Part shown: piece after piece, positions 1 through 64,000 of the stretch
Layout: each line of letters begins with the position of its first letter
Position numbering within the stretch: the first letter of the stretch is position 1
Source: Nocardia mangyaensis
GTDB lineage: Bacteria; Actinomycetota; Actinomycetes; Mycobacteriales; Mycobacteriaceae
Direction of reading: 5' to 3'
NCBI RefSeq assembly: GCF_001886715.1
Contig: NZ_CP018082.1
Coordinates: 4,588,001-4,652,000, forward strand
DNA length: 64,000 nucleotides
The notes under the pieces: model-generated
Database searches by the model: none
The model's input: only the letters and a program-made list of their open reading frames with translations
Told to the model about the DNA's origin: nothing
Position numbers and translations under genes: made by a program

Positions 1-53
1 TCCACGTGTCGCGGGACGGCCGAAACTGTCACCGCCGTGTGGTAGCCGAGGCC

Positions 54-803
54 TCAGCTGTCGTGGACCGCGCGCACGGTGGTTTCGAACATCTCCGCCA
101 CCGCGTCGGTGTCGGGTTCCCCGCCGCCGAAGGTCATCGAGGTGACAGTGATCCGCACGTCCCCGATCTGGCCGACCGAGGTCTGCATCGTCTGGGTGAG
201 ACCAGCACCGCCGACATCCGGAATCACCCTGCGCCGCAACGAGATCGCGTCATCGGCGCCCGACGGGACGAACTCGTCGAGCACCGTGGTGACGGTGGAG
301 TCCGCGCCCGCTCGCCCAACCCGGATCCGCTCGCAGCCGCGCAGTCGTTCGCGCAGGCCGGACAACACTTCGGTGCTGCGCGCCAGTTCGACGGTGAGTG
401 TGGAGCGGTTGGCGTCGTCGCTGCCGACCGCCACGGCCGCCGGTTCGGCGCCGATCTCGGCCTCGGGTGGCGCACACGCGGCCGGGCTGACGGTGGCGCC
501 CGCGCCGACGCCGTCGAGATCACCCGCCGCGGCGCTGGCCGCCTGCGGCGGCAGCACCACGGCCGGATATCGGTCCGGGAACTGCTGCGGGGTGGGCAGC
601 AGGTCGGCCAGCGCCCCCGCCACCGCGCGCACCGACATGGTGCTCTCGGCGACCGGTGTCCCGCTGACACTCTGCCCACAGCCGGTCAGCACCGCGACCG
701 ACACGATCGCCGCGGCCGCACAGCATCGGCGCACGAGCCCGCGTGCCCGGACGGCATCACCCGCACGACCGGCCCTCGTCTGCGCCACGTTCACACCGTC
801 CAC
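54..803 (-). CDS. Predicted lipoprotein of unknown function
   Basis: The product has a basic N-terminus, a hydrophobic stretch and a lipobox ending LTGC, so it should be lipidated and held on the outer face of the membrane. The rest (about 210 residues) is Ser/Thr/Ala rich and has no motif I recognise. It resembles in style the many Mycobacteriales lipoproteins with a DUF-type sensor domain. The GTG at 803 is preferred because a GGGG run lies 4-8 bases before it. A second GTG at 794 in the same frame is equally possible. It is divergent from the PAC2 gene. Lipoprotein status is sure; function is not. Confidence 0.75.
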   Translation of the reverse strand: MDGVNVAQTRAGRAGDAVRARGLVRRCCAAAAIVSVAVLTGCGQSVSGTPVAESTMSVRAVAGALADLLPTPQQFPDRYPAVVLPPQAASAAAGDLDGVGAGATVSPAACAPPEAEIGAEPAAVAVGSDDANRSTLTVELARSTEVLSGLRERLRGCERIRVGRAGADSTVTTVLDEFVPSGADDAISLRRRVIPDVGGAGLTQTMQTSVGQIGDVRITVTSMTFGGGEPDTDAVAEMFETTVRAVHDS

Positions 804-990
804 TGTGCCCCACGGCGGCGATCGGCACCGGTTGCGCCACGCCGGTGGGAATGCCGCGGCCGGACGGGCTGTTGGCATTCGAAGACGAGCCGTCCTCCGG
901 CCGTGTGCGATGCGTCTGCTCGCGTGGGGGACAATGGAGAACGCCTCCCCCGCCGCGAGCGTTGGTGGACCGCGCAGGAAGGAGAACGCG

Positions 991-1935
991 ATGGATGACC
1001 AGTCGCACATGTACGAGCTGGAGTTCCCGGCACCACAGCTGTCCTCGGACGACGGCGCGGGCCCGGTGCTGGTGCACGGCCTGGAAGGTTTCACCGATGC
1101 CGGACACGCCGTCCGCCTGGCGACCACGCACCTACGCGAGAGCCTCGAATCCGAGTTGGTCGCCTCCTTCGATGTCGACGAGCTGCTCGACTACCGCTCG
1201 CGCCGTCCGCTGATGACGTTCAAGACCGACCATTTCGCCGACTACGCCGAGCCGGAGCTCAACCTGTGGGCCCTGCGCGACACCACGGGCACCCCGTTCC
1301 TGCTGCTGGCCGGGCTGGAGCCGGACCTGCGCTGGGAGAAGTTCACCACCGCGGTGCGCCTGCTGGCCGAACAGCTGGGGGTGCGCCGCACGATCGGCCT
1401 GTCGGCCATCCCGATGGCGATCCCGCACACCCGCCCGCTCGGCGTCACCGCGCACTCCTCGGACCGTTCGCTGATCGGCGAGCACCAACGCTGGCCAGGT
1501 GAGCTGCAGGTGCCGGGCAGCGCGTCCTCGCTGCTCGAGTTCCGGATGGCCCAGCACGGGCACGAATCCGTCGGGTTCTCGGTGCACGTGCCGCACTACC
1601 TGGCCCAGACCGACTACCCCGAGGCCGCGCAGACCCTGCTCGAGAACGTCGCCGACAACGCCGGGCTCGAGCTGCCGCTCGCGGCGCTGGGCGAGGCGGC
1701 CGCGCGGGTGCGCGAGCAGGTCGCCGAGCACATCGCGGGCAACGAGGAGGTCGAGACCGTCGTCACGGCACTGGAACGCCAGTACGACAACTTCGTCACC
1801 GCCCAGGAACGCCAGTCCAGCCTGCTCGCCGGTGAGGGCGAACTGCCCAGCGGCGAGGAGCTCGGCGCGGAGTTCGAGCGCTTCCTGGCCGAGCAGGGCG
1901 GCTACGACGACACCGCCGGCGACGACAAGGCCTGA
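991..1935 (+). CDS. PAC2 family protein
   Basis: The 314-residue product belongs to the PAC2 (proteasome assembly chaperone 2-like) family, counterpart of M. tuberculosis Rv2714. The N-terminal half carries the typical GLEGFTDAG segment (about residues 29-37) and the conserved GLSAIPMAIPHTRP loop (about 138-151). The C-terminal third is helical and acidic. Its biochemical role in bacteria is not established; actinobacteria have proteasomes, but a chaperone role here is only inference. AAGGAG at 979-984 gives a well spaced start at ATG 991. The helicase gene follows within about 30 bases and may be co-transcribed. Confidence 0.88.
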   Translation: MDDQSHMYELEFPAPQLSSDDGAGPVLVHGLEGFTDAGHAVRLATTHLRESLESELVASFDVDELLDYRSRRPLMTFKTDHFADYAEPELNLWALRDTTGTPFLLLAGLEPDLRWEKFTTAVRLLAEQLGVRRTIGLSAIPMAIPHTRPLGVTAHSSDRSLIGEHQRWPGELQVPGSASSLLEFRMAQHGHESVGFSVHVPHYLAQTDYPEAAQTLLENVADNAGLELPLAALGEAAARVREQVAEHIAGNEEVETVVTALERQYDNFVTAQERQSSLLAGEGELPSGEELGAEFERFLAEQGGYDDTAGDDKA

Positions 1936-1961
1936 GCACCCGACCCACTAGGGTGGTCGGA

Positions 1962-4460
1962 GTGGATCTGACCGACCTGCTGGAAATTCCCGGGACCGAC
2001 GCCGACGCGCTCTACGAGTCGTTCGCGGCGTGGGCCGCCGAGCAGGGCACCACCCTGTATCCGGCGCAGGACGAGGCACTGATGGAGCTGGCCTCGGGGT
2101 CCAATGTCATCCTGGCCACCCCGACCGGATCCGGCAAGTCGCTGGTGGCGGTCGGCGCGCACCTGTTCGCGATGGCCAACGGGCAGCGCAGCTACTACAC
2201 CGCACCGATCAAGGCGCTGGTGAGCGAGAAGTTCTTCGCGCTGTGTGAGGTGTTCGGCGCCGAGAACGTCGGGATGGTCACCGGAGACGCCGCGGTCAAC
2301 GCCGATGCCCCGATCATCTGCGCCACCGCGGAGATCCTGGCGAATCTGGCGCTGCGCGAGGGCGCGGCCGCCGAGGTCGGGCAGGTGGTGATGGATGAGT
2401 TCCATTTCTACGCCGACCCCGACCGTGGCTGGGCGTGGCAGGTGCCGATCATCGAGTTGCCGCGCGCGCAATTCCTGGTGATGTCGGCGACGTTGGGCGA
2501 GGTGGACTTCTTCGCCACCGATCTCGAGCGCCGAACCGGTCGCTCGACCGCGGTCGTGGCGGGCACCGAACGCCCTGTCCCGCTGACGTTCTCCTACGTG
2601 CGCACCCCCATCACCGAGACCCTCGAAGAACTGGTGACCACCCATCAGGCGCCGGTCTATGTCGTGCACTTCACCCAGGCCGCTGCCCTGGAACGCGCCC
2701 AGGCGCTGACCAGCGTGAATCTGGCTTCCCGGGCGGAGAAGGATGCGATCGCCGCCGCCATCGGTGAGTTCCGGTTCGCTACCGGCTTCGGCAAGACGCT
2801 GTCGCGGCTGATCCGGCACGGCATCGGCGTACACCACGCGGGCATGCTGCCCAAATACCGCAGACTGGTGGAGAAGCTGGCCCAGGACGGCCTGCTGAAG
2901 GTGGTGTGCGGCACCGATACCCTCGGCGTCGGCATCAATGTGCCGATCCGCACGGTCTTGCTGACCGGCCTGACCAAGTTCGACGGCGTGCGCACCCGCA
3001 GGCTCAAGGCGCGCGAGTTCCATCAGATCGCCGGGCGTGCCGGTCGCGCGGGGTTCGACACCATGGGCACCGTCGTGGTGCAGGCACCCGAGCACGAGGT
3101 GGAGAACGCGCGGCTGATCGCCAAGGCGGGCGACGATCCGAAGAAGCAGCGAAAGATCCAGCGCCGCAAGCCACCCGAGGGTTTCGTGTCCTGGAGCGAG
3201 GAGACCTTCGACCGGCTGGTCGTCGCACAGCCCGAGCCGATGGTCTCGCGCTTCGCGGTCACCAATTCGCTGTTGCTCAACGTGATCGCCCGCCCCGGCA
3301 ACTGTTTTGTCGCGATGCGCCATCTGCTCGAGGACAACCACGAGCCGCGCCCGGCCCAGCGCAGGCACATCCTGCGCGCCATCCGGCTCTACCGCGCGTT
3401 GCGCGATGCCGGTGTGGTGCAACAGCTCTCCGAGCCCGATGCCACTGGCCGCAGGGCCCGGCTCACCGTCGACCTGCAACGCGATTTCGCCCTCGATCAG
3501 CCACTCTCGCCCTTCGCGCTGGCCGCGTTCGAGCTGCTCGATCGCGAGAATCCCACCTACACACTCGATGTCGTCTCGCTGATCGAAGCCACGCTCGAGG
3601 ACCCGCGCCAGTTGCTGATGGCCCAGCAGCACAAGGCCCGAGGCGCCGCGGTCGCCGAGATGAAGGCCGACGGGATCGAATACGAGGAGCGCATGGAGCT
3701 CCTGGAAGAGGTCACCTGGCCCAAGCCGTTGGCCGAGCTGATCGAACCCGCGTTCGAGACCTACCGGGCCGGGCATCCCTGGGTCTCGGAGTTCGCGCCC
3801 TCGCCGAAGTCGGTGGTGCGCGACATGATCGAACGCGCGATGACCTTCGCTGAGCTCATCTCGTTCTACGAACTGGCTCGCTCGGAAGGCGTGGTGCTGC
3901 GCTACCTCGCCGACGCCTACCGCGCACTGCGACGCACCGTGCCCGACGCCGCGCGCACCGAGGAACTCGGCGACATCACCGAATGGCTCGGCGAGCTGAT
4001 CCGCCAGGTCGATTCGAGCCTGCTCGACGAATGGGAACAGCTCACCAATCCGGGCGCGGAAACCGATACCGAGCAGATCGCCTTCGGCGCGGAATCGGTG
4101 CGCCCGATCTCGGCCAACGAACGCGCCTTCCGGGTGATGGTGCGCAATGCCATGTTCCGGCGCGTCGAGCTGGCTTCCCGGCGGCGCTGGTACGACCTCG
4201 ACGAACTGAGCCCGGGGCCGGACTGGGCCGAGGACTTCGCGCCCTATTTCGACGAGTACGCCGCGATCGGCACCGGCCCCGACGCGCGCGGCCCGCAGCT
4301 GTTCCAGGTGGACAAGCGCCCCGGCTTCTGGCACGTACGCCAGGTGCTCGACGACCCGGCGGGCGATCACGGCTGGGCGCTGACCGCGATCGTGGATCTG
4401 GAGGAGTCCGATGCCGCGGGCGAGGTGGTATTCGACGAGGTCACGGTGTCAGCGGGCTGA
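1962..4460 (+). CDS. DEAD/DEAH-box helicase with DUF3516 C-terminal region
   Basis: A Ski2-like superfamily 2 helicase of about 832 residues, predicted to unwind RNA or DNA with ATP. Walker A (ATPTGSGKS, residues about 52-60), a DEFH motif II (about 145-148), SAT motif III and QIAGRAGR motif VI (about 354) are all intact. The C-terminal half is the DUF3516 extension typical of actinobacterial members. The substrate is unknown. GTG 1962 is preferred because GGGTGG lies five bases before it; GTG 1953 in the same frame is an alternative. It lies just downstream of the PAC2 gene. Confidence 0.9.
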   Translation: MDLTDLLEIPGTDADALYESFAAWAAEQGTTLYPAQDEALMELASGSNVILATPTGSGKSLVAVGAHLFAMANGQRSYYTAPIKALVSEKFFALCEVFGAENVGMVTGDAAVNADAPIICATAEILANLALREGAAAEVGQVVMDEFHFYADPDRGWAWQVPIIELPRAQFLVMSATLGEVDFFATDLERRTGRSTAVVAGTERPVPLTFSYVRTPITETLEELVTTHQAPVYVVHFTQAAALERAQALTSVNLASRAEKDAIAAAIGEFRFATGFGKTLSRLIRHGIGVHHAGMLPKYRRLVEKLAQDGLLKVVCGTDTLGVGINVPIRTVLLTGLTKFDGVRTRRLKAREFHQIAGRAGRAGFDTMGTVVVQAPEHEVENARLIAKAGDDPKKQRKIQRRKPPEGFVSWSEETFDRLVVAQPEPMVSRFAVTNSLLLNVIARPGNCFVAMRHLLEDNHEPRPAQRRHILRAIRLYRALRDAGVVQQLSEPDATGRRARLTVDLQRDFALDQPLSPFALAAFELLDRENPTYTLDVVSLIEATLEDPRQLLMAQQHKARGAAVAEMKADGIEYEERMELLEEVTWPKPLAELIEPAFETYRAGHPWVSEFAPSPKSVVRDMIERAMTFAELISFYELARSEGVVLRYLADAYRALRRTVPDAARTEELGDITEWLGELIRQVDSSLLDEWEQLTNPGAETDTEQIAFGAESVRPISANERAFRVMVRNAMFRRVELASRRRWYDLDELSPGPDWAEDFAPYFDEYAAIGTGPDARGPQLFQVDKRPGFWHVRQVLDDPAGDHGWALTAIVDLEESDAAGEVVFDEVTVSAG

Positions 4461-4521
4461 AACATAGCCGATCAACATGACCGAAGATGACGAATGTTTG
4501 ACGGATTCGTTGTTGGGTAGG

Positions 4522-4537
4522 GGCCGCTGATAGTCTC
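4522..4537 (+). promoter_or_regulatory. Possible extended -10 element before the polyamine genes
   Basis: The 104-base gap before the decarboxylase contains TGATAGTCT (about 4528-4536), a reasonable extended -10, about 28 bases before the ATG. The only good -35-like hexamer (TTGACG, 4498-4503) is too far upstream at 25 bases, so the call rests on the -10 alone and is weak. Confidence 0.25.
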
Positions 4538-4564
4538 TCCCGGCTGCCGACCGAAAGTTCACCG

Positions 4565-5680
4565 ATGCCCGAATCCCCGTACCTTGTCCTCGACCCCGAA
4601 CAGGTACGTGCCAACTACCGAGCTCTCGCCGACGCCGTGTCGGCACCCCGGTCTCGCGACACCCGGATCAGGTACGCGGTGAAGGCGGCGCCGGTCGACG
4701 AACTGCTCACCCTGCTCGACACCGAGGGCGCGGAGTTCGACGTCGCCAGCATCGGTGAGATCGACCAGTGCCTGCGCCTCGGCATCGACGCGGGCGCGCT
4801 CTGCTATGGCAACCCGATCAAGAAGAGCGCCCACATCGCGCGCGCCTTCGCCCTCGGTGTGCGCCGCTACGCCTTCGACACCGAGGACGATCTGGCGCGC
4901 ATCGCCGAGCACGCGCCCGGCACCGAGGTCGAGTGCCGGTTCCTGTCGGCGGCGCCGGAGTCACGCACCCCGTTCGGCACCAAGTTCGGCTGTGCGCCGC
5001 GCGAGGCGACGCGGCTGCTCGTGCGCGCCCGCGATCTGGGCCTGACGGTGGCGGGCCCGTACTTCCACGTCGGCTCCCAGCAGCTCGATCCGACCGCCTG
5101 GCGGATCGGTATCGAGCAGGCGGGCCAGATCGTCTCGACGTTGGCGGACAAGGGCATTCGCGTGCCCGCGGTCAATGTCGGTGGCGGACTGCCGATCTCC
5201 TACGCCGAGGACGCTCCCTCGCTCGGTGAGATCGCCGCCGCGATGACCGACGCCGCCGCGCGATTCCTGCCCGAGAACACCGCGCTGGTCGTCGAACCCG
5301 GCCGTGCGCTGGTGGGTAACGCGGGCACCATCCACGCCGAGGTCGTCGGCGTTCGATTCGCGCCGGACGGCCGGCGCTGGGTGTATCTCGACATCGGCCG
5401 ATACAACGGTATGGCCGAGACGGAGAACGAGTACATCGCCTATCGATTCGTCACCGATCGCGACGGCGATCCGGTCGGCGAAGCGGTGGTCGCGGGTCCG
5501 ACCTGCGACGGAGACGATGTACTGTATCAACGCACGCGAGTCCTTCTGCCGACCACGTTGCGAGCCGGTGACCGGATCCAGATCCTGCACACCGGCGCCT
5601 ATACCGCGAGTTATTCGTCGGTGTCCTTCAATGGTTTTCCGCCCTTGACCGTTCATGTCTCGGGCGCTGAGCGAGAGTGA
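4565..5680 (+). CDS. Ornithine decarboxylase-type PLP enzyme (fold III)
   Basis: A 371-residue alanine-racemase-fold decarboxylase, the group that includes eukaryotic-type ornithine decarboxylase; it would make putrescine from ornithine. Seen: the PLP lysine in YAVKAAP (K40), HVGS (168-171), the GGG phosphate loop (207-209), EPGR (244-247) and GPTCDGDD (311-318) with the cysteine (C314) that is catalytic in ODC. Lysine or diaminopimelate cannot be fully excluded as substrate. The GPTCDGDD motif and the next gene, a SpeD-SpeE fusion seven bases downstream, favour ornithine and a complete ornithine-to-spermidine unit. Confidence 0.85.
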   Translation: MPESPYLVLDPEQVRANYRALADAVSAPRSRDTRIRYAVKAAPVDELLTLLDTEGAEFDVASIGEIDQCLRLGIDAGALCYGNPIKKSAHIARAFALGVRRYAFDTEDDLARIAEHAPGTEVECRFLSAAPESRTPFGTKFGCAPREATRLLVRARDLGLTVAGPYFHVGSQQLDPTAWRIGIEQAGQIVSTLADKGIRVPAVNVGGGLPISYAEDAPSLGEIAAAMTDAAARFLPENTALVVEPGRALVGNAGTIHAEVVGVRFAPDGRRWVYLDIGRYNGMAETENEYIAYRFVTDRDGDPVGEAVVAGPTCDGDDVLYQRTRVLLPTTLRAGDRIQILHTGAYTASYSSVSFNGFPPLTVHVSGAERE

Positions 5681-5687
5681 GTTTGCC

Positions 5688-6890
5688 ATGACGGCGGAAT
5701 TCACCGGTTGGCACGTGCTGGCCGAGTTCGGTGGTGTCGACACAGACCTGTGTGACGATCTCGAACGACTCGAATCGGCGTTGCGTGAGTCTCTGGTTGC
5801 CGCGGGCGTCACCATCTGCGATGTCGTTCACAAGAAGTTCGAACCGCAGGGGGTGACCGTCCTCGCGCTGTTGTCGGAGTCCCACGCCTCGATTCACACC
5901 TATCCGGAGTCCGGCGACATCTTCGTCGACGTCTTCACCTGCGGCACCATCGGTGCCGGCGCGACGAAAGCCGTGGACTTGCTGCGAGACAAGTTGTCTC
6001 CCAAGGAAGTTCGAACCAAGGTCGTCCAGCGCGGCCACGGCGCGGAGAAGATCTACGAACCGGTGGGCGAGGGCCTGACCCGGATCTGGGATCTGCACGA
6101 GGTGATCGTCGACACGAACACCCCGTTCCAGCACATGGTGATCGCGCGGACCGATCAGGGCATCTCCCTGTTCTCCGACGACGACCGCCAGTCCACCGAG
6201 TTCTCCCAGCTCACCTACCACGAGGCCATGATGGTCCCGGCGTTCGTGCTGGCCGAGAAACTGGACCGGGTGCTGATCATCGGCTCCGGCGAGGGTGTGG
6301 CCTCGCAGATGTCGGTGGCCGCGGGCGCCACCCTGGTCGACCATGTCGACATCGACCAGCGCGAGGTCGAACTGTGCGCGCGGCACCTGCCCTACGGGTA
6401 CACCCCCGAGGAGTTGGCCGCCGCGGTCGCGGGCGAGGGCCCGATCCGCGTGCACTACGCCGACGGCTGGGACTTCCTGGCCAAGGCGCAGCAGGCAGGT
6501 ACCCGCTATGACGTGATAGTCATCGATCTGCCCGACGAGCGCGTGGAGGACGCCCAGCACAACCGTCTCTACGAGTCGGAGTTCCTGTCCCGATGCCGGG
6601 CGCTGCTCGCCCCCGGCGGCGTGCTCTCGGCCCAGGCCGGGTGCGCGACCCTGTGGCGCAACGAGACACTGAAGCGCTCGTGGGGCCGGTTCAACGCCCA
6701 GTTCACCACGGTGGTGCCCTACGGCAGCGACGAGCACGAGTGGACCTTCCTGTTCGGCCTGAACGAGAAGATCGACGACCCGGTGCGCGGCATGACCGAC
6801 CGCCTGGCCCTGCTCCCCTACCGCGCCGAGACCATCGACGCCCGCGCACTCGAGCGCGGCGCGATCGAACCGTACGCGCTGCGCCGCTGA
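5688..6890 (+). CDS. S-adenosylmethionine decarboxylase / spermidine synthase fusion (SpeD-SpeE)
   Basis: One 400-residue chain carries two successive enzymes. Residues 1-120 are a class 1b AdoMet decarboxylase proenzyme. The self-cleavage site is E64-S65 in SESHASIHTYPE, with H70 and C85 at the family spacing, so Ser65 should become the pyruvoyl group. Residues about 130-400 are an aminopropyltransferase: FQHM, the YHEAM substrate motif, an IIGSGEG AdoMet loop, the acidic HVDID strand and an IDLPDE segment in place of the usual SDCTDP. The start at 5688 gives the standard SpeD N-terminus; 5655 would overlap the upstream gene. It is probably translated with the ornithine decarboxylase. Confidence 0.88.
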   Translation: MTAEFTGWHVLAEFGGVDTDLCDDLERLESALRESLVAAGVTICDVVHKKFEPQGVTVLALLSESHASIHTYPESGDIFVDVFTCGTIGAGATKAVDLLRDKLSPKEVRTKVVQRGHGAEKIYEPVGEGLTRIWDLHEVIVDTNTPFQHMVIARTDQGISLFSDDDRQSTEFSQLTYHEAMMVPAFVLAEKLDRVLIIGSGEGVASQMSVAAGATLVDHVDIDQREVELCARHLPYGYTPEELAAAVAGEGPIRVHYADGWDFLAKAQQAGTRYDVIVIDLPDERVEDAQHNRLYESEFLSRCRALLAPGGVLSAQAGCATLWRNETLKRSWGRFNAQFTTVVPYGSDEHEWTFLFGLNEKIDDPVRGMTDRLALLPYRAETIDARALERGAIEPYALRR

Positions 6891-6900
6891 CGCGACGCCC

Positions 6901-6936
6901 ACGGCGGTGACCCCGACATTCCGGGGTCACCGCCGT
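6901..6936 (+). terminator. Intrinsic terminator of the polyamine operon
   Basis: A perfect 15-bp inverted repeat (ACGGCGGTGACCCCG, 6901-6915, and its complement 6922-6936) with a 6-base loop starts 10 bases after the SpeD-SpeE stop. The following bases are only moderately T-rich. Confidence 0.8.
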
Positions 6937-7049
6937 TCGTCGTTGTTGAACAATCGACCGCTCGGTTGCCGATTCCACCGGTCCGCCGCCGCGTGTCGAG
7001 CGACACTGTCTGTACCGAACACTTCGGGACGAACAGAATCGAGTCGCCA

Positions 7050-7610
7050 GTGACGCAGACATCGTTGTCCGCGAACGGCCTGATGCCCGTGCGCACGCCG
7101 TCCGCTCACCGCCCCCGGCTGGACGCGCTCTCGGCCGCCGGACCGGCCGCGTTCGGCCCGCGGTTCGCCGCGGCGCCCGCGGTGACGGCCGCCGACTTCG
7201 CGCGGCTGGACGGCGATCTGGCCATGCGCTCGTTCCCTGGGTCCGGGGAGCGGGTACTCGGCGCGTTGATGGCGCGGCCCGGGTACTTCTGGGTGGGCAA
7301 GTCGTTTCGTCACGTGGATGCGCAGACGGCGCTCGGCCACAACGTCTTCCGTGCCCTTGGTGGCGTCCGTGCGCTGAACTTCGTTGCCACGGTGGGCGCT
7401 TCCGTGGTCGACGGGCAGTCCGCCGTACTGCTCGACTACCGCGATCCCCGGGTGGGCTCGGGCAGTCCGGCCCGGCGGATCTATGACGAGTTGCGCGAGA
7501 TCGAGCCGGGCCTGTGGCTGGGGCCGAGCTACTTCGCGACCAGGGGGCGCCTGATCTCGATGGGGTGGTTCGCCCTCGACGCCTCGGTCCCGTTCGACAC
7601 TCTCGCCTGA
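7050..7610 (+). CDS. Conserved hypothetical protein
   Basis: A 186-residue soluble protein with no signal peptide or membrane segment. I do not recognise the family. Visible are a GYFWVGKSFRHVDA block (about residues 78-91), a beta-rich middle and a YDELREIEPGLWLGPSYF block near the C-terminus. The W-x-G-K and GLWLG patterns suggest a small beta-barrel, lipocalin-like fold, but this is inference. The GTG at 7050 is chosen because the 28 residues upstream in frame look non-conserved. It stands alone between two hairpins. Confidence 0.6.
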   Translation: MTQTSLSANGLMPVRTPSAHRPRLDALSAAGPAAFGPRFAAAPAVTAADFARLDGDLAMRSFPGSGERVLGALMARPGYFWVGKSFRHVDAQTALGHNVFRALGGVRALNFVATVGASVVDGQSAVLLDYRDPRVGSGSPARRIYDELREIEPGLWLGPSYFATRGRLISMGWFALDASVPFDTLA

Positions 7611-7618
7611 ATCGACGA

Positions 7619-7654
7619 CGAGCCGGGTGCGGGTGTGACCCCACACCCGGCTCG
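7619..7654. terminator. Bidirectional terminator between convergent genes
   Basis: CGAGCCGGGTG (7619-7629) pairs with CACCCGGCTCG (7644-7654). The intervening bases can form an inner GGGTGTG/CACACCC helix. It serves the gene ending at 7610 and the tautomerase gene ending at 7667. Confidence 0.65.
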
Positions 7655-7666
7655 CGGTGGCCGGAC

Positions 7667-7879
7667 TCAGCCGAGCGCGGCGCGGCGGGCGCGATACTCG
7701 GCGACGTTCACTCCGCCCACACCCCAATCCGTCAGCGGCACTTCATCGATCACGACGAAGGTGCTGTCGGGATCCTTGCCGAGAACGTCGTGGAGCAGAT
7801 CCGTGACGCCCTTGATGAGCCGGCTCTTCTGCTCCGGGGTGACCCCTTCGTCGGTGACCTTGATGTTGACAAACGGCAT
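7667..7879 (-). CDS. Tautomerase family protein (4-oxalocrotonate tautomerase-like)
   Basis: A 70-residue small tautomerase. The mature N-terminus would be Pro1 (MPFVNIKV), the catalytic base of the family after methionine removal. The length, the EEQ/PEQKSRLIKGVTD helix and the STFVVIDEV strand are typical. Substrate unknown. It starts 13 bases after the SDR stop, so the two form one transcription unit downstream of a TetR operator. Confidence 0.85.
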   Translation of the reverse strand: MPFVNIKVTDEGVTPEQKSRLIKGVTDLLHDVLGKDPDSTFVVIDEVPLTDWGVGGVNVAEYRARRAALG

Positions 7880-7892
7880 GATGATTTCCTTT

Positions 7893-8633
7893 CTAGGCCG
7901 CTCTACCTGCGATGAACCCGCCGTCGACGGGGAGAATGTGGCCGGTGACGAATTCGGCGTCGGCCAGGTACAGCACCGCGGCCGTGGTGTCGGCGACCTC
8001 GCCGATGCGCGCCAGCAGGGCGAGGTCGGCGGCCGAGCCCACGTCACCGTCGCCGAACAGCGGAGTGCGGATGACGCCGGGCGCCACGGCGTTCACCCGG
8101 ATTCGCGCCGGCGCCAGTTCGGCGGCCAGGCTGACGGTGAGCGCGTGCACGCCGCCCTTGCTGATCAGCGCCGCCGAGGCGGGCAGGCCGGTCAGGGCGT
8201 GGTCGATCAAGACGGTACCGATATTGACGATGCTGCCGCCCGCGCCCTGGTCGAGCAGGTGGCGCACCACGGCCTGCGTGGTGAAGTAGGTGCCCTTGAG
8301 GTTGCCGCCGAGGTAGCGGTCGAGGTCGGCTTCGGTGACGTCGACGAACGGGGTCGAGCCGAACACGCCCGCGCTGTTGATCAGCACGTCGACCCGGCCG
8401 AAGCGATCCAGCGCGGTGCGCACGTATGCCGAACCCGTTGCGGGCGAACCGATGTCGCCCACAACTGTCGCCAGCCGGGTGGGCGCGTCGAGCTCGGCCG
8501 CGACGTCGGCGAGCCTGTCGGCGTCGCGCCCGCCGAGCACGACGGAGTCGCCGCGGGCGAGGAACGCGCGGGCGACATCGCGACCGATGCCGCTGGAGCC
8601 ACCGGTCACGATGACCGTCTTCGGTGTCGACAT
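7893..8633 (-). CDS. SDR family oxidoreductase, catalytic tyrosine missing
   Basis: A 246-residue short-chain dehydrogenase/reductase with an intact NAD(P) loop GGSSGIG (11-17), NSAG (86-89), N111 and the PG motif. The catalytic YxxxK position reads AALISK: lysine is K159, but residue 155 is alanine, and the usual serine region reads NIGT. Either it is a subfamily with altered chemistry or it is non-catalytic. The start at 8633 follows a GAGGAAGA ribosome site. It lies with the tautomerase gene under a palindromic TetR-type operator and is probably repressed by the adjacent regulator. Confidence 0.85.
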   Translation of the reverse strand: MSTPKTVIVTGGSSGIGRDVARAFLARGDSVVLGGRDADRLADVAAELDAPTRLATVVGDIGSPATGSAYVRTALDRFGRVDVLINSAGVFGSTPFVDVTEADLDRYLGGNLKGTYFTTQAVVRHLLDQGAGGSIVNIGTVLIDHALTGLPASAALISKGGVHALTVSLAAELAPARIRVNAVAPGVIRTPLFGDGDVGSAADLALLARIGEVADTTAAVLYLADAEFVTGHILPVDGGFIAGRAA

Positions 8634-8658
8634 GTTGCAGTCTTCCTCTCGATTGAAT

Positions 8659-8670
8659 ACGACCGGTCGT
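8659..8670. promoter_or_regulatory. TetR-type operator before the SDR/tautomerase genes
   Basis: A perfect 12-bp palindrome ACGACCGGTCGT sits 26 bases upstream of the SDR start. The same palindrome with the same flanks (AT on the left, CT on the right) occurs at 9319-9330 before the tetR gene. That makes it the likely binding site of this TetR. Confidence 0.8.
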
Positions 8671-8715
8671 CTTGGACTCGAGGTACGGAAACGACCGGCA
8701 ACGAACACGTGATGG

Positions 8716-9306
8716 TCAGGGACGGAAGTAGTCGTCCAGGAGTCGATGCAGGCACTTGTCGAGCGGGTCCACCGTCCGGTCGATCTTCATCCGGATGACC
8801 GCGCCCTCCCACGATTCCAACAGCAGGTCGGCCAGGTCGACGGCATCGATATCGGTGCGCACCGTGCCCTGTTCCTGCGCGGCGCGCAGCGCGTCCGCCA
8901 CTCCGTCTCGCCAGGCCGCCCACGCCGCCGACAGCGCGGAGCGCAGGATCTCGCTGCCTTCCAGTTCACCGCCGAGGTTGGCGATCAGGCAGCCGCCGGT
9001 GAAATCGGCCGCGACGAAATCCTCGGTCAGCACGGCGAAGAACGCGCGCACGCCGCTGAGCGGGTCGGGCGCCGAGGCGAAGGCCGCGGCCAGATTTCGC
9101 TGCACACACAGCGAGTGATGCTCGATCACCGCCTGCGCGAAGCTCTCCTTGCTGTCGAAGTAGTTGTAGAACGACCCCTTCGGCACGCCGACCTTGTCGA
9201 GCACCTGCTTGATGCCGGTGCCGTGATAGCCGTTGGCGAGCAGGCCGACCGCACCCTCCTCGATGAGGAGGGCTCGCGTGTCGTCGCTACGCCGTGGTCG
9301 TGCCAT
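8716..9306 (-). CDS. TetR/AcrR family transcriptional regulator
   Basis: A 196-residue repressor. The N-terminal helix-turn-helix (about residues 8-50) contains GTGIKQVLDKVGVPKGSFYNYFDSKESF, typical of TetR proteins. The ligand domain resembles the LmrA/YxaF-type C-terminal family, which usually senses small hydrophobic molecules. It precedes the SDR and tautomerase genes on the same strand. Identical palindromes before its own start and before the SDR gene indicate autoregulation and control of that pair. The ligand is unknown but may be a carbonyl or aromatic compound handled by these enzymes. Confidence 0.9.
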   Translation of the reverse strand: MARPRRSDDTRALLIEEGAVGLLANGYHGTGIKQVLDKVGVPKGSFYNYFDSKESFAQAVIEHHSLCVQRNLAAAFASAPDPLSGVRAFFAVLTEDFVAADFTGGCLIANLGGELEGSEILRSALSAAWAAWRDGVADALRAAQEQGTVRTDIDAVDLADLLLESWEGAVIRMKIDRTVDPLDKCLHRLLDDYFRP

Positions 9307-9318
9307 GCGAGGAACTAT

Positions 9319-9330
9319 ACGACCGGTCGT
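9319..9330. promoter_or_regulatory. TetR-type autoregulatory operator
   Basis: A second perfect ACGACCGGTCGT palindrome lies 12 bases upstream of the tetR start. It would overlap the ribosome-binding or promoter region, consistent with autorepression. Confidence 0.8.
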
Positions 9331-9354
9331 CTACTAATGGCAAGTGCCGCACAT

Positions 9355-9957
9355 TCAGTCGTCGTCGACGCCGCGCGCGGCCAACGCCTCCCCCATCGCG
9401 TCGGCGGTCCGCAACGCGCGCACCAGCACCGGCGTGACCAGGGCGGTCGCCGACCAGGAGACCCCGCGCGCCCGCCGCGCCTGGGCGACATCGTGCACGA
9501 TGCCCGCCAGCAGCGGCACACACCGAATGGCCAGCGCCAGCAGCACGCCCACCCGCTCCGGGTCGACGCCGATACCGCGTAGGGGGCGCAACGCGCGGGT
9601 GAGCGCGTCGAGCATCGCGGTGACCCGAGTCGTCACGGTCACCAGCGCCGCGAGTGCCACCGAGATCACCAGGGCCCCGCACACCACCACCGCGCGCTCG
9701 ACCGATGTGGTGAGCAGCTGGAAGACCGCGATGATCACCGTCATCCACAGCACGGGGCGCAGCTGGGCCACCGCCACCCGCCAGGAGATGCGCGCCAGCG
9801 CGAACAGCCCGGCCACCGCCACCGCGACGACGGCGATGCCGAGCGGACTGCGCACGAACACGGTCATCGCGACGATCGAGGCCAGCAGCAGTGCCAGTTT
9901 CACGCCCGCGGGCAGCCGGTGCAGCAGCGAGTCGCCGGGGCAGTACAGCCCGATCAT
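9355..9957 (-). CDS. bioN: ECF transporter T component (BioN-type)
   Basis: A 200-residue integral membrane protein with about five hydrophobic segments, matching the energy-coupling T subunit that links the substrate-binding S protein to the ATPase. The family's Ala-Arg-Gly signatures appear as ALAIRCVP and ARRARGVSW (coupling-helix region, about residues 145-170). It overlaps the ATPase gene by four bases (ATGA), so translation is probably coupled. With the ATPase and BioY it forms a biotin uptake system. Confidence 0.88.
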   Translation of the reverse strand: MIGLYCPGDSLLHRLPAGVKLALLLASIVAMTVFVRSPLGIAVVAVAVAGLFALARISWRVAVAQLRPVLWMTVIIAVFQLLTTSVERAVVVCGALVISVALAALVTVTTRVTAMLDALTRALRPLRGIGVDPERVGVLLALAIRCVPLLAGIVHDVAQARRARGVSWSATALVTPVLVRALRTADAMGEALAARGVDDD

Positions 9958-10634
9958 TCGATCAGGCGACGATAGGCGCCGACCGCGTCGGCCGGCGCCC
10001 CGTCGAACACCACGCGGCCCTCGTCGAGTACCACCACCCGGTCGAAGCCGTCGAGCAGGCCGAGCTGGTGGGTCACCACGATGACCTGCTGATCGAGGGA
10101 GTTCAGCGCCTCCGACACCCGGCGCGCATTGCGCAGATCGAGCAGCGTGGTCGGCTCGTCGGCGACGATCACCTCGGGTTCGCGGATCAGCGCCGAGCCG
10201 ATGGCGAGCAGCTGCTTCTGCCCGCCCGAGAGCAGGTGCGCGGGATGGTCGGCGTGCGCGGCGAGGCCGAAGCGGTCGAGCATCCGCTGGACGCGGGCCG
10301 CGATCTCCGGTTTGCCGAGCCCGCTGCGGCGCAGCGAGAACGCGAGGTCCTCGGCCACGGTCGGCATCACGATCTGGGTGTCGGGGTCGGTGAACACGAA
10401 GCCGACCTTGCGCCGCACCTGCGCGCCCTTGCGGGCGGCGTCGATCCCGTCGACGGTCACCGTGCCGGTCGAGGGCTTCAGCAGCCCGTTCAGCATCCGC
10501 GCCAGGGTCGACTTGCCCGAGCCGTTGGCGCCGATGAACCCGACCCGCCGCTCGGTGATCCGCAGGTCGATCGCGCGCAGCACGGTCCGCTCGCCGAAGT
10601 GGTGGCCCACCCCTTCGACGACGATCTCGCTCAC
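9954..10634 (-). CDS. bioM: ECF transporter ATP-binding subunit (BioM-type)
   Basis: An ABC ATPase of about 226 residues that would power biotin import. Walker A (GANGSGKST), a Q-loop region (FTDPDTQ), the signature LSGGQKQ, Walker B (VIVADEP) and the switch histidine (VTHQ) are all present. GTG 10634 gives a normal family N-terminus (SEIVVEGVGHHFG). GTG 10655 in the same frame, nine bases after the bioY stop, is an alternative. Neither start has a strong ribosome site. It is the middle gene of bioY-bioM-bioN. Confidence 0.88.
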   Translation of the reverse strand: MSEIVVEGVGHHFGERTVLRAIDLRITERRVGFIGANGSGKSTLARMLNGLLKPSTGTVTVDGIDAARKGAQVRRKVGFVFTDPDTQIVMPTVAEDLAFSLRRSGLGKPEIAARVQRMLDRFGLAAHADHPAHLLSGGQKQLLAIGSALIREPEVIVADEPTTLLDLRNARRVSEALNSLDQQVIVVTHQLGLLDGFDRVVVLDEGRVVFDGAPADAVGAYRRLIE

Positions 10635-10664
10635 GATGCCCGCCCGCGATGGCACGCGGCGCGA

Positions 10665-11267
10665 TCAGCCACGGATCAACCCGGGATAGGCGCGGTGCAC
10701 GCCTTTGGCCACGACCGTGGCGATCACGACCTTGGCCAGATCGCCGGGCACGAACGCGAAGTTGGTCGAGATGGCCGCCCACAGGCCGAGATCGGCGCGC
10801 ACGAGCAGGCCGACGGTGCCGAACAGGTAGATGATCACCACACCACCGAGAGCGTTGATCAACAGGCCGAGCACGATCGGGTACTTCGGCAGGATCCTGG
10901 CGGTCAGCCAGCCGATCACCAGCGTCGCGGGAATCCAGCCGATCAGATAACCGGCCGTCGGCGAGGCCAGCGCGGTCAGACCGGTGCGCCCACCCGAGAG
11001 CAGCGGCAGTCCGATCAGGGTCAGCGCGATGAACACCGCTACCGCGGCGGTACCCTTGCGCGCGCCGAGGACCGCGCCGGTGAGGATCACGCCGAGCGTC
11101 TGCAGGGTGATCGGCACGCCGCTGAACCCGACCGTGATCGCCCCCGGCAGCCCCATGGCCGCGATCAAGGCCGCGAACACCGCGATCTGGGCCATGTCCC
11201 TGGCGGTGAACCCGGTCGCCGGGGACTTGGCCTTCGGGGACTTCTCGACTTCGGGCACGGCAGACAT
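10665..11267 (-). CDS. bioY: Biotin transporter BioY (S component)
   Basis: A 200-residue, six-segment membrane protein. It carries the BioY hallmarks GVPITLQTLGVILTG (about residues 50-64), the GLPLLSGGRTGL loop and SPTAGYLIGW. It binds biotin and docks on the T and ATPase subunits encoded just downstream. A perfect TTGAAC-N3-GTTCAA palindrome 15 bases upstream of its start matches the BioQ operator known in Corynebacterium and Mycobacterium, so the operon is probably biotin-repressed. Confidence 0.93.
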   Translation of the reverse strand: MSAVPEVEKSPKAKSPATGFTARDMAQIAVFAALIAAMGLPGAITVGFSGVPITLQTLGVILTGAVLGARKGTAAVAVFIALTLIGLPLLSGGRTGLTALASPTAGYLIGWIPATLVIGWLTARILPKYPIVLGLLINALGGVVIIYLFGTVGLLVRADLGLWAAISTNFAFVPGDLAKVVIATVVAKGVHRAYPGLIRG

Positions 11268-11281
11268 CCTTCACAGCAGAC

Positions 11282-11296
11282 TTGAACGACGTTCAA
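11282..11296. promoter_or_regulatory. BioQ-type operator of the biotin transporter operon
   Basis: The 15-bp palindrome TTGAACGACGTTCAA is symmetrical except for its central base. It contains TGAAC-N3-GTTCA, the pattern reported for BioQ sites. It lies 15-29 bases before the bioY ATG. BioQ itself is not in this window. Confidence 0.75.
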
Positions 11297-11453
11297 AATA
11301 GCAGGCGAGCAGGCACTGCGGTGCCGCCAGGGAGGCCGCCGACCTTTCCGGCAGGGGTGTAGATCAACTAAGCTCGATGGGTTGGAACAACTCGGGTGGC
11401 GTTCGCCGCACGACGACATCGCGTGAGCATTTCGTCACCGAGGAAGGGCCACC

Positions 11454-12548
11454 ATGTCGATTGCGCTACAACGATTTTCGAACATGATCGCCGCGATCTA
11501 CAGCGCCGGCACCGACGCGGACCGATGGGATGGGGTGATCCACGAGATCACCGAGGCTTTCGGTGCGGTGCACGGCATTCTCGTCATCGCCGAACCCGCC
11601 ACCGACCGGTTCGCGGTCAAGACCGCCGGTCACGATGCCCCCACGCCGATCACGGTCCACTTGAGCCGGGTCGCCGAGCTCGTCCACCACCTGCCCACCG
11701 GGCTGGCCGCGACCAGCGACGATCTGTTCGCCGCGCGGGAGCAGTGCGGCGCGCCCGCCGACCGGGCGAGTGCCAACGGCCTGGCCAACAGCTTCCTGGT
11801 CCGGCTCAGCGACGATGTGCCGTGCTCGTTCCTCTGTCTGACCATGGCCGACCACGCCGCGATCGCCGGACATTCGGTGGGCCTGGCGCTGTTGCGCGTG
11901 CTCGTGCCGCACCTGCACCGTGCCCTGTGTTCCCGCTCGGAGTTGATCGAGTTGTCCCAGGAGCGGGCCATGGCGCTGGCGACACTGGAACAGACGCCCT
12001 ACGGCATCATGATCATCACCGCCGACGCCGCCCTCGTGTTCGCCAACTCCATGGCCACGGACATCACCTCACGGGCCGACGGGCTGGCGGTCGATGCTTT
12101 CGGGTACCTGCACGCCGCCCCTACGACGACACACCATCGGTTGCGCCGCCTCATCGAGAGCGCGGCCAGCTCCGAGCGCGTCAGCGGCAATGTGGCCGTG
12201 CCGCGCGCGTCCGGCGGCCGGCCACTGATCGTGCGGATCACCTCACTCGACGGCGACGCCGGCACCGGGCCCTGGCAGCGATCGGCGCTGGCGCTGGTCA
12301 TCGATCCAGAACACGACCCGGACCCGGATCCGGCTGTGCTGCACGAGGTGTACGGGTTGACCGAGGCCGAGACGACGGTCGCCATGGCCGTCCTGCGCGG
12401 CGACGGTCTCCCGGCGGTCGCCGATCAACTCTCTGTCTCGGTGTACACCGCACGCACGCACCTGCAGCACATCTTCGCCAAGACGCACACGCACCGCCAA
12501 GCCGAGTTGGTACGGCTGCTGCTGACCAGCGCGGTCGCCGCGCCGTGA
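11454..12548 (+). CDS. LuxR-type helix-turn-helix transcriptional regulator
   Basis: A 364-residue protein. The last 65 residues form a LuxR/GerE DNA-binding domain (LTEAETTVAMAVLRGDGL...VYTARTHLQHIFAKTHTHRQAELVRLLL). The first 290 residues have no clear named domain but contain a PAS-like segment (about 175-280, ALATLEQTPYGIMIITADAALVFAN) that may sense a ligand. No response-regulator receiver is present. The start follows GAGGAAGG at a good distance. It is monocistronic, convergent with the protease gene, and no target gene is evident beside it. Confidence 0.85.
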   Translation: MSIALQRFSNMIAAIYSAGTDADRWDGVIHEITEAFGAVHGILVIAEPATDRFAVKTAGHDAPTPITVHLSRVAELVHHLPTGLAATSDDLFAAREQCGAPADRASANGLANSFLVRLSDDVPCSFLCLTMADHAAIAGHSVGLALLRVLVPHLHRALCSRSELIELSQERAMALATLEQTPYGIMIITADAALVFANSMATDITSRADGLAVDAFGYLHAAPTTTHHRLRRLIESAASSERVSGNVAVPRASGGRPLIVRITSLDGDAGTGPWQRSALALVIDPEHDPDPDPAVLHEVYGLTEAETTVAMAVLRGDGLPAVADQLSVSVYTARTHLQHIFAKTHTHRQAELVRLLLTSAVAAP

Positions 12549-12561
12549 AGTCCGGTGCCGA

Positions 12562-13275
12562 TCACACCGGGATGAAGCCGGCTCCTGTCCCGCCGCGTGC
12601 GCCGACGTCGTCGAGGATCGTGGTGAAGTTGGCACCCACCTGTGGTCCCAGGCACGGCACGCCGATATAGCCGTTGACGATGGCCACCAGGGTCGATCCG
12701 ACGACCACCGGCGCGCCGGAGTCACCGACGATCACGCAGATCTGGGTGAGGGTCCAGGTGGCGGTGTCGAACACGTCGCCGTAGACCAATCCGCAGGTCT
12801 GGCCGGTGGTTCTGCCCTCCTTGCAGGCGATGACCGGGAACTGCGCCGGAACGCCGATCCCGGAGATGGATGTCGACCCGACGTGGCTGACCGGAGTGAC
12901 CAGACCCGGATCGAAGACGATGACCGCGTAGTCGAGATCGTTGCTCACGAAGTCGACGGTGCCGAGCGTGCCCGCGTCGGGATCGGCCTCGGCGGCCACT
13001 CCCGCGCCGGGACTCGCACAGTGCCCCGCGGTGAATCCGACCGTCCGACCGGCACCATCGGTGCCGATCGTGGTCAGTGTGCACACCGAGCCGTCCCCCA
13101 GGACGATGCCCGATCCGCCGCCGAGTGCCACCGGCGGCGCTGCCTGGGCGACCCCGACACCCGCCCAGGCAAGGACGAGCGCGGCGGCGAGAATCCACCA
13201 CCGGCGCGCCCGCGCGATCGGGGCACTCTCGCACCGGAGCGCGGGAGTGCCTCGGCTACTCCTGTGTACGGACAT
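12562..13275 (-). CDS. Secreted trypsin-like serine protease (S1 family)
   Basis: A 237-residue exported protease. A long basic N-terminus is followed by a hydrophobic stretch and an AQAAP signal cleavage region (about residue 46). The triad is visible: H85 in TAGHC, D115 in NDLDYAVI and S186 in GDSGAP. Two cysteine pairs (C151/C161 and C180/C208) probably form disulfides. There is no obvious pro-region. It starts eight bases after a small secreted protein gene, so the two are probably co-transcribed. Substrate unknown. Confidence 0.88.
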   Translation of the reverse strand: MSVHRSSRGTPALRCESAPIARARRWWILAAALVLAWAGVGVAQAAPPVALGGGSGIVLGDGSVCTLTTIGTDGAGRTVGFTAGHCASPGAGVAAEADPDAGTLGTVDFVSNDLDYAVIVFDPGLVTPVSHVGSTSISGIGVPAQFPVIACKEGRTTGQTCGLVYGDVFDTATWTLTQICVIVGDSGAPVVVGSTLVAIVNGYIGVPCLGPQVGANFTTILDDVGARGGTGAGFIPV

Positions 13276-13283
13276 GCGCGGGG

Positions 13284-13505
13284 TCAGACCACGCACACCG
13301 GGTACAGGATGGGCAGCGTCACCAGGATCGGGACGCAGGTGAGCAGCGCGCCCGGAATCGTGATGAACGGTGAGAGCACCGCGGGCTGCACGGGCACCGG
13401 GACGGGGTCCGCCACGGGTGCCGCGCCGGCTGCGCCGGCGCCGAGAGCGATCAACGGCGCACAAGCGAACACCGCGAGGGTGGAGCGAATCTTGTTGTTG
13501 ATCAT
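13284..13505 (-). CDS. Small secreted protein of unknown function
   Basis: A 73-residue protein: a signal peptide of about 29 residues (hydrophobic core, GAGAAGAAP cleavage region), then a Pro/Val-rich segment (PVPVPVQPA) and a hydrophobic C-terminus with two cysteines (C57, C71). ATG 13505 is chosen because AAGGA lies six bases before it; ATG 13511 would sit against that site. It is translated just ahead of the serine protease. It could be a chaperone, inhibitor or substrate of the protease, but no family is recognised. Confidence 0.65.
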   Translation of the reverse strand: MINNKIRSTLAVFACAPLIALGAGAAGAAPVADPVPVPVQPAVLSPFITIPGALLTCVPILVTLPILYPVCVV

Positions 13506-13605
13506 GGCCATTCCTTCGAACTGTCTGAACTGTCGGGGCCGGGGATCGGCACCTCATCCAGAACAGCACCGATCCCGGGCCGCGGCGTCGTTCGAACAGA
13601 TGAAA

Positions 13606-14514
13606 TCAGTGCGGTCGCTTCGAGCGGATCACCGCGGCGAGGTACTCGTAGTCGTCGGCGCGGGCCGAGGACGCGCGGTAGGCGAGGCCGATGGTGCGCC
13701 CGGGCGCGGGCGCGGCGAAGCGCGCGGTGTCGAGGGTGCCTCGGGCGGTCTCCGCAGGCACGGCCATCTCCGGAATCAATGTCACGCCGAGCCCGCCCGC
13801 CACGCACTGCACGACGGTCGTCAGTGACGCGGCGCGCGTGTCACCGACCGCGCCGGGGTGCACGTCGGCGGTCCGGCACAGATCCAGGGTCTGGTCGCGC
13901 AGGCAGTGTCCCTCGTCGAGCAGCAGCAACGGCAGATCGGCCAGCGCCGGGGCAGCCAGGTCGGTGCGACCCGCCAGCTCGTGCCCGCGCGGGGTGACCA
14001 GGACGAACTCCTCGCTGTAGAGGGGGATCTCGACCAGCCCCGGCGCCTCGGTGGGCAGGGCAAGCAGCGCGACGTCGAGCACGCCGGTGCGCAGGCCGTC
14101 GAGCAGCCGTGCGGTCTGGTCCTCGACCACCTGGGGCACCAGGCCGGGCACCTTGCGGCGCAGTTCGGGCAGCAGTTCGGGCAGCACGTACGGCGCGACG
14201 GTGGGAATGATGCCGAGGCGCAGCACGCCACCGAGGCTGTCGCCGGTGGCCGAGGCCACGAAACGGTCGGCCGCCTCGAGCGTCGCCATCGCCTGCGGCA
14301 GCAGCCGCATCCCCGCCGCGGTGACCAGCACGCGGCGGGTACTGCGCTCGATCAACTGGATCCCCAGTCCGTTTTCCAGTGATGCCAGGGCCTGCGATAG
14401 CGTGGGTTGGCTCACAGTCAAACGTGCTGCGGCGGTACCGAAATGCCGGTATTCGGCGACGGCGACGAACGCACGCAGCTGCGACAGGGTTGGCTGATAA
14501 GTCTGATCAGTCAC
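13606..14514 (-). CDS. oxyR: Peroxide-responsive LysR regulator OxyR
   Basis: A 302-residue LysR-type regulator with an N-terminal winged helix ([21 protein letters not shown]) and a LysR substrate domain. The redox pair C204 and C213 lies in the conserved [12 protein letters not shown] segment, which identifies OxyR. Peroxide would join these cysteines and change DNA binding. It is divergent from ahpC-ahpD, the classical OxyR target. Unlike in M. tuberculosis, where oxyR is broken, this copy is intact. Confidence 0.93.
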
Positions 14515-14523
14515 GCCTATCAG
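14494..14523. promoter_or_regulatory. Candidate OxyR binding region
   Basis: An AT-richer run reads CTGATAAGTCTGATCAG (14494-14510), followed by CTATCAG (14517-14523). These are three partly symmetrical copies of CTGAT/ATCAG around the oxyR start. LysR regulators often bind such repeats (T-N11-A) between divergent genes. The site overlaps the first oxyR codons. Suggestive only. Confidence 0.35.
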
Positions 14524-14625
14524 TGTACGACGAGCAATCGGCTTTACCTTTCAGTAGGCTTTCGGCAAGATCCCCCACGGGCTCATACGACGAGCGCGAT
14601 CACACCACTGAATGAGGAGATGAGC

Positions 14626-15213
14626 ATGGCTCTGCTGACCATCGGCGACCAGTTCCCGGCATACAACCTCAAGGCCGTCATCGGAGGTGACCTGTCGAAG
14701 GTCGACGCGCAGCAGCCCGACGACTACTTCACCCAGATCACCAGCGACGATCACGCGGGCAAGTGGCGCATCGTGTTCTTCTGGCCCAAGGATTTCACCT
14801 TCGTCTGCCCCACCGAGATCGCCGCGTTCGGCAAGTTGAACGAGGAGTTCGCCGACCGTGACGCGCAGGTCCTCGGCGCCTCGGTCGACAACGAGTTCGT
14901 GCACTTCCAGTGGCGCGCCCAGCACGAGGATCTCAAGACCCTCCCCTTCCCGATCCTGTCCGACCTCAAGCGTGAGCTGGCCACCGCCGCCGGTGTGCTC
15001 AACGCCGACGGCGTCGCCGATCGTGCGACCTTCATCGTCGACCCGAACAACGAGATCCAGTTCGTCTCGGTGACTGCCGGTTCGGTCGGCCGCAACGTCG
15101 ACGAGGTGCTGCGTGTGCTCGACGCCCTGCAGTCCGACGAGCTGTGCGCCTGCAACTGGAAGAAGGGCGATCCGACCATCGACGCGGGCGAACTGCTCTC
15201 GGCCAGCGTCTGA
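14626..15213 (+). CDS. ahpC: Alkyl hydroperoxide reductase AhpC (peroxiredoxin)
   Basis: A 195-residue 2-Cys peroxiredoxin that reduces peroxides and peroxynitrite. The peroxidatic cysteine is C61 in FVCPTE. Near the C-terminus CACNW supplies C174 and C176, the mycobacterial-type resolving cysteines. GAGGAG at 14614-14619 fits the ATG at 14626 better than the one at 14620. It is followed by ahpD, its reductant partner, and preceded by divergent oxyR, so peroxide induction is expected. Confidence 0.95.
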   Translation: MALLTIGDQFPAYNLKAVIGGDLSKVDAQQPDDYFTQITSDDHAGKWRIVFFWPKDFTFVCPTEIAAFGKLNEEFADRDAQVLGASVDNEFVHFQWRAQHEDLKTLPFPILSDLKRELATAAGVLNADGVADRATFIVDPNNEIQFVSVTAGSVGRNVDEVLRVLDALQSDELCACNWKKGDPTIDAGELLSASV

Positions 15214-15255
15214 TCCACCTTCCCCACCGATACACCCCAGAGGAGCCCCACTGTC

Positions 15256-15795
15256 ATGAGCATCGAGAACCTGAAGAACTCCCTTCCCGAGTACGCCAAG
15301 GACCTCAAGCTCAACCTGTCCTCGATCGCGCGCACCACCGTGCTCAGCGAGCAGCAGCTGTGGGGCACCCTGCTGGCCTCGGCCGCCGCCACCCGCTCGG
15401 CCACCACGCTGCGCGAGATCGCCGAGGAAGCCGCCGACACGCTGTCGGCGGAGGCTTACGACGCCGCGCTGGGCGCCGCCTCGATCATGGGCATGAACAA
15501 CGTGTTCTACCGCGGCAAGGCGTTCCTGGACGGCCGCTACGACGATCTGCGCGCGGGTCTGCGGATGAACATCATCGGCAACCCGGGCGTCGACAAGGCC
15601 GATTTCGAGCTGTGGTCGTTCGCGGTGTCCTCGATCAACGGCTGCGCCCACTGCCTGGAGGCGCACGAGAAGACGCTGCGCGAGGCCGGCGTCTCGCGTG
15701 AGGTGATCTTCGAGTCGCTGCGCGCGGCGGCCATCGTCGCCGGTGTCGGCCAGGCGGTGGCCTCGACCGAGGCGCTGGCCGCGGCCGCCGTCTGA
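15256..15795 (+). CDS. ahpD: Alkyl hydroperoxidase AhpD
   Basis: A 179-residue all-helical protein that passes electrons from lipoylated SucB to AhpC in mycobacteria. The active site reads [14 protein letters not shown] with C130, C133 and H137, the same numbering as M. tuberculosis AhpD. It lies 42 bases after ahpC with its own ribosome site (GAGG) and ends before a very strong terminator. The OxyR-AhpC-AhpD set is complete. Confidence 0.95.
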
Positions 15796-15806
15796 TCTCT
15801 CGATCC

Positions 15807-15849
15807 CGCGTCAGGCCCCGATCCGGTTTCCGGATCGGGGCCTGACGCG
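15807..15849 (+). terminator. Strong terminator after ahpCD
   Basis: A perfect 20-bp inverted repeat (15807-15826 with 15830-15849) closes on a 3-base loop 11 bases after the ahpD stop. No long T run follows, as is common in actinobacteria. Confidence 0.85.
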
Positions 15850-15922
15850 TTCGCCGGGGCGGACACGTGCGCGCGCTGTCGGTTCGGCCGGGGTGTCGGA
15901 GCGGGCCGGTAGGCTCGCGATC

Positions 15923-16624
15923 ATGAACGCACATGATGTGCCCGATGCCCCGGACATCCAGGTCGAGGTCGTGCGAGTGTTCACCGATCCGGCCGGCGGG
16001 CAGGGCAATGCCCTCGGCATCGCGCGGGCGGGCGACGTCGTCGCCTTGGACAAGCAGGAGCTGGCCGCGCGGCTGGGTTTCAGCGAGACCAGCGTGGTCT
16101 CGCAGCCCGTCGACGGCACGGCCGACGTGCGCATCTACACCCCCACCATCGAACTGCCCTTCGCCGGGCATCCCACCGTCGGCACGGCCTGGTGGCTGGC
16201 CGCGCAGCACCAGCCGGTGCACACCCTGCGGGTCTCGGCCGGGCCGGTGACCGTCACGCAGACCGACGGCCTCACCTGGATCACCGCCAAGGCCGAGTGG
16301 GCGCCGGATTTCGACTTCCAGCAACTGGATTCACCCGACGAGCTGACGGCGTTACGAGCCGAGGACTTCACCGAGGGCCAGCACTACTTCTGGGCCTGGA
16401 CCAACGAACCGCGCGGTGCGCTGCGCTCACGCATGTTCGCCCCCTCGATGGGCATCGCCGAGGACGAGGCCACCGGCGCGGCGGCGGTCGCGCTCACCGC
16501 GAAGCTGCGCCGCGGCCTGGTGATCACCCAGGGCGGGGGCTCGCAGCTCTACACCGAGTGGGATTCCGACGGCTGGGTCCGCCTGGGCGGCCGGGTCGCC
16601 GAGGACCACGTGGTGGTGCTCTAG
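15923..16624 (+). CDS. PhzF family isomerase-like protein
   Basis: A 233-residue member of the PhzF/diaminopimelate-epimerase fold family. Features are VRVFTDPAGGQGNALGI at the start, the catalytic-type glutamate region SETSVVSQP, the RIYTPTIELPFAGHPTVGTA block and the C-terminal DEATGAAAVAL. At 233 residues it is shorter than many PhzF proteins (about 260-300). The substrate is unknown and no phenazine genes are nearby. Its TAG stop shares four bases (CTAG) with the stop of the convergent sigma-like gene. Confidence 0.85.
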   Translation: MNAHDVPDAPDIQVEVVRVFTDPAGGQGNALGIARAGDVVALDKQELAARLGFSETSVVSQPVDGTADVRIYTPTIELPFAGHPTVGTAWWLAAQHQPVHTLRVSAGPVTVTQTDGLTWITAKAEWAPDFDFQQLDSPDELTALRAEDFTEGQHYFWAWTNEPRGALRSRMFAPSMGIAEDEATGAAAVALTAKLRRGLVITQGGGSQLYTEWDSDGWVRLGGRVAEDHVVVL

Positions 16625-17721
16625 CGTTCGCTGCCGAAGCGGCGCAGCCACGGTGGCCTGGTCGTCCAGTGACCGCGCCGCGGCGATGTATCGGCGGTCC
16701 CGAGGTCGGCCAGAATTCGTGATTCCAGCTGTCGCGGTGGCGTGTGCTGGTCGTCGGCGGCCAACCGGGCAAGAACCTCGTGGACAGTGCGCACGCGGTC
16801 GGCGAAGCGAGCCAGGCTCGGCGGGGTGAGCGTGGCGAGCTTGTTCTCGATGTGGTGGTGCTCGAGTTCGGCGACCGCGTCGAGGGCGTAGGCGTCGGCC
16901 AGCGCGAGCATCGACCCCGGCGGACTCCACGGACCGCGGGTGCCGAATCGGTCCATCCGCTGCTCGGCGAGCTGTTCGACACCCTCGGCGAGCAGCCGGT
17001 TGACCAGTGGCACACGCAGCCCCAGTTCGCGCCCGATCGTCCGGTAGGTGCGTCCGCCGTAGTAGGCGAGGACGAACACCTCACAGTGGCTGTCGAGCGG
17101 GTCGTCGAAGCCGAGGCGCGCCGAGGCCGCGAGCCACGGCACATCGTCACCGTCGTGGCGGTCCAGCCGCAGGCGCTGGACGGCGAGGCGATGGACCTGG
17201 GCGAGCAGCCAGGTCTGTTCGGGGTCGAACGGGGCGCCGGTGTCAGCGGGCGGCGTGGGAGTCTCGGTGTAGGTGACGCCGGTGCCGAAGGCGATGTCGA
17301 CGGCAGGCGTGGTCTCCTCGGTCGCGGGTCCGACATCGGTGTCCGACCGTGGTTCGGCGGCGACGTAGGCCGAACGGCCCCACGGTGTCCCGAGGTCGGG
17401 GGCCGGGACCCGTTCGCGCTCGGCGGGTCCGGGTTCGGTGTCGGGGGAATCGACGGCGTCGGAATCGGATTCGGCCTGGGCGGTGTCGTCGCCGACGATC
17501 CAGGGCGCGGCGCGCAGGCGGCGATATCCCTCGCGGACAACGTCTTCGGCCGCTCCGCGACGATGCAGCACCCGCAGGGCCAGCCCGAACGCGGCAGCTC
17601 CGGTGGCCTGGTAGAGCGCACGGAGCGCGTCGTGATCGTCGGCGCCCGCGGAGATCTCGGGGGTGGGCGCGCCGAGGCCGCGGACCCCCGGCACCGGCTC
17701 GGGACCACGCTGCCCGTTCAT
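16621..17721 (-). CDS. Degenerate SigK-like sigma factor fused to an RskA-like anti-sigma domain
   Basis: Unusual 366-residue protein. Residues 30-72 look like the first part of sigma-70 region 2 (ALYQATGAAAFGLALRVL...AAEDVV). Residues 166-185 (FDPEQTWLLAQVHRLAVQRL) match the later part of region 2 in SigK-type factors (FDP...SWLM..AHRRAVDRVR). Between them is an acidic, Pro-rich insertion of about 90 residues. Residues 206-255 are region 4 (FVLAYYGGRTYRTIGRELGL). Residues 270-340 resemble the N-terminal domain of the RskA anti-sigma (LALADAYALDAV...PPRQLESRILADL). The chain ends where RskA would enter its membrane helix. This is my reading by eye. It could be an inactive sigma remnant or a self-inhibited regulator. 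Confidence 0.6.
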   Translation of the reverse strand: MNGQRGPEPVPGVRGLGAPTPEISAGADDHDALRALYQATGAAAFGLALRVLHRRGAAEDVVREGYRRLRAAPWIVGDDTAQAESDSDAVDSPDTEPGPAERERVPAPDLGTPWGRSAYVAAEPRSDTDVGPATEETTPAVDIAFGTGVTYTETPTPPADTGAPFDPEQTWLLAQVHRLAVQRLRLDRHDGDDVPWLAASARLGFDDPLDSHCEVFVLAYYGGRTYRTIGRELGLRVPLVNRLLAEGVEQLAEQRMDRFGTRGPWSPPGSMLALADAYALDAVAELEHHHIENKLATLTPPSLARFADRVRTVHEVLARLAADDQHTPPRQLESRILADLGTADTSPRRGHWTTRPPWLRRFGSER

Positions 17722-17779
17722 CGTCGAATTCCTGTCCGCACAAGGGCAATTCGCAGCGCGGACGGTTGTGGATCGGTAT

Positions 17780-18364
17780 TCACCGGCCGATCGCGGCGAT
17801 CAGCATGAACGCCGTGCCGATATCCATCACCACATGGGGTACCAGCGCCGAGGTCAGTGGGTGCGCGCCGACCGGGTGCACGAACCGGTGCCAGCGCGGT
17901 CCGTGACCGACGGTACCGAGTACGAGCAGCGCGTCCGCCCCGAACAGCAGCGCGAGTACCAGCGTGGGGACCGGCGCCGGTCCGGCGTGCTCGGCGCCGT
18001 GTCCGGCCATCGCGTACAGCATCGCGGCCACGGCCACGGTGTGATAGCCGATGGCGAACACCGCGCCCGGGTCGACCGCGCCGCGACGCCACTGCGCCGC
18101 GCGTTCGGCCAGCAGGATCGCGAAGGCCACGACGAGGGCGGTGAGCACGCCCCGCGCGGCGTGTGGATCGGTGGCGGCGGGGAACACCAGCATCGCCAGC
18201 ATCACCAGGCACATGAGCAGATGCGCGCTGTCGGCCCCGGCGTCGGCGCGGTGTGGCGGTGGGCTCGGCCGGGCCAGCCGGACCACCACGATCAGCGCGG
18301 CCAGGATGAACGCGGCGACCACCGACCAGCGCACGAACGCATGGTGCTCAACGAATTCGACCAC
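17780..18364 (-). CDS. DUF5134 family membrane protein
   Basis: A 194-residue integral membrane protein with about six hydrophobic segments, Ala/Val/Leu rich. Several histidines lie near segment ends (YHTVAVAAMLYAM, HGAEH, VPHVVMD), the pattern of the actinobacterial DUF5134 family. These histidines suggest metal or haem binding, but nothing is established. GTG 18364 follows GGTGGGG and is the likely start. It lies 58 bases upstream of the sigma/anti-sigma fusion gene on the same strand and may share its promoter. Confidence 0.75.
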   Translation of the reverse strand: MVEFVEHHAFVRWSVVAAFILAALIVVVRLARPSPPPHRADAGADSAHLLMCLVMLAMLVFPAATDPHAARGVLTALVVAFAILLAERAAQWRRGAVDPGAVFAIGYHTVAVAAMLYAMAGHGAEHAGPAPVPTLVLALLFGADALLVLGTVGHGPRWHRFVHPVGAHPLTSALVPHVVMDIGTAFMLIAAIGR

Positions 18365-18502
18365 ACCCCACCGCCTTCGAGTCGCCACCCGCCCACCATG
18401 CTCGCACCCGGCACGGTCGAACCGGGCGATTTTCCGGCCCGAAGCGGAGCCGAGCACCGGGCCGACGCGACCCGGGCGCGCACCGGGCGTCAAAATCGAC
18501 AG

Positions 18503-19003
18503 ATGACCGACTGCCTACCCGGATCGATGGTCGAGCAACTGCGCGTCGATGTCGACGATCTCACCGGCGCGCGCATCATCGCCTTGCTGACCCAGCACCA
18601 CGCCGACATGGCGGCGACCTCCCCCGCCGAGAGCATGCACGCCCTCGACCTCGCCGCCCTGCGCGATCCGGCGGTCACGGTGTGGAGCGCCTGGCTCGGT
18701 GCCGACCTGGCGGGTTGCGCCGCGGTGAAGGAACTCGACGCCGGGCACGCCGAGATCAAGTCCATGCGCACCGCCGACGGCTTCACCGGCCGCGGTGTGG
18801 CCGCCGCCCTGCTCGGCCACCTCGTCACGGCGGCCCGCGACCGTGGGTACCGGCGGCTGAGCCTCGAGACCGGCGCGGAGGACTACTTCGCCCCGGCACG
18901 GCGCCTCTACCTCCGCCACGGCTTCACCGAATGCCCGCCGTTCGGCGCCTACGTCCCCGATCCGCTGAGTCGGTTCTTCACCCTGGCGCTCGACCCCGAA
19001 TGA
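18503..19003 (+). CDS. GNAT family N-acetyltransferase
   Basis: A 166-residue acetyltransferase. The acetyl-CoA loop is visible as EIKSMRTADGFTGRGVAAALLGHLV (about residues 89-113), followed by GYRRLSLETGAEDYFAPARRLYLRHGF, the C-terminal GNAT half. It resembles the YsnE-like subgroup (DLTGARIIALLTQHHADM). The acceptor substrate is unknown. ATG 18503 is used; ATG 18527 is a shorter option. It is divergent from the DUF5134 gene. Confidence 0.85.
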   Translation: MTDCLPGSMVEQLRVDVDDLTGARIIALLTQHHADMAATSPAESMHALDLAALRDPAVTVWSAWLGADLAGCAAVKELDAGHAEIKSMRTADGFTGRGVAAALLGHLVTAARDRGYRRLSLETGAEDYFAPARRLYLRHGFTECPPFGAYVPDPLSRFFTLALDPE

Positions 19004-19012
19004 GCGGGCACC

Positions 19013-20839
19013 TCACCGCATCCGGAAGACCGGTCCGCGCGGGGTGAAAGGCAGGCGCGCGTTCGCCGGGACGAGGAAGGCGTGCTCGCCCCGGATGCGC
19101 ACGACATCGCACTGGCCGTCGGTGATCACCAGGATCGGGCCGTCGGGCGGAAAGTCCTCGGCGCGTTCGAGTAGCCGGATGCCGGGTTGCAGGACGGTCC
19201 CGCCGCGCCCGCGTACCCGGACACCGGCCGCGATCTGTTCCACCGGCAGATAGCCCGCGTCGTAGGCGGCGGCGTCGCAGTAGACGACCCGGGCCCGCGG
19301 CACGTTCCTGGCCAGCGCATAGGACGCGATCGCGCCGAGTCCCTTGCCGAGCAGGGTCACATCCATCGAGCCGGAGGTGTCGAGGACGACGCCGAAGGTC
19401 GGCAGCCGATGGTTCTCCTCGGGCCGCACCCAGGCGGGGCGCGGAATATCGGGGGTCGAGGCCTGCCTACGGGAGGCGCGTGCGTAACTGCGGCGCGGCT
19501 CGACAGCGGGCACGTGCTGGTCGAACCAGCGTGCCAGGCGCGCGTCCCACGGCAGCGGCGGCTGGTCGAGGGCGCGGATCGCCTGTTCCAGCGCGGCGGG
19601 GATGTCTCCCCGGCCACTGCCGGTGTGATAGGCCAGGCCGGTGACCAGCGCATTGCGGTAGTACTCGTCGAGATCGACGTAGCGGCCCGGACTGCCGGGG
19701 TGGGCCAGCGGTTCGCCGAGCACGTCGCCGCGGCCACGGCCGCGCAGGGTGGCGAGTTTGCGCAGCCTGCGCAGGTCGACAGCGATGCGGTCATAGATCT
19801 GTTCGGCCGACAACCCCCGCAGTTGCGGGTCGTAGAGCAGCCCTTCGGGCAGCTGGCCGACGGCCATCTCGACCAGCCAGCCGTTGACCACGTAGTCGCA
19901 GGCGATGTTGAACAGGTACGGGTCGCGCCAGTCGGCGCGTTCGCCGTGGCGCAGGGCGGCGTGCAGCATCTCGTGGGCGAGCACGAACCGCCACTGCGGC
20001 TCGCTGAGCCCGGCGTGCGGGTTGATGTAGATCTCGGCGGCTTCGGCGTTCACCGCGGCGATCACAATGTCCCAGCCGCGGGCGAGTTCGGCGTCGGCGA
20101 CGACGGTCATGCCCGCGGCCAGTGCGCCGAGCAAGGGGAACGAGGAGACGAACCAGCCGAGCGCGGCATCCCAGGGCTGGTGGCGGCGCAGCCCCTCCGG
20201 GGTGTGTTCGCCGCCCGCGGTGGCCAGGGCGACGCGGGCGGCGTCAGCGATGCCCGCGGCGAACCGGGCGGGCGCGTCGCTGCGTTTGGCGGCCTCGGCG
20301 GAGCCGATCAGGAAATCCGCGAGGCCGGTGCGGGCGAACGCGGTCGGGACGGCGCCGTCCTCGCGCCAGCGGGCGACCGCGACGTGCTCGTCGGTCAGCT
20401 CCGGGGTCGGCGACGCGTCAGTGGGCCTGGTGCCGATCTTCATCGTGGACAGGTAGGTGTCGACGGCGGCGCAGCAGGCGGCGCGGTAGGCCGGATGCGG
20501 GGCGCGCCCCTCGCGCGCGGACTCGGGGTCCTCGGGCGCGAGGCCGATGATGTTGACGGCGTCGGTGGTGCGTGGATCGAGATGGCCGAAGCCCGCGTGC
20601 AGCAGACAGTGCGCGAACACCCAGGCCCATTCCTCGGCCGTGGCCCGCCGTCTCGGGTGAAACGCGAGCCGGGTGCCGATCATCCGCGCCCATACCTCGC
20701 GCGGGGTGCGTTCGTCGAGCCGATACAGATGGGTGGTCAGTGGCCGGAAGGCCGGATGGCCGTGCACCCGCTGCCAGCCGTCGTCCACGGCCTGCTGCCA
20801 CGGGTCGCGGATGCCGCGACGCCCGCGTGCCGAGGACAT
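19013..20839 (-). CDS. VWA-like / HExxH metallopeptidase-like protein (DUF2201 type)
   Basis: A 608-residue protein whose middle has a zinc-metallopeptidase signature LAHEMLHAALRH (about residues 286-297). Its C-terminal third is a von Willebrand A-like domain with a MIDAS motif DTSGSM (about 484-489) and a later VITDGQ. This layout matches the putative metallopeptidase plus VWA-like proteins that accompany MoxR ATPases. The start lies two bases after the MoxR stop (TGAGCATG), so translation is coupled. The likely role is as partner of the MoxR motor in remodelling or maturing an unknown target. Confidence 0.85.
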   Translation of the reverse strand: MSSARGRRGIRDPWQQAVDDGWQRVHGHPAFRPLTTHLYRLDERTPREVWARMIGTRLAFHPRRRATAEEWAWVFAHCLLHAGFGHLDPRTTDAVNIIGLAPEDPESAREGRAPHPAYRAACCAAVDTYLSTMKIGTRPTDASPTPELTDEHVAVARWREDGAVPTAFARTGLADFLIGSAEAAKRSDAPARFAAGIADAARVALATAGGEHTPEGLRRHQPWDAALGWFVSSFPLLGALAAGMTVVADAELARGWDIVIAAVNAEAAEIYINPHAGLSEPQWRFVLAHEMLHAALRHGERADWRDPYLFNIACDYVVNGWLVEMAVGQLPEGLLYDPQLRGLSAEQIYDRIAVDLRRLRKLATLRGRGRGDVLGEPLAHPGSPGRYVDLDEYYRNALVTGLAYHTGSGRGDIPAALEQAIRALDQPPLPWDARLARWFDQHVPAVEPRRSYARASRRQASTPDIPRPAWVRPEENHRLPTFGVVLDTSGSMDVTLLGKGLGAIASYALARNVPRARVVYCDAAAYDAGYLPVEQIAAGVRVRGRGGTVLQPGIRLLERAEDFPPDGPILVITDGQCDVVRIRGEHAFLVPANARLPFTPRGPVFRMR

Positions 20840-20841
20840 GC

Positions 20842-21900
20842 TCAGCGCCGCGCGGCCAGTCGCGGCATGTCCCGCGACACCTCGATCAGGAACCACGAGG
20901 GCAGCACCGGCACCCCGTCGGCGTCCGCGGCGATCACCAGCTGCGCGCATTCCACCGAGATCTCGGCCAGTTCCACCAACAGCGTCTTGGCGCGCAGGAC
21001 GAACCGCCGCACGCTCGGGGAGACGTGCTCGCGGGCGCCGGGCAGTTCCTTGATCAGCCGGGCGCGCATCGTCTCGGACAGGAAGTAGAGCAGGTCACGG
21101 TCGGCCGGTTCGCGCGGCCACGACGCGTCGCCCTTCAGGACCGCGTCGAGGTCGTAGGCGTGCCGGATGGTCTTCACGAACGCGCGGAAGCCGGAGGCAT
21201 GGCCGAGGGTGAGGGTGCCGGAGGCGAGCACGTGCAGGGTGGTGTCGTCGATGTCGTCGCCGCAGGAGTGCAGGGCGTCGGAGAGCATGTGCCAGCCGCG
21301 CGGGGTGGAGAACGGCGCCTCGGTCTTGGGCGGGGCCGACCAGAGGTGATCGGGTCGCTGGGTCAGGTAGCGCAGTACCCAGGGGTGAATGTCGTTGTTC
21401 GCCGCCCAGGTCAGCCAGTAGTCGACATCGGCGCGCAGGTGCAGGTGCACCATCCGGTTGACCAGGGCCGAGGCCATCGGCCGGGCGAGCGCGTTGTCGG
21501 TGGCCCGGTTGCCCGCGCCGATCACCACCGAACCGGCGGGCAGTTCGTAGGTGCCGATGGGGCGGTCCAGGATCAGCGAGTAGAACGATTTCTGCACTTC
21601 GGGTGCGGCGGCGTTGAGTTCGTCGAGGAACAGGCAGTACGGCTGGGGCCGGGCGATGAGTTCCGGCGGTGCGAACCGGCTGCGGTCGTCGACGATCTGC
21701 GGCACACCGATCAGGTCCTCGGGGGCGAGCTGGGTGCCCAGCAGGGTGACGCAGTCCAGGCCGAGTGAATCGGCGAAGGTCCGTACCAGCGAACTCTTGC
21801 CGATGCCCGGTGCGCCCCACAGGAACACCGGCCGCACCACGGCCACGTGCAACAGGAGTTCCGGTAGCTGGTCCGGCGTCACTGTCACGGCAGCCTGCAT
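20842..21900 (-). CDS. MoxR family AAA+ ATPase
   Basis: A 352-residue AAA+ ATPase with Walker A (GAPGIGKSS, about residues 29-37), Walker B (CLFLDELN, about 89-96), a sensor-1 region (VVIGAGNRATDN) and an arginine-rich C-terminal domain. MoxR ATPases work with VWA proteins as chaperones that insert metals or mature complexes. The partner gene follows immediately. No dedicated target gene adjoins the pair; the neighbours are an aminotransferase and a GNAT. Confidence 0.88.
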   Translation of the reverse strand: MQAAVTVTPDQLPELLLHVAVVRPVFLWGAPGIGKSSLVRTFADSLGLDCVTLLGTQLAPEDLIGVPQIVDDRSRFAPPELIARPQPYCLFLDELNAAAPEVQKSFYSLILDRPIGTYELPAGSVVIGAGNRATDNALARPMASALVNRMVHLHLRADVDYWLTWAANNDIHPWVLRYLTQRPDHLWSAPPKTEAPFSTPRGWHMLSDALHSCGDDIDDTTLHVLASGTLTLGHASGFRAFVKTIRHAYDLDAVLKGDASWPREPADRDLLYFLSETMRARLIKELPGAREHVSPSVRRFVLRAKTLLVELAEISVECAQLVIAADADGVPVLPSWFLIEVSRDMPRLAARR

Positions 21901-21997
21901 GCCAGGTCCTCCCCCGTACTGATCGAATACCGGGGCGAGAGTATCGGGCCGACCGCCGAACCCACCAGCGAGTTTTCGCCGGCGGGCCCGGTGTGCG

Positions 21998-23221
21998 TCA
22001 GCCGAGGGCGCGCGCGAATCCCTCGGCGAGTTCGGCGACCTGGGCGTCGGTCATGACGAAGGACGGGGAGATCTGCATCGCGCCCGCGCCCGCGGCGCGA
22101 CCCGAGACACCTTGCTGACGAAGGGATTTCACCAGCGCGGGACCTTCGGAGGGGTCGGCCAGCTGGATGGCGGCGACGGCGCCGAGGCCGCTGCGGACCT
22201 CGGCCACGCGGGGATGGTCGGCCAGCGGCGCCAAGGTGGCGTGCAGGGACTGTTCCAGGCGGGCGGCTTCTTTCAGGAGTCCCTCGCGTTCGATGATGGC
22301 GAGATTGGCCAGCGCCGCGGCGGCCGCGCCCGCGTGCCCGCCGTAGGTATAGCCGTGGCGGAACCAGACACCGCCCGCGTAGAACGGCTCGGCCAGGTGC
22401 GGGGCGATGAAGACCGCGCCCATCGGCAGGTAGCCGGAGGTGAGCCCCTTGGCGGTGGTCATCAGGTCGGGTCGCAGGTCGAAGCGAGTGGAGGCGAACC
22501 AGGAACCGCCGATCCGGCCGAACCCGGTGACGACTTCGTCGGCGACGAAGAGGATGTCGTGATCGCGGCAGATCTGGCGCACCTCGGCCAGGTAGCCCGC
22601 CGGCGGCGGGTACACCCCGCCCGCGCCGATGATCGGTTCGCAGAAGAACGCGGCGATCCGTTCGGCGCCGACCTCCTCGATCAGGGCGAGCAGCGATTTC
22701 GCGTCGTCCCACTCGACCGTGCGGGTGTCGTCGACCAGGACGCCGTAGCCCTCCTTGTTGGGCGTCAGCCCGCCGAGGGAGGTACTCGCGTAGTGCATGC
22801 CGTGATAGGCCAGGCGCCGTCCGACCAGGATCTTCTTGTCCGGGCGGCCCAGTTCGTGCCAGTACCGGCGGGCGAGTTTGGCCGCGGTCTCCACCGAGTC
22901 CGAGCCGCCGGAGGTGAAGAAGATCTTGCTGCCCGGCACCGGGGCGATGGCCGAGAGCTTCTCGGCGAGTTCCTGGGTCGGCGGTTCGGTCAGGTCGCCG
23001 AAGTTGGAGTAGTGCGCGATGGTGCGCAACTGTGCGGCGACCGCGTCGGCGATCTCACCGCGACCGTGTCCGACATTGGCGAACCACAGTCCGGCGGTGG
23101 CGTCGAGGTATCGCGTCCCCGCGGTGTCGTAGACGTAGGCGCCGTCACCGCGGGCGATGACGAACGCGCCGTCCCGATCGACGGCACCCATATCGGCGAA
23201 TCCATGCCAGAGCGCATTCAT
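21998..23221 (-). CDS. Class III aminotransferase (aspartate aminotransferase family)
   Basis: A 407-residue PLP enzyme of fold I, subgroup III. The PLP lysine lies in MTTAKGLTSGYLPMGAV (about residues 255-270), with the preceding DEVVTGFGRIG motif and the FFTSGGSDSVETAAKLARRY cofactor loop. Such enzymes move amino groups from omega-amino acids, diamines or beta-alanine to a keto acid. The substrate cannot be read from sequence. The start at 23221 gives the normal family N-terminus MNALWHGFADM. Confidence 0.9.
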   Translation of the reverse strand: MNALWHGFADMGAVDRDGAFVIARGDGAYVYDTAGTRYLDATAGLWFANVGHGRGEIADAVAAQLRTIAHYSNFGDLTEPPTQELAEKLSAIAPVPGSKIFFTSGGSDSVETAAKLARRYWHELGRPDKKILVGRRLAYHGMHYASTSLGGLTPNKEGYGVLVDDTRTVEWDDAKSLLALIEEVGAERIAAFFCEPIIGAGGVYPPPAGYLAEVRQICRDHDILFVADEVVTGFGRIGGSWFASTRFDLRPDLMTTAKGLTSGYLPMGAVFIAPHLAEPFYAGGVWFRHGYTYGGHAGAAAAALANLAIIEREGLLKEAARLEQSLHATLAPLADHPRVAEVRSGLGAVAAIQLADPSEGPALVKSLRQQGVSGRAAGAGAMQISPSFVMTDAQVAELAEGFARALG

Positions 23222-23276
23222 GGCTCCACACTTACCCGAACCGAGCGGTCTGCGCTCGACGGCCCCCGCGGAAGGC

Positions 23277-23912
23277 TCAGGCCGCGGCTCGGCGTTCGCG
23301 CCACCACGCGGGCAGATCACCCAGCGACGCCATCGCCACCGCGAGCACCGCGAACACAAGGGTGAGCACGACCAGGCCGATGCCCATCGACAGGTAGCCC
23401 TGCTGGCGTGGATCGATGAACGGGTACGGGTACCAGTCGACGATGGGCCCCCGGATCAGGCTGTAGACGCCGTAGAGCAGCGGGAAGATCAACCACTGGC
23501 CGATCAGCGCCGGGCTCGGCCGCAGCCGCTGCGCCATCGCGACCAGCGCCCAGTCCAGCACCAGGACCAGCGGCAGGTAGCGGTGCATGACGTCGTTGAC
23601 CCACTTGTCGTTGAGCATCACGTCGATGTTGGCCAGCAGGACGGCGTAGACCACCATCGTGATGAGCATGTACAGCGTCACCGCGCCGCGCACGAGCTGC
23701 CAGCCCCGGCTCTGTGGTGCGAACAGCCCACCCACGAGCAGCACGGCGACACCGAGGATGTTCGACTCGATCGTGAAGTAGCTCAGGTAGTTGGTGAGCG
23801 AGAACGTCGCCGAGTCGATGTTGCGCAGCGGGATCCACAGCAGCGCGACCGCGCCGAGGACACCGAAGCCGAGCCGGTAAACCCTGATCCACCACGCCGT
23901 CGCTGCGCTCAT
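23277..23912 (-). CDS. Pr6Pr family membrane protein
   Basis: A 211-residue integral membrane protein with six hydrophobic segments. The third to fourth region reads NYLSYFTIESNILGV and the fifth-sixth loop IRGPIVDWYPYPFIDP, both hallmarks of the Pr6Pr (FAR-17a/AIG1-like) family. The function is undefined; eukaryotic relatives are lipid (FAHFA) hydrolases whose conserved Thr and His are not obvious here. It lies 55 bases upstream of the aminotransferase gene on the same strand. Confidence 0.85.
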   Translation of the reverse strand: MSAATAWWIRVYRLGFGVLGAVALLWIPLRNIDSATFSLTNYLSYFTIESNILGVAVLLVGGLFAPQSRGWQLVRGAVTLYMLITMVVYAVLLANIDVMLNDKWVNDVMHRYLPLVLVLDWALVAMAQRLRPSPALIGQWLIFPLLYGVYSLIRGPIVDWYPYPFIDPRQQGYLSMGIGLVVLTLVFAVLAVAMASLGDLPAWWRERRAAA

Positions 23913-24152
23913 GCCCGGATCTTCGCACGTCCGGACGCCGCTACCGCCGTGTTCGCGGCCGCCGGGCCCGCGCGTCGCGACGGCCGCCGGGGAACCGGAC
24001 TCGCGATCGTCCGGCCTCGCGTCAGGAACGGCCGTCGGCGGGGCGGAGGGTCGCCGGGCGCCGGTCCCGGTGTGTCGTTGGTCTCGGCCGCCCGGTGCAG
24101 CGACGGCGCGGCGGGAAAACCGGTGGCGGGCTTCGCTAGGCTGGCAGATGCA

Positions 24153-27100
24153 ATGACCAGGACAGCTAGCTCCGGAACCCGCGCGCTGCGCACCCGCCTG
24201 GCGGAGGTCTCGCTGCGCGACGAACACCGGCTCCGGCGCAAGCTCGACCGGGCGCGCCCCGACGACCTGCCCGCCCTCGAGGCCGAGATCGCCGCCGCCG
24301 CGACCCGCGCGGACAATCGCCGCGCGGCGGTTCCGCGGATCACCTACCCCGAACAACTGCCCGTCTCGGCGCGCCGCGACGACATCGCCGCCGCGATCGC
24401 CGCCAATCAGGTGGTGATCGTGGCCGGTGAGACCGGTTCCGGCAAGACCACCCAGATCCCGAAGATCTGCCTGGAACTGGGCCGTGGCATCCGCGGCACG
24501 ATCGGGCACACTCAGCCGCGCAGGTTGGCCGCGCGCACCGTGGCCGAGCGCATCGCCGAGGAACTGGGCTCCGAACTCGGTGACGTGATCGGCTACACGG
24601 TCCGGTTCACCGATCAGGCCTCGGATCGCACCTTGGTCAAACTGATGACCGACGGCATCCTGCTGGCCGAGATCCAGCGTGACCGGATGCTGCGCCGCTA
24701 CGACACGATCATCATCGACGAGGCGCACGAGCGCAGCCTCAACATCGACTTCCTGCTCGGGTACCTGAAGCAGCTGCTGCCCCGGCGACCCGATCTCAAG
24801 GTGATCATCACCTCGGCGACCATCGATCCCGAGCTGTTCGCCCGCCATTTCGCCGCCGCCGACGGGACACCGGCGCCGATCGTCGAGGTCTCGGGCCGGT
24901 CCTACCCGGTGGAGCTGCGCTATCGCCCGCTGTCGCTGGAGCTGCCCGGCTCCACCGACGACGAGGACGACACCCGCATCGTCGACCGCGACCCCACCGA
25001 TGCCATCGCCGACGCGGTGACCGAACTGTTCGCCGAGGGTGACGGCGATGTGCTGGTGTTCCTGTCCGGCGAACGCGAGATCCGCGACACCGCCGACGCG
25101 CTGCGCGATCTGCGGCTGCCACGCACCGAGATAGTGCCGCTGTACGCGCGATTGGCGGCGGCCGAGCAGCACAAGGTGTTCGCCCCGCACACCGGCCGCC
25201 GGGTGGTGCTGGCCACCAATGTGGCCGAGACCTCGCTGACGGTGCCCGGTATCCGCTACGTCGTCGACCCCGGCACCGCCCGGATCTCGCGCTATTCGAT
25301 GCGTACCAAGGTGCAGCGGCTGCCGATCGAACCGGTCTCCCAGGCCTCGGCGCGGCAGCGCTCCGGCCGGTGCGGCCGCGTTGCCGACGGCATCTGTATC
25401 CGGCTGTACTCCGAGGACGACTTCCAAGCCCGGCCCGCGTTCACCGAACCGGAGATCCTGCGCACCAATCTGGCCGCGGTCATCCTGCAGATGACCGCGT
25501 TGGGCCTGGGCGACATCGAGAGTTTCCCGTTCGTCGAGGCGCCCGACCGCCGTGCCATCCGCGATGGCATCGCCCTGCTGGAAGAACTCGGCGCACTCGC
25601 GCACGGCAGCGCGAAATCTGTTGACGGCGAAGCCGATTCGGGTGGACAGCTCACGCTGACGCCGATCGGGCGCGAGATGGCGCAACTGCCGGTGGACCCA
25701 CGGATGGCGCGCATGCTCGTCGAGGCGCAGCGCAACGGCTGCCTGGACGAGGTGCTGGTGATCGTGGCCGCGCTGTCCATCCAGGACGTCCGCGAACGGC
25801 CGGTCGAGCATCAGCAGGCCGCCGACGCCCAGCATGCCCGCTTCACCGTCGACGGCTCGGACTTCCTGGCCTACCTGCGCCTGTGGGACTACCTGACCGA
25901 GCAGCGTAAGTCGTTGTCGTCCAACCAGTTCCGGCGCATGTGCCGTGACGAGTTCCTGCACTACCTGCGGATCAGGGAGTGGCAGGATCTGCACGGTCAG
26001 CTCCGCACCATCACCCGTGGCCTCGGCTGGAACGGCGGCGGTGGCGGGCGTGGACCGGCGCAGGCCGAAGGGGGCGACCAGGCGGTCGACAGCGGTGCCG
26101 ACCGCCGTCGAGGTCGCCGGGGCCGGTCGAATTCCGAACGCGCACTGACGGAATCGGGCACCATCGACAGCGAGCCCGCGAATTCCGACGCTCGAGGCGA
26201 CAGTGCGCGATCGGCGACACGGCAGGCGGGCGGCCCTTCCCGTCGAGCCGGAAGCGACACGAGGCAGCGGACCCAGCGTGGCGACCAGACCTCGGCTCGG
26301 GCAAAAGCCGGTCAGCGACAGGCGGAATCCGTGATCGCCGACGACGACGCGTCGATGCCGTGGCCGAGCGCGCAGATCCATCAGTCGCTGCTGGCGGGCA
26401 TGCTCTCCCATCTCGGCGTGCGCGAGGCGGAATCGCGCGAGTTCCTCGGTGCGCGCAACGCGAAGTTCATGATCTTCCCCGGGTCCTCGCTGGCGAAGAA
26501 GCCGCCGCGGTGGGTGATGGCGGCCGAACTGGTGGAGACCTCGCGCCTGTGGGGCCGGATCGCGGCGAAGGTGGAACCCGAGTGGGCCGAACGGCTCGCG
26601 GGTGAGCTGGTCAAACGCACCTACTCCGAACCGCATTGGTCATCGAAGCGGGGCGCGGCGCGCGCCTACGAACGGGCCACCCTCTACGGTGTGCCACTGG
26701 TGACCGGGCGACCGGTCGACTACGGGCGCATCGACCCGGAACTGTCGCGGGAGCTGTTCATCCGCCATGCCCTCGTGCAGGGTGAATGGCAGACCCGGCA
26801 CGGCTTCTTCGCCCGCAATCGCGCCCTGATCGATGACGTGGCCGACCTCGAGCACCGCGCCAGGCGTCGCGACATCCTGGTCGACGACGAGGTGCTGTTC
26901 GAGTTCTACGAACGGCGCGTGCCCGCCGACGTCGTCTCGGTGCGCCACTTCGACTCCTGGTGGCGCAAGGCCGAGCGCGCAAATCCCGCGCTGCTGGACT
27001 TCTCGACCGACACCGTGGTCAATGCCGGTGCCGCCGCGCTGGATCCGACCGATTTCCCCGATGCCTGGCGCCAGGGCGAACTCAGCTTCCCGCTGACCTA

Positions 27101-28412
27101 CCAGTTCGAACCGGGCCAAGACGACGACGGCGTCACCGTGCGTATCCCGGTCGAACAGCTCGCGCACGTGCGGGCGGTCGGCTTCGACTGGCTGGTGCCG
27201 GGAATGCGAGAAGAACTCGCCGCCGCGTTCATCAAGACGCTGCCGAAGACGCTGCGCCGCGCCGTCGTTCCCGCGCCGGACTTCGCCGCCGCCGCGTTGC
27301 GCGGCCTGACTCCGCGCGCCGAACCACTGCGCACCGGCCTGTCCAGGGAGCTCTCGCGGCTGGGCTCGGTGACGATCGGCGCCGACGACCTCTCCCCCAC
27401 CGCGCTGCCCGATCACCTGCGGATGACCTTCGCCGCAGTCGAGCGGGGCGGCCGGGTGCTGGCCAAGAGCAAGAGCCTGGCCCAGCTGAAAACACAGCTG
27501 GCCGAACAGGTCTCGGCGTCGGTGGCCCGTGCCACCGCCGGTGCCGAACGCGCACCCGCCACCGTGTGGACCTCCGAGTCGCTCGGCGCGGTGGCACCGA
27601 CCGTGCGCCGCGAGGTCGCCGGGCAGACGGTGACGGGGTATCCGGCACTGGTCCCCGAGGGCGACGGCGTCGCCGTGCGCGTGCTCAGCTCCCCCGCCGA
27701 GCAGGCTGCCGCCATGCGCGCCGGGGTGCGAACCCTGCTGCTGGCCGCCGTCCCCACCTCCACGCGCGCGGTCACCGGCGGACTGCCGCCGGCCGATCGG
27801 CTGGCCCTGAGCCAGAATCCCGACGGCTCGCTCGACAAACTGGTCGAGGACTGCCGGGTCGCCGCCGCCGACGAACTCATCGCCGCGGCCGGTGGCCCCG
27901 TCCGCACCCCGGCGGAGTTCGACAAGCTGGTCTCGACCGTGCGCCCGCAGCTGTCGAGCGCCGTCGCCGGTCTCATCCGCTCGGTGACGCCGGTGCTGGC
28001 TGCCGCCCACCAGGCTCGCGCGGCACTGGCCGACACCGTCGAGGCCGATATCGCCGACGATGTCCGTCAGCAACTCGACGACCTGCTGTTTCCCGGTTTC
28101 GTCGCGGAATGGGGTCGGGCACGGCTGCGCGAACTGCCGCGCTATCTGCTCGCGGCGGCGCAGCGGCTCGAGTCGCTCCCCGGTTCAGCGGTACGTGATC
28201 GCCAGGGCATGGTCGAGGTGGACCGGATGCTCGCGGCCTACGACCGGCTCGTCCGCAGTCTGCCCGAGGGGCGCCGCAACGCCCGCGATGTCACCGAGGT
28301 CTGGTGGATGATCGAGGAGTTCCGGGTCAGCGTGTTCGCGCAGAAGCTGGGCACGCCGTATCCGGTGTCGGCCAAGCGGATCGAGAAGGCGATCTCGGCG
28401 ATCCGGCGCTGA
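24153..28412 (+). CDS. hrpA: ATP-dependent RNA helicase HrpA
   Basis: A 1,419-residue DEAH-box helicase. Seen in order: Walker A GETGSGKTT (about 92-100), DEAHERS (about 189), SAT motif III, QRSGRCGR motif VI (about 404), the HA2/OB-fold region, and the long DUF3418 C-terminal region of bacterial HrpA. Residues about 625-730 form a low-complexity Gly/Arg/Ser/Gln-rich stretch with no helicase homology, an apparent lineage-specific insertion. HrpA family helicases process mRNA and resolve stalled ribosomes. ATG 24153 is the only sensible start before the conserved RTRLAEVSLRDEHRL block. Confidence 0.92.
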   Translation: MTRTASSGTRALRTRLAEVSLRDEHRLRRKLDRARPDDLPALEAEIAAAATRADNRRAAVPRITYPEQLPVSARRDDIAAAIAANQVVIVAGETGSGKTTQIPKICLELGRGIRGTIGHTQPRRLAARTVAERIAEELGSELGDVIGYTVRFTDQASDRTLVKLMTDGILLAEIQRDRMLRRYDTIIIDEAHERSLNIDFLLGYLKQLLPRRPDLKVIITSATIDPELFARHFAAADGTPAPIVEVSGRSYPVELRYRPLSLELPGSTDDEDDTRIVDRDPTDAIADAVTELFAEGDGDVLVFLSGEREIRDTADALRDLRLPRTEIVPLYARLAAAEQHKVFAPHTGRRVVLATNVAETSLTVPGIRYVVDPGTARISRYSMRTKVQRLPIEPVSQASARQRSGRCGRVADGICIRLYSEDDFQARPAFTEPEILRTNLAAVILQMTALGLGDIESFPFVEAPDRRAIRDGIALLEELGALAHGSAKSVDGEADSGGQLTLTPIGREMAQLPVDPRMARMLVEAQRNGCLDEVLVIVAALSIQDVRERPVEHQQAADAQHARFTVDGSDFLAYLRLWDYLTEQRKSLSSNQFRRMCRDEFLHYLRIREWQDLHGQLRTITRGLGWNGGGGGRGPAQAEGGDQAVDSGADRRRGRRGRSNSERALTESGTIDSEPANSDARGDSARSATRQAGGPSRRAGSDTRQRTQRGDQTSARAKAGQRQAESVIADDDASMPWPSAQIHQSLLAGMLSHLGVREAESREFLGARNAKFMIFPGSSLAKKPPRWVMAAELVETSRLWGRIAAKVEPEWAERLAGELVKRTYSEPHWSSKRGAARAYERATLYGVPLVTGRPVDYGRIDPELSRELFIRHALVQGEWQTRHGFFARNRALIDDVADLEHRARRRDILVDDEVLFEFYERRVPADVVSVRHFDSWWRKAERANPALLDFSTDTVVNAGAAALDPTDFPDAWRQGELSFPLTYQFEPGQDDDGVTVRIPVEQLAHVRAVGFDWLVPGMREELAAAFIKTLPKTLRRAVVPAPDFAAAALRGLTPRAEPLRTGLSRELSRLGSVTIGADDLSPTALPDHLRMTFAAVERGGRVLAKSKSLAQLKTQLAEQVSASVARATAGAERAPATVWTSESLGAVAPTVRREVAGQTVTGYPALVPEGDGVAVRVLSSPAEQAAAMRAGVRTLLLAAVPTSTRAVTGGLPPADRLALSQNPDGSLDKLVEDCRVAAADELIAAAGGPVRTPAEFDKLVSTVRPQLSSAVAGLIRSVTPVLAAAHQARAALADTVEADIADDVRQQLDDLLFPGFVAEWGRARLRELPRYLLAAAQRLESLPGSAVRDRQGMVEVDRMLAAYDRLVRSLPEGRRNARDVTEVWWMIEEFRVSVFAQKLGTPYPVSAKRIEKAISAIRR

Positions 28413-28427
28413 CCGGGTGCGCCGAGC

Positions 28428-28895
28428 TCAGTCGGTAGCGACGGCGGCCGCGCGCGCCTGGCGCATCTCGGTGATCTCGCGCTCGAAATCGGCTGCGCTG
28501 GTGAAGGATCGGTACACCGAGGCGAAGCGCAGATAGGCCACCTCGTCGAGATCGCGCAGCGGCCCGAGGATGGCCAGACCGACCTCGTGACTGGGGACCT
28601 CGGGAGATCCCTTGGCGCGCACCGCATCCTCGACCTGCTGGGCCAGCAGGTTCAGCGCGTCGTCGTCGACCTCACGCCCCTGGCAGGCGCGCCGGACACC
28701 GACGATGACCTTCTCACGACTGAACGGCTCGGTGACACCGCTACGCTTGACCACCGACAGGATCGCGGTCTCGACGGTGGTGAACCGGCGCCCACACGTC
28801 GGGCAGGAGCGGCGGCGACGGATCGCCGTGCCCTCCTCGACTTCCCGCGAATCGACCACTCGCGAGTCGGGGTGTCGGCAGTACGGGCAATGCAT
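28428..28895 (-). CDS. nrdR: Transcriptional repressor NrdR
   Basis: A 155-residue repressor of ribonucleotide reductase genes. The zinc ribbon is formed by CPYC (residues 3-6) and CPTC (31-34). It is followed by an ATP-cone domain ([27 protein letters not shown]) that senses ATP/dATP. Its targets, the nrd genes, are not in this window. Its position near lexA is conserved in Mycobacteriales. It is convergent with hrpA, 15 bases apart. Confidence 0.95.
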
Positions 28896-28946
28896 CCGAG
28901 GGTTCCTTCGTCGAGGCGCACTCCATGGCTCTTGACAGGATACCGG

Positions 28947-30182
28947 TCACGAGTCCACGACCTGCCACTGCGTGGTCAGGTCCGCGATCAGTTCCGGTAT
29001 CCGGGCGATCAGCCGACCCCGGTCGAGCTTGACGGGGAACGGCTCGCGGTACACCGTCACCGCCTGGGCCGCGTCGGCGGCCAGGTCGAGCTGGCGCGGC
29101 ACCAGGTCGGCGGTGATGTAGGCCCAGCGGCTGTCCCGGTCGGCCCAGTTGAACGCGGGCAACGGCACCCGCAGGCCCAGTGCGCTGCCCGGCAGCGGCG
29201 AGCGGACCGTGGCCGGCGCGTACACCCCTGGCGCGCGAGTGCCGGGTACGGCGGGCTTGCCCGCGACAGTGGTGACGTAGGTGAGCACCCGGCCCATGCC
29301 GTGGCGACCGGCCGCCGTCACGTCCCACTGGTCGGCGACGACGTGGTTCTGTTCCCGGTCGGTCATCGCGACCAGCGCGTCCGCGCGGCCCGCCACGGTA
29401 CCCCCGTCGATGCCTGCCCACGCCGAGCGCAGGCGGTCGTCGAGCAGACCCGCCGCGAACATCTCGTCGACGCCGGCCATGCCGCGAGCGAGGTAGGCCT
29501 CGTGCATCGGCACCAGATCGGTGAAGATGTGCCGCTGCATGATCATCAGCCGGACCTGGTACCAGGCCAGATCGGCCGGGGTCAGCCGGGGCCCGAGCAA
29601 GGCGAGTCCGGCGATGTCGGCGGGGACCGCGACGACGAGTTCGGGCGGGGTGGCGCGCAGCAGATCGGCGACGGCCGAGCCGAGCCGCTGGATGCCTTCG
29701 ACCGAGAGGACCGCGCCGATGTCGCTGACGTCGAAGAAGCCGGAGGCGAACGACCCGCCCGCGATGCCGGCCAGGCCCGCCCAGTAGAAGTCGGGCCGGG
29801 CCGCGGCGATGCGAAAGTAGTTCACATACACCTGGGTGAAGATCGCCGTGTTCGCCGCCACGCCACGTTCGGGCGCCCACGCGGTCAGGTCGATGGACGC
29901 GTTGTCGGCCGCGACGACGAACCAGTACTGATGCAGCAGCGTCGCGTAGCGGGTCGGGGCGATGCCGTCGGCCCTGGCCTGGTCGAGCGCCACCAGCAGC
30001 TCGGGTTCGGTCAGCGGGAGCGCGGGATGCAGTCCGCCGCCGAATTCGCCCTGACCGTTGAGCGCGGGGAGGTCCAGGTAGTGGGCGTAGGCGGGCGTGG
30101 CCCGCGCGGTGGGCGCGAGCAGGGCGCCCACGAGCAGACAGAGCAACACAGCGATCGAACAGCGGCGCACGTGACCTCGCAT
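28947..30182 (-). CDS. Exported protein of unknown function
   Basis: A 411-residue protein with a clear signal peptide (VRRCSIAVLLCLLVGALLAPTARATP, cleavage near residue 29). The mature part is acidic and Ala rich, with recurring segments such as NTAIFTQVYVNYFRIAA, RPDFYWAGLAGIAGGSF and QRHIFTDLVPMHEAYLARGM. No catalytic motif is apparent. I do not recognise the family; it looks helical and soluble once exported. It lies upstream of nrdR on the same strand, with 51 bases between. Confidence 0.7.
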   Translation of the reverse strand: MRGHVRRCSIAVLLCLLVGALLAPTARATPAYAHYLDLPALNGQGEFGGGLHPALPLTEPELLVALDQARADGIAPTRYATLLHQYWFVVAADNASIDLTAWAPERGVAANTAIFTQVYVNYFRIAAARPDFYWAGLAGIAGGSFASGFFDVSDIGAVLSVEGIQRLGSAVADLLRATPPELVVAVPADIAGLALLGPRLTPADLAWYQVRLMIMQRHIFTDLVPMHEAYLARGMAGVDEMFAAGLLDDRLRSAWAGIDGGTVAGRADALVAMTDREQNHVVADQWDVTAAGRHGMGRVLTYVTTVAGKPAVPGTRAPGVYAPATVRSPLPGSALGLRVPLPAFNWADRDSRWAYITADLVPRQLDLAADAAQAVTVYREPFPVKLDRGRLIARIPELIADLTTQWQVVDS

Positions 30183-30295
30183 CCGGGTTCGACCGGGGCG
30201 CGAGCCCGCCCCGGCTCAGGATGCCCGTCACGGTAGCAACGTGTTCTAGTTTTGGTGCGCGTTTCGAAAACGTCTTCCGTACAGCCGTTTTCGCG

Positions 30296-31018
30296 CTAGC
30301 GCACCGGCTCGGGCAGACCGCCCGCCGGGAAGTACTCGGAGATGCCGGGAACCGGAGCCTCGACGCGGTCGCCGAAGCTGCCCGCCCGCAGATGCGCCAA
30401 GCCGAGGAACGCCACGACGATCAGCGCGGTCACCAGTGCCGTCACCGCCAGCGCCGCGAACCCTCGTTGAGCCTGCTCGACCCGGCGCATCGGATGCACA
30501 CCGCGCGCGGTCACGCCGCCACGCACCGATCCGCGCGCGTACAGCGACAGTTCGCTGGGCGGGCCACTCCGGCGCGGACCGCGATCACCCGGGGCGATCT
30601 CTCGGCGGCGGCGCACCGGCTCGGTGCGCGGCACCGTCGCGAAGGCGAGGTCGAGTTCGGCATCGGTGAGATCGAAGGGCCGGGTGCGCCGTCCACCCTC
30701 CTCGGGTGGGGCGAAGGCGATGGCGCGCCGGACCATGTCGCCCGGGGCGGGCGCGGCCGGGCGAACGGCAGGCGGCGCGGACTGGACGACAATGCTGCGC
30801 ACCGTGGAGCGACGTGCCTGTGTCGGCGTGATCGCGGCCGAGCGGGCCGCGGTTTCGGCAGGCGTCCGACGACCATGCTCGCGCACCGACGAGGGACGGC
30901 GCACACCCCGGACCAGCGTGAAATTCCGTGCGGCGCGCGCGGACCGGCGACGGCGGAGCACGGGCTCGGGGACGGCGGTGGGATCGAAGGAACGCAGGGC
31001 GCTGCTCGCTGTGCTCAT
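30296..31018 (-). CDS. SOS-controlled single-pass membrane protein (ChiZ position, no LysM)
   Basis: A 240-residue protein with a long basic, disordered cytoplasmic part (residues 1-185), one membrane helix (about 188-210, FAALAVTALVTALIVVAFLGL) and only about 30 residues outside. In M. tuberculosis the gene divergent from lexA is chiZ (Rv2719c), with the same topology but an external LysM domain. Here the chain stops soon after the helix, and the 113 bases downstream cannot encode LysM. A LexA box (31093-31108) lies 75 bases upstream of the ATG and GGAGG precedes the start. It may delay division after DNA damage. Confidence 0.75.
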   Translation of the reverse strand: MSTASSALRSFDPTAVPEPVLRRRRSARAARNFTLVRGVRRPSSVREHGRRTPAETAARSAAITPTQARRSTVRSIVVQSAPPAVRPAAPAPGDMVRRAIAFAPPEEGGRRTRPFDLTDAELDLAFATVPRTEPVRRRREIAPGDRGPRRSGPPSELSLYARGSVRGGVTARGVHPMRRVEQAQRGFAALAVTALVTALIVVAFLGLAHLRAGSFGDRVEAPVPGISEYFPAGGLPEPVR

Positions 31019-31092
31019 CGGAAGAACCTCCGGGGTGGTGTGCTCCGCTGCTGAAGGAAAAGTGCTGGTGAGGCGTCGGCGCCTCGCCGTGT

Positions 31093-31108
31093 TCGAACAT
31101 GTGTGCGA
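31093..31108. promoter_or_regulatory. SOS box (LexA site) for the divergent membrane gene
   Basis: TCGAACATGTGTGCGA matches the mycobacterial/Bacillus-type consensus TCGAAC-N4-GTTCGA with one mismatch. It lies 75 bases before the start at 31018. Confidence 0.75.
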
Positions 31109-31171
31109 AGAACTGATGTTCGATTTCTACCACGCGGCGACGCCGATGTCAGCACGAAACGCCCGACATGC

Positions 31172-31187
31172 TCGAACAGATGTTTGA
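31172..31187. promoter_or_regulatory. SOS box (LexA site) of lexA
   Basis: TCGAACAGATGTTTGA matches TCGAAC-N4-GTTCGA with one mismatch. It lies 64 bases before the lexA GTG, as expected for autorepression. Confidence 0.85.
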
Positions 31188-31250
31188 TAGTTCGGCGTGG
31201 CACGACTAGCCTCGGAAAGGCGAATTCGACAACGAGAAGGGCGGGACAGG

Positions 31251-31967
31251 GTGACCCACACAGACGACACGGGTGACGAAAGCGCTACCGGCACCGTCAC
31301 ATCGGGATCCGGCGAGGATCTCACCGTGCGTCAGCGCACGGTCCTCGATGTCATCCGCAGCTCGGTGACCGAACGCGGCTATCCGCCCAGCATCCGCGAG
31401 ATCGGCGACGCGGTCGGCCTCACCTCCACCTCCTCGGTGGCCCATCAGTTGCGCGCGCTCGAACGCAAGGGCTACCTGCGCCGCGATCCGAACCGTCCGC
31501 GCGCGGTGAACGTCCGCGGGCTCGACGAGGCGGTTCGCTCGGTGACGACCCTGCCGGTCGCACCGGCCGAAGAAGCCGACGCCAGCCGCCCGACACCCAC
31601 CTTCGTCCCAGTCCTCGGCCGGATCGCGGCCGGTGGGCCGATCCTGGCCGAGCAGGCCGTGGAGGACGTGTTCCCGCTGCCGCGCGAACTCGTCGGCGAC
31701 GGGTCGCTGTTCCTGCTCAAGGTCGTCGGCCAGTCGATGGTCGACGCCGCCATCTGCGATGGGGACTGGGTGGTCGTGCGCCAGCAGAATGTCGCCGAGG
31801 GCGGCGACATCGTGGCCGCGATGATCGACGGCGAGGCCACCGTGAAGACCTTCAAGCGCAGCGGCAAGGACGTGTGGTTGATGCCGCACAACCCGCACTT
31901 CGAGCCGATCCCCGGCAACGACGCCCAGATCCTGGGCAAGGTCGTCACCGTCATCCGCAAGGTCTAG
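31251..31967 (+). CDS. lexA: SOS repressor LexA
   Basis: A 238-residue repressor with an N-terminal winged helix ([32 protein letters not shown]) and a C-terminal self-cleaving serine peptidase. The cleavage site is A127-G128 (RIAAGGPI) and the catalytic pair is S162 (GQSMVD) and K199 (ATVKTF). RecA filaments trigger its self-cleavage after DNA damage. An SOS box precedes it, so it represses itself. GTG 31251 follows GGGCGGGACAGG; the first 24 residues are variable. Its stop overlaps that of the convergent pirin gene by four bases. Confidence 0.96.
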
Positions 31968-32701
31968 CGCACGCTCGCGTCCATCTCCCAGATCAGCACT
32001 TCGGCGGCGGTCACGGCGGTGACGCGGTGGCCGCCCGTCGCGGTCAGGCGCACGACGTCGCCCTGGTCGAGTACGCCGTGCCCCTCGTAGTCGACGGTGC
32101 CGCGGGCGATGAACACGTGTCCGTAGGGTGCGTCGGGGACGGCGATCGAGTGACCGGGGTCGAGTCGCGCCACATGGAAGGTGGCATGGCGGTTGGCGAT
32201 GCCGATCGCGGCCTCGGACCGGTGGCGCGACATGCCGGAGGCGACCGGCACCAAGGCGTTGTGGCGCAGATCCCCGGCGACGTCGAGTTCCTGGTAGCCA
32301 GGGTCGGCGCCGAGCACATCCGGTGGGATCCACATCTGCACGACATGCAGGCGCTCGCGTTCGAGCAGACCGGCGCCGTTGCGTTCGGAGTGCAGGATTC
32401 CGGTGCCCGCGCTCATCCGCTGCGCGAGCCCGGGATGGATCACCCCGGAGTTCCCAGCAGAATCCTGGTGCACCACAGTGCCTTCCAGCACCCAGGTCAG
32501 GATCTCGGTATCGCGATGCTGATGGGTGTCGAAACCCTCGCCCGGACCGACGATGTCCTCGTTGTGCACCAGCAGCACGCCGTGCGCGTAGTCCTCGAGC
32601 ACGAAGTTGCCGGTCACCGGGAAGGACTGACGCGAGTCGAGCCACTCGTTCCACCAGTGCCTGCGCTGACCACTCCGGATCACTTCGACCTGCCCCATCA
32701 T
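31964..32701 (-). CDS. Pirin family protein
   Basis: A 245-residue bicupin. The N-terminal cupin has the metal-binding set HQH (about residues 60-62) and HSERN (about 104-108), typical of pirins with an iron site. Some pirins are quercetin dioxygenases and others are redox-sensitive cofactors, so no substrate is assigned. Two starts (32701, 32698) are three bases apart. A perfect 12-bp inverted repeat 11 bases upstream is probably its operator. Confidence 0.88.
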
Positions 32702-32711
32702 CGCCGCCTCT

Positions 32712-32739
32712 CGCTATGCGGACCAAAGTCCGCATAGCG
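32712..32739. promoter_or_regulatory. Perfect palindrome before the pirin gene, probable operator
   Basis: CGCTATGCGGAC (32712-32723) and its exact complement GTCCGCATAGCG (32728-32739) flank four bases (CAAA). It lies 11 bases before the pirin start and about 53 bases after the upstream acyltransferase stop. No T run follows on the minus strand, so an operator is more likely than a terminator. The cognate regulator is not encoded nearby. Confidence 0.6.
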
Positions 32740-32792
32740 GGTAACGCGGTGCATGCGGTGGGCATTCCACATTCACCGCGCGGGTCAGCGCC

Positions 32793-33695
32793 TCACCAGG
32801 GCAGCGCGCCGCGCAGCCGGCCGACCAGCGTGCGGCCGGAATCCCGATCGCGTTCGTTGAACAGGAACTGCAGTTCCTCCTCCAAACCCTTGCGGACGAC
32901 ATCGCGCAGGTCCTCGGCGGCGCTGTCGAGGTCCTCGGCCTCCAGCCACGGCGCCGGGTCGATCGGCGCGCCCGCCGAGAAATAGAACCGCTCGGGGCGG
33001 GGCAGCGGCGTGGGGCCGACGCCCTTGACCAGCGGCGGATTCAATTCGGGATTGATGCCGAGCAGGCTGCATGTCCAGCGCAGCGGACGCATCACCGGAT
33101 GCTGTCCGTCGAAGACGATGTCGTAGGCATCGTCAATGCCGATCATCGCCAGCGGCACGATCGGCACACCCGCCTGGATCGCCATCCGCGCGAATCCGGT
33201 GCGACCCTCCCACTTGAGGACGTACTTCTCCCCCTTGCGGCGGATCGCCTCCCGGCCACCGCCGGGGAACACCACCACCGCCTCGCCGCGTTCGAGCAGC
33301 GTCAGGCAGTTGGCGCGGGTGCCACGCACCGCGCCGAAGCGATGCAGGATCTCCCGCACCACCGGCACCATCAGCACATGCTCGGCCAGCCCGCGCACCA
33401 ACCGGCCACGTTCCCGCAGGATCGCCGGCATCAGCAGTGGCGCGTCGATCCCGCCGAGCAGATTGTGGTTGGCCACGATCAATACCGGCCCCTGCGCCGG
33501 TATGTTCTCCAACCCGTAGAACCGCGGGCTCGTCCAGGCCGTCACCGGTGCGAACACCGCTTCGAAGGCCCGGATCTCCCATTCACTCGGTGTCGGTTCC
33601 AACGGCGCACCGTCGGAGAGGACATGGTCGCCCTGCACGACCACCTCGGACATGTTCCCGTTCACAATTTCTGGACCCCGCTGGTCGTTCGACAT
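32793..33695 (-). CDS. Lysophospholipid/diacylglycerol-type acyltransferase
   Basis: A 300-residue acyltransferase of the PlsC/DGAT-like fold. The catalytic block reads VANHNLLGGID (His with Asp six residues on, an expanded version of HX4D). The acceptor block reads VVFPGGGREAIRRKGEKYVLKWEGRTGFARMAIQAG, closest to phytyl ester synthase/DGAT-type members. It probably transfers acyl chains to a glycerolipid or another alcohol at the membrane face. GGAGGG gives a strong start at 33695. It is upstream of the pirin gene on the same strand. Confidence 0.82.
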   Translation of the reverse strand: MSNDQRGPEIVNGNMSEVVVQGDHVLSDGAPLEPTPSEWEIRAFEAVFAPVTAWTSPRFYGLENIPAQGPVLIVANHNLLGGIDAPLLMPAILRERGRLVRGLAEHVLMVPVVREILHRFGAVRGTRANCLTLLERGEAVVVFPGGGREAIRRKGEKYVLKWEGRTGFARMAIQAGVPIVPLAMIGIDDAYDIVFDGQHPVMRPLRWTCSLLGINPELNPPLVKGVGPTPLPRPERFYFSAGAPIDPAPWLEAEDLDSAAEDLRDVVRKGLEEELQFLFNERDRDSGRTLVGRLRGALPW

Positions 33696-33792
33696 AACAC
33701 CCTCCTGCTGTCGACAATTGACCATAGCTCCCGAAAAAGGCTGTGTCGCATCGACGTTTACCGCAACCCGGCGGCAAAGCCCACCCTGATGA

Positions 33793-35343
<1,551 letters not shown>

Positions 35344-35395
35344 ACGCCCTCTATGCTGCCACGTCACGGTGACAGCGCGCATCCGGATATCCGCC

Positions 35396-36295
35396 CTACT
35401 GCGCGTCCCACCAGTCCTGCGCGAGCGTGCCGGTGGCCACCAGGACCGAGGGGCCGCGCAGCCAAGCGTGCCCCTGCGCGATCCCGACCCGCACCTGCCC
35501 GCCGGGCACGCGCACCGTCACCTCGCCGGTTCCGGTGCCGATCGCCACGCCGGCCGAGGTGAGCGCGGCGGCGGCCGCGGCCACGGTTCCCGTTCCGCAG
35601 GAGCGGGTCTCGCCGACACCGCGTTCGTAGACGCGCATGTCGACGACGCCCTCGCCATCCAGGGCGGTGAGGATCTCGACATTGACCCCGTGCGGGAACA
35701 GGTCGGGATCGAAGCCGGGCGAGACGGTGAGATCGAGCTTGGCCAGCGCGTCGGCGGTCAGTCCGGCGTCGACGCAGGCCAGATGCGGATTGCCGACATC
35801 GATGCCGATACCGGGCAGCGCCCAGCCGGCCAGGGTGGCGGTGGAGGGGCCGAGTTCGCGAACGCGCCCCATGTCGACGGTGACCTCGCCCTCGGTTGTC
35901 CCGGCCGCGTGCACGACCACCGGGCGGGCGCCCGCGCGACTGCCGACGACGTACTCGGTGCGCGCTTCCAGCCCGGTGGCGGTGAGGTAGTGCGCGAACA
36001 CCCGCACGCCGTTGCCGCACATCTCGGCGAGGGAGCCGTCGGCATTGCGGTAGTCCATGAACCAGTCCTGCGCGCCGACGCCGTCGGGCAGCGCGTCGAG
36101 CACCCCGGCGTCGAGCAGCGCACCGGCCGTCGCGACGCGTAGGACGCCGTCGGCGCCGAGACCGCGCTGCCGGTCGCACAGCGCGGCGACCCGGTCGGCG
36201 GTCAATTCGAGCTGAACCCGTGGGTCGGGCAGCACCACGAAATCGTTCTGGGTGCCGTGGCCCTTGCTGAATTCGATGTCGGACACGTACCTCAT
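35396..36295 (-). CDS. dapF: Diaminopimelate epimerase
   Basis: A 299-residue enzyme that converts LL- to meso-diaminopimelate for peptidoglycan and lysine. Both catalytic cysteines are visible, in EMCGNGVR (about residue 92) and ETRSCGTGT (about 237), with the flanking [11 protein letters not shown] start and [10 protein letters not shown]. Length is normal. It lies 26 bases after the TrmH-type gene and before hflX in the conserved miaA-dapF-hflX neighbourhood. Confidence 0.96.
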
Positions 36296-36321
36296 TCTCC
36301 TCTGTGTCGTCGGCGCGGCCG

Positions 36322-37158
36322 CTACCGGGCGAAGGTGCGCCGCTGCCGGGCGATCTCGTAGAGGCTGATCGCGCCCGCCGACGGCGCGCCCAGCGAGCTG
36401 GCGGTGCCGCCCATCGGAATGGTCACCAAATCGTCGCAGGCCTGCGCCCAGGCGGTGCTCAACCCGCTGGTCTCGTTGCCGACGACCAGGATCGTGGCCT
36501 CGGTGAAGTCGTGGTCGTAGATCGTCGAGGGCGCGTCCTCGTCGGTGCCGACGATGCGGGTGGGAATGCCGCGCGCGATCTGGCGATCGCGGAACTCCAG
36601 CACCTGAGCGGGTCCGGCGGTCCGCAGCACCGGCATCGCGAACAGCGAGCCGGTGGAAGCGCGCACCGCCTGCGGATCGAACTGGTCGGCGCCGTGCCCG
36701 GTGACGATCACCCCGGACGCGCCGAAGGCGTCCGCCGAGCGAATCAGGGTGCCCAGGTTGCCGGGCGAGTTCGGGCGATCGAACACCACGACAACCGGGG
36801 CGTCCTCCCCCGGTTCACCAGGCGCGTAGTCGGCCAGCTCGGGCTGGCGGGAGACCGCGACCGCGACGATCTCGGGCACGCTCGCGGCCTTCTCCCCCAG
36901 TTCGGCCATCAGTTCTGGCACCAGTCCGACCTGCGGCACGTCGGCGGTGTCGAGGACCTCGCGCGCCCAGTTCGACAGATCCGGGGTGCCGAGCCGGTAG
37001 AGCAGCGTCTCCAGCGGCCAGCCGTTGGCCAGTGCCTGGGTGATCGGGCGCACACCCTGTACGAGGAACCGACCGTCACGATGACGTTTCGTCCGGTTGT
37101 TGAGGTAGGCCTGCCACACCTGCACCGAGGCGTTGCGGGTACTCACTCGTCGCGTCAC
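36322..37158 (-). CDS. TrmH/SpoU family RNA 2'-O-methyltransferase
   Basis: A 278-residue SPOUT-fold methyltransferase. The AdoMet knot motifs are visible: [22 protein letters not shown] (motif 1), VVGNETSGL (motif 2) and [22 protein letters not shown] (motif 3). It probably methylates a ribose in rRNA or tRNA; the exact site is not deducible. GTG 37158 overlaps the miaA stop by four bases (GTGA), giving translational coupling. GTG 37146 is an alternative. Confidence 0.88.
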
Positions 37159-38102
37159 TGCGCTGTCCGTCCTGTCGGGTCTGCGGGGTGGAGAAAGAGC
37201 CGGGTCAGCGCGGTCGCGGCGAGCTGCGGGTCGGCGCCGTCGACCCAGACGACCCGGGGATCGCGGCGGAACCACGACCGCTGCCTGCGCACGTACCGGC
37301 GGGTGCCGATCAGGGTGCGCTCGCGGGCGTGGGCGAGATCGTATTCGCCGTCGAGGTAGGCCAGGACCTGGGCGTAGCCGATGGCGCGGCGCGCGGTCTG
37401 CCCTTCGCGCAGACCCAAGTCGATCAAGCCGCGCACCTCCTCGACCAGGCCGGTGTCGAACATCAGCGCGGTGCGGGCCTCGATGCGGGCGTCCAGCGCG
37501 GCGGTCTCCCGGTCGACGCCGAGGATGCGCGTGTCCCAGCGTGGCATGCCGATGGTGGGGGCCGAGGCGGCGAAGGGTTCGCCGGTCAGTTCGACCACCT
37601 CGAGCGCGCGCACCATCCGCCTGCCGTCGGTGGGCAGAATGGTGGCCGCCGCGGCGGGGTCGGCCGCGCGCAGTGCCGCGTGCACCGCGTCGACGCCGCC
37701 CTCGGCGAGCAGCGCTTCCCAGCGGGCGCGCACAGCCGGGTCGGTGGCCGGGAAGTCCCACTGGTCGAGCAGGGCTTGCACATACATCATCGACCCGCCG
37801 ACGACGACCGGGGTGTGCCCGCGCGCCATGATGTCCTCGACGATCGCACTGGCCGCGCGCTGATAAGCGGCCACGGTCGCGGTCTCGGTGACGTCGAGGA
37901 CGTCGAGCAGGTGGTGCGGGATACCGCGGCGCTGCTCGGGTGGCAGTTTCGCGGTGCCGACGTCCATGCCGCGATAGAGCTGCATCGCGTCGATGTTGAC
38001 GATCTCGCCGTCGAGGCGTTCGGCGAGGTCGAGCGCGAGGTCGGACTTTCCGGTGGCGGTGGGACCGACGACCGCGATCGGAGGCCCGGGCCTGCTGGTC
38101 AC
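37155..38102 (-). CDS. miaA: tRNA dimethylallyltransferase MiaA
   Basis: A 315-residue enzyme that adds the dimethylallyl group to A37 of tRNAs reading UNN codons. It has the P-loop [32 protein letters not shown] and the C-terminal [10 protein letters not shown]. MiaB, which acts next on the same base, is encoded about 3 kb away. GTG 38102 overlaps the upstream stop by four bases (GTGA); a longer form from 38135 is possible but less likely. Confidence 0.95.
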
Positions 38103-38872
38103 TCGTCGCTGCCTTCCGGTCCGCTGGATCGCCACACGCTCACGTCGTAGGCGACGCCGTAGGGCGCGCCCTGATAGAGGGTACGCACCAGCGGATCGGC
38201 CGGGTCACCGGCGAACAGGCCGCCCATCGCCTGGTACGCGGCGCGGCCGTCGAGCAGCAGTCGCGCGCACAGGTCCGGGTCGAGCACGGCCAGTCCGGAC
38301 CGGGAACCCGCGCGCAGGGCTGCGTCGAGTTCGTGTTGCGCCGGGGCGGCCCGTTCGTCGAGGTAGCCGGGTGCCTTGACCGTCAGGGTCGCGGCGCCGT
38401 CGGCCACGACGAGCACCGCGTGCGGCGCCGGATCGGCGTCGAGTGCGGCGCGGAGCGCGGCGCCGACCCGCGCGCACTCGCGCGGCGCGGTGTCGGCGGC
38501 CAGCAGACGCGCGCGCACCGAGATCTCGGGCGCGACCTGCTCGCGCAACCATCCGGCGATCAGTACGGGCAGGGGAAGCTGGGGGTCTGCTGGAACCGGT
38601 GCCGAGTCTCGCGGTCCGAGCCCGACGACGACATCGGCGCCGAAACCGCGAAAGGTGCCCCTGGTCGCGGGACCGAAGTTCTGGTCGTCGGCACCGACGC
38701 CGAGGACCGTCCACCGGTCGGCGACGGCGGCCAGCGCGGCCGCGGCGTCGAGGGCGGCGGCGCGCAGCACCGCGATCGGGTCATCGGACTCACCGTCGGG
38801 CAGCTCGCCGCGTCCGCACAGCGCGGGCACCAGCATCGGCGGCGACGGGACCAGGGCCGCTATCGAGAACAC
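38099..38872 (-). CDS. Class III extradiol dioxygenase-fold protein (Rv2728c-like)
   Basis: A 257-residue protein with the N-terminal pattern [15 protein letters not shown] of the LigB/MEMO-like superfamily and [21 protein letters not shown] later. It occupies the place of M. tuberculosis Rv2728c directly upstream of miaA. The metal ligands of true dioxygenases are not obvious, so catalytic activity is uncertain. GTG 38872 is chosen because homology-like sequence begins there; the frame is open to 38986. It overlaps miaA by four bases. Confidence 0.7.
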
Positions 38873-39135
38873 GCGGTAACCGTAGCCGCACCGCAAGCGC
38901 GCGGCTGCACCCGGCGCACCGCCACCCGACCGGAGTCCGCGAGTGTCCGGCGCGGTGATGCCCGCTGCGATTGCTAGTGTTTTCAAGTACGACTACCCAC
39001 GTCGTCCGGGACGAAAACCCAGGAAATCCGGTATCCGATCCTCGGGATCGATGGTTTCCGACACTCGAACCGGGTTCAATGGGATGTGCTAGGGCGTAAC
39101 CAGGCAGCCGTGACGCGCGGCAGGGACGGAGAGCA

Positions 39136-40515
39136 ATGACCGACAGCAACGGAACCGCGAAGCCCACCCCCGGTCCGGGTCCGCGACCGTCCGGCGCCCC
39201 CAAGCCCGGCGGTAGTTCCCCGCGCCCGCCGAAGCCGCACGCCGTGAAACCGGCGCCGGGTCCCGATCAACCGCACCCGCACGCCGTCATCGTGCCCGCC
39301 GCCACCAATCCCGCCGAATGGGGCCGCGTCGACGAGGACGGCACCGCCTGGGTCAAGACCGCCGACGGCGAACGCGTCATCGGCTCCTGGCAGGCCGGCA
39401 ACCCCGCCGAGGGCCTCGAACACTTCGGCCGCCGGTTCGACGATCTCGCGACCGAGGTCGCCTTGCTCGAGGCCAGGCTGGCCGCCGGCGCCGACGCCCG
39501 CAAGACCAAGGCCGCCGCGCTCGCGCTGGCCGAGACGCTGCCCACCGCCGCCGTCATCGGCGACATCGACGGGCTGACCACGCGGCTGCAGGCCATCACC
39601 GAGCACTCCGAGGAAGCCGCCGCGCACGCCAAGGAGGAAAAGGAACGCGCCCGCCACGAGCACACCGAACGCAAGGAAGCCCTCGCCGCCGAGGCCGAGC
39701 AGATCGCCGCCGAATCCACCCAGTGGAAGGCCGCGGGCGACCGGCTGCGCGAGATCCTCGACGAGTGGAAGTCCATCCGCGGCGTGGACCGCAAGGTCGA
39801 CGACGCCCTGTGGAAGCGCTATTCCAAAGCGCGCGAGGCGTTCAATCGCCGCCGTGGCGCACACTTCGCCGAGCTCGACCGCGAGCGGGCCTCGGCCAAG
39901 ACGCGCAAGGAAGAGCTGTGCGTGCGCGCCGAGGAGCTGTCGGGTTCCACCGACTGGACCGGCACCGCCGCGGTGTTCCGTGACCTGCTCACCGAGTGGA
40001 AGGCCGCCGGCCGCGCGCCGCGCGAAGCCGACGAGGCGCTGTGGCGGCGGTTCAAGAGCGCTCAGGACGTGTTCTTCGCCGCCCGCAACGCGGCGGTCTC
40101 CGAACGCGACGCCGAGTTCGAACACAATGCCACCGCCAAACTGGAACTGCTGCACGCCTACGAGCACATCGACCCGGCCACCGGGCTCGAGTCCGCCCGC
40201 GCCGCGTTGCGCGAACTGCAGGACAAGTGGGACGCCATCGGCAAGGTGCCGCGCGAGCGCATGCAGGAGCTGGAAAGCAAGCTGCGCGCGATCGAGAAGC
40301 GAGTCCGCGATGCCGCCGATCAGCAGTGGCGGCGCACCGATCCGGAGGCCGTGGCCAGGGCCGCGCAGTTCCGTGAGCGGGTCGCCCAGTTCGAGGAGCA
40401 GGCCGCCAAGGCCACCGCGGCGGGCAAGAAGCGGGACGCGGAGAAGGCACTCGCGCAGGCCCAGCAGTGGCGTGAATGGGCCGAAGCCGCCGAAGGCGCG
40501 GTCAGCAATCTGTAA
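39136..40515 (+). CDS. DUF349 domain protein (Rv2731-like)
   Basis: A 459-residue protein. A Pro-rich N-terminus (residues 1-50) precedes a beta segment ([27 protein letters not shown]) and then repeated helical DUF349 units, for example [37 protein letters not shown] and [17 protein letters not shown]. These are rich in charged residues and probably coiled-coil. The family occupies this place in mycobacteria (Rv2731). Its function is unknown. A terminator hairpin follows. Confidence 0.85.
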
Positions 40516-40518
40516 CCG

Positions 40519-40550
40519 CCTCCCCGCGACTCTTGCCGGTCGTGGGGAGG
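40519..40550. terminator. Terminator between convergent genes
   Basis: CCTCCCCGCGAC (40519-40530) pairs with GTCGTGGGGAGG (40539-40550) with one G-T pair and an 8-base loop. It starts four bases after the DUF349 gene stop and lies before the stop of the convergent membrane gene. Confidence 0.7.
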
Positions 40551-40579
40551 TTGGCCAAGTCACGACCAGGCGGGGAAGT

Positions 40580-41296
40580 TCACTCGCCGGTGAGGCGCTT
40601 GCGGTCGCGTTCTTCGGCCTCGCGGGCGGCGTTGCGGCGCTGTTCCTCGGCGGCGAGTTGCACGGCGGTGCGACTCCAGACGACGCGGATCCAGTGGAAG
40701 GTGAGCACCATGATCGCGATGGTGCCGAGGATCAGTCCGATACCGGGACCCGCGCCCTCGTAGTTGTTCAGACCGGGGGTCTGGCGATGCCAGATCGAGA
40801 GCACACCGAAGACGCTGCCCACCGCCGATCCCGCGCAGGCCAGCCAGGCCAGCACCCAGCGGCGGGTGGTCAGGGCCAGCAGCGAGAAGCCGACGCCGAA
40901 GACGATGACCAGCCAGACGAAGATCCGCGAGGGCAGGCCGATGTGTTCGATCCCCGCGACCTCGGTGTTCAGCAGAACGTCGAAGCCGCGCGCGGCGCCC
41001 GCGGTCGGCAGCACCAGCGAGATCAGCAGCGCGAAGACCGCGCCCGCGACCACCAGCGCCCGCGCGCCGGGGTCGATCTCACCGGCGATGCGACGTTCCA
41101 CCGCGTCGAGCTCACCACGGAACTGCTCGAATTCCTGGTCGTTCTGCACCGGGTTCACCGCGTTCTCACTCCTGTCCGCAGGCTGGTCGTCGCTGGGCTC
41201 GTGTGCGCCGGGCTCCACTGTGCCATCCCACCGCGACGCGCCCGCACCCGACCCACTACGACCAGTAGTAGCGTCCGGCTCCTCCGGGGAACTCAT
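40580..41296 (-). CDS. Conserved membrane protein (Rv2732c-like)
   Basis: A 238-residue protein with a disordered acidic N-terminus (about 75 residues), four hydrophobic segments (about 80-205) and a charged C-terminal helix ([20 protein letters not shown]). It matches the position of Rv2732c, next to miaB. The start codon overlaps the miaB stop by four bases (ATGA), so it is co-translated with miaB. No function is known. Confidence 0.8.
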
Positions 41297-42834
41297 GCGC
41301 AGCCGGTCGAGCAGCCGCTGGTCACCGGCTCGACCGCGGGCGCGCCGATGCGCGGCAGCCCGAGGCCGACGCCGATCGGTTCGGTCTTGGGGGTCACGCC
41401 GCGTTCGTGCGCGTCGCCGGCCCTGGTCCGCCGGTGCGCCTTCACCACGCCGTCGGCGATGAGGTGGTGCGGGGCCGCCTGGGTGATGTCGACGGTGACG
41501 ATGTCGCCGGGCCGGATGCCCGCCGCGTCCCCGGGCCGGAAGTGCACCAGCCGGCCGTCGCGCGCCCGGCCGCTCATTCGCGCCGTCGCCGCGTTCTTCT
41601 TGCCCGCACCGTCGGCGACGAGTAGTTCCACCTCGGCACCGATCAGCGCCTGGTTGCTGTCGAGGGAGACCTGCTCCTGCAGCGCGATCAGCCGGTCGTA
41701 GCGCTCCTGCACGACCGCCTTGGGCAGCTGGTCGGGCAACTCGGCGGCGGGCGTTCCGGGCCGCTTGGAGTACTGGAAGGTGTAGGCGCTGGTGAACCGC
41801 GCCCGGCGCACCACGTCCAGGGTCTCCTGGAAGTCCTCCTCGGTCTCGCCGGGGAAGCCGACGATGATGTCGGTGGTGATCGAAGCGTGCGGCATGGCGG
41901 CGCGCACCTTGTCGATGATGCCGAGGAAGCGCTGCTTGCGGTAGGACCGGCGCATCGCCTTGAGCACCCGGTCCGAGCCGGACTGCAGTGGCATGTGCAG
42001 CTGCGGGCAGACGTTGGGGGTCTGCGCCATCGCCTCGATGACGTCGTCGGTGAACTCGGCCGGATGCGGCGAGGTGAAGCGCACCCGCTCGAGGCCCTCG
42101 ATCTGGCCGGTCGCGCGCAGCAACTGGGCGAAGGCACCACGATCGCGCGGCTGCTCGGGGTCGACGAAGTTCACGCCGTAGGAGTTCACGTTCTGGCCGA
42201 GCAGAGTCACCTCGAGTACCCCCTGGTCGACCAGTGCCTGCACCTCGGCGAGCACATCACCGGGGCGGCGGTCGACCTCCTTGCCGCGCAGCGCGGGCAC
42301 GATGCAGAAGGTGCAGGTGTTGTTGCAGCCCACCGAGATCGACACCCAGCCCGCGTATGCCGACTCGCGCTTGGCGGGCAGGGTGGACGGGAAGGCCTCG
42401 AGCGATTCCAGGATCTCGACCTGGGCCTGCTCGTTGTGGCGGGCCCGTTCGAGCAGCACCGGCAGCGAGCCGATGTTGTGTGTGCCGAACACCACATCGA
42501 CCCAGGGTGCCTTGCGCACGACGGTCTCGCGGTCCTTCTGCGCCAGGCAGCCGCCCACCGCGATCTGCATGCCGGGCCTGCCCTGCTTGACCGGCGCCAG
42601 GTGACCGAGGGTGCCGTAGAGTTTGTTGTCGGCGTTCTCGCGCACCGCGCAGGTGTTGAACACCACCAGGTCCGGAGTGTCCTGCGGTGCGGCTTTGACG
42701 TAACCCGCGTCTTCGAGCAGACCGGACAAACGTTCGGAATCGTGGACGTTCATCTGGCAGCCGAAGGTGCGGACCTCGTAACTACGCGCCTGGGTCACCG
42801 CACGCTCTGCCACGTTCTGTCCGTTCGAATCCAC
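41293..42834 (-). CDS. miaB: tRNA-2-methylthio-N6-dimethylallyladenosine synthase MiaB
   Basis: A 513-residue radical-SAM methylthiotransferase. The N-terminal domain supplies three cluster cysteines ([21 protein letters not shown]). The radical-SAM motif is [13 protein letters not shown] domain (about residues 395-465) binds tRNA. A variable tail of about 40 residues ends in GCSTGCA. It acts on the base first modified by MiaA. GTG 42834 gives the usual extended N-terminus; shorter starts are possible. Confidence 0.94.
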
Positions 42835-42992
42835 CCATCCAGGGTACGGGCAGCGGCTCCCGCGGTCTGCGCCGACTCCGGCAATGCGGGGGCGATACCG
42901 GCAGGTTACCGACAGGTGTCGTTTCGGCGTGCCGCTGGGGTGAGTCGCGGAAAGCGGGGCAAATCTCCGAATAACGCATAAGGTTTCTGACC

Positions 42993-43787
42993 ATGACCGA
43001 CGACGCCGCACCCGCGACCGGGAATGCCGACGCCGCTGCCACTGCCGCTGCGCCGCCGATGATCTCGATGCGCAACGTGGACAAACACTTCGGTGCACTC
43101 CACGTTCTGCGCGATATCAACCTCGAAGTGCCCCGCGGGCAGGTCGTGATCGTCCTGGGTCCCTCGGGCTCGGGGAAGTCCACCCTGTGCCGCACCATCA
43201 ACCGGCTCGAACCGATCGACTCCGGCGACATCGCCATCGACGGTGTCGCCCTGCCCGCCGAAGGCAAGGCGCTGGCCGCACTGCGGGCCGAGGTGGGCAT
43301 GGTGTTCCAGTCGTTCAATCTGTTCGCGCACAAGACGATTCTGGAAAATGTGATGCTCGCGCCGCTGAAGGTGCGCGGGATCAAGAAGGACGAAGCGCGC
43401 AAGCACGCGTACGCCCTGCTCGAGCGCGTCGGCATCGCCGATCAGGCCGACAAGTACCCGGCGCAGCTCTCCGGCGGCCAGCAGCAGCGCGTCGCCATCG
43501 CGCGCTCGCTGGCGATGGACCCGAAGGTGATGCTGTTCGACGAACCCACCTCCGCACTGGACCCGGAGATGGTCAACGAGGTGCTCGAGGTGATGGTCTC
43601 CCTGGCCAAGGAGGGCATGACGATGCTCGTCGTCACCCACGAGATGGGCTTCGCCCGCCGTGCCGGTGACCGGGTGTTGTTCATGGCCGACGGCGAGGTC
43701 GTCGAGGACACCGAACCGGAGACGTTCTTCACCACCCCGCGCTCGGAGCGCGCCAAGGACTTCCTCGGCAAAATTCTCAGCCACTGA
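42993..43787 (+). CDS. gluA: Amino-acid ABC transporter ATP-binding protein (GluA-type)
   Basis: A 264-residue polar-amino-acid importer ATPase, most like corynebacterial GluA for glutamate. Walker A (GPSGSGKST), Q-loop (FQSFNLF), signature (LSGGQQQR), Walker B (VMLFDEP) and switch histidine (VTHE) are intact. The first about 22 residues are an Ala-rich extension. It is the first gene of gluABCD, divergent from miaB. Substrate inferred from cluster similarity. Confidence 0.9.
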
Positions 43788-43824
43788 CGGCCGTCACCAC
43801 CACCGAAGAGGAGAAGGTAACTCG

Positions 43825-44658
43825 ATGAGGATCAATCGTGCGATGCGCGTCGGAATCGGCGCTGCGGCACTGGCACTGGCGGCCACGCTCACCGCGTGCG
43901 GCGGCGGGGACGGCAAGTCCCTGACCGAGAACGCCAACGAAGGCACGCTCACCGTCGGCATCAAGTTCGACCAGCCGGGCATCGGCCTGCGCAACACCGA
44001 CGGCACCTACAGCGGTCTCGATATCGAGGTCGCCGAGTACGTCGCCGACAAGCTGGGCGTCAAGGCCGAGGACATCACCTTCAAGGAAGCGCCCTCGGCC
44101 CAGCGCGAGACGCTGATCGAGAACGGCCAGGTCGACTTCATCGTCGCCAGCTACTCGATCACCGATTCCCGCAAGCAGAAGGTCGACTTCGCCGGTCCGT
44201 ACTACGTCGCGGGCCAGGACCTGCTGGTGCGTGCCGACAACACCGACATCACCGGCCCGGAGTCGCTCGACGGCAAGAAGGTCTGCTCGGTGGCGGGTTC
44301 CACCCCGGCGCAGAACATCGAGAAGAACTTCCCGCAGGCGCAGCTGCAGACCTACGACACCTACTCGCTGTGCATCGAGGCGCTGCGTGGCGGTGCGATC
44401 GACGCGGTGACCACCGACAACGTCATCCTGGCCGGGTACGCCGCGCAGGCGCCGGGCACCTACAAGCTGGTGAACAAGACCTTCACCACCGAGAACTACG
44501 GGATCGGCCTGATGAAGGGCGACACCGAGGGTCGGACCAAGATCAACGACGCGATCGAGGAGATGATCGCCGACGGTTCGTGGAAGGCCGCGCTGGAGAA
44601 GTCCTTCGCCGGTACCGGCTTCGCGGTCCCCGAGCCGCCCACTGTCGATCGCTACTGA
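43825..44658 (+). CDS. gluB: Glutamate-type solute-binding lipoprotein (GluB-type)
   Basis: A 277-residue extracytoplasmic binding protein with a signal peptide ending in the lipobox LTAC, then a family-3 solute-binding domain (GTLTVGIKFDQPG...YSGLDIEVAEYVADKLG...SITDSRKQKVDFAGPYY). Ligand residues of Glu/Asp binders fit, but the exact ligand is inferred. GAGGAG lies upstream of ATG 43825. A strong hairpin follows it, which should favour expression of this gene over the permeases. Confidence 0.9.
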   Translation: MRINRAMRVGIGAAALALAATLTACGGGDGKSLTENANEGTLTVGIKFDQPGIGLRNTDGTYSGLDIEVAEYVADKLGVKAEDITFKEAPSAQRETLIENGQVDFIVASYSITDSRKQKVDFAGPYYVAGQDLLVRADNTDITGPESLDGKKVCSVAGSTPAQNIEKNFPQAQLQTYDTYSLCIEALRGGAIDAVTTDNVILAGYAAQAPGTYKLVNKTFTTENYGIGLMKGDTEGRTKINDAIEEMIADGSWKAALEKSFAGTGFAVPEPPTVDRY

Positions 44659-44662
44659 TCAT

Positions 44663-44705
44663 CACCGCGGCGGTGGCCGGGTACGCCCGAGCCACCGCCG
44701 CGGTG
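44663..44705 (+). terminator. Hairpin between gluB and gluC, partial terminator or mRNA stabiliser
   Basis: CACCGCGGCGGTGGC (44663-44677) pairs with 44691-44705 exactly, and an inner CGGG/CCCG helix continues the stem. TTTTC follows. In binding-protein operons such hairpins commonly raise the binding-protein level relative to the permeases. Confidence 0.7.
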
Positions 44706-44748
44706 TTTTCCCGCTGGCCCTTTCACACCGATCGGAGGACGCGCGTCC

Positions 44749-45420
44749 GTGTTCGACCTGATCTCGAGGTATGACTCCCAAATCCTCGAAGCCTTCTGGG
44801 TGACCATCAAGCTGACGTTCTTCTCGGCGATCGGCGCGCTGATCATCGGTACCGTCGTCGCCGGTATGCGAGTGTCGCCCATCCCGGTCGCGCGCTGGGT
44901 AGGCACCGCCTACGTCGCGATCTTCCGCAACACCCCCCTGACTCTGATCATCGTGTTCTGCTCGCTGGGCCTCTACACCACGCTGGGCTGGAAGCTGGCC
45001 GGTGATTCGCTGGCCGACAACAACTATCGCTGGGCCATTCTCGGATTGAGTGTCTACACAGCGGCTTTCGTGTGCGAGTCGCTGCGTTCGGGCATCAACA
45101 CCGTGGCGCTCGGGCAGTCCGAGGCCGGTCGTTCGCTGGGCTTCGGCTTCTCCCAGAACCTGCGCCTGGTGGTGCTGCCGCAGGCGTTTCGCGCGGTCAT
45201 CGCCCCGCTGGGCAGTGTGCTGATCGCGCTGACGAAGAACTCCACCATCGCCTCGGCGATCGGCGTCGGCGAAGCCGCCTTCCTGATGAAGGCGATGAAC
45301 GAGAACGAGGCCGCGGTGCTCGCGATCGGCGCGATCTTCGCGCTCGGGTTCGTCATACTCACCCTGCCGACCGGTCTGTTCTTCGGTTGGCTGGCCAAGC
45401 GATTCGAGGTGGCGCGATGA
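44749..45420 (+). CDS. gluC: Amino-acid ABC transporter permease (GluC-type)
   Basis: A 223-residue permease of the His/Glu/Gln/Arg/opine family. It has five hydrophobic segments and the EAA loop ESLRSGINTVALGQSEAGRSLGF, which contacts the ATPase. GTG 44749 follows CGGAGGAC. The next permease overlaps it by four bases (ATGA), so the two membrane subunits are made in equal amounts. Confidence 0.9.
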   Translation: MFDLISRYDSQILEAFWVTIKLTFFSAIGALIIGTVVAGMRVSPIPVARWVGTAYVAIFRNTPLTLIIVFCSLGLYTTLGWKLAGDSLADNNYRWAILGLSVYTAAFVCESLRSGINTVALGQSEAGRSLGFGFSQNLRLVVLPQAFRAVIAPLGSVLIALTKNSTIASAIGVGEAAFLMKAMNENEAAVLAIGAIFALGFVILTLPTGLFFGWLAKRFEVAR

Positions 45421-46310
45421 GTGCAAGCGCTTCGGTACTGTTCGACGCGCCTGGCCCCCAGGCGCGGTTCCGGCACCGCCTCTACTCGGTCCTGGTCGTG
45501 ATCGCCCTGGTCGTCGGCGGCTGGTGGTTGTTCAACGCCTTCGCCGAGAAGGACCAGTTCACCGCCGAGAAGTGGAAGCCGTTCCTCGAAGCCGACGTCT
45601 GGAAGACCTACCTGCTGCCCGGTCTCGAGGGCACCCTGGTGGCGGCAGCGATCTCGATCGTGTTCGCGGTGCTCTTCGGCATGATCTTCGGCATCCTGCG
45701 CCTGTCCGAGCACCGGTGGGTGCGCTGGACAGCGGGCGCGATCGTCGAACTCGCCCGGGCGATCCCGGTGCTGATCCTGATGATCTTCCTGTTCGCGGTG
45801 TTCGGCAGTTACAAGATCTTCCCGTCCGATCAGCTGGCCCTGGCGGCGGTCGTCATCGCGCTGGTCATCTACAACGCCTCGGTCATCGCCGAGATCGTGC
45901 GCGCCGGTATCCGGTCACTGCCCAAGGGCCAGTCCGAGGCCGCCGTCGCGCTGGGCCTGCGCAAGAACCAGCTCATGCGGTTGATCCTGCTGCCGCAGGC
46001 GATCACCGCGATGCTGCCCGCACTGGTGTCGCAGATGGTGGTCGTCCTCAAGGACACCGCCCTGGGCTACCAGATCACCTATGTGGAATTGGTTCGCTCC
46101 GGTCAGCAGGTGGGTGCCTCGCAGCAGAACACGATCCCCGCGCTGATGGTCGTCGCGCTGATCATGATCGCGCTGAACCTGGCGCTGACCTTCCTGGCGA
46201 CGACGCTGGAGAAGCGGCTGCGGGGTCGGCGCAAGAAGGGCACCGCCGTGGTGGCCGCCGATTCGATCGTCACCGACGGCGCCCCCGGCGTCGACATCAC
46301 CAAGACCTAG
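45417..46310 (+). CDS. gluD: Amino-acid ABC transporter permease (GluD-type)
   Basis: A 297-residue permease, partner of GluC. It is larger because of an extra N-terminal segment (HRLYSVLVVIALVVGGWWLFN). The EAA loop reads EIVRAGIRSLPKGQSEAAVALGL. A charged cytoplasmic tail (KRLRGRRKKG) ends the chain. The operon then ends at a long hairpin. Confidence 0.9.
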   Translation: MSASASVLFDAPGPQARFRHRLYSVLVVIALVVGGWWLFNAFAEKDQFTAEKWKPFLEADVWKTYLLPGLEGTLVAAAISIVFAVLFGMIFGILRLSEHRWVRWTAGAIVELARAIPVLILMIFLFAVFGSYKIFPSDQLALAAVVIALVIYNASVIAEIVRAGIRSLPKGQSEAAVALGLRKNQLMRLILLPQAITAMLPALVSQMVVVLKDTALGYQITYVELVRSGQQVGASQQNTIPALMVVALIMIALNLALTFLATTLEKRLRGRRKKGTAVVAADSIVTDGAPGVDITKT

Positions 46311-46315
46311 CGGGC

Positions 46316-46366
46316 ACGACGAGAGCGGGGCCCGATCCATGCGGATCGGGCCCCGCTTCTCGTCGT
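46316..46366. terminator. Long bidirectional terminator between gluD and the oleate hydratase gene
   Basis: A near-perfect 23-bp stem (46316-46338 with 46343-46366, one bulged base) closes on ATGC. It sits five bases after the gluD stop and five bases before the convergent stop at 46372. Confidence 0.85.
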
Positions 46367-46371
46367 GGTGC

Positions 46372-48138
46372 TCAGTCCTCGCCGAGCAGCCCGGATTCGC
46401 GCAGCAGCACGCCGATCTCGGTGTCCTCGAGCTTCTTGATCAGACGATTGCGGACGAAGTCCGGGCCGGGCAGGCTCACCTCGGCACCATCGCGCAACCG
46501 GCTGGTCGCCGCGAGCAGCGAGCGGATGTCGTAGGTGGAGTCGAACACCTCCGGTACCCCGCGTTCGATGTCGAGCAACCGGTAGGCCGCCTCCATCCCG
46601 GTGCGCACCGAGTACTCGGTGGTGAAGATGCAGTCGCGGCTGGTCTCGGCGAACTGACCGATGAAGGCGAAGTTGACCGCACCCTCCGGCACCACGTCGG
46701 GCCGGTCACCGGCCGCGCGCGGCATGAAGAACGCGGTGACGTACGGCATCATCACCGGCACGCAGGTCGCGGCATCGGCGGCCAGCGCCGGGATCTCGGA
46801 CTCGGGCACGCCGAGGTGGTAGAGCCACTCCTGGGTGATCTCCTCGCCCGTGCACTCCTGCATCGTCTTGTTCACGAAGTCGCCGAGCCGGTCGACGAAC
46901 AGCGCGTACACCCACACCACGATCTGATCGGGCGGCTGTTGTTTGAAATGCGGCTGCCGGTTGACCGTCCAGCTCATCAGCCACGACGAATCCTTGACGG
47001 TGACGATGCCGCCGGTGACCACCCGGCCGCTGAACGGGTCCCGCTTCGCGATCTCCTCGATGTAGCGCGGGATCCGCTTGTCGAGGGTGGTGACCGTCGC
47101 CGATTCCCATTTCGTCTCCGGGATGTGGCCGCCGAAGACGTCGGGATGCCCGAACGACGGGTCCTTCTTCGCGATCCGCCGCCACAGATCCCAGGCCGGG
47201 GCAGGCCCCTCGTCGAGCGTGGCGGGGGTGTGCTGATCGCCCTCGTCGGAGTTCTCGGTGAGCGAGCCGATGGTGGCGAACACCAGATCGTTCGCGGTCA
47301 GGTCGACGCCGCCGGACTCGTCCTCGGCGACCCAGTGGATGCGGGTGGCCTGCTTGCGCGCGCCGCTGATGTCGAAGTCGATGTCGGTGACCTCGGTGTC
47401 GAACCGGAAGGCCACGCCCTGGTCGAGCAGCCAGCGATACAGCGGCAGCACCAGCGACTCGTACTGGTTGTACTTGGTGAACTTCAGCGCCGAGAAGTCG
47501 GGCAGCCCGCCGATGTGGTGGATGAAACGATGCAGGTACAGCTTCATCTCCAGCGCGCTGTGCCATTCCTCGAAGGCGAACATGGTGCGCCAGTACAGCC
47601 AGAAGTTGCTGGTCAGGAAGTCCTTGCCGAACACCTCGTCGATCCGCTTGTTCTCCATCTCCTCCCGCGTCGCCAGGAACACCTTCACGATGTCCTTCTG
47701 CGCGCGGTCGGTGAGGGCGAACAGGCCGTCGGTGTGCGCGTCCTGACCGCGTTTCACCGTCGCCCGCTGCAGCGAGAAGTTGGGGTCGTCCTTGTTGAGC
47801 CAGTAGAACTCGTCGAGCACGCTGGCGTCCTCGATCTCGAGGGACGGCACGGTGCGGAACAGATCCCACAGGCACTCGAAGTGGTTCTCCATCTCGCGGC
47901 CGCCGCGGATGACGAAACCCTTCTTCGGTTTCTTGATCCCGTCCAGCGCGCCACCGGGCAGCGGCAACCGTTCCAGGATGGTGATCCTGTCACCGGACAG
48001 CTGCCCGTCGCGGATCAGGAAGGCCGCGCCCGACATCGAGGCCAGTCCGGCGCCCACGAACCAGGCTGATTTGTCATCGACGCCCTCGGGCTTGCGGGGA
48101 CGGGCGAACGCTTCGTAATTGCCACTGCTGTAGTACAT
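46372..48138 (-). CDS. ohyA: Oleate hydratase (fatty acid double-bond hydratase)
   Basis: A 588-residue FAD-dependent hydratase that adds water to the cis-9 double bond of oleate or linoleate, giving 10-hydroxy fatty acids. Seen: a Rossmann FAD loop (FVGAGLASMSGAAFLIRDG), the ERLPLPGGALDG segment, RGGREMENHFECLWDLF, and the C-terminal family block NFAFIGQFAETSRDCIFTTEYSVRTGMEAAY. Length is normal. A hydroxyacyl-CoA dehydrogenase gene lies 37 bases upstream on the same strand, so both may serve fatty-acid metabolism. Confidence 0.93.
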   Translation of the reverse strand: MYYSSGNYEAFARPRKPEGVDDKSAWFVGAGLASMSGAAFLIRDGQLSGDRITILERLPLPGGALDGIKKPKKGFVIRGGREMENHFECLWDLFRTVPSLEIEDASVLDEFYWLNKDDPNFSLQRATVKRGQDAHTDGLFALTDRAQKDIVKVFLATREEMENKRIDEVFGKDFLTSNFWLYWRTMFAFEEWHSALEMKLYLHRFIHHIGGLPDFSALKFTKYNQYESLVLPLYRWLLDQGVAFRFDTEVTDIDFDISGARKQATRIHWVAEDESGGVDLTANDLVFATIGSLTENSDEGDQHTPATLDEGPAPAWDLWRRIAKKDPSFGHPDVFGGHIPETKWESATVTTLDKRIPRYIEEIAKRDPFSGRVVTGGIVTVKDSSWLMSWTVNRQPHFKQQPPDQIVVWVYALFVDRLGDFVNKTMQECTGEEITQEWLYHLGVPESEIPALAADAATCVPVMMPYVTAFFMPRAAGDRPDVVPEGAVNFAFIGQFAETSRDCIFTTEYSVRTGMEAAYRLLDIERGVPEVFDSTYDIRSLLAATSRLRDGAEVSLPGPDFVRNRLIKKLEDTEIGVLLRESGLLGED

Positions 48139-48175
48139 CCGAGCTCCTTCGTCCGATCCGGATACGGCGACGCGG

Positions 48176-49036
48176 CTAGGTGGAGTACTTGTAGAACCCT
48201 TCGCCGGAGGCCACGCCGAGCTTGCCCTTGTCGATGTAGTTGTCCTTGAGCCAGGCCGCGAGCTTCTTGCCCTCGCCGTCGGCGTTGGCCAGGATGTTGT
48301 ACGGGGTGGTCAGGCCGACGATGTCGAGGATCTGGAACGGGCCCATGGGCGAGCCGGTGGCGATGCGCCAGGTCTCGTCGACCGCGGCGGGTTCGGCGTA
48401 TCCGCCCGCCGCCAGGGCGATGCCGGAGTTGAGGAAGGGCACGAGCAGCGAGTTGAGGACGTAGCCCGCCTTCTCCTTGTGCAGTTCGATCGGCACCATG
48501 CCGATGGCCTCGGCGAAGTCGACGACCGCGCCGAACACCGCCGGGTCGGTGCGTGTGGTTCCCATGACTTCGGCGGTGTTGAACTTCCAGACCCGGTTGG
48601 CGAAGTGCAGGGCCAGGAAACGGTCGGCGCGCCCGGTGTAGTCGACCAGGTCGCTGGGCAGCAGAGTGGAGGAGTTCGTCGCGAACACAGTGCGCTCGGG
48701 CGCGAGTTCGCCGAGCTTGCGGTAGAGGTCGCGCTTGATGGCGAGAACCTCCGGGACGGCCTCGATGATCAGGTCGGCCTCGGCGGCCGCGGCGGCCAGA
48801 TCGTCGGTCAGGGTGATACCCGACGCCGTCGTCGCGGTGTTGTCGGCATCGGCGCCCTCGACCTCCTGCTGATAGACCGTGGCCAGCCCCTCGAGGCGTT
48901 GGCGCGCCGCCGTGAGCGCGGCGTCATCGATGTCGTAGGCGGTGACGTCGAAGCCGTGGAACGCGGTCTGGAAAGCGATCTGGGATCCGAGCACCCCGGT
49001 CCCGAGCACGGTTACCTTGCGGAATTCGGTGGTCAT
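48176..49036 (-). CDS. 3-hydroxyacyl-CoA dehydrogenase
   Basis: A 286-residue NAD-dependent dehydrogenase of the HAD/HBD type. It has a Rossmann loop VLGTGVLGSQIAFQTAFHG, then TNSSTLLPSDL and the catalytic histidine in ALHFANRVW (the usual H-F-NP becomes H-F-AN). The C-terminal domain starts near EKAGYVLNSLLVPFLNSG and ends with GEGFYKY. It would oxidise 3-hydroxyacyl-CoA in beta-oxidation or butyrate-type routes. Start 49036 is an ATG. Confidence 0.88.
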   Translation of the reverse strand: MTTEFRKVTVLGTGVLGSQIAFQTAFHGFDVTAYDIDDAALTAARQRLEGLATVYQQEVEGADADNTATTASGITLTDDLAAAAAEADLIIEAVPEVLAIKRDLYRKLGELAPERTVFATNSSTLLPSDLVDYTGRADRFLALHFANRVWKFNTAEVMGTTRTDPAVFGAVVDFAEAIGMVPIELHKEKAGYVLNSLLVPFLNSGIALAAGGYAEPAAVDETWRIATGSPMGPFQILDIVGLTTPYNILANADGEGKKLAAWLKDNYIDKGKLGVASGEGFYKYST

Positions 49037-49147
49037 GCGTCTCATCATGGACCGGATGACCGACCTCGTGTGGGACGCGACCCACACGTACCGGACATCT
49101 CGGGCGGCAGCCGGTAACAGTTCGGCAAACCGTCGCGCGAGAGCGGG

Positions 49148-50128
49148 TCAGCCGGCGGTGACCAGTCCTTCGGCGACCATCCAGTCGCGGGCGACCTCGG
49201 CCGGCTCTCGGCCATCGATGTCGACCTGGCGGTTGAGTTCGGTGATCACCTCGTTGGTCAGGCGCGCGGAGATCGGGGCCATGATCTCGGCGACTTCGGG
49301 GTGCGCGTCGGCGAAATCGCCGTGCATCACCACGGCGGCGTTGTACTTCGGGAAAAAGCCCTGGTCGTCTTCGAGCAGGACCAGGTCGAGGGCGGGGATG
49401 CGGCCGTCGGTCGCGGCGACCGAGCCGAACCGGCACTGGGTGGCGTCGGCGGTGGCCTGGTAGACGAGCGCGTCCTGGACGATCTGCTTCGGCACCGCCC
49501 CGACGTCGATACCGTACTTGCGGGCCATGCCGGGATAGCCGTCTTGGCGCACATTGAATTCGGTGCCGACGCAGGTGGCCGCCGCGGCGGGGTCTTTCGC
49601 GATGAGGTCCGCGTAGTCCGACAGCGTCCGCACCCCGGTCTGCTCGGCGGTGTTCCTGCTGGTGACGAGTGCGTAGGTGTTGTTCATCGGGGCCATCGCC
49701 GCCCACACCATGCCGTGTTCGGCCCGGTCGGCGTCGCGGACCAGTTCGAACTGTGTGCGTTCGTCCGGTTCGGGCGTCTCGTTGCCCAGGTAGTTGATCC
49801 AGCCGGTGCCGGTGTAGTCGTAGGCGATGTCGACCTGGCCGTGCAGCTGGGCGTCGCGCAGGCTGTTGGAGCCCTGAATGTTGGTCAGGTCGCGGACGTT
49901 CGCGCCCGCGGCGGTGAGCGCGAACTCGATGAGGTAGCCGAGGATGTTGGCCTCGGTGAAGTCCTTGGAGCCGACCGTCACGGCGACCCCGTCGAGTTCG
50001 GGCACCGGCCCGATACTGCCCGGCCCCACCGGCAGCGGCACCGAACTCCCCGACTGCAGACCACAACTCGTGAGAACGACGACACCGAGCACCGGGACGA
50101 GCCCGCGCAACCATCCGGCGATTCTCAC
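49148..50128 (-). CDS. Osmoprotectant ABC transporter substrate-binding lipoprotein (OpuCC-type)
   Basis: A 326-residue binding protein with a lipobox LTSC near residue 22, followed by a glycine-betaine/choline-type domain (VGSKDFTEANILGYLIEFAL...IDIAYDYTGTGWINYL). Aromatic residues that would cage a quaternary amine are present (YDYTGTGW). The start GTG overlaps the stop of the permease gene by four bases. Exact ligand (betaine, choline, carnitine or proline) unknown. Confidence 0.9.
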   Translation of the reverse strand: MRIAGWLRGLVPVLGVVVLTSCGLQSGSSVPLPVGPGSIGPVPELDGVAVTVGSKDFTEANILGYLIEFALTAAGANVRDLTNIQGSNSLRDAQLHGQVDIAYDYTGTGWINYLGNETPEPDERTQFELVRDADRAEHGMVWAAMAPMNNTYALVTSRNTAEQTGVRTLSDYADLIAKDPAAAATCVGTEFNVRQDGYPGMARKYGIDVGAVPKQIVQDALVYQATADATQCRFGSVAATDGRIPALDLVLLEDDQGFFPKYNAAVVMHGDFADAHPEVAEIMAPISARLTNEVITELNRQVDIDGREPAEVARDWMVAEGLVTAG

Positions 50129-50931
50129 CGCAACCCCTTCGGTCCGAGAAACTGTTCGGCCAGTGCGCCGAGCCAGTCGACGAACAGCGCGAGGGCGACA
50201 GCGAGCACCGCGCCGAGCGTCAGCGTCACGGTGTCACGCAGTTTGTACCCGGTGTCGATGAGGATGCCGAGCCCGCCCGCGCTCACCAGGAACGACAGCG
50301 TCGCGGTGCCGACCGCCAGCACCAGCGAGGTGCGCAGTCCGGCCAGGATGTAGGGCACGGCGAGCGGGAACTCGATGCGCCGCAGCACCTGCACCGCCGA
50401 CATGCCCTGCCCGCGGCCCGCATCGATCACGGCGGGATCGACCTGTTGATAGCCGAGAATCGTGTTGCGCAGCACCGGCAGCAGCGAGTAGAACGCGATC
50501 GGCGCGACCCCCACCCAGAACCCGGTGGTGCGAGTGGCCAAGTAGCACAGCACGATCAGGCCGATGGCGGGCGCCGAGGCCCCGATATTGGCGATGCCGA
50601 CGAAAATCGGTGCCAGCCGCCGGAACCGGTCCCGGGTGAGCAGCGTCCCCAGTGGCACCGCCACCGCGATGACGATCAGCACCACCGTCGCGGTGATCAG
50701 CACGTGCTGCCAGGTGACTTCGGCGATGGTGCCCACGTTGATACTGGCCTGCTGGGTCAGCGTGAGATCACGCCGAAACGCCCACACCAGTACCCCGATG
50801 GTCAGGATCAGCACGATCACCGGCTGCACGAGCAGGCGCAGCAGTTCGGCCCGGCGCTGCGCACCCGGCGCCGCCACCGTCGCGGGAACATCGACAACCG
50901 AACGCGGCCGGGCCGACAGGGAATTCGTCAT
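50125..50931 (-). CDS. Osmoprotectant ABC transporter permease (OpuCD-type)
   Basis: A 268-residue permease with six hydrophobic segments. The family loop reads VIDAGRGQGMSAVQVLRRIEFPLAVPYILAGLRTS. The first about 30 residues are a polar extension. The start at 50931 has GGGAGGGG seven bases upstream; GTG 50949 in frame is less well placed. A 247-base gap of unexplained high-GC sequence separates it from the ATPase gene. Confidence 0.88.
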   Translation of the reverse strand: MTNSLSARPRSVVDVPATVAAPGAQRRAELLRLLVQPVIVLILTIGVLVWAFRRDLTLTQQASINVGTIAEVTWQHVLITATVVLIVIAVAVPLGTLLTRDRFRRLAPIFVGIANIGASAPAIGLIVLCYLATRTTGFWVGVAPIAFYSLLPVLRNTILGYQQVDPAVIDAGRGQGMSAVQVLRRIEFPLAVPYILAGLRTSLVLAVGTATLSFLVSAGGLGILIDTGYKLRDTVTLTLGAVLAVALALFVDWLGALAEQFLGPKGLR

Positions 50932-51178
50932 GATCGAGGCCCCTCCCACCCGAGCCGTGTCGTCGATGGCGATCCCGCGCGCGCGACTCCGCCGATGGCC
51001 CCGGCCACCCCACCGCCGTGGGCTATCCGGCCCCTGCGGAGCACCAGCACTGTCGAGCCGTCGGAGCGTACAGCGCCACGATGGGCGGGGATCGGGGTGG
51101 CCGAGGCACCGGGGTATGGCATCGCGTCCCGCCGCGACAGCGGCTTCGAGGCGAGGAGCAGGCGGCGTGGGGCGGGGA

Positions 51179-52351
51179 TCACGTCGACACCGCCGCTGCC
51201 GGGGCGGGTGTGGCGAGATGTCTGATCAGGGTGTCGACGGTGACCACGCCCGCATAGGCGCCGGTGGGGTCGACGACGACGGCGGAGGCCGTGCGGTCGG
51301 TGAGCAGGAGGGCGAGTGCGTCCTGCAGGGTGGCGTCCGCGGGCACGGTGGTGCTGATCGGTGTGCCGAGATCGCGGAGGGACTCCGCGTGGGCGAGTTC
51401 GGATGCCGAGACCCGGTGCAGCGGACGGCGCTGCGGATCGATGACGATGCCCCACTGGCGATCACTGGCGCGCAGGGCGGCGGCCAGGTCGGCGGGTGCG
51501 GTGTCGTCGGTGACCGCCGTTGCCTGGTCCAAGTCGATGTCGGCGAGGACGACGAGGCCGAGTCGGTCGATGGCCGGGGTGGCGCCGACGAAACCGGCGA
51601 CGGTGTCGTCGGCGGGGGCGGCCAGGATGGCGGCGGGGGTGTCGTATTGCAGGATGCGGGAGCGGTCGCCGAGTACCGCGATGCGATCACCGAGCTTCAC
51701 CGCCTCGCCGAAGTCGTGGGTGACGAACACGATGGTCTTGCCGAGTTCGCGCTGTAGACGCAGCAATTCGTCCTGCAACAGGGCGCGGGTGATCGGGTCG
51801 ACGGCGCCGAATGGCTCGTCCATCAGCAGCACCGGTGGGTCGGCGGCGAGCGCCCTGGCCACTCCGACGCGCTGCTGCTGACCGCCGGAGAGCTGCCGGG
51901 GGTACCGAGTGCGGTAGATGGCGGGGTCGAGTCCGACGAGGGTGAGCATCTCGTCGGTGCGGGCGGCGGCGCGGCGGCGATCCCAGCCGAGCAGGCCGGG
52001 CACGGTGGCGATGTTCTTGGCGACGGTCAGGTGCGGGAAGAGTCCGGCCTGTTGGATCGAATAGCCGATGCCGCGGCGCAGTTCGTCGGCGTCGATCGCC
52101 CCGGCGTCGCGGCCGCCGATGGTGACGGTCCCGGAGGTGGGTTCGATGAGCCGGTTGATCATCCGCATGGTGGTGGTCTTGCCGCAGCCGGAGGGCCCGA
52201 CCAGCACCACGATCTCCCCGGCCGGAATGGTCATACTGACCTCGTCGACCGCCGGATCGGGTTGCTCCGGATAGCGTTTGGTGACCCGGTCCAGGACGAT
52301 CTCGACGCCGGAGACGGTCGCGGCCGCGGCGCTGGTTTCGGTGTCAGTCAC
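51179..52351 (-). CDS. Osmoprotectant ABC transporter ATPase with CBS pair (OpuCA-type)
   Basis: A 390-residue ATPase with Walker A (GPSGCGKTT), Q-loop (YSIQQAGLFPHL), signature (LSGGQQQR), Walker B (VLLMDEP) and H-loop (VTHDFGEA). Residues about 270-385 contain two CBS-like repeats (WGIVIDPQRRPLHRVS and ASAVVVDPTGAYAGVVTVDTL). In OpuA-type transporters these sense ionic strength and gate uptake. The start overlaps the upstream permease stop by eight bases. Confidence 0.9.
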   Translation of the reverse strand: MTDTETSAAAATVSGVEIVLDRVTKRYPEQPDPAVDEVSMTIPAGEIVVLVGPSGCGKTTTMRMINRLIEPTSGTVTIGGRDAGAIDADELRRGIGYSIQQAGLFPHLTVAKNIATVPGLLGWDRRRAAARTDEMLTLVGLDPAIYRTRYPRQLSGGQQQRVGVARALAADPPVLLMDEPFGAVDPITRALLQDELLRLQRELGKTIVFVTHDFGEAVKLGDRIAVLGDRSRILQYDTPAAILAAPADDTVAGFVGATPAIDRLGLVVLADIDLDQATAVTDDTAPADLAAALRASDRQWGIVIDPQRRPLHRVSASELAHAESLRDLGTPISTTVPADATLQDALALLLTDRTASAVVVDPTGAYAGVVTVDTLIRHLATPAPAAAVST

Positions 52352-52994
52352 GAATTCCCCTCGATATGGTGAGCCGTCCGAGCAGGAGCAGGACGCCGTC
52401 GAGCACGAGCGCGAGGACGACGATGAGGACGGTGCCGGTGAGTGCCTGCGGCACCGCGTTCGGGCTGCCGAGGCGTGAGAGCCCGGAGAAGATCAGATTG
52501 CCCAGGCCGGGGCCCTTCGCGTAGGCGGCCAGGGCCAGGATGCCCATGATCATCTGGGTGCTCACCCGCATGCCGGTGAGGATCGCCGGCCAGGCCAGCG
52601 GCAGTTCGATCGTGGTGAGCAGCCGCAGTCGATTCATGCCGACTCCACGCGCGGCATCGACGACCGACGGGTCCACCGAGGAAAGCCCGAGCACCGTATT
52701 GCGCAGGATGGGTAAGAGCGCGTACAGCACCAGCGCCACGATCGTCGGGCCGACGCCGAGCCCCAGGAACGGGATCAGCAACCCGAGCAGCGCGAACGAG
52801 GGCACCGTGAGGATCGCGCCCGCCGTGGCGGTCGCCGCCGCCGAGCCGAGCGGACTCCGGTACACCAGGACCCCGAGCGCCACCGCGATCAGCGTCGCCA
52901 CCACCAACGACTGGACCACGGCCGACACATGCAGATACGAATCGACCAGCAGCTGTTCTCGCCGGTTCACCACGAATGACCACAACGCGTCCAG
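52344..52994 (-). CDS. Osmoprotectant ABC transporter permease (OpuCB-type)
   Basis: About 216 residues, six hydrophobic segments, family loop VVDAARGVGMNRLRLLTTIELPLAWPAILTGMR. The N-terminus is unclear. Homologues usually begin near the TLDALWSFVVNR segment. A strong GGAGG (53002-53006) lies seven bases before a CTG at 52994, which fits a non-standard start. A longer GTG form from 53072 or a shorter TTG form from 52985 are the alternatives. It is the first gene of the transporter operon. Confidence 0.8.
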   Translation of the reverse strand: MDALWSFVVNRREQLLVDSYLHVSAVVQSLVVATLIAVALGVLVYRSPLGSAAATATAGAILTVPSFALLGLLIPFLGLGVGPTIVALVLYALLPILRNTVLGLSSVDPSVVDAARGVGMNRLRLLTTIELPLAWPAILTGMRVSTQMIMGILALAAYAKGPGLGNLIFSGLSRLGSPNAVPQALTGTVLIVVLALVLDGVLLLLGRLTISRGIRD

Positions 52995-53225
52995 GGTCTC
53001 ACCTCCCCGTAGTCCGGCGGCCCCACCGGGCCCTGCCCTCCGGAATGCCCCACCCACCACCGGGCGAAACACCCTGCCTCAGCCCCAGCGCGCTGCTCGA
53101 ACACCGAATCCGCCTGCGCAGAAACAGCTTTCATCAGCGCGAATCATCCTACGCGCCCCGCGACCACCTCGCGGCAATTCGTCCCCACCCCGTGCGCTCC
53201 GGGTCGGTCGCCGATCGTCACCCAC

Positions 53226-54641
53226 TCAAAGATCGGCCTCGGCCAATTCGGCTTTCACCACCGCGTAGGCGAGGGTGGGGCTGTATCCGCGGCGGGCGAG
53301 CAGGTCGACCAGGCGGCGGGCGGCTTTGGTGCGATCGAGGTCGGCGGGCATCGAACGAAGTTTGCGGCGAACCAGGTCGATGGCGGCCTGTTCGTCGCCC
53401 GGGACGGGCCTCGACCGGGCAGGACGCCCCTGGGTTCCGGGCGTTTCCATGCCGTCGGAGGTATCGACAGCATCGGCTGAACGCGCCGAGCCCGCACCAC
53501 CGAACCGCGGCCGATGACGAGCACGCCACGGCGAGACCTCCGCGGCGGCGCCGTCGGAGTCCGGCAGGCCGTCGGCGCCTGGGGGATCGTCCGTTCCACC
53601 GTCCCGGGATCGACTGTCGGACCGGGTGGGGCCGGTCGGGCGAGGTGGGGTGGGTGTGCGTTCATAGCCCGCGTCGGCGAGTTCGGTGGCGACGACGGCG
53701 AAGGCGGTGGACTGGTCGTAGCCGCGGCGGGCGAGCATGCCGACGAGACGGCGCAGCGCCTTGTCGCGATCGAGATCGCGGGGCAGGGTGCGGAGTTTGC
53801 GGCGGACCAGGTCGGCGGCGCGGGCGTGTTCGGCGGCGTCGGTGACGATCGCCAAGGCTTGCTCCACTTCGTCGGGTGCCACTCCCTTGTCCCGCAGTTC
53901 GCGCTGCAGGGCCTTCTTGCCCTTGCCGGAGTAGGTGTGTCTGGCGTGCACCCACTGCTGGGCGAAGGCCGCGTCATCGATCAGGCCGACTTCGGTGAGC
54001 CGACCGAGCGCCGCCTCGATGATCTCGAGCCGGAAGCCCTTCTCGCCCAGCCGCTTCTCCAGTTCGGCACGGCTGCGGGCGCGCACCGCGAGCAATCGCA
54101 GGCACGAGTCCTTGGCCTGCTCCAGGGTCGCGCCGGGCCGGTCACCCGGGGCGAGCCGACGTGTGCCGGCCCGCCTCTCGGGCTCTCCCGGCTCGGACCC
54201 GGCCGCCACCGGATCCGCATGCCGCCCGTCGTCACCACCGACGCCGGGCGACAGGGAGTCTTCATCGCGCCGTCGGGACCTGCGTCCCCGCCGCGCGCCG
54301 CGGGGACGGTCCCCGCTCCCCCTCCCCACGTGATCATCCGCCGACCGCCACGCGAGAGGTTCGGCCTCCACGCCGGGTCGGTTCGGGTGATTCGAGCGTG
54401 GTTCATCGGCGAATCCGATCGGGTGCGTGCGCTGCGGATCGCCCGCACCCGATCGAACCCCCCGGACGTCCGGCTCGACGCGCTGTTCGCGCGCCGAGCG
54501 GACGAGTTCTGTCGCCGATCCCGCCTGCGGCGCGGGCTCCGGCTCCACCTCGATGCCGAGGCGTGCCAGCTGCCTGCGCATGTCCTCGACCGGGTCGACG
54601 GCATCGGGGCGCGCGCGCCCGCCGGAGGTCGGCGAACCCAT
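53226..54641 (-). CDS. recX: Recombination regulator RecX, enlarged with a duplicated C-terminal repeat
   Basis: RecX inhibits RecA by binding its filament. Normal family length is about 150-200 residues; this chain has 471. Residues 1-170 are a disordered Arg/Pro/Asp-rich extension. Residues 171-325 are a full RecX core (three helical repeats; RSRAELEKRLGEKGF, FAQQWVHARH). After an 85-residue linker, residues 420-469 repeat the last core module (DLVRRKLRSMPADLDRTKA against DLVRRKLRTLPRDLDRDKA), about two-thirds identical by eye. It starts three bases after the recA stop, so it is made with RecA. Confidence 0.9.
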   Translation of the reverse strand: MGSPTSGGRARPDAVDPVEDMRRQLARLGIEVEPEPAPQAGSATELVRSAREQRVEPDVRGVRSGAGDPQRTHPIGFADEPRSNHPNRPGVEAEPLAWRSADDHVGRGSGDRPRGARRGRRSRRRDEDSLSPGVGGDDGRHADPVAAGSEPGEPERRAGTRRLAPGDRPGATLEQAKDSCLRLLAVRARSRAELEKRLGEKGFRLEIIEAALGRLTEVGLIDDAAFAQQWVHARHTYSGKGKKALQRELRDKGVAPDEVEQALAIVTDAAEHARAADLVRRKLRTLPRDLDRDKALRRLVGMLARRGYDQSTAFAVVATELADAGYERTPTPPRPTGPTRSDSRSRDGGTDDPPGADGLPDSDGAAAEVSPWRARHRPRFGGAGSARSADAVDTSDGMETPGTQGRPARSRPVPGDEQAAIDLVRRKLRSMPADLDRTKAARRLVDLLARRGYSPTLAYAVVKAELAEADL

Positions 54642-54644
54642 CGG

Positions 54645-55682
<1,038 letters not shown>

Positions 55683-55727
55683 GTGTGGTTCCCCTTCTCG
55701 AGGTGAGTGTCTCTCTGGTTGGCGCCC

Positions 55728-55750
55728 ACAGTAGAGGCCGGCACCGACAA
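55728..55750 (-). promoter_or_regulatory. RecA-NDp (PafBC-type) promoter motif of recA
   Basis: Read on the minus strand: TTGTCGGTG (complement of 55742-55750), eight bases, then TACTGT (complement of 55728-55733). This matches the published mycobacterial pattern TTGTCRGTG-N8-TANNNT at every fixed position. It drives LexA-independent DNA-damage induction through PafBC. It lies about 46-68 bases before the recA start. Confidence 0.8.
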
Positions 55751-55768
55751 GTTCTGCGCCCAGATTAG

Positions 55769-55784
55769 TCGAACACCCATTCGA
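55769..55784. promoter_or_regulatory. SOS box (LexA site) of recA
   Basis: TCGAACACCCATTCGA matches TCGAAC-N4-GTTCGA with one mismatch. It lies just upstream of the RecA-NDp motif and about 87 bases before the recA ATG. Confidence 0.85.
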
Positions 55785-55839
55785 GTCAAGCGACGCGCCC
55801 GGTAACACGCGAAGCGCTCCCCGACCGGCAACCCCGATG

Positions 55840-56289
55840 TCACCGCTGCGGCAGCACGGAGTCCTCACCCTCGGCGCGGGGCCCGAAGAGCCGCCGCTCG
55901 GATTCGTCGATGCGCACGTCGTTGATGCTGGCCTCCCGGCGCGCCATCCGCCCGTCCGGCGCGAACTCCCACTGCTCGTTGCCGTAGCTGCGCCACCACT
56001 GCCCCGCCGCGTCGTGCCATTCGTACTGGAAGCGCACGGCGATGCGGTTGTCGTGAAAGGCCCACAGATCCTTGCGCAGGACGTAGCCGTTCTCGGCCGC
56101 CCATTTGCGGGTGAGGAAGTCGACGATCGCCTCGTGACCGGTGAAGAACTCGTCGCGATTGCGCCACACCGAGTCCTCGGTGTAGGCCGCGGCGACACGC
56201 TCGGGATCTTTGGTGTTCCAAGCGTTTTCGGCGGCGAGCACCTTGGCACGCGCGGAGTCGAGATCGAACGGTGGTAGTGGTGGTCGCAC
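55840..56289 (-). CDS. DUF1348 (SnoaL-like) protein
   Basis: A 149-residue NTF2-fold protein of the DUF1348 family: [23 protein letters not shown], the [16 protein letters not shown] helix, and [28 protein letters not shown]. It is small, soluble and of unknown activity. The GTG at 56289 is the first in-frame start. It is divergent from a CGNR regulator gene 121 bases away, which probably controls it. Confidence 0.88.
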
Positions 56290-56323
56290 GGCGAAGCCTT
56301 TCCCGGAGATTCGGAATGCCCGA

Positions 56324-56365
56324 ACCTAACCTGCTAATTTATTTTTGCCAGTTAGACCCTAAGGT
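56324..56365. promoter_or_regulatory. AT-rich divergent promoter/operator region
   Basis: The region between the DUF1348 and CGNR genes has an AT-rich core (TAATTTATTTTTG) flanked by CTAAC on the left and GTTAG on the right. It stands out against GC-rich surroundings and probably holds the promoters and the regulator site. Confidence 0.4.
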
Positions 56366-56409
56366 GGCAGACCGGCGGCGTCAACCGGTGGGGTTGGTAG
56401 CCTCGCCGG

Positions 56410-56928
56410 ATGCGTGATCCCCGTCCGCACACCGGCGAACCACCCGCCCTCGACCTGCTCAACACGCGGTGGCGCGGCGATGACCCGGGCGATCTGCTCG
56501 ACGATCTCGACGGACTGCGGCTGTGGCTGAACCTGCTCGGCCTCGCCGAGCAGGTCCCCGCCGACGAGCACACCCTGCAGGCGCTGCGCACCGCCCGCGA
56601 CGCCATTCACGCCGCGGTCACCACGGGCGAGTACGCGGCGGTGAACCAGGTCCTCGCGCACGGCCGCATCCGCCGTGAGCTCACCGGTGAGGGCCCGCGC
56701 GAGGTCCCGGAGGTGGCCGATCCGGCGTGGCTGCCCGGCTGGCTGGCCGCCGACGATCTGCTGCGGCTCATCGCCGAAGCGCCGCACCGCATCCGCCAGT
56801 GCGCGCATCCCGACTGTGTCCTGTTCTTCTACGACACGTCCAAGAACGGCACCCGCCGCTGGCATTCCATGGCGACCTGCGGCAACCGGACCAAGGCGGC
56901 CCGGCACTACGCCAAGATCACGGAGTGA
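56410..56928 (+). CDS. CGNR zinc-finger transcriptional regulator (ABATE domain)
   Basis: A 172-residue putative stress regulator. The N-terminal ABATE domain (LDLLNTRWRGDDP...DLLDDLDGLRLWL) precedes a C-terminal CGNR zinc finger. Its ligands appear as CAHPDC (about residues 137-142) and CGNR (about 159-162), with the usual TRRWHSM between them. Such proteins usually act on an adjacent divergent gene, here DUF1348. Confidence 0.88.
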   Translation: MRDPRPHTGEPPALDLLNTRWRGDDPGDLLDDLDGLRLWLNLLGLAEQVPADEHTLQALRTARDAIHAAVTTGEYAAVNQVLAHGRIRRELTGEGPREVPEVADPAWLPGWLAADDLLRLIAEAPHRIRQCAHPDCVLFFYDTSKNGTRRWHSMATCGNRTKAARHYAKITE

Positions 56929-56941
56929 ATCCGGTTCGGCG

Positions 56942-58165
56942 TCAGAACAATTCGTCGAGCAGTCGGTAGTAGTAGAGCCGGTCGGCATCGAGGTCGGACA
57001 GCCCGTAGGCGGCACCGAACGCCGCCACCGCATCGGCGCCGAAGTCCTCGGCCAGATCGCGATGGGCCAGGGCGAGGTCGCGATAGCGGTCGCCGCGGCC
57101 CAGCACCGCGACATCGATGAGCACGCCGCCGGCCAGCACATTGCCCGGCGTGAAGTCGCCGTGCGTGACGACCACGTCCTCCTCGGCCGGGCGCCGGTCC
57201 CGCAATCGCGCCAGCACCTCGGCGGGGCTGAGGTCGCGGTGGTCGTCGTCGAAGTCGGCGGGGTCGACGAAGCCCTCGACCACCGCGCGGCGGGCGCGGG
57301 CGAGGCTGACGTCCAGGCCGCTGTCGAACGGACACCTGTCCACCGGCAGGTCGTGCACCCGGCGCAACACCCGGCCCATCAGCGTGCCGACCGCGGCCGC
57401 GTCGCCGGCCCCGGTGAGCGAGCCGCCGTCGACATCGGCGAGCACGAGGACGTCCTCGGCGAAGGCGGCCACCTCGGGCACCGCGACCCCGTGATCACGC
57501 AACCAGGTCAGCCGTTCGTACTCGGCCACCGCTGCCGGCCCTCGCTTGATCCAATACCCGCCCGCGCGCACGAGGTTGCCGCCACGGCCCTCGTGCTCGG
57601 CCGACCAGACGGGTGCGGGGCCGAGCAGGTCGGCGACCACCGGCGGCAGTGACAGAGCCAGGTCGGCGAGGTGATCGAGCGCCGTCCGAGTCGACTCGAT
57701 GAGTTCGGGCTCACCGTCGGCCACCCGCAACCGCAGTGCCTCGTTGAGCAGCTCCCTGGCTTCGCGCGGGCGGTGCTGCTCGGCCAACGACTTGCCGAGG
57801 TGGTGCGCGGCGAAGGAGACCAGATCGGGGTCGTGCGCCCGGCTGGCCTCGAGCGCACGCCGGTAGAGCACCTCGGCGGGCCCCGGTTCACCTCGGTAGC
57901 GGTAGACGTCACCGAGGTTGATCCAGACAGTGATCCGGCGCTGCTGGGTATCGGCCAGCTCCAGCGCCTGATCGAGCCGATCGAGTGCCTCGTCGTGGCG
58001 GCCGAGCAACATCAACGCGATACCCAGCCTGCGCAGGCCGACGAAATCGTGTGGGTCGGCCACGGCGACCCTGGCCGCGAGGCTCTCGGGATCGACCGGG
58101 ATCATCCGCAGTCGTTCGTCGAACCGGTACGGCCGGGTGGGTGGATCGTGCGCTGTCACCGACAT
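56942..58165 (-). CDS. TPR domain / aminoglycoside phosphotransferase-like kinase fusion
   Basis: A 407-residue protein with two parts. Residues about 35-170 are TPR-like helical repeats (GIALMLLGRHDEALDRLDQALELA, NLGDVYRYRGEPGPAEVLYRRALEA). Residues about 190-405 are an APH-fold kinase. The catalytic loop is VVTHGDFTPGNVL and the metal-binding aspartate lies in LIDVAVLGRGDRY. A nucleotide-binding lysine candidate is in YWIKRG. The substrate is unknown; TPRs may bring a protein partner. The ATG at 58165 lies seven bases after the DUF3046 stop; longer forms from 58195 or 58240 would overlap that gene. Confidence 0.8.
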   Translation of the reverse strand: MSVTAHDPPTRPYRFDERLRMIPVDPESLAARVAVADPHDFVGLRRLGIALMLLGRHDEALDRLDQALELADTQQRRITVWINLGDVYRYRGEPGPAEVLYRRALEASRAHDPDLVSFAAHHLGKSLAEQHRPREARELLNEALRLRVADGEPELIESTRTALDHLADLALSLPPVVADLLGPAPVWSAEHEGRGGNLVRAGGYWIKRGPAAVAEYERLTWLRDHGVAVPEVAAFAEDVLVLADVDGGSLTGAGDAAAVGTLMGRVLRRVHDLPVDRCPFDSGLDVSLARARRAVVEGFVDPADFDDDHRDLSPAEVLARLRDRRPAEEDVVVTHGDFTPGNVLAGGVLIDVAVLGRGDRYRDLALAHRDLAEDFGADAVAAFGAAYGLSDLDADRLYYYRLLDELF

Positions 58166-58172
58166 CGCCCGA

Positions 58173-58364
58173 TCACCACCGGGCTCGGGGGACATCGAAA
58201 TCGGCGCACAGGGCGCGCCACACCTCCCGAGGGTCGACACCGCCGTCGATCGCGGCCCGCCCGGTTCGTCCCAGCGTCGGAATCACATGATCGGCCAGCA
58301 GGGCGTCGGCGCGGGCCGCGCCGAACTCGGTGTGCATCAGCTCCTGGAATTCGGTCAACCGCAC
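58173..58364 (-). CDS. DUF3046 protein
   Basis: A short 63-residue protein: RLTEFQELMHTEFGAARAD at the start and GVDPREVWRALCADFDVPRARW at the end. It matches the DUF3046 family found next to recA/recX in actinobacteria (for example Rv2738c). The GTG start is at 58364. It is seven bases ahead of the TPR-kinase gene. Function unknown; the constant link with recA suggests a DNA-repair role. Confidence 0.85.
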   Translation of the reverse strand: MRLTEFQELMHTEFGAARADALLADHVIPTLGRTGRAAIDGGVDPREVWRALCADFDVPRARW

Positions 58365-58503
58365 GCTGCCCAAGATACTCGCGCCCGGGCGCACCCGACA
58401 GGGCAACCATCGAGGACCGTCGACGCATTCGGCGGCACCACCACCGGTCCCACGCTCGCCGTCGGCGGCCCGCCGGCCGCCGGATCGCCCTCGGTGCCAG
58501 CTG

Positions 58504-59658
58504 TCAGACCGAGGCCTGGGCGCGGTGACAGATCTCCACCGGGTCCGCCACCTCGTCGCGGCCCTCGGCCGCCCGGCGCGCGGCGTCGGCGAAGGCCGGG
58601 TCGTCGAGCACCTTGCGGACCGCCGCACCCACCGCCTCAGCGGTGAGCGGCCGCACCAGCAGCGAACCACCTTGACGGACAGCGCGATTGGCCAGCTCCC
58701 ACTGGTCGCCGCCGCCGGGCACCGTCACCACGGGCACGCCCGCCGAGAGGGACTTGGCGAGCAGACCGTGTCCACCGCCGCCCACCACCACCGCCGCGTG
58801 GGTGAGCAGCTCGTCCTGACGGCCCAGGCCCGCGGTCGCCCAGTCGGGCAGGTCGGCCGGTGGGGTGTCGAGCATCGACACCGCCGCGCGCACACCGAGA
58901 CCGGTCAGTCCGGCGAGCACGGTCTCGGCCATCGCGGCCACACCGGTGTGCGCGGTCGAGGGCGCCACCATCACCAGGGGGGCGTCACCGGGCGGGAGCG
59001 CGAGGACGGCGTCGGTGGGTTCCCACAACAGCGGCCCGACCACATGGGTGTCGGCGGGCCAGTCCGGGCGCTCGACCTCCAGTGCGGGCAGCGTGGCGAC
59101 CAGCCGTGCGGTGGGGCCGGGGTCCTCGGCGGGCAGCCCGATGCTCTCCCGTGCCTCGGAGCGCTGTCGCTGACCGGTGCGGACCGCGCGCGCGGTCATC
59201 GTGCGCAACACCCCGTCGCGTACCCGGCCGCGTACGCCCTCGCCCGGGGCGAGCCCACTGCCGATGGGCGGCAACGCTTTCGACGGCAGGTACAGCGGAT
59301 GCGGGGACAGTTCGACCCACGGCAGCCCGAGCCGCTCGGCCGCCATCCCGCCCCCCGCGGTGAGGACGTCGGAGACGATCAGGTCGGGCAGCATCGCGCT
59401 CAGCTCGGGCAGGTTCTCGGTCGCGATGTGCGCGGCGCGTTCGTGGATCCGCGCGCCCGCGTCGGTATCGTCGTCGGTGATCCGCGGCGCCAGCCCCTTG
59501 AGCCTGCGCACACTGATCCCCGCGGCCCGCGCCGCGTCCAGCCACCTCGGTCCGGTGAACAACACCGGCTCGTCGCCTGCCTCGAGCAATCGCAGACACA
59601 ACGCGATCGCGGGAAACGCATGCCCTGGATCGGGCCCGGCCACCACGGCTACTCGCAT
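58504..59658 (-). CDS. Glycosyltransferase, GT-B fold (Rv2739c-like)
   Basis: A 384-residue UDP-glycosyltransferase-like protein. The N-terminal half starts MRVAVVAGPDPGHAFPAIALCLRLLEAG. The C-terminal half carries the donor-binding pattern VVVGGGGHGLLAKSLSAGVPVVTVPGGGDQWELANRAV. It corresponds in place to M. tuberculosis Rv2739c. Donor sugar and acceptor are unknown; related enzymes glycosylate macrolides or lipids. A 230-base region without a clear gene lies upstream. Confidence 0.85.
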   Translation of the reverse strand: MRVAVVAGPDPGHAFPAIALCLRLLEAGDEPVLFTGPRWLDAARAAGISVRRLKGLAPRITDDDTDAGARIHERAAHIATENLPELSAMLPDLIVSDVLTAGGGMAAERLGLPWVELSPHPLYLPSKALPPIGSGLAPGEGVRGRVRDGVLRTMTARAVRTGQRQRSEARESIGLPAEDPGPTARLVATLPALEVERPDWPADTHVVGPLLWEPTDAVLALPPGDAPLVMVAPSTAHTGVAAMAETVLAGLTGLGVRAAVSMLDTPPADLPDWATAGLGRQDELLTHAAVVVGGGGHGLLAKSLSAGVPVVTVPGGGDQWELANRAVRQGGSLLVRPLTAEAVGAAVRKVLDDPAFADAARRAAEGRDEVADPVEICHRAQASV

Positions 59659-59888
59659 GGGCCTCAGCCTGCCACATCGACAGGTGGTGCCTGTCGCCCA
59701 CATCACACCCGGCCGAATCCCGGTTCGCGCGTTGGCGTCACGCCGACGAGCCCCCACGCCGCCCGACCACTTCAGGAGGATCCGTGCGATCACACTCCCC
59801 CCGACGGTGCGGCGGCTTCTACGAAACTGGTGGCAGCTCAGCGTGACCGAGCGCACCGGGTCAGACGTTCCAGGTCGGTAGCCGCCGA

Positions 59889-60611
59889 TCAGCCCGCGAA
59901 CGTGAACAATTCGAAGCCGACCGCGTGCGCGGCGGGGAATCCTTCCTTGGGCCCGGTCGCCATCGCGATGACCTCCTGTACCTGCTCCTCGACCGGTATG
60001 GCCGGGTTGAGCACCTGCAGGTAGCGACGGTGCGCGGCCAGCGAGTCATGCGCCTGCTCCAGGTGCGCGCTCACGTCGACCGCGTGGGTGACGACCGGAC
60101 CGACCACCGCGGCCCAGCGCGGCGACCACGGTGCCAGATCGGCGAGTTCGGGAAAGATCCACTCGTTGCCCGCGTCGGAGATGGCGTCCATCGCCGAGCG
60201 GCCGACGGCACGATGGTCGGCGCTGTTGACCAGGCCCGGTGCCCAGGTGTCGCCGAAGTTGAGCAGCACCACCATCTCCGGGCGGTGCCGGCGAATCGCC
60301 GCGGCCAGATCACGACGCAGCACGAGCCCCTCTTCGATGCGCCCGTCCGGGTGCTCGAGGAATTCGACGGTGTGCACGCCGACCTCGCGCGCCCCCGCGA
60401 TTTGCTCCACCTCCCGCAGCGGACCCGCCTGTGCCGGTGCCATTCCCGCGATCCCGGCCTCACCGCGGGTGACCAGCAGATAGCTGATGTCCTTGCCCTG
60501 CCCGGTCCAGCGCGCGACCGCGGCGGCGGCGCCGTATTCGATGTCGTCGGGATGCGCGACGATCACCAGGCCGCGCTGCCAGTTCTCGGGTACCTGCTCC
60601 ATCCGGCCCAT
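59889..60611 (-). CDS. PIG-L (LmbE) family deacetylase
   Basis: A 240-residue zinc-dependent N-acetylglucosaminyl deacetylase-like protein. The zinc motif AHPDD is at about residues 19-23 and a later SADHRAVGRSAMDA supplies the third ligand (HRxVG). Relatives include MshB (mycothiol) and Mca. The substrate is not assigned. ATG 60602 is an alternative start three codons later. Confidence 0.87.
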   Translation of the reverse strand: MGRMEQVPENWQRGLVIVAHPDDIEYGAAAAVARWTGQGKDISYLLVTRGEAGIAGMAPAQAGPLREVEQIAGAREVGVHTVEFLEHPDGRIEEGLVLRRDLAAAIRRHRPEMVVLLNFGDTWAPGLVNSADHRAVGRSAMDAISDAGNEWIFPELADLAPWSPRWAAVVGPVVTHAVDVSAHLEQAHDSLAAHRRYLQVLNPAIPVEEQVQEVIAMATGPKEGFPAAHAVGFELFTFAG

Positions 60612-60629
60612 GGTAGGCGCCGGCGCGAA

Positions 60630-60806
60630 TCAGGACTTGGTGAGCGGGGACTTGTCGTTCGATCCCGAGACCGCCTTGTACAGCAGGTAGAGGCCGGTGC
60701 CGATGGCCGCGACAACCAGCAGCGGCAGCAGTCCCTTGATCAGCGCGCCGATGATCGACAGGGCGATCCACGCGACGACGACGATGCCGATGACTTTCCA
60801 GACCAT
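60630..60806 (-). CDS. Small membrane protein of unknown function
   Basis: A 58-residue protein with two hydrophobic helices: MVWKVIGIVVVAWIALSIIG and, after ALIKG, LLPLLVVAAIGTGLYLLYKA. A polar tail (VSGSNDKSPLTKS) follows. GAGGAG precedes the ATG at good spacing. It lies between the pspM terminator and the deacetylase gene. Its place and topology recall small PspB/PspC-like helpers, but no family is identified. Confidence 0.7.
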   Translation of the reverse strand: MVWKVIGIVVVAWIALSIIGALIKGLLPLLVVAAIGTGLYLLYKAVSGSNDKSPLTKS

Positions 60807-60981
60807 GATGTGACTCCTCGCCAGTACCGCGACCGCACTCCGGCGATCCGTCTTCTTCGATGCTGCCAGTTCCGTATCGATAAATCACCAGGTCACCCTC
60901 GATATGGGGAACAATTCAGGGTTCACCCCGAGATGGATCTCGACGCCCCGCACCACGCCAACACCCGCGCCTGACACGACT

Positions 60982-61014
60982 CGGCCCCGTCACCCAGGGC
61001 GAGTGACGGGGCCG
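60982..61014 (-). terminator. Terminator after the psp operon
   Basis: CGGCCCCGTCAC (60982-60993) pairs perfectly with GTGACGGGGCCG (61003-61014) over a 9-base loop. It lies about 20 bases after the pspM stop on the minus strand. Confidence 0.75.
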
Positions 61015-61033
61015 GGAAACGATCAGGGCGGGC

Positions 61034-61885
61034 TCAGTGTGGGGGCGTGGCGACCGGCCGGTCGGCCAGATCGGTCAGTGCCTGCGCCCAGCCGTCGAGC
61101 CGGTCGGCGGCCTCGCGCAGATCGGCGACGATCCCGTTGAACTGGTAGGCGACGACGGTGTCCTCGGGAACGGCAAGGATCCGGGCCGCCGCAGCCACCA
61201 GCTGTTCGTATTCGACGACACCGGCGTCGAGCCGGGTCTGCACACCGGTCACGGTGGCCTTCAGCGCGCAGATGGTGTCGGGATCGGCCCGGCCGACGGT
61301 GTCGGCGGCCTGTTCCATCGCCACGATGTCGGTGGCGAGGGCGTGCAGGGCGGCCGCGCCGGAGCGGGCCGTGTCGAGCAGATCGCGCAGTTCGTCCTCG
61401 GGCAGGCGCCGGGTGCGCGCGATCTGGGTGCCGAGGCCGTGCAGTGCCCGTTCGGCGCGGATCAATCGCTGGATGGGCGCGCGTGCCGCCGACCGCAGCC
61501 CGGGAGTCTTGCGGGCGACGAAGGCCGCCTGCGGCAGGGGCTGGCCCCGCAGCTGCAGATAGCGCCGGGCGCTCAACGCGGTGCCGGTGACGAACGCGAC
61601 GGCGCCACCACCGATCACGACGACCGCCCAGGCCGGGGCCGACACCACAGCCAGGCCCACCGCGCCCACGGTGGTGATTCCGGAGGCGGTGCCGAGCTGG
61701 AAGCTGCGCCTGCGCGCGCGGCGGCGGCGGCGCAGCTCACGTTCGCGCGGATCGGCCCAGCGGCGCACCGCGACCATCGCCTGCTCGCCGACATCGCGCA
61801 GCGTGGCAGGCACCCCGGCGGACGCGCGCGCGACAGCGGTGGGGCCGACGATCTCGGCTCGTTCGCGCCGTGTTCTCCCGCTCAT
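61034..61885 (-). CDS. pspM: Phage shock envelope stress response protein PspM
   Basis: A 283-residue membrane protein, counterpart of M. tuberculosis Rv2743c. A basic N-terminus (ERELRRRRRARRRS) leads into a hydrophobic hairpin (about residues 65-105), then a helical C-terminal domain. In mycobacteria PspM binds PspA and stabilises the envelope. It follows pspA by 84 bases in the clgR-pspA-pspM order. The mycobacterial pspN is not seen here. Confidence 0.85.
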   Translation of the reverse strand: MSGRTRRERAEIVGPTAVARASAGVPATLRDVGEQAMVAVRRWADPRERELRRRRRARRRSFQLGTASGITTVGAVGLAVVSAPAWAVVVIGGGAVAFVTGTALSARRYLQLRGQPLPQAAFVARKTPGLRSAARAPIQRLIRAERALHGLGTQIARTRRLPEDELRDLLDTARSGAAALHALATDIVAMEQAADTVGRADPDTICALKATVTGVQTRLDAGVVEYEQLVAAAARILAVPEDTVVAYQFNGIVADLREAADRLDGWAQALTDLADRPVATPPH

Positions 61886-61969
61886 CCCCTCGTCCTTCCG
61901 CGGTCCGCTGATGGCGCGGTCACCTGGCGTCGCCGCCGGGTCACCGCGCCCTCGGGCGGACCTGTGCTC

Positions 61970-62788
61970 CTATTGCTGAGCCGCCTGGCCCTTGTTGATC
62001 TGCGGTGGCGCGGCCTGCGGCTGCGCCGGGTCGACCGCCGCGGTGTTGCCGGTGGGCAGTGCTTCACCGCGCATCGAAGCGCGGATCTGCTCGAGCTTGC
62101 TGTGCCCGGCCATCTGGATGCTGGCCTGCTGCACCTCCATCATCCGGCCCTGCACCGAGTTCTGCGCCAGCTCGGCCGAACCGAGCGCGTTGGCGTAGCG
62201 ACGCTCGATCTTGTCGCGCACCGCGTCCAGGCTGGGTGTGGAGCCCGGCGCGGACAGGGTGGAGTCCATCTGCTGCAGCGAGGCCGAGACCTGCTCCTGC
62301 ATCTTGGCCTGCTCGAGCTGGCTGAGCAGCTTGGTGCGCTCGGCGACCTTCTGCTGCAACATCATCGCGTTCTGCTCGACCGCCTTCTTGGCCTGAGCCG
62401 CGGCCTGCAGGGACTGGTCGTGCAGCACCTTGAGGTCTTCCACCGACTGCTCGGCGGTGACCAGCTGCGCGGCGAACGCCTCGGCGGCGTTGGTGTACTG
62501 GATCGCCTTCTCGGTGTCGCCCGCGGTGGCCGCCTGGTCGGCCAGGGTGACGGCCTGCCGGGCGTTGGCGTTGAGCTTCTCGACCTCGTCGAGCTGACGG
62601 TTCAGCTTCATCTCCAGCTGACGCTGGTTACCGATCACCGACGCCGCCTGCTGCGACAGCGCCTGATGCTGGCGCTGCGCCTCCTCGATAGCCTGCTGAA
62701 TCTGGACCTTCGGATCCGCATGCTCTTCGATCTTGGAGTCGAAGAGGGCCATCATGTACTTCCAGGCCTTCACGAACGGATTAGCCAT
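61970..62788 (-). CDS. pspA: Phage shock protein A (PspA/IM30 family)
   Basis: A 272-residue coiled-coil protein. The N-terminal amphipathic helix [17 protein letters not shown] binds stressed membranes. A long helical hairpin follows ([20 protein letters not shown]...). The tail (about 30 residues) is Pro/Gln-rich. In mycobacteria it is the 35-kDa antigen that guards membrane integrity and is induced by ClgR/SigE. Two inverted repeats lie in the 197-base gap between clgR and pspA. Confidence 0.93.
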
Positions 62789-62813
62789 CGATTGATCCCG
62801 CCTCCATCTGTGC

Positions 62814-62829
62814 GTCGCTCGTGTGCGAC
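62814..62829. promoter_or_regulatory. Inverted repeat upstream of pspA (a)
   Basis: GTCGC (62814/15-62818) and GCGAC (62825-62829) are separated by six bases, a symmetrical site 26 bases before the pspA start. It is a candidate ClgR-type (CGC...GCG) site, though the spacing is one base longer than the usual pattern. Confidence 0.35.
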
Positions 62830-62832
62830 TGG

Positions 62833-62855
62833 TGGTGCGCGACCGTCACGCACCA
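62833..62855. promoter_or_regulatory. Inverted repeat upstream of pspA (b)
   Basis: TGGTGCG (62833-62839) and CGCACCA (62849-62855) form a perfect 7-bp inverted repeat with a 9-base spacer. It lies about 45 bases before the pspA start and may be a second regulatory site. Confidence 0.35.
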
Positions 62856-62985
62856 GATATGTGCTTATCCTTCACCATGCGGCACCCGGACCGGTCTGCC
62901 CGGCCCAATCGACGCCTGAAGAGAATCTATCCGTTCTCGCCAGCGGTGTGCAGCGTCTCGCGCGTCCGGCACGGGGTTCGCCGCG

Positions 62986-63426
62986 TCACATCCCCTTCAC
63001 CAATACCAGCATCTCGGCTCTCGGCGCCGGGATGACGATGCGGGTGTCTTCGGCGATGCCGATCTTGGCGCCCTGTTCGGCCGCCGCGCTCGCGGTGGCG
63101 GCCGGCTCGGTATCGGCCGGGGCGGGCTCGGCCGCGTCGGGCTCACGCTCGGCGGCGGGGCCGGTCAGCGCGGGTTCACGCGGCGCGGAGCCGTCGGCAC
63201 CGGCCATGATCGTGCTCACGTCCCACAGCACCCGCGACAGTGGCACGTCCAGTGCCTCGCAGATGGCGGCGAGCAATTCACTGGAGGCTTCCTTGCGGCC
63301 GCGCTCCACTTCCGACAGATAGCCGAGGCTCACCCGCGCCGAGGTCGACACCTCGCGCAGCGTTCGATGCTGGGCGAGACGCGCACGCCGCAGACTGTCC
63401 CCGATTGCCTCCCGCAGCAGCGTCAT
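62986..63426 (-). CDS. clgR: ClgR-type XRE family regulator
   Basis: A 146-residue regulator with an N-terminal Cro/CI helix-turn-helix ([46 protein letters not shown], ClgR signature). In actinobacteria ClgR activates clpP and psp genes after envelope or proteotoxic stress. The C-terminal 75 residues are Ala/Pro/Glu-rich and end [24 protein letters not shown] supports ATG 63426; GTG 63441 is weaker. It heads the clgR-pspA-pspM cluster. Confidence 0.9.
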
Positions 63427-63517
63427 CTCGTTCTCCTCCACCTCGTGTCACCACCGTAGCGGTGCTCACCTCTTTCTGGCACAACGTCGAGCATCGGCCG
63501 GTGGTTCCCGAATCCGG

Positions 63518-64000
63518 TCAGTTCCGCTCCGGAACCGGATCCGATGTCGCCGCGATCACACAGCGCAGCAACTCCCGCACCGCGCTGTGCACCGCACCGA
63601 TTCTGATCGTCCACCGGTCACCGCCCAGTTTCAACCGGAGCACTTCGCTCACGCTCGGACCGGACAACCCGAGGTATACCGTGCCGACCGGATGTCCGTC
63701 CTGGGAATCGGGTCCGGCGACCCCGGTCAATCCCAGGCCCCAGTCGGCCGCGCACCGTTGCCGCGCCCCCAGCGCGAGCTGCTCGGCGGTCGAGGCTGCG
63801 ACCGGCCCGTCGAGCCGCAGCACCTCGTCGTCGACGCCGGTCAGGTGGTTCTTCAGGTCGGTGGCGTAGACGATCAGGCCGCCGCGCAGGACCGCGCTGG
63901 CACCGGGAACACCGGCGATGGTGGCGGCCAGCAGACCCGCGGTGAGCGATTCCGCGGTCGCCACGGTCTGCCCGGCCGCGTTCAGGGCCCTGACCAGTTC
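63518..64000 (-). CDS. cinA: CinA family protein (nicotinamide-nucleotide amidase domain), 5' end outside window
   Basis: The open frame runs off the right edge of the window, so the N-terminus is missing. The visible 160 residues match the CinA C-terminal (PncC) domain: ATAESLTAGLLAATIAGVPGASAVLRGGLIVYATDLK, then GLTGVAGPDSQDGHPVGTVYLGL. That domain deamidates nicotinamide mononucleotide in NAD recycling. The visible sequence before ATAESL (ELVRALNAAGQTV) fits the family start, so this may be a stand-alone domain protein. It lies upstream of clgR, as in other actinobacteria. Confidence 0.88.
   Translation of the reverse strand, partial: ELVRALNAAGQTVATAESLTAGLLAATIAGVPGASAVLRGGLIVYATDLKNHLTGVDDEVLRLDGPVAASTAEQLALGARQRCAADWGLGLTGVAGPDSQDGHPVGTVYLGLSGPSVSEVLRLKLGGDRWTIRIGAVHSAVRELLRCVIAATSDPVPERN

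Follow-up and report, generated by a model that had tools for sequence, protein, structure and literature searches.

A soluble fusion of a SigK-like sigma factor and an RskA-type anti-sigma domain in Nocardia as a candidate non-transcribing regulatory module

Introduction

What remains for a sigma factor to do once it has been interrupted within region 2 and joined on one chain to an anti-sigma domain without a membrane anchor? This question is raised by a gene of Nocardia mangyaensis located in the window analyzed here, a stretch of 64,000 nucleotides (C1:4588001-4652000) of a 7.31-Mb single-contig genome. The original prediction regarded the product as a SigK-type sigma factor fused to the inhibitory domain of RskA, and proposed a self-locked regulator, a decoy of core polymerase or of the SigK system, or a decayed locus. 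The self-locked regulator and the decoy of the SigK system are now the leading readings. Database records name the family "RNA polymerase sigma factor", "RskA family anti-sigma factor" or "hypothetical protein", and it is likely that neither the sigma factor nor the anti-sigma factor name is right alone.

Domain architecture and relatives

The fused gene is a single intact open frame from ATG to TAG (Table 1), and its product is termed P0001 in the family numbering. The Pfam domain RskA_N (PF22618) was matched above cut-off at residues 271-317 (E 2.8e-14), in line with the inhibitory domain expected at 270-340. Sigma70_r4_2 was matched at residues 213-250 below cut-off (E 8e-4), and Sigma70_r2 at residues 35-68 over profile positions 1-34 of 71 only (E 0.05). 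With region 2 interrupted, P0001 fails the Sigma70_r2 cut-off (13.8 bits versus 24) and is not among the 31 Sigma70_r2 matches of the genome. The best NCBIfam match is SigK (PRK09646, E 1.9e-9), at 37.5 bits versus a cut-off of 226. When the profiles of 21 fused proteins and 23 SigK sequences were compared, the match spanned both sigma halves at a probability of 99.5 and an E value of 7e-23, and sigma2 and sigma4 of the fused protein are homologous to SigK. The two halves of region 2 anticipated at 30-72 and 166-185 were located at 29-72 and 167-187, while region 4, placed before at 206-255, is present with a start nearer residue 198 (~198-255).

Table 1. Features of the fused gene and its immediate neighbours (window positions)
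Feature	Position	Strand	Remarks
Fused sigK-like/RskA_N gene	16621..17721	-	366 aa; open frame, Pfam, relatives
Residues 29-72, sigma regions 2.1-2.2	17506..17637	-	Arg63 in place of the region 2.2 Gln
Residues 74-107, first variable segment	17401..17502	-	Acidic, low-confidence (disordered)
Residues 108-121, conserved island PDLGTPWGRSAYVA	17359..17400	-	Probably the 2.3 loop ("SPIG" of SigK)
Residues 122-166, second variable segment	17224..17358	-	Accounts for most of the length variation
Residues 167-187, sigma 2.4 helix	17161..17223	-	
Residues 193-256, sigma4	16954..17145	-	LAYYGGRTY invariant; -35 recognition helix altered; alignment of 193-213 doubtful
Residues 268-344, RskA N-terminal anti-sigma domain	16690..16920	-	
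Residues 345-366, conserved tail PPWLRRFG	16624..16689	-	PPWLxR in 49 of 50
DUF5134 gene	17780..18493	-	58 bp upstream of the fused gene, same strand; E 8.9e-18
phzF-like gene (PF02567)	15923..16624	+	Convergent; locus marker

The best matches of P0001 among solved structures were RskA (E 6.6e-6) and SigK (E 7e-4) of 4NQW, two others being weak. The AlphaFold model of P0001 was weak, and its fold search probed mainly sigma4. A good model was obtained for the short relative P0046, in which both the sigma and the RskA folds were recovered, the sigma2 fold being retained and sigma2 and sigma4 being placed as in RskA-bound SigK; a SigK-RskA-like arrangement is thereby predicted.

The interruption of sigma2, described originally as an acidic insertion of about 90 residues, is real, but it is neither a single block nor invariably acidic. 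It comprises two variable segments (~74-107 and 122-166 in P0001) flanking an island at 108-121, which by alignment seems to correspond to "..SPIG" of SigK and carries the motif TPWGR in 49 of 50 fused proteins. The total insert length ranges from 55 to 256 aa and the net charge from 0 to -28; as the charge is -5 or lower in 43 of the 50, acidity is usual rather than universal. A universal role of the acidic insert in mimicking DNA was rejected, since P0040, P0041, P0043-P0046, P0049 and P0050 carry a net charge of no more than 0 to -6.

As foreseen, the chain lacks an anchor. No membrane segment was found in any of the 50 fused proteins, whose top 19-residue Kyte-Doolittle mean is 1.40, in contrast to the phzF-linked RskA proteins, which exceed 1.6 in 25 of 25. 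P0001 stops where the membrane helix of RskA would start, ~50 residues past RskA_N, and Pfam found no periplasmic C-terminal domain of RskA; nor did it find a receiver domain in the fused proteins. The tail PPWLRRFG matches, by eye, the stretch directly before the membrane helix in full-length RskA, and residues 345-366 look like a former juxtamembrane stretch of RskA retained without the helix.

In the protein search, 7997 candidates were scored and 52 matched, namely 50 RskA_N-bearing proteins and two plain SigK; a profile search recovered the identical 50. RskA_N was present in 51 of 53 scanned rows, the remaining two being plain SigK, and the fused proteins carry sigma and anti-sigma domains on one chain. 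The N-terminally incomplete P0051 was left out of the counts of 50. These relatives span 250-519 aa and belong to Nocardia wherever named, the nearest named one being from Nocardia sp. NPDC058176 (90%). The fusion is present at one conserved locus in 17 of 150 Nocardia genomes. It lies in a single frame in 16 of these carriers and is split over two contig ends in the 17th; the stop flagged in three genomes (G033, G043 and G065) is the fused gene's own end.

Conserved residues of the sigma half

Positions conserved in at least 85% of 41 SigK sequences were scored as kept or lost in the 50 fused proteins; the diverged SigK rows L136 and L139 were left out of this set and included in a set of 43. 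Overall, 32 positions are kept, 30 lost and 2 mixed. Region 2.1 has 8 kept, 4 lost and 1 mixed, region 2.2 has 4 kept and 6 lost, region 2.4 has 8 kept and 6 lost, and the LAYYGGRTY block has 9 kept and 4 lost. The recognition helix and the residues beyond it keep only 3, with 10 lost and 1 mixed.

The region 2.2 Gln, which occurs in 31 of 31 Sigma70_r2 matches of the genome and in 42 of 43 aligned SigK (Lys in L136, Gln in L139), is Arg in all 50 fused proteins. The sigma32 region 2.2 mutant described by Joo in 1997 is reportedly a Gln-to-Arg change. Arg also replaces the Trp in 47 of 50, and the acidic E59, D60 and E64 of region 2.2 are retained. According to PMC13147305, the region 2.2 Gln belongs to the core-binding consensus DxxDxxQE. 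In the -35 recognition helix, K241, R243 and R245 (fused numbering) are kept in none of the 50, the commonest replacements being Thr (45), Leu (49) and Ala (47), respectively, with Asn241 in the window protein. The N-terminal leucines 18, 21 and 22 appear to be lost. New fixed residues, comprising R242, W196, ARLGF and C213, have no counterpart in the compared SigK.

The cysteine following "RLxx" of SigK is absent in 49 of 50 fused proteins, and C213, at a site unlike the cysteines of SigK, is present in 49 of 50. Two cysteines lie between helix 2.4 and RskA_N in 32 of 50 (C213 plus one in the linker, e.g., P0005 and P0021), which makes a new redox site possible in these relatives; in the window protein, C213 (17083-17085) is the sole cysteine there. 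Over region 4.1 (~192-213), MAFFT opens a gap and AlphaFold models show a helix; the alignment is unsure there, and so is the fate of the first SigK cysteine.

Anti-sigma contacts of sigma are listed in RpoE numbering in Table 2 of PMC7406223. Mapped from this table, contacts 26, 35, 47, 54 and 149-151 are kept in the fused proteins and 22, 23, 51 and 58 are changed; 27 and 31 are variable in SigK itself, and 131 and 135 are mapped unsurely. The hydrophobic pair of SigK L177 and RskA L18 is represented by I/V248 and L280 in the fused protein. As judged from these sequences, sigma function appears to have decayed inside a retained gene.

Proposed mode of action

The favoured reading, with a probability of about 50%, is a closed module of a sigma mimic and an anti-sigma that does not transcribe and that acts on resident SigK/RskA. 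A sigK-rskA operon (ECF19-type sigma plus class I anti-sigma) would have been rebuilt into one soluble protein, whose RskA_N is modelled to fold back onto its own sigma2/sigma4 as in the SigK-RskA complex. Such a protein would presumably no longer direct transcription; the residue changes and the model suggest a sigma-like domain that binds an anti-sigma in place of polymerase. In the closed state, the sigma and anti-sigma halves would mask each other, and opening might involve the long flexible segments by which sigma2 is interrupted. Once opened, the RskA_N half could capture resident SigK or, alternatively, the sigma-like half could soak up resident RskA, by which the SigK regulon would be tuned from the cytoplasm.

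A complete SigK-RskA pair, for which the original prediction had suggested a search, does exist elsewhere in the genome (from C1:5830973), in an intact fasciclin-sigK-rskA cluster. Beside a cpn60 gene (L011:1405-2275, G000 C1 near 975000), the genome also encodes a second SigK (975433) together with a soluble RskA_N of 83 aa, which resembles the truncated, inhibitory Nocardia RskA described in PMC7509140. A consensus-based scan for a SigK-type promoter left the fused locus and the genome's own fasciclin-sigK-rskA locus alike without a clear site.

A more specific form of this reading, put forward tentatively and with some doubt, is a one-chain partner switch. The non-transcribing sigma would be kept as a built-in antagonist of its own anti-sigma domain, making the former membrane pair a cytoplasmic switch on paralogous SigK/RskA pairs. 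If true, it would represent actinobacterial sigma-factor mimicry that arose when a cognate pair fused, with intermediates still present at that locus.

Alternatively, the protein might be a working sigma factor of changed promoter specificity that is blocked by its RskA_N tail until opened by proteolysis, ligand binding or phosphorylation, as in IutY or as has been suggested for ECF52. Its architecture resembles that of known sigma/anti-sigma fusions (PMC8999054), the sigma2 helices, the 2.4 helix and sigma4 are retained and strongly conserved, and the acidic residues of region 2.2 are retained. The Arg substitutions of the region 2.2 Gln and of the Trp, the disappearance of the basic recognition-helix residues and the apparent loss of the N-terminal leucines speak against it, as does the lack of a membrane anchor or periplasmic sensor for intramembrane proteolysis. 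This alternative is unlikely, but it is not dismissed because the altered region 2.2 of ECF43 sigmas can be rescued, these being activatable by phosphorylation according to PMC13147305 and PMC8999054.

Chromosomal locus and origin

The fused gene and the convergent phzF-like gene have a common CTAG stop palindrome. Across 14 fused loci from named records, the fusion is flanked by DUF5134 and, on the opposite side, by phzF - ahpD - ahpC - oxyR. Each flank is visible in 13 of 14, a contig end accounting for the missing one. Of 148 Nocardia genomes, 129 gave a phzF match (E up to 1e-60), and from these 40 phzF-linked regions were fetched non-randomly (20 with an RskA-like match nearby and 20 hand-picked from the upper phzF list). 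An ordinary sigK with a full-length membrane rskA lies between DUF5134 and phzF in 24 of these 40 regions, a full-length rskA with a broken sigma in one (G018), and neither form within the fetched stretch in 15.

A two-gene form was found at the same locus in N. panacis (L030:4439-5285), where a degenerate 183-aa sigma and a 100-aa RskA without a membrane helix are encoded by genes overlapping by 8 bases. Region 2.2 of this sigma already reads TREVY, with Arg at the Gln position, and the pair is likely an evolutionary intermediate. In an unrooted tree of 64 rows, with G018 represented by RskA columns only, 19 fused proteins form one group (100/100), and the fused proteins, N. panacis and G018 are separated from all others (98/91); the phzF-linked pairs are weakly supported as a group (74/77). 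The tree, together with the ordinary forms and the intermediate forms of two species at the locus, suggests that the fusion most likely took the place of an ordinary sigK-rskA pair there. Loss of the anchor and of the region 2.2 Gln probably preceded or accompanied the fusion event.

The identity of the upstream neighbour as DUF5134 was borne out (Table 1), and its suggested functional tie to the fusion is possible, because it lies close by on the same strand and is adjacent in 13 of 14 loci with the fusion and in all 24 with an ordinary pair. A role outside the sigma network would fit this conserved neighbour, namely a DNA-binding or scaffold protein with structural HTH and RskA_N helices, perhaps working with DUF5134 at the membrane; the new fixed residues and the conserved tail, which lack counterparts in the compared SigK, point the same way. 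The predicted RskA fold and SigK-RskA-like arrangement argue otherwise, and DUF5134 is common at the locus without the fusion: of the 15 fetched regions with neither the fusion nor an ordinary pair, 13 retain it. Such a role is accordingly rated as quite improbable.

Selective constraint

Nei-Gojobori dN/dS values were obtained for eight pairs, some sharing a sequence, with the N. camponoti CDS lacking a start (L023) left out. The ratio is 0-0.22 for residues 29-72, 0-0.22 for the island 108-121, 0-0.15 for residues 168-256, 0.05-0.23 for RskA_N and 0.08-0.39 for the tail (one pair undefined); the two inserts, where the alignment is poor, gave 0.17-1.85. These ratios indicate that the folded parts of the fused protein are under purifying selection, so the fused gene is no relic.

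A pseudogene decaying after loss of the sigK-rskA pair would match the apparent loss of sigma function, the highly variable length and the broken sigma beside a full-length rskA at the same locus in G018. This explanation, like the decayed locus proposed at the outset, was rejected on the dN/dS of 0-0.23 in the folded parts and is highly improbable, given also the 50 relatives with fixed substitutions in common, the conserved synteny and the single frame in every carrier genome not cut by contig ends. Titration of RNA polymerase by the sigma half as a core-polymerase decoy, for which the sigma2 fold retained in the P0046 model could be cited, is scarcely credible and was likewise rejected, since the region 2.2 Gln is lost in all fused proteins and the Trp in nearly all.

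Comparison with known systems

SigK-RskA, an ECF19 sigma with a class I anti-sigma (PDB 4NQW), is similar to the fusion in both folds and in the predicted placing of sigma2 and sigma4, and the phzF-linked sigK-rskA pairs of other Nocardia occupy the same chromosomal place. SigK and RskA are, however, two proteins with RskA in the membrane, whereas the fusion is one soluble chain with an interrupted sigma2, changed residues of the polymerase and promoter type, and the "RLxx" cysteine missing in 49 of 50. According to PMC7509140, a truncated soluble Nocardia RskA (81 aa) accompanying a cysteine-less SigK was shown to inhibit SigK. It shares with the fusion an anti-sigma domain without a membrane anchor, but it consists of separate proteins with an active sigma at a different locus.

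Sigma and anti-sigma on one chain are also known from IutY (ECF243), ECF48, ECF52, ECF53 and ECF36, as covered in the review PMC8999054, where these fusions carry membrane helices; the Nocardia fusion differs in being soluble and RskA-type with an altered sigma. The role proposed for the fusion resembles that of PhyR, in which, according to the same review, a sigma-like domain pairs with an anti-sigma and does not act as a sigma. The fusion lacks the receiver domain of PhyR and carries its anti-sigma on the same chain, whereas NepR, the anti-sigma of PhyR, is a separate protein.

A SigK-RskA fusion was named in no title or abstract opening found by a literature search that left most subscription papers outside its reach. 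As far as searched, a soluble RskA-type fusion with a split and altered sigma and an in-place evolutionary series is new. The locus offers a natural series from an ordinary pair, through a degenerate sigma with a soluble anti-sigma, to a selected fused protein. This makes it testable how a signalling pair loses its output yet stays retained, and also whether Nocardia acquired sigma mimicry independently of the Alphaproteobacteria, in which it has been described.

Additional observations at related loci

Peroxide-defence genes, encoding a LysR-type (oxyR-like) regulator, AhpC and an AhpD-like protein, occupy 13606-15795 of the window, one gene (phzF) away from the fusion, and a redox link between them is possible. 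The G018 locus (L112:1093-2104 / L145) has a full-length membrane RskA beside a broken sigma without region 4, the anti-sigma apparently being retained without its partner. In L136 (G067), a phzF-linked SigK beside a membrane RskA, Lys at the region 2.2 Gln position perhaps marks a sigma on its way to losing polymerase binding. At a Nocardia puris locus where no phzF match was seen (L033:4677-5626), SigK precedes a short RskA_N-like stretch that shows no evident membrane helix, which may represent an independent loss of the anchor.
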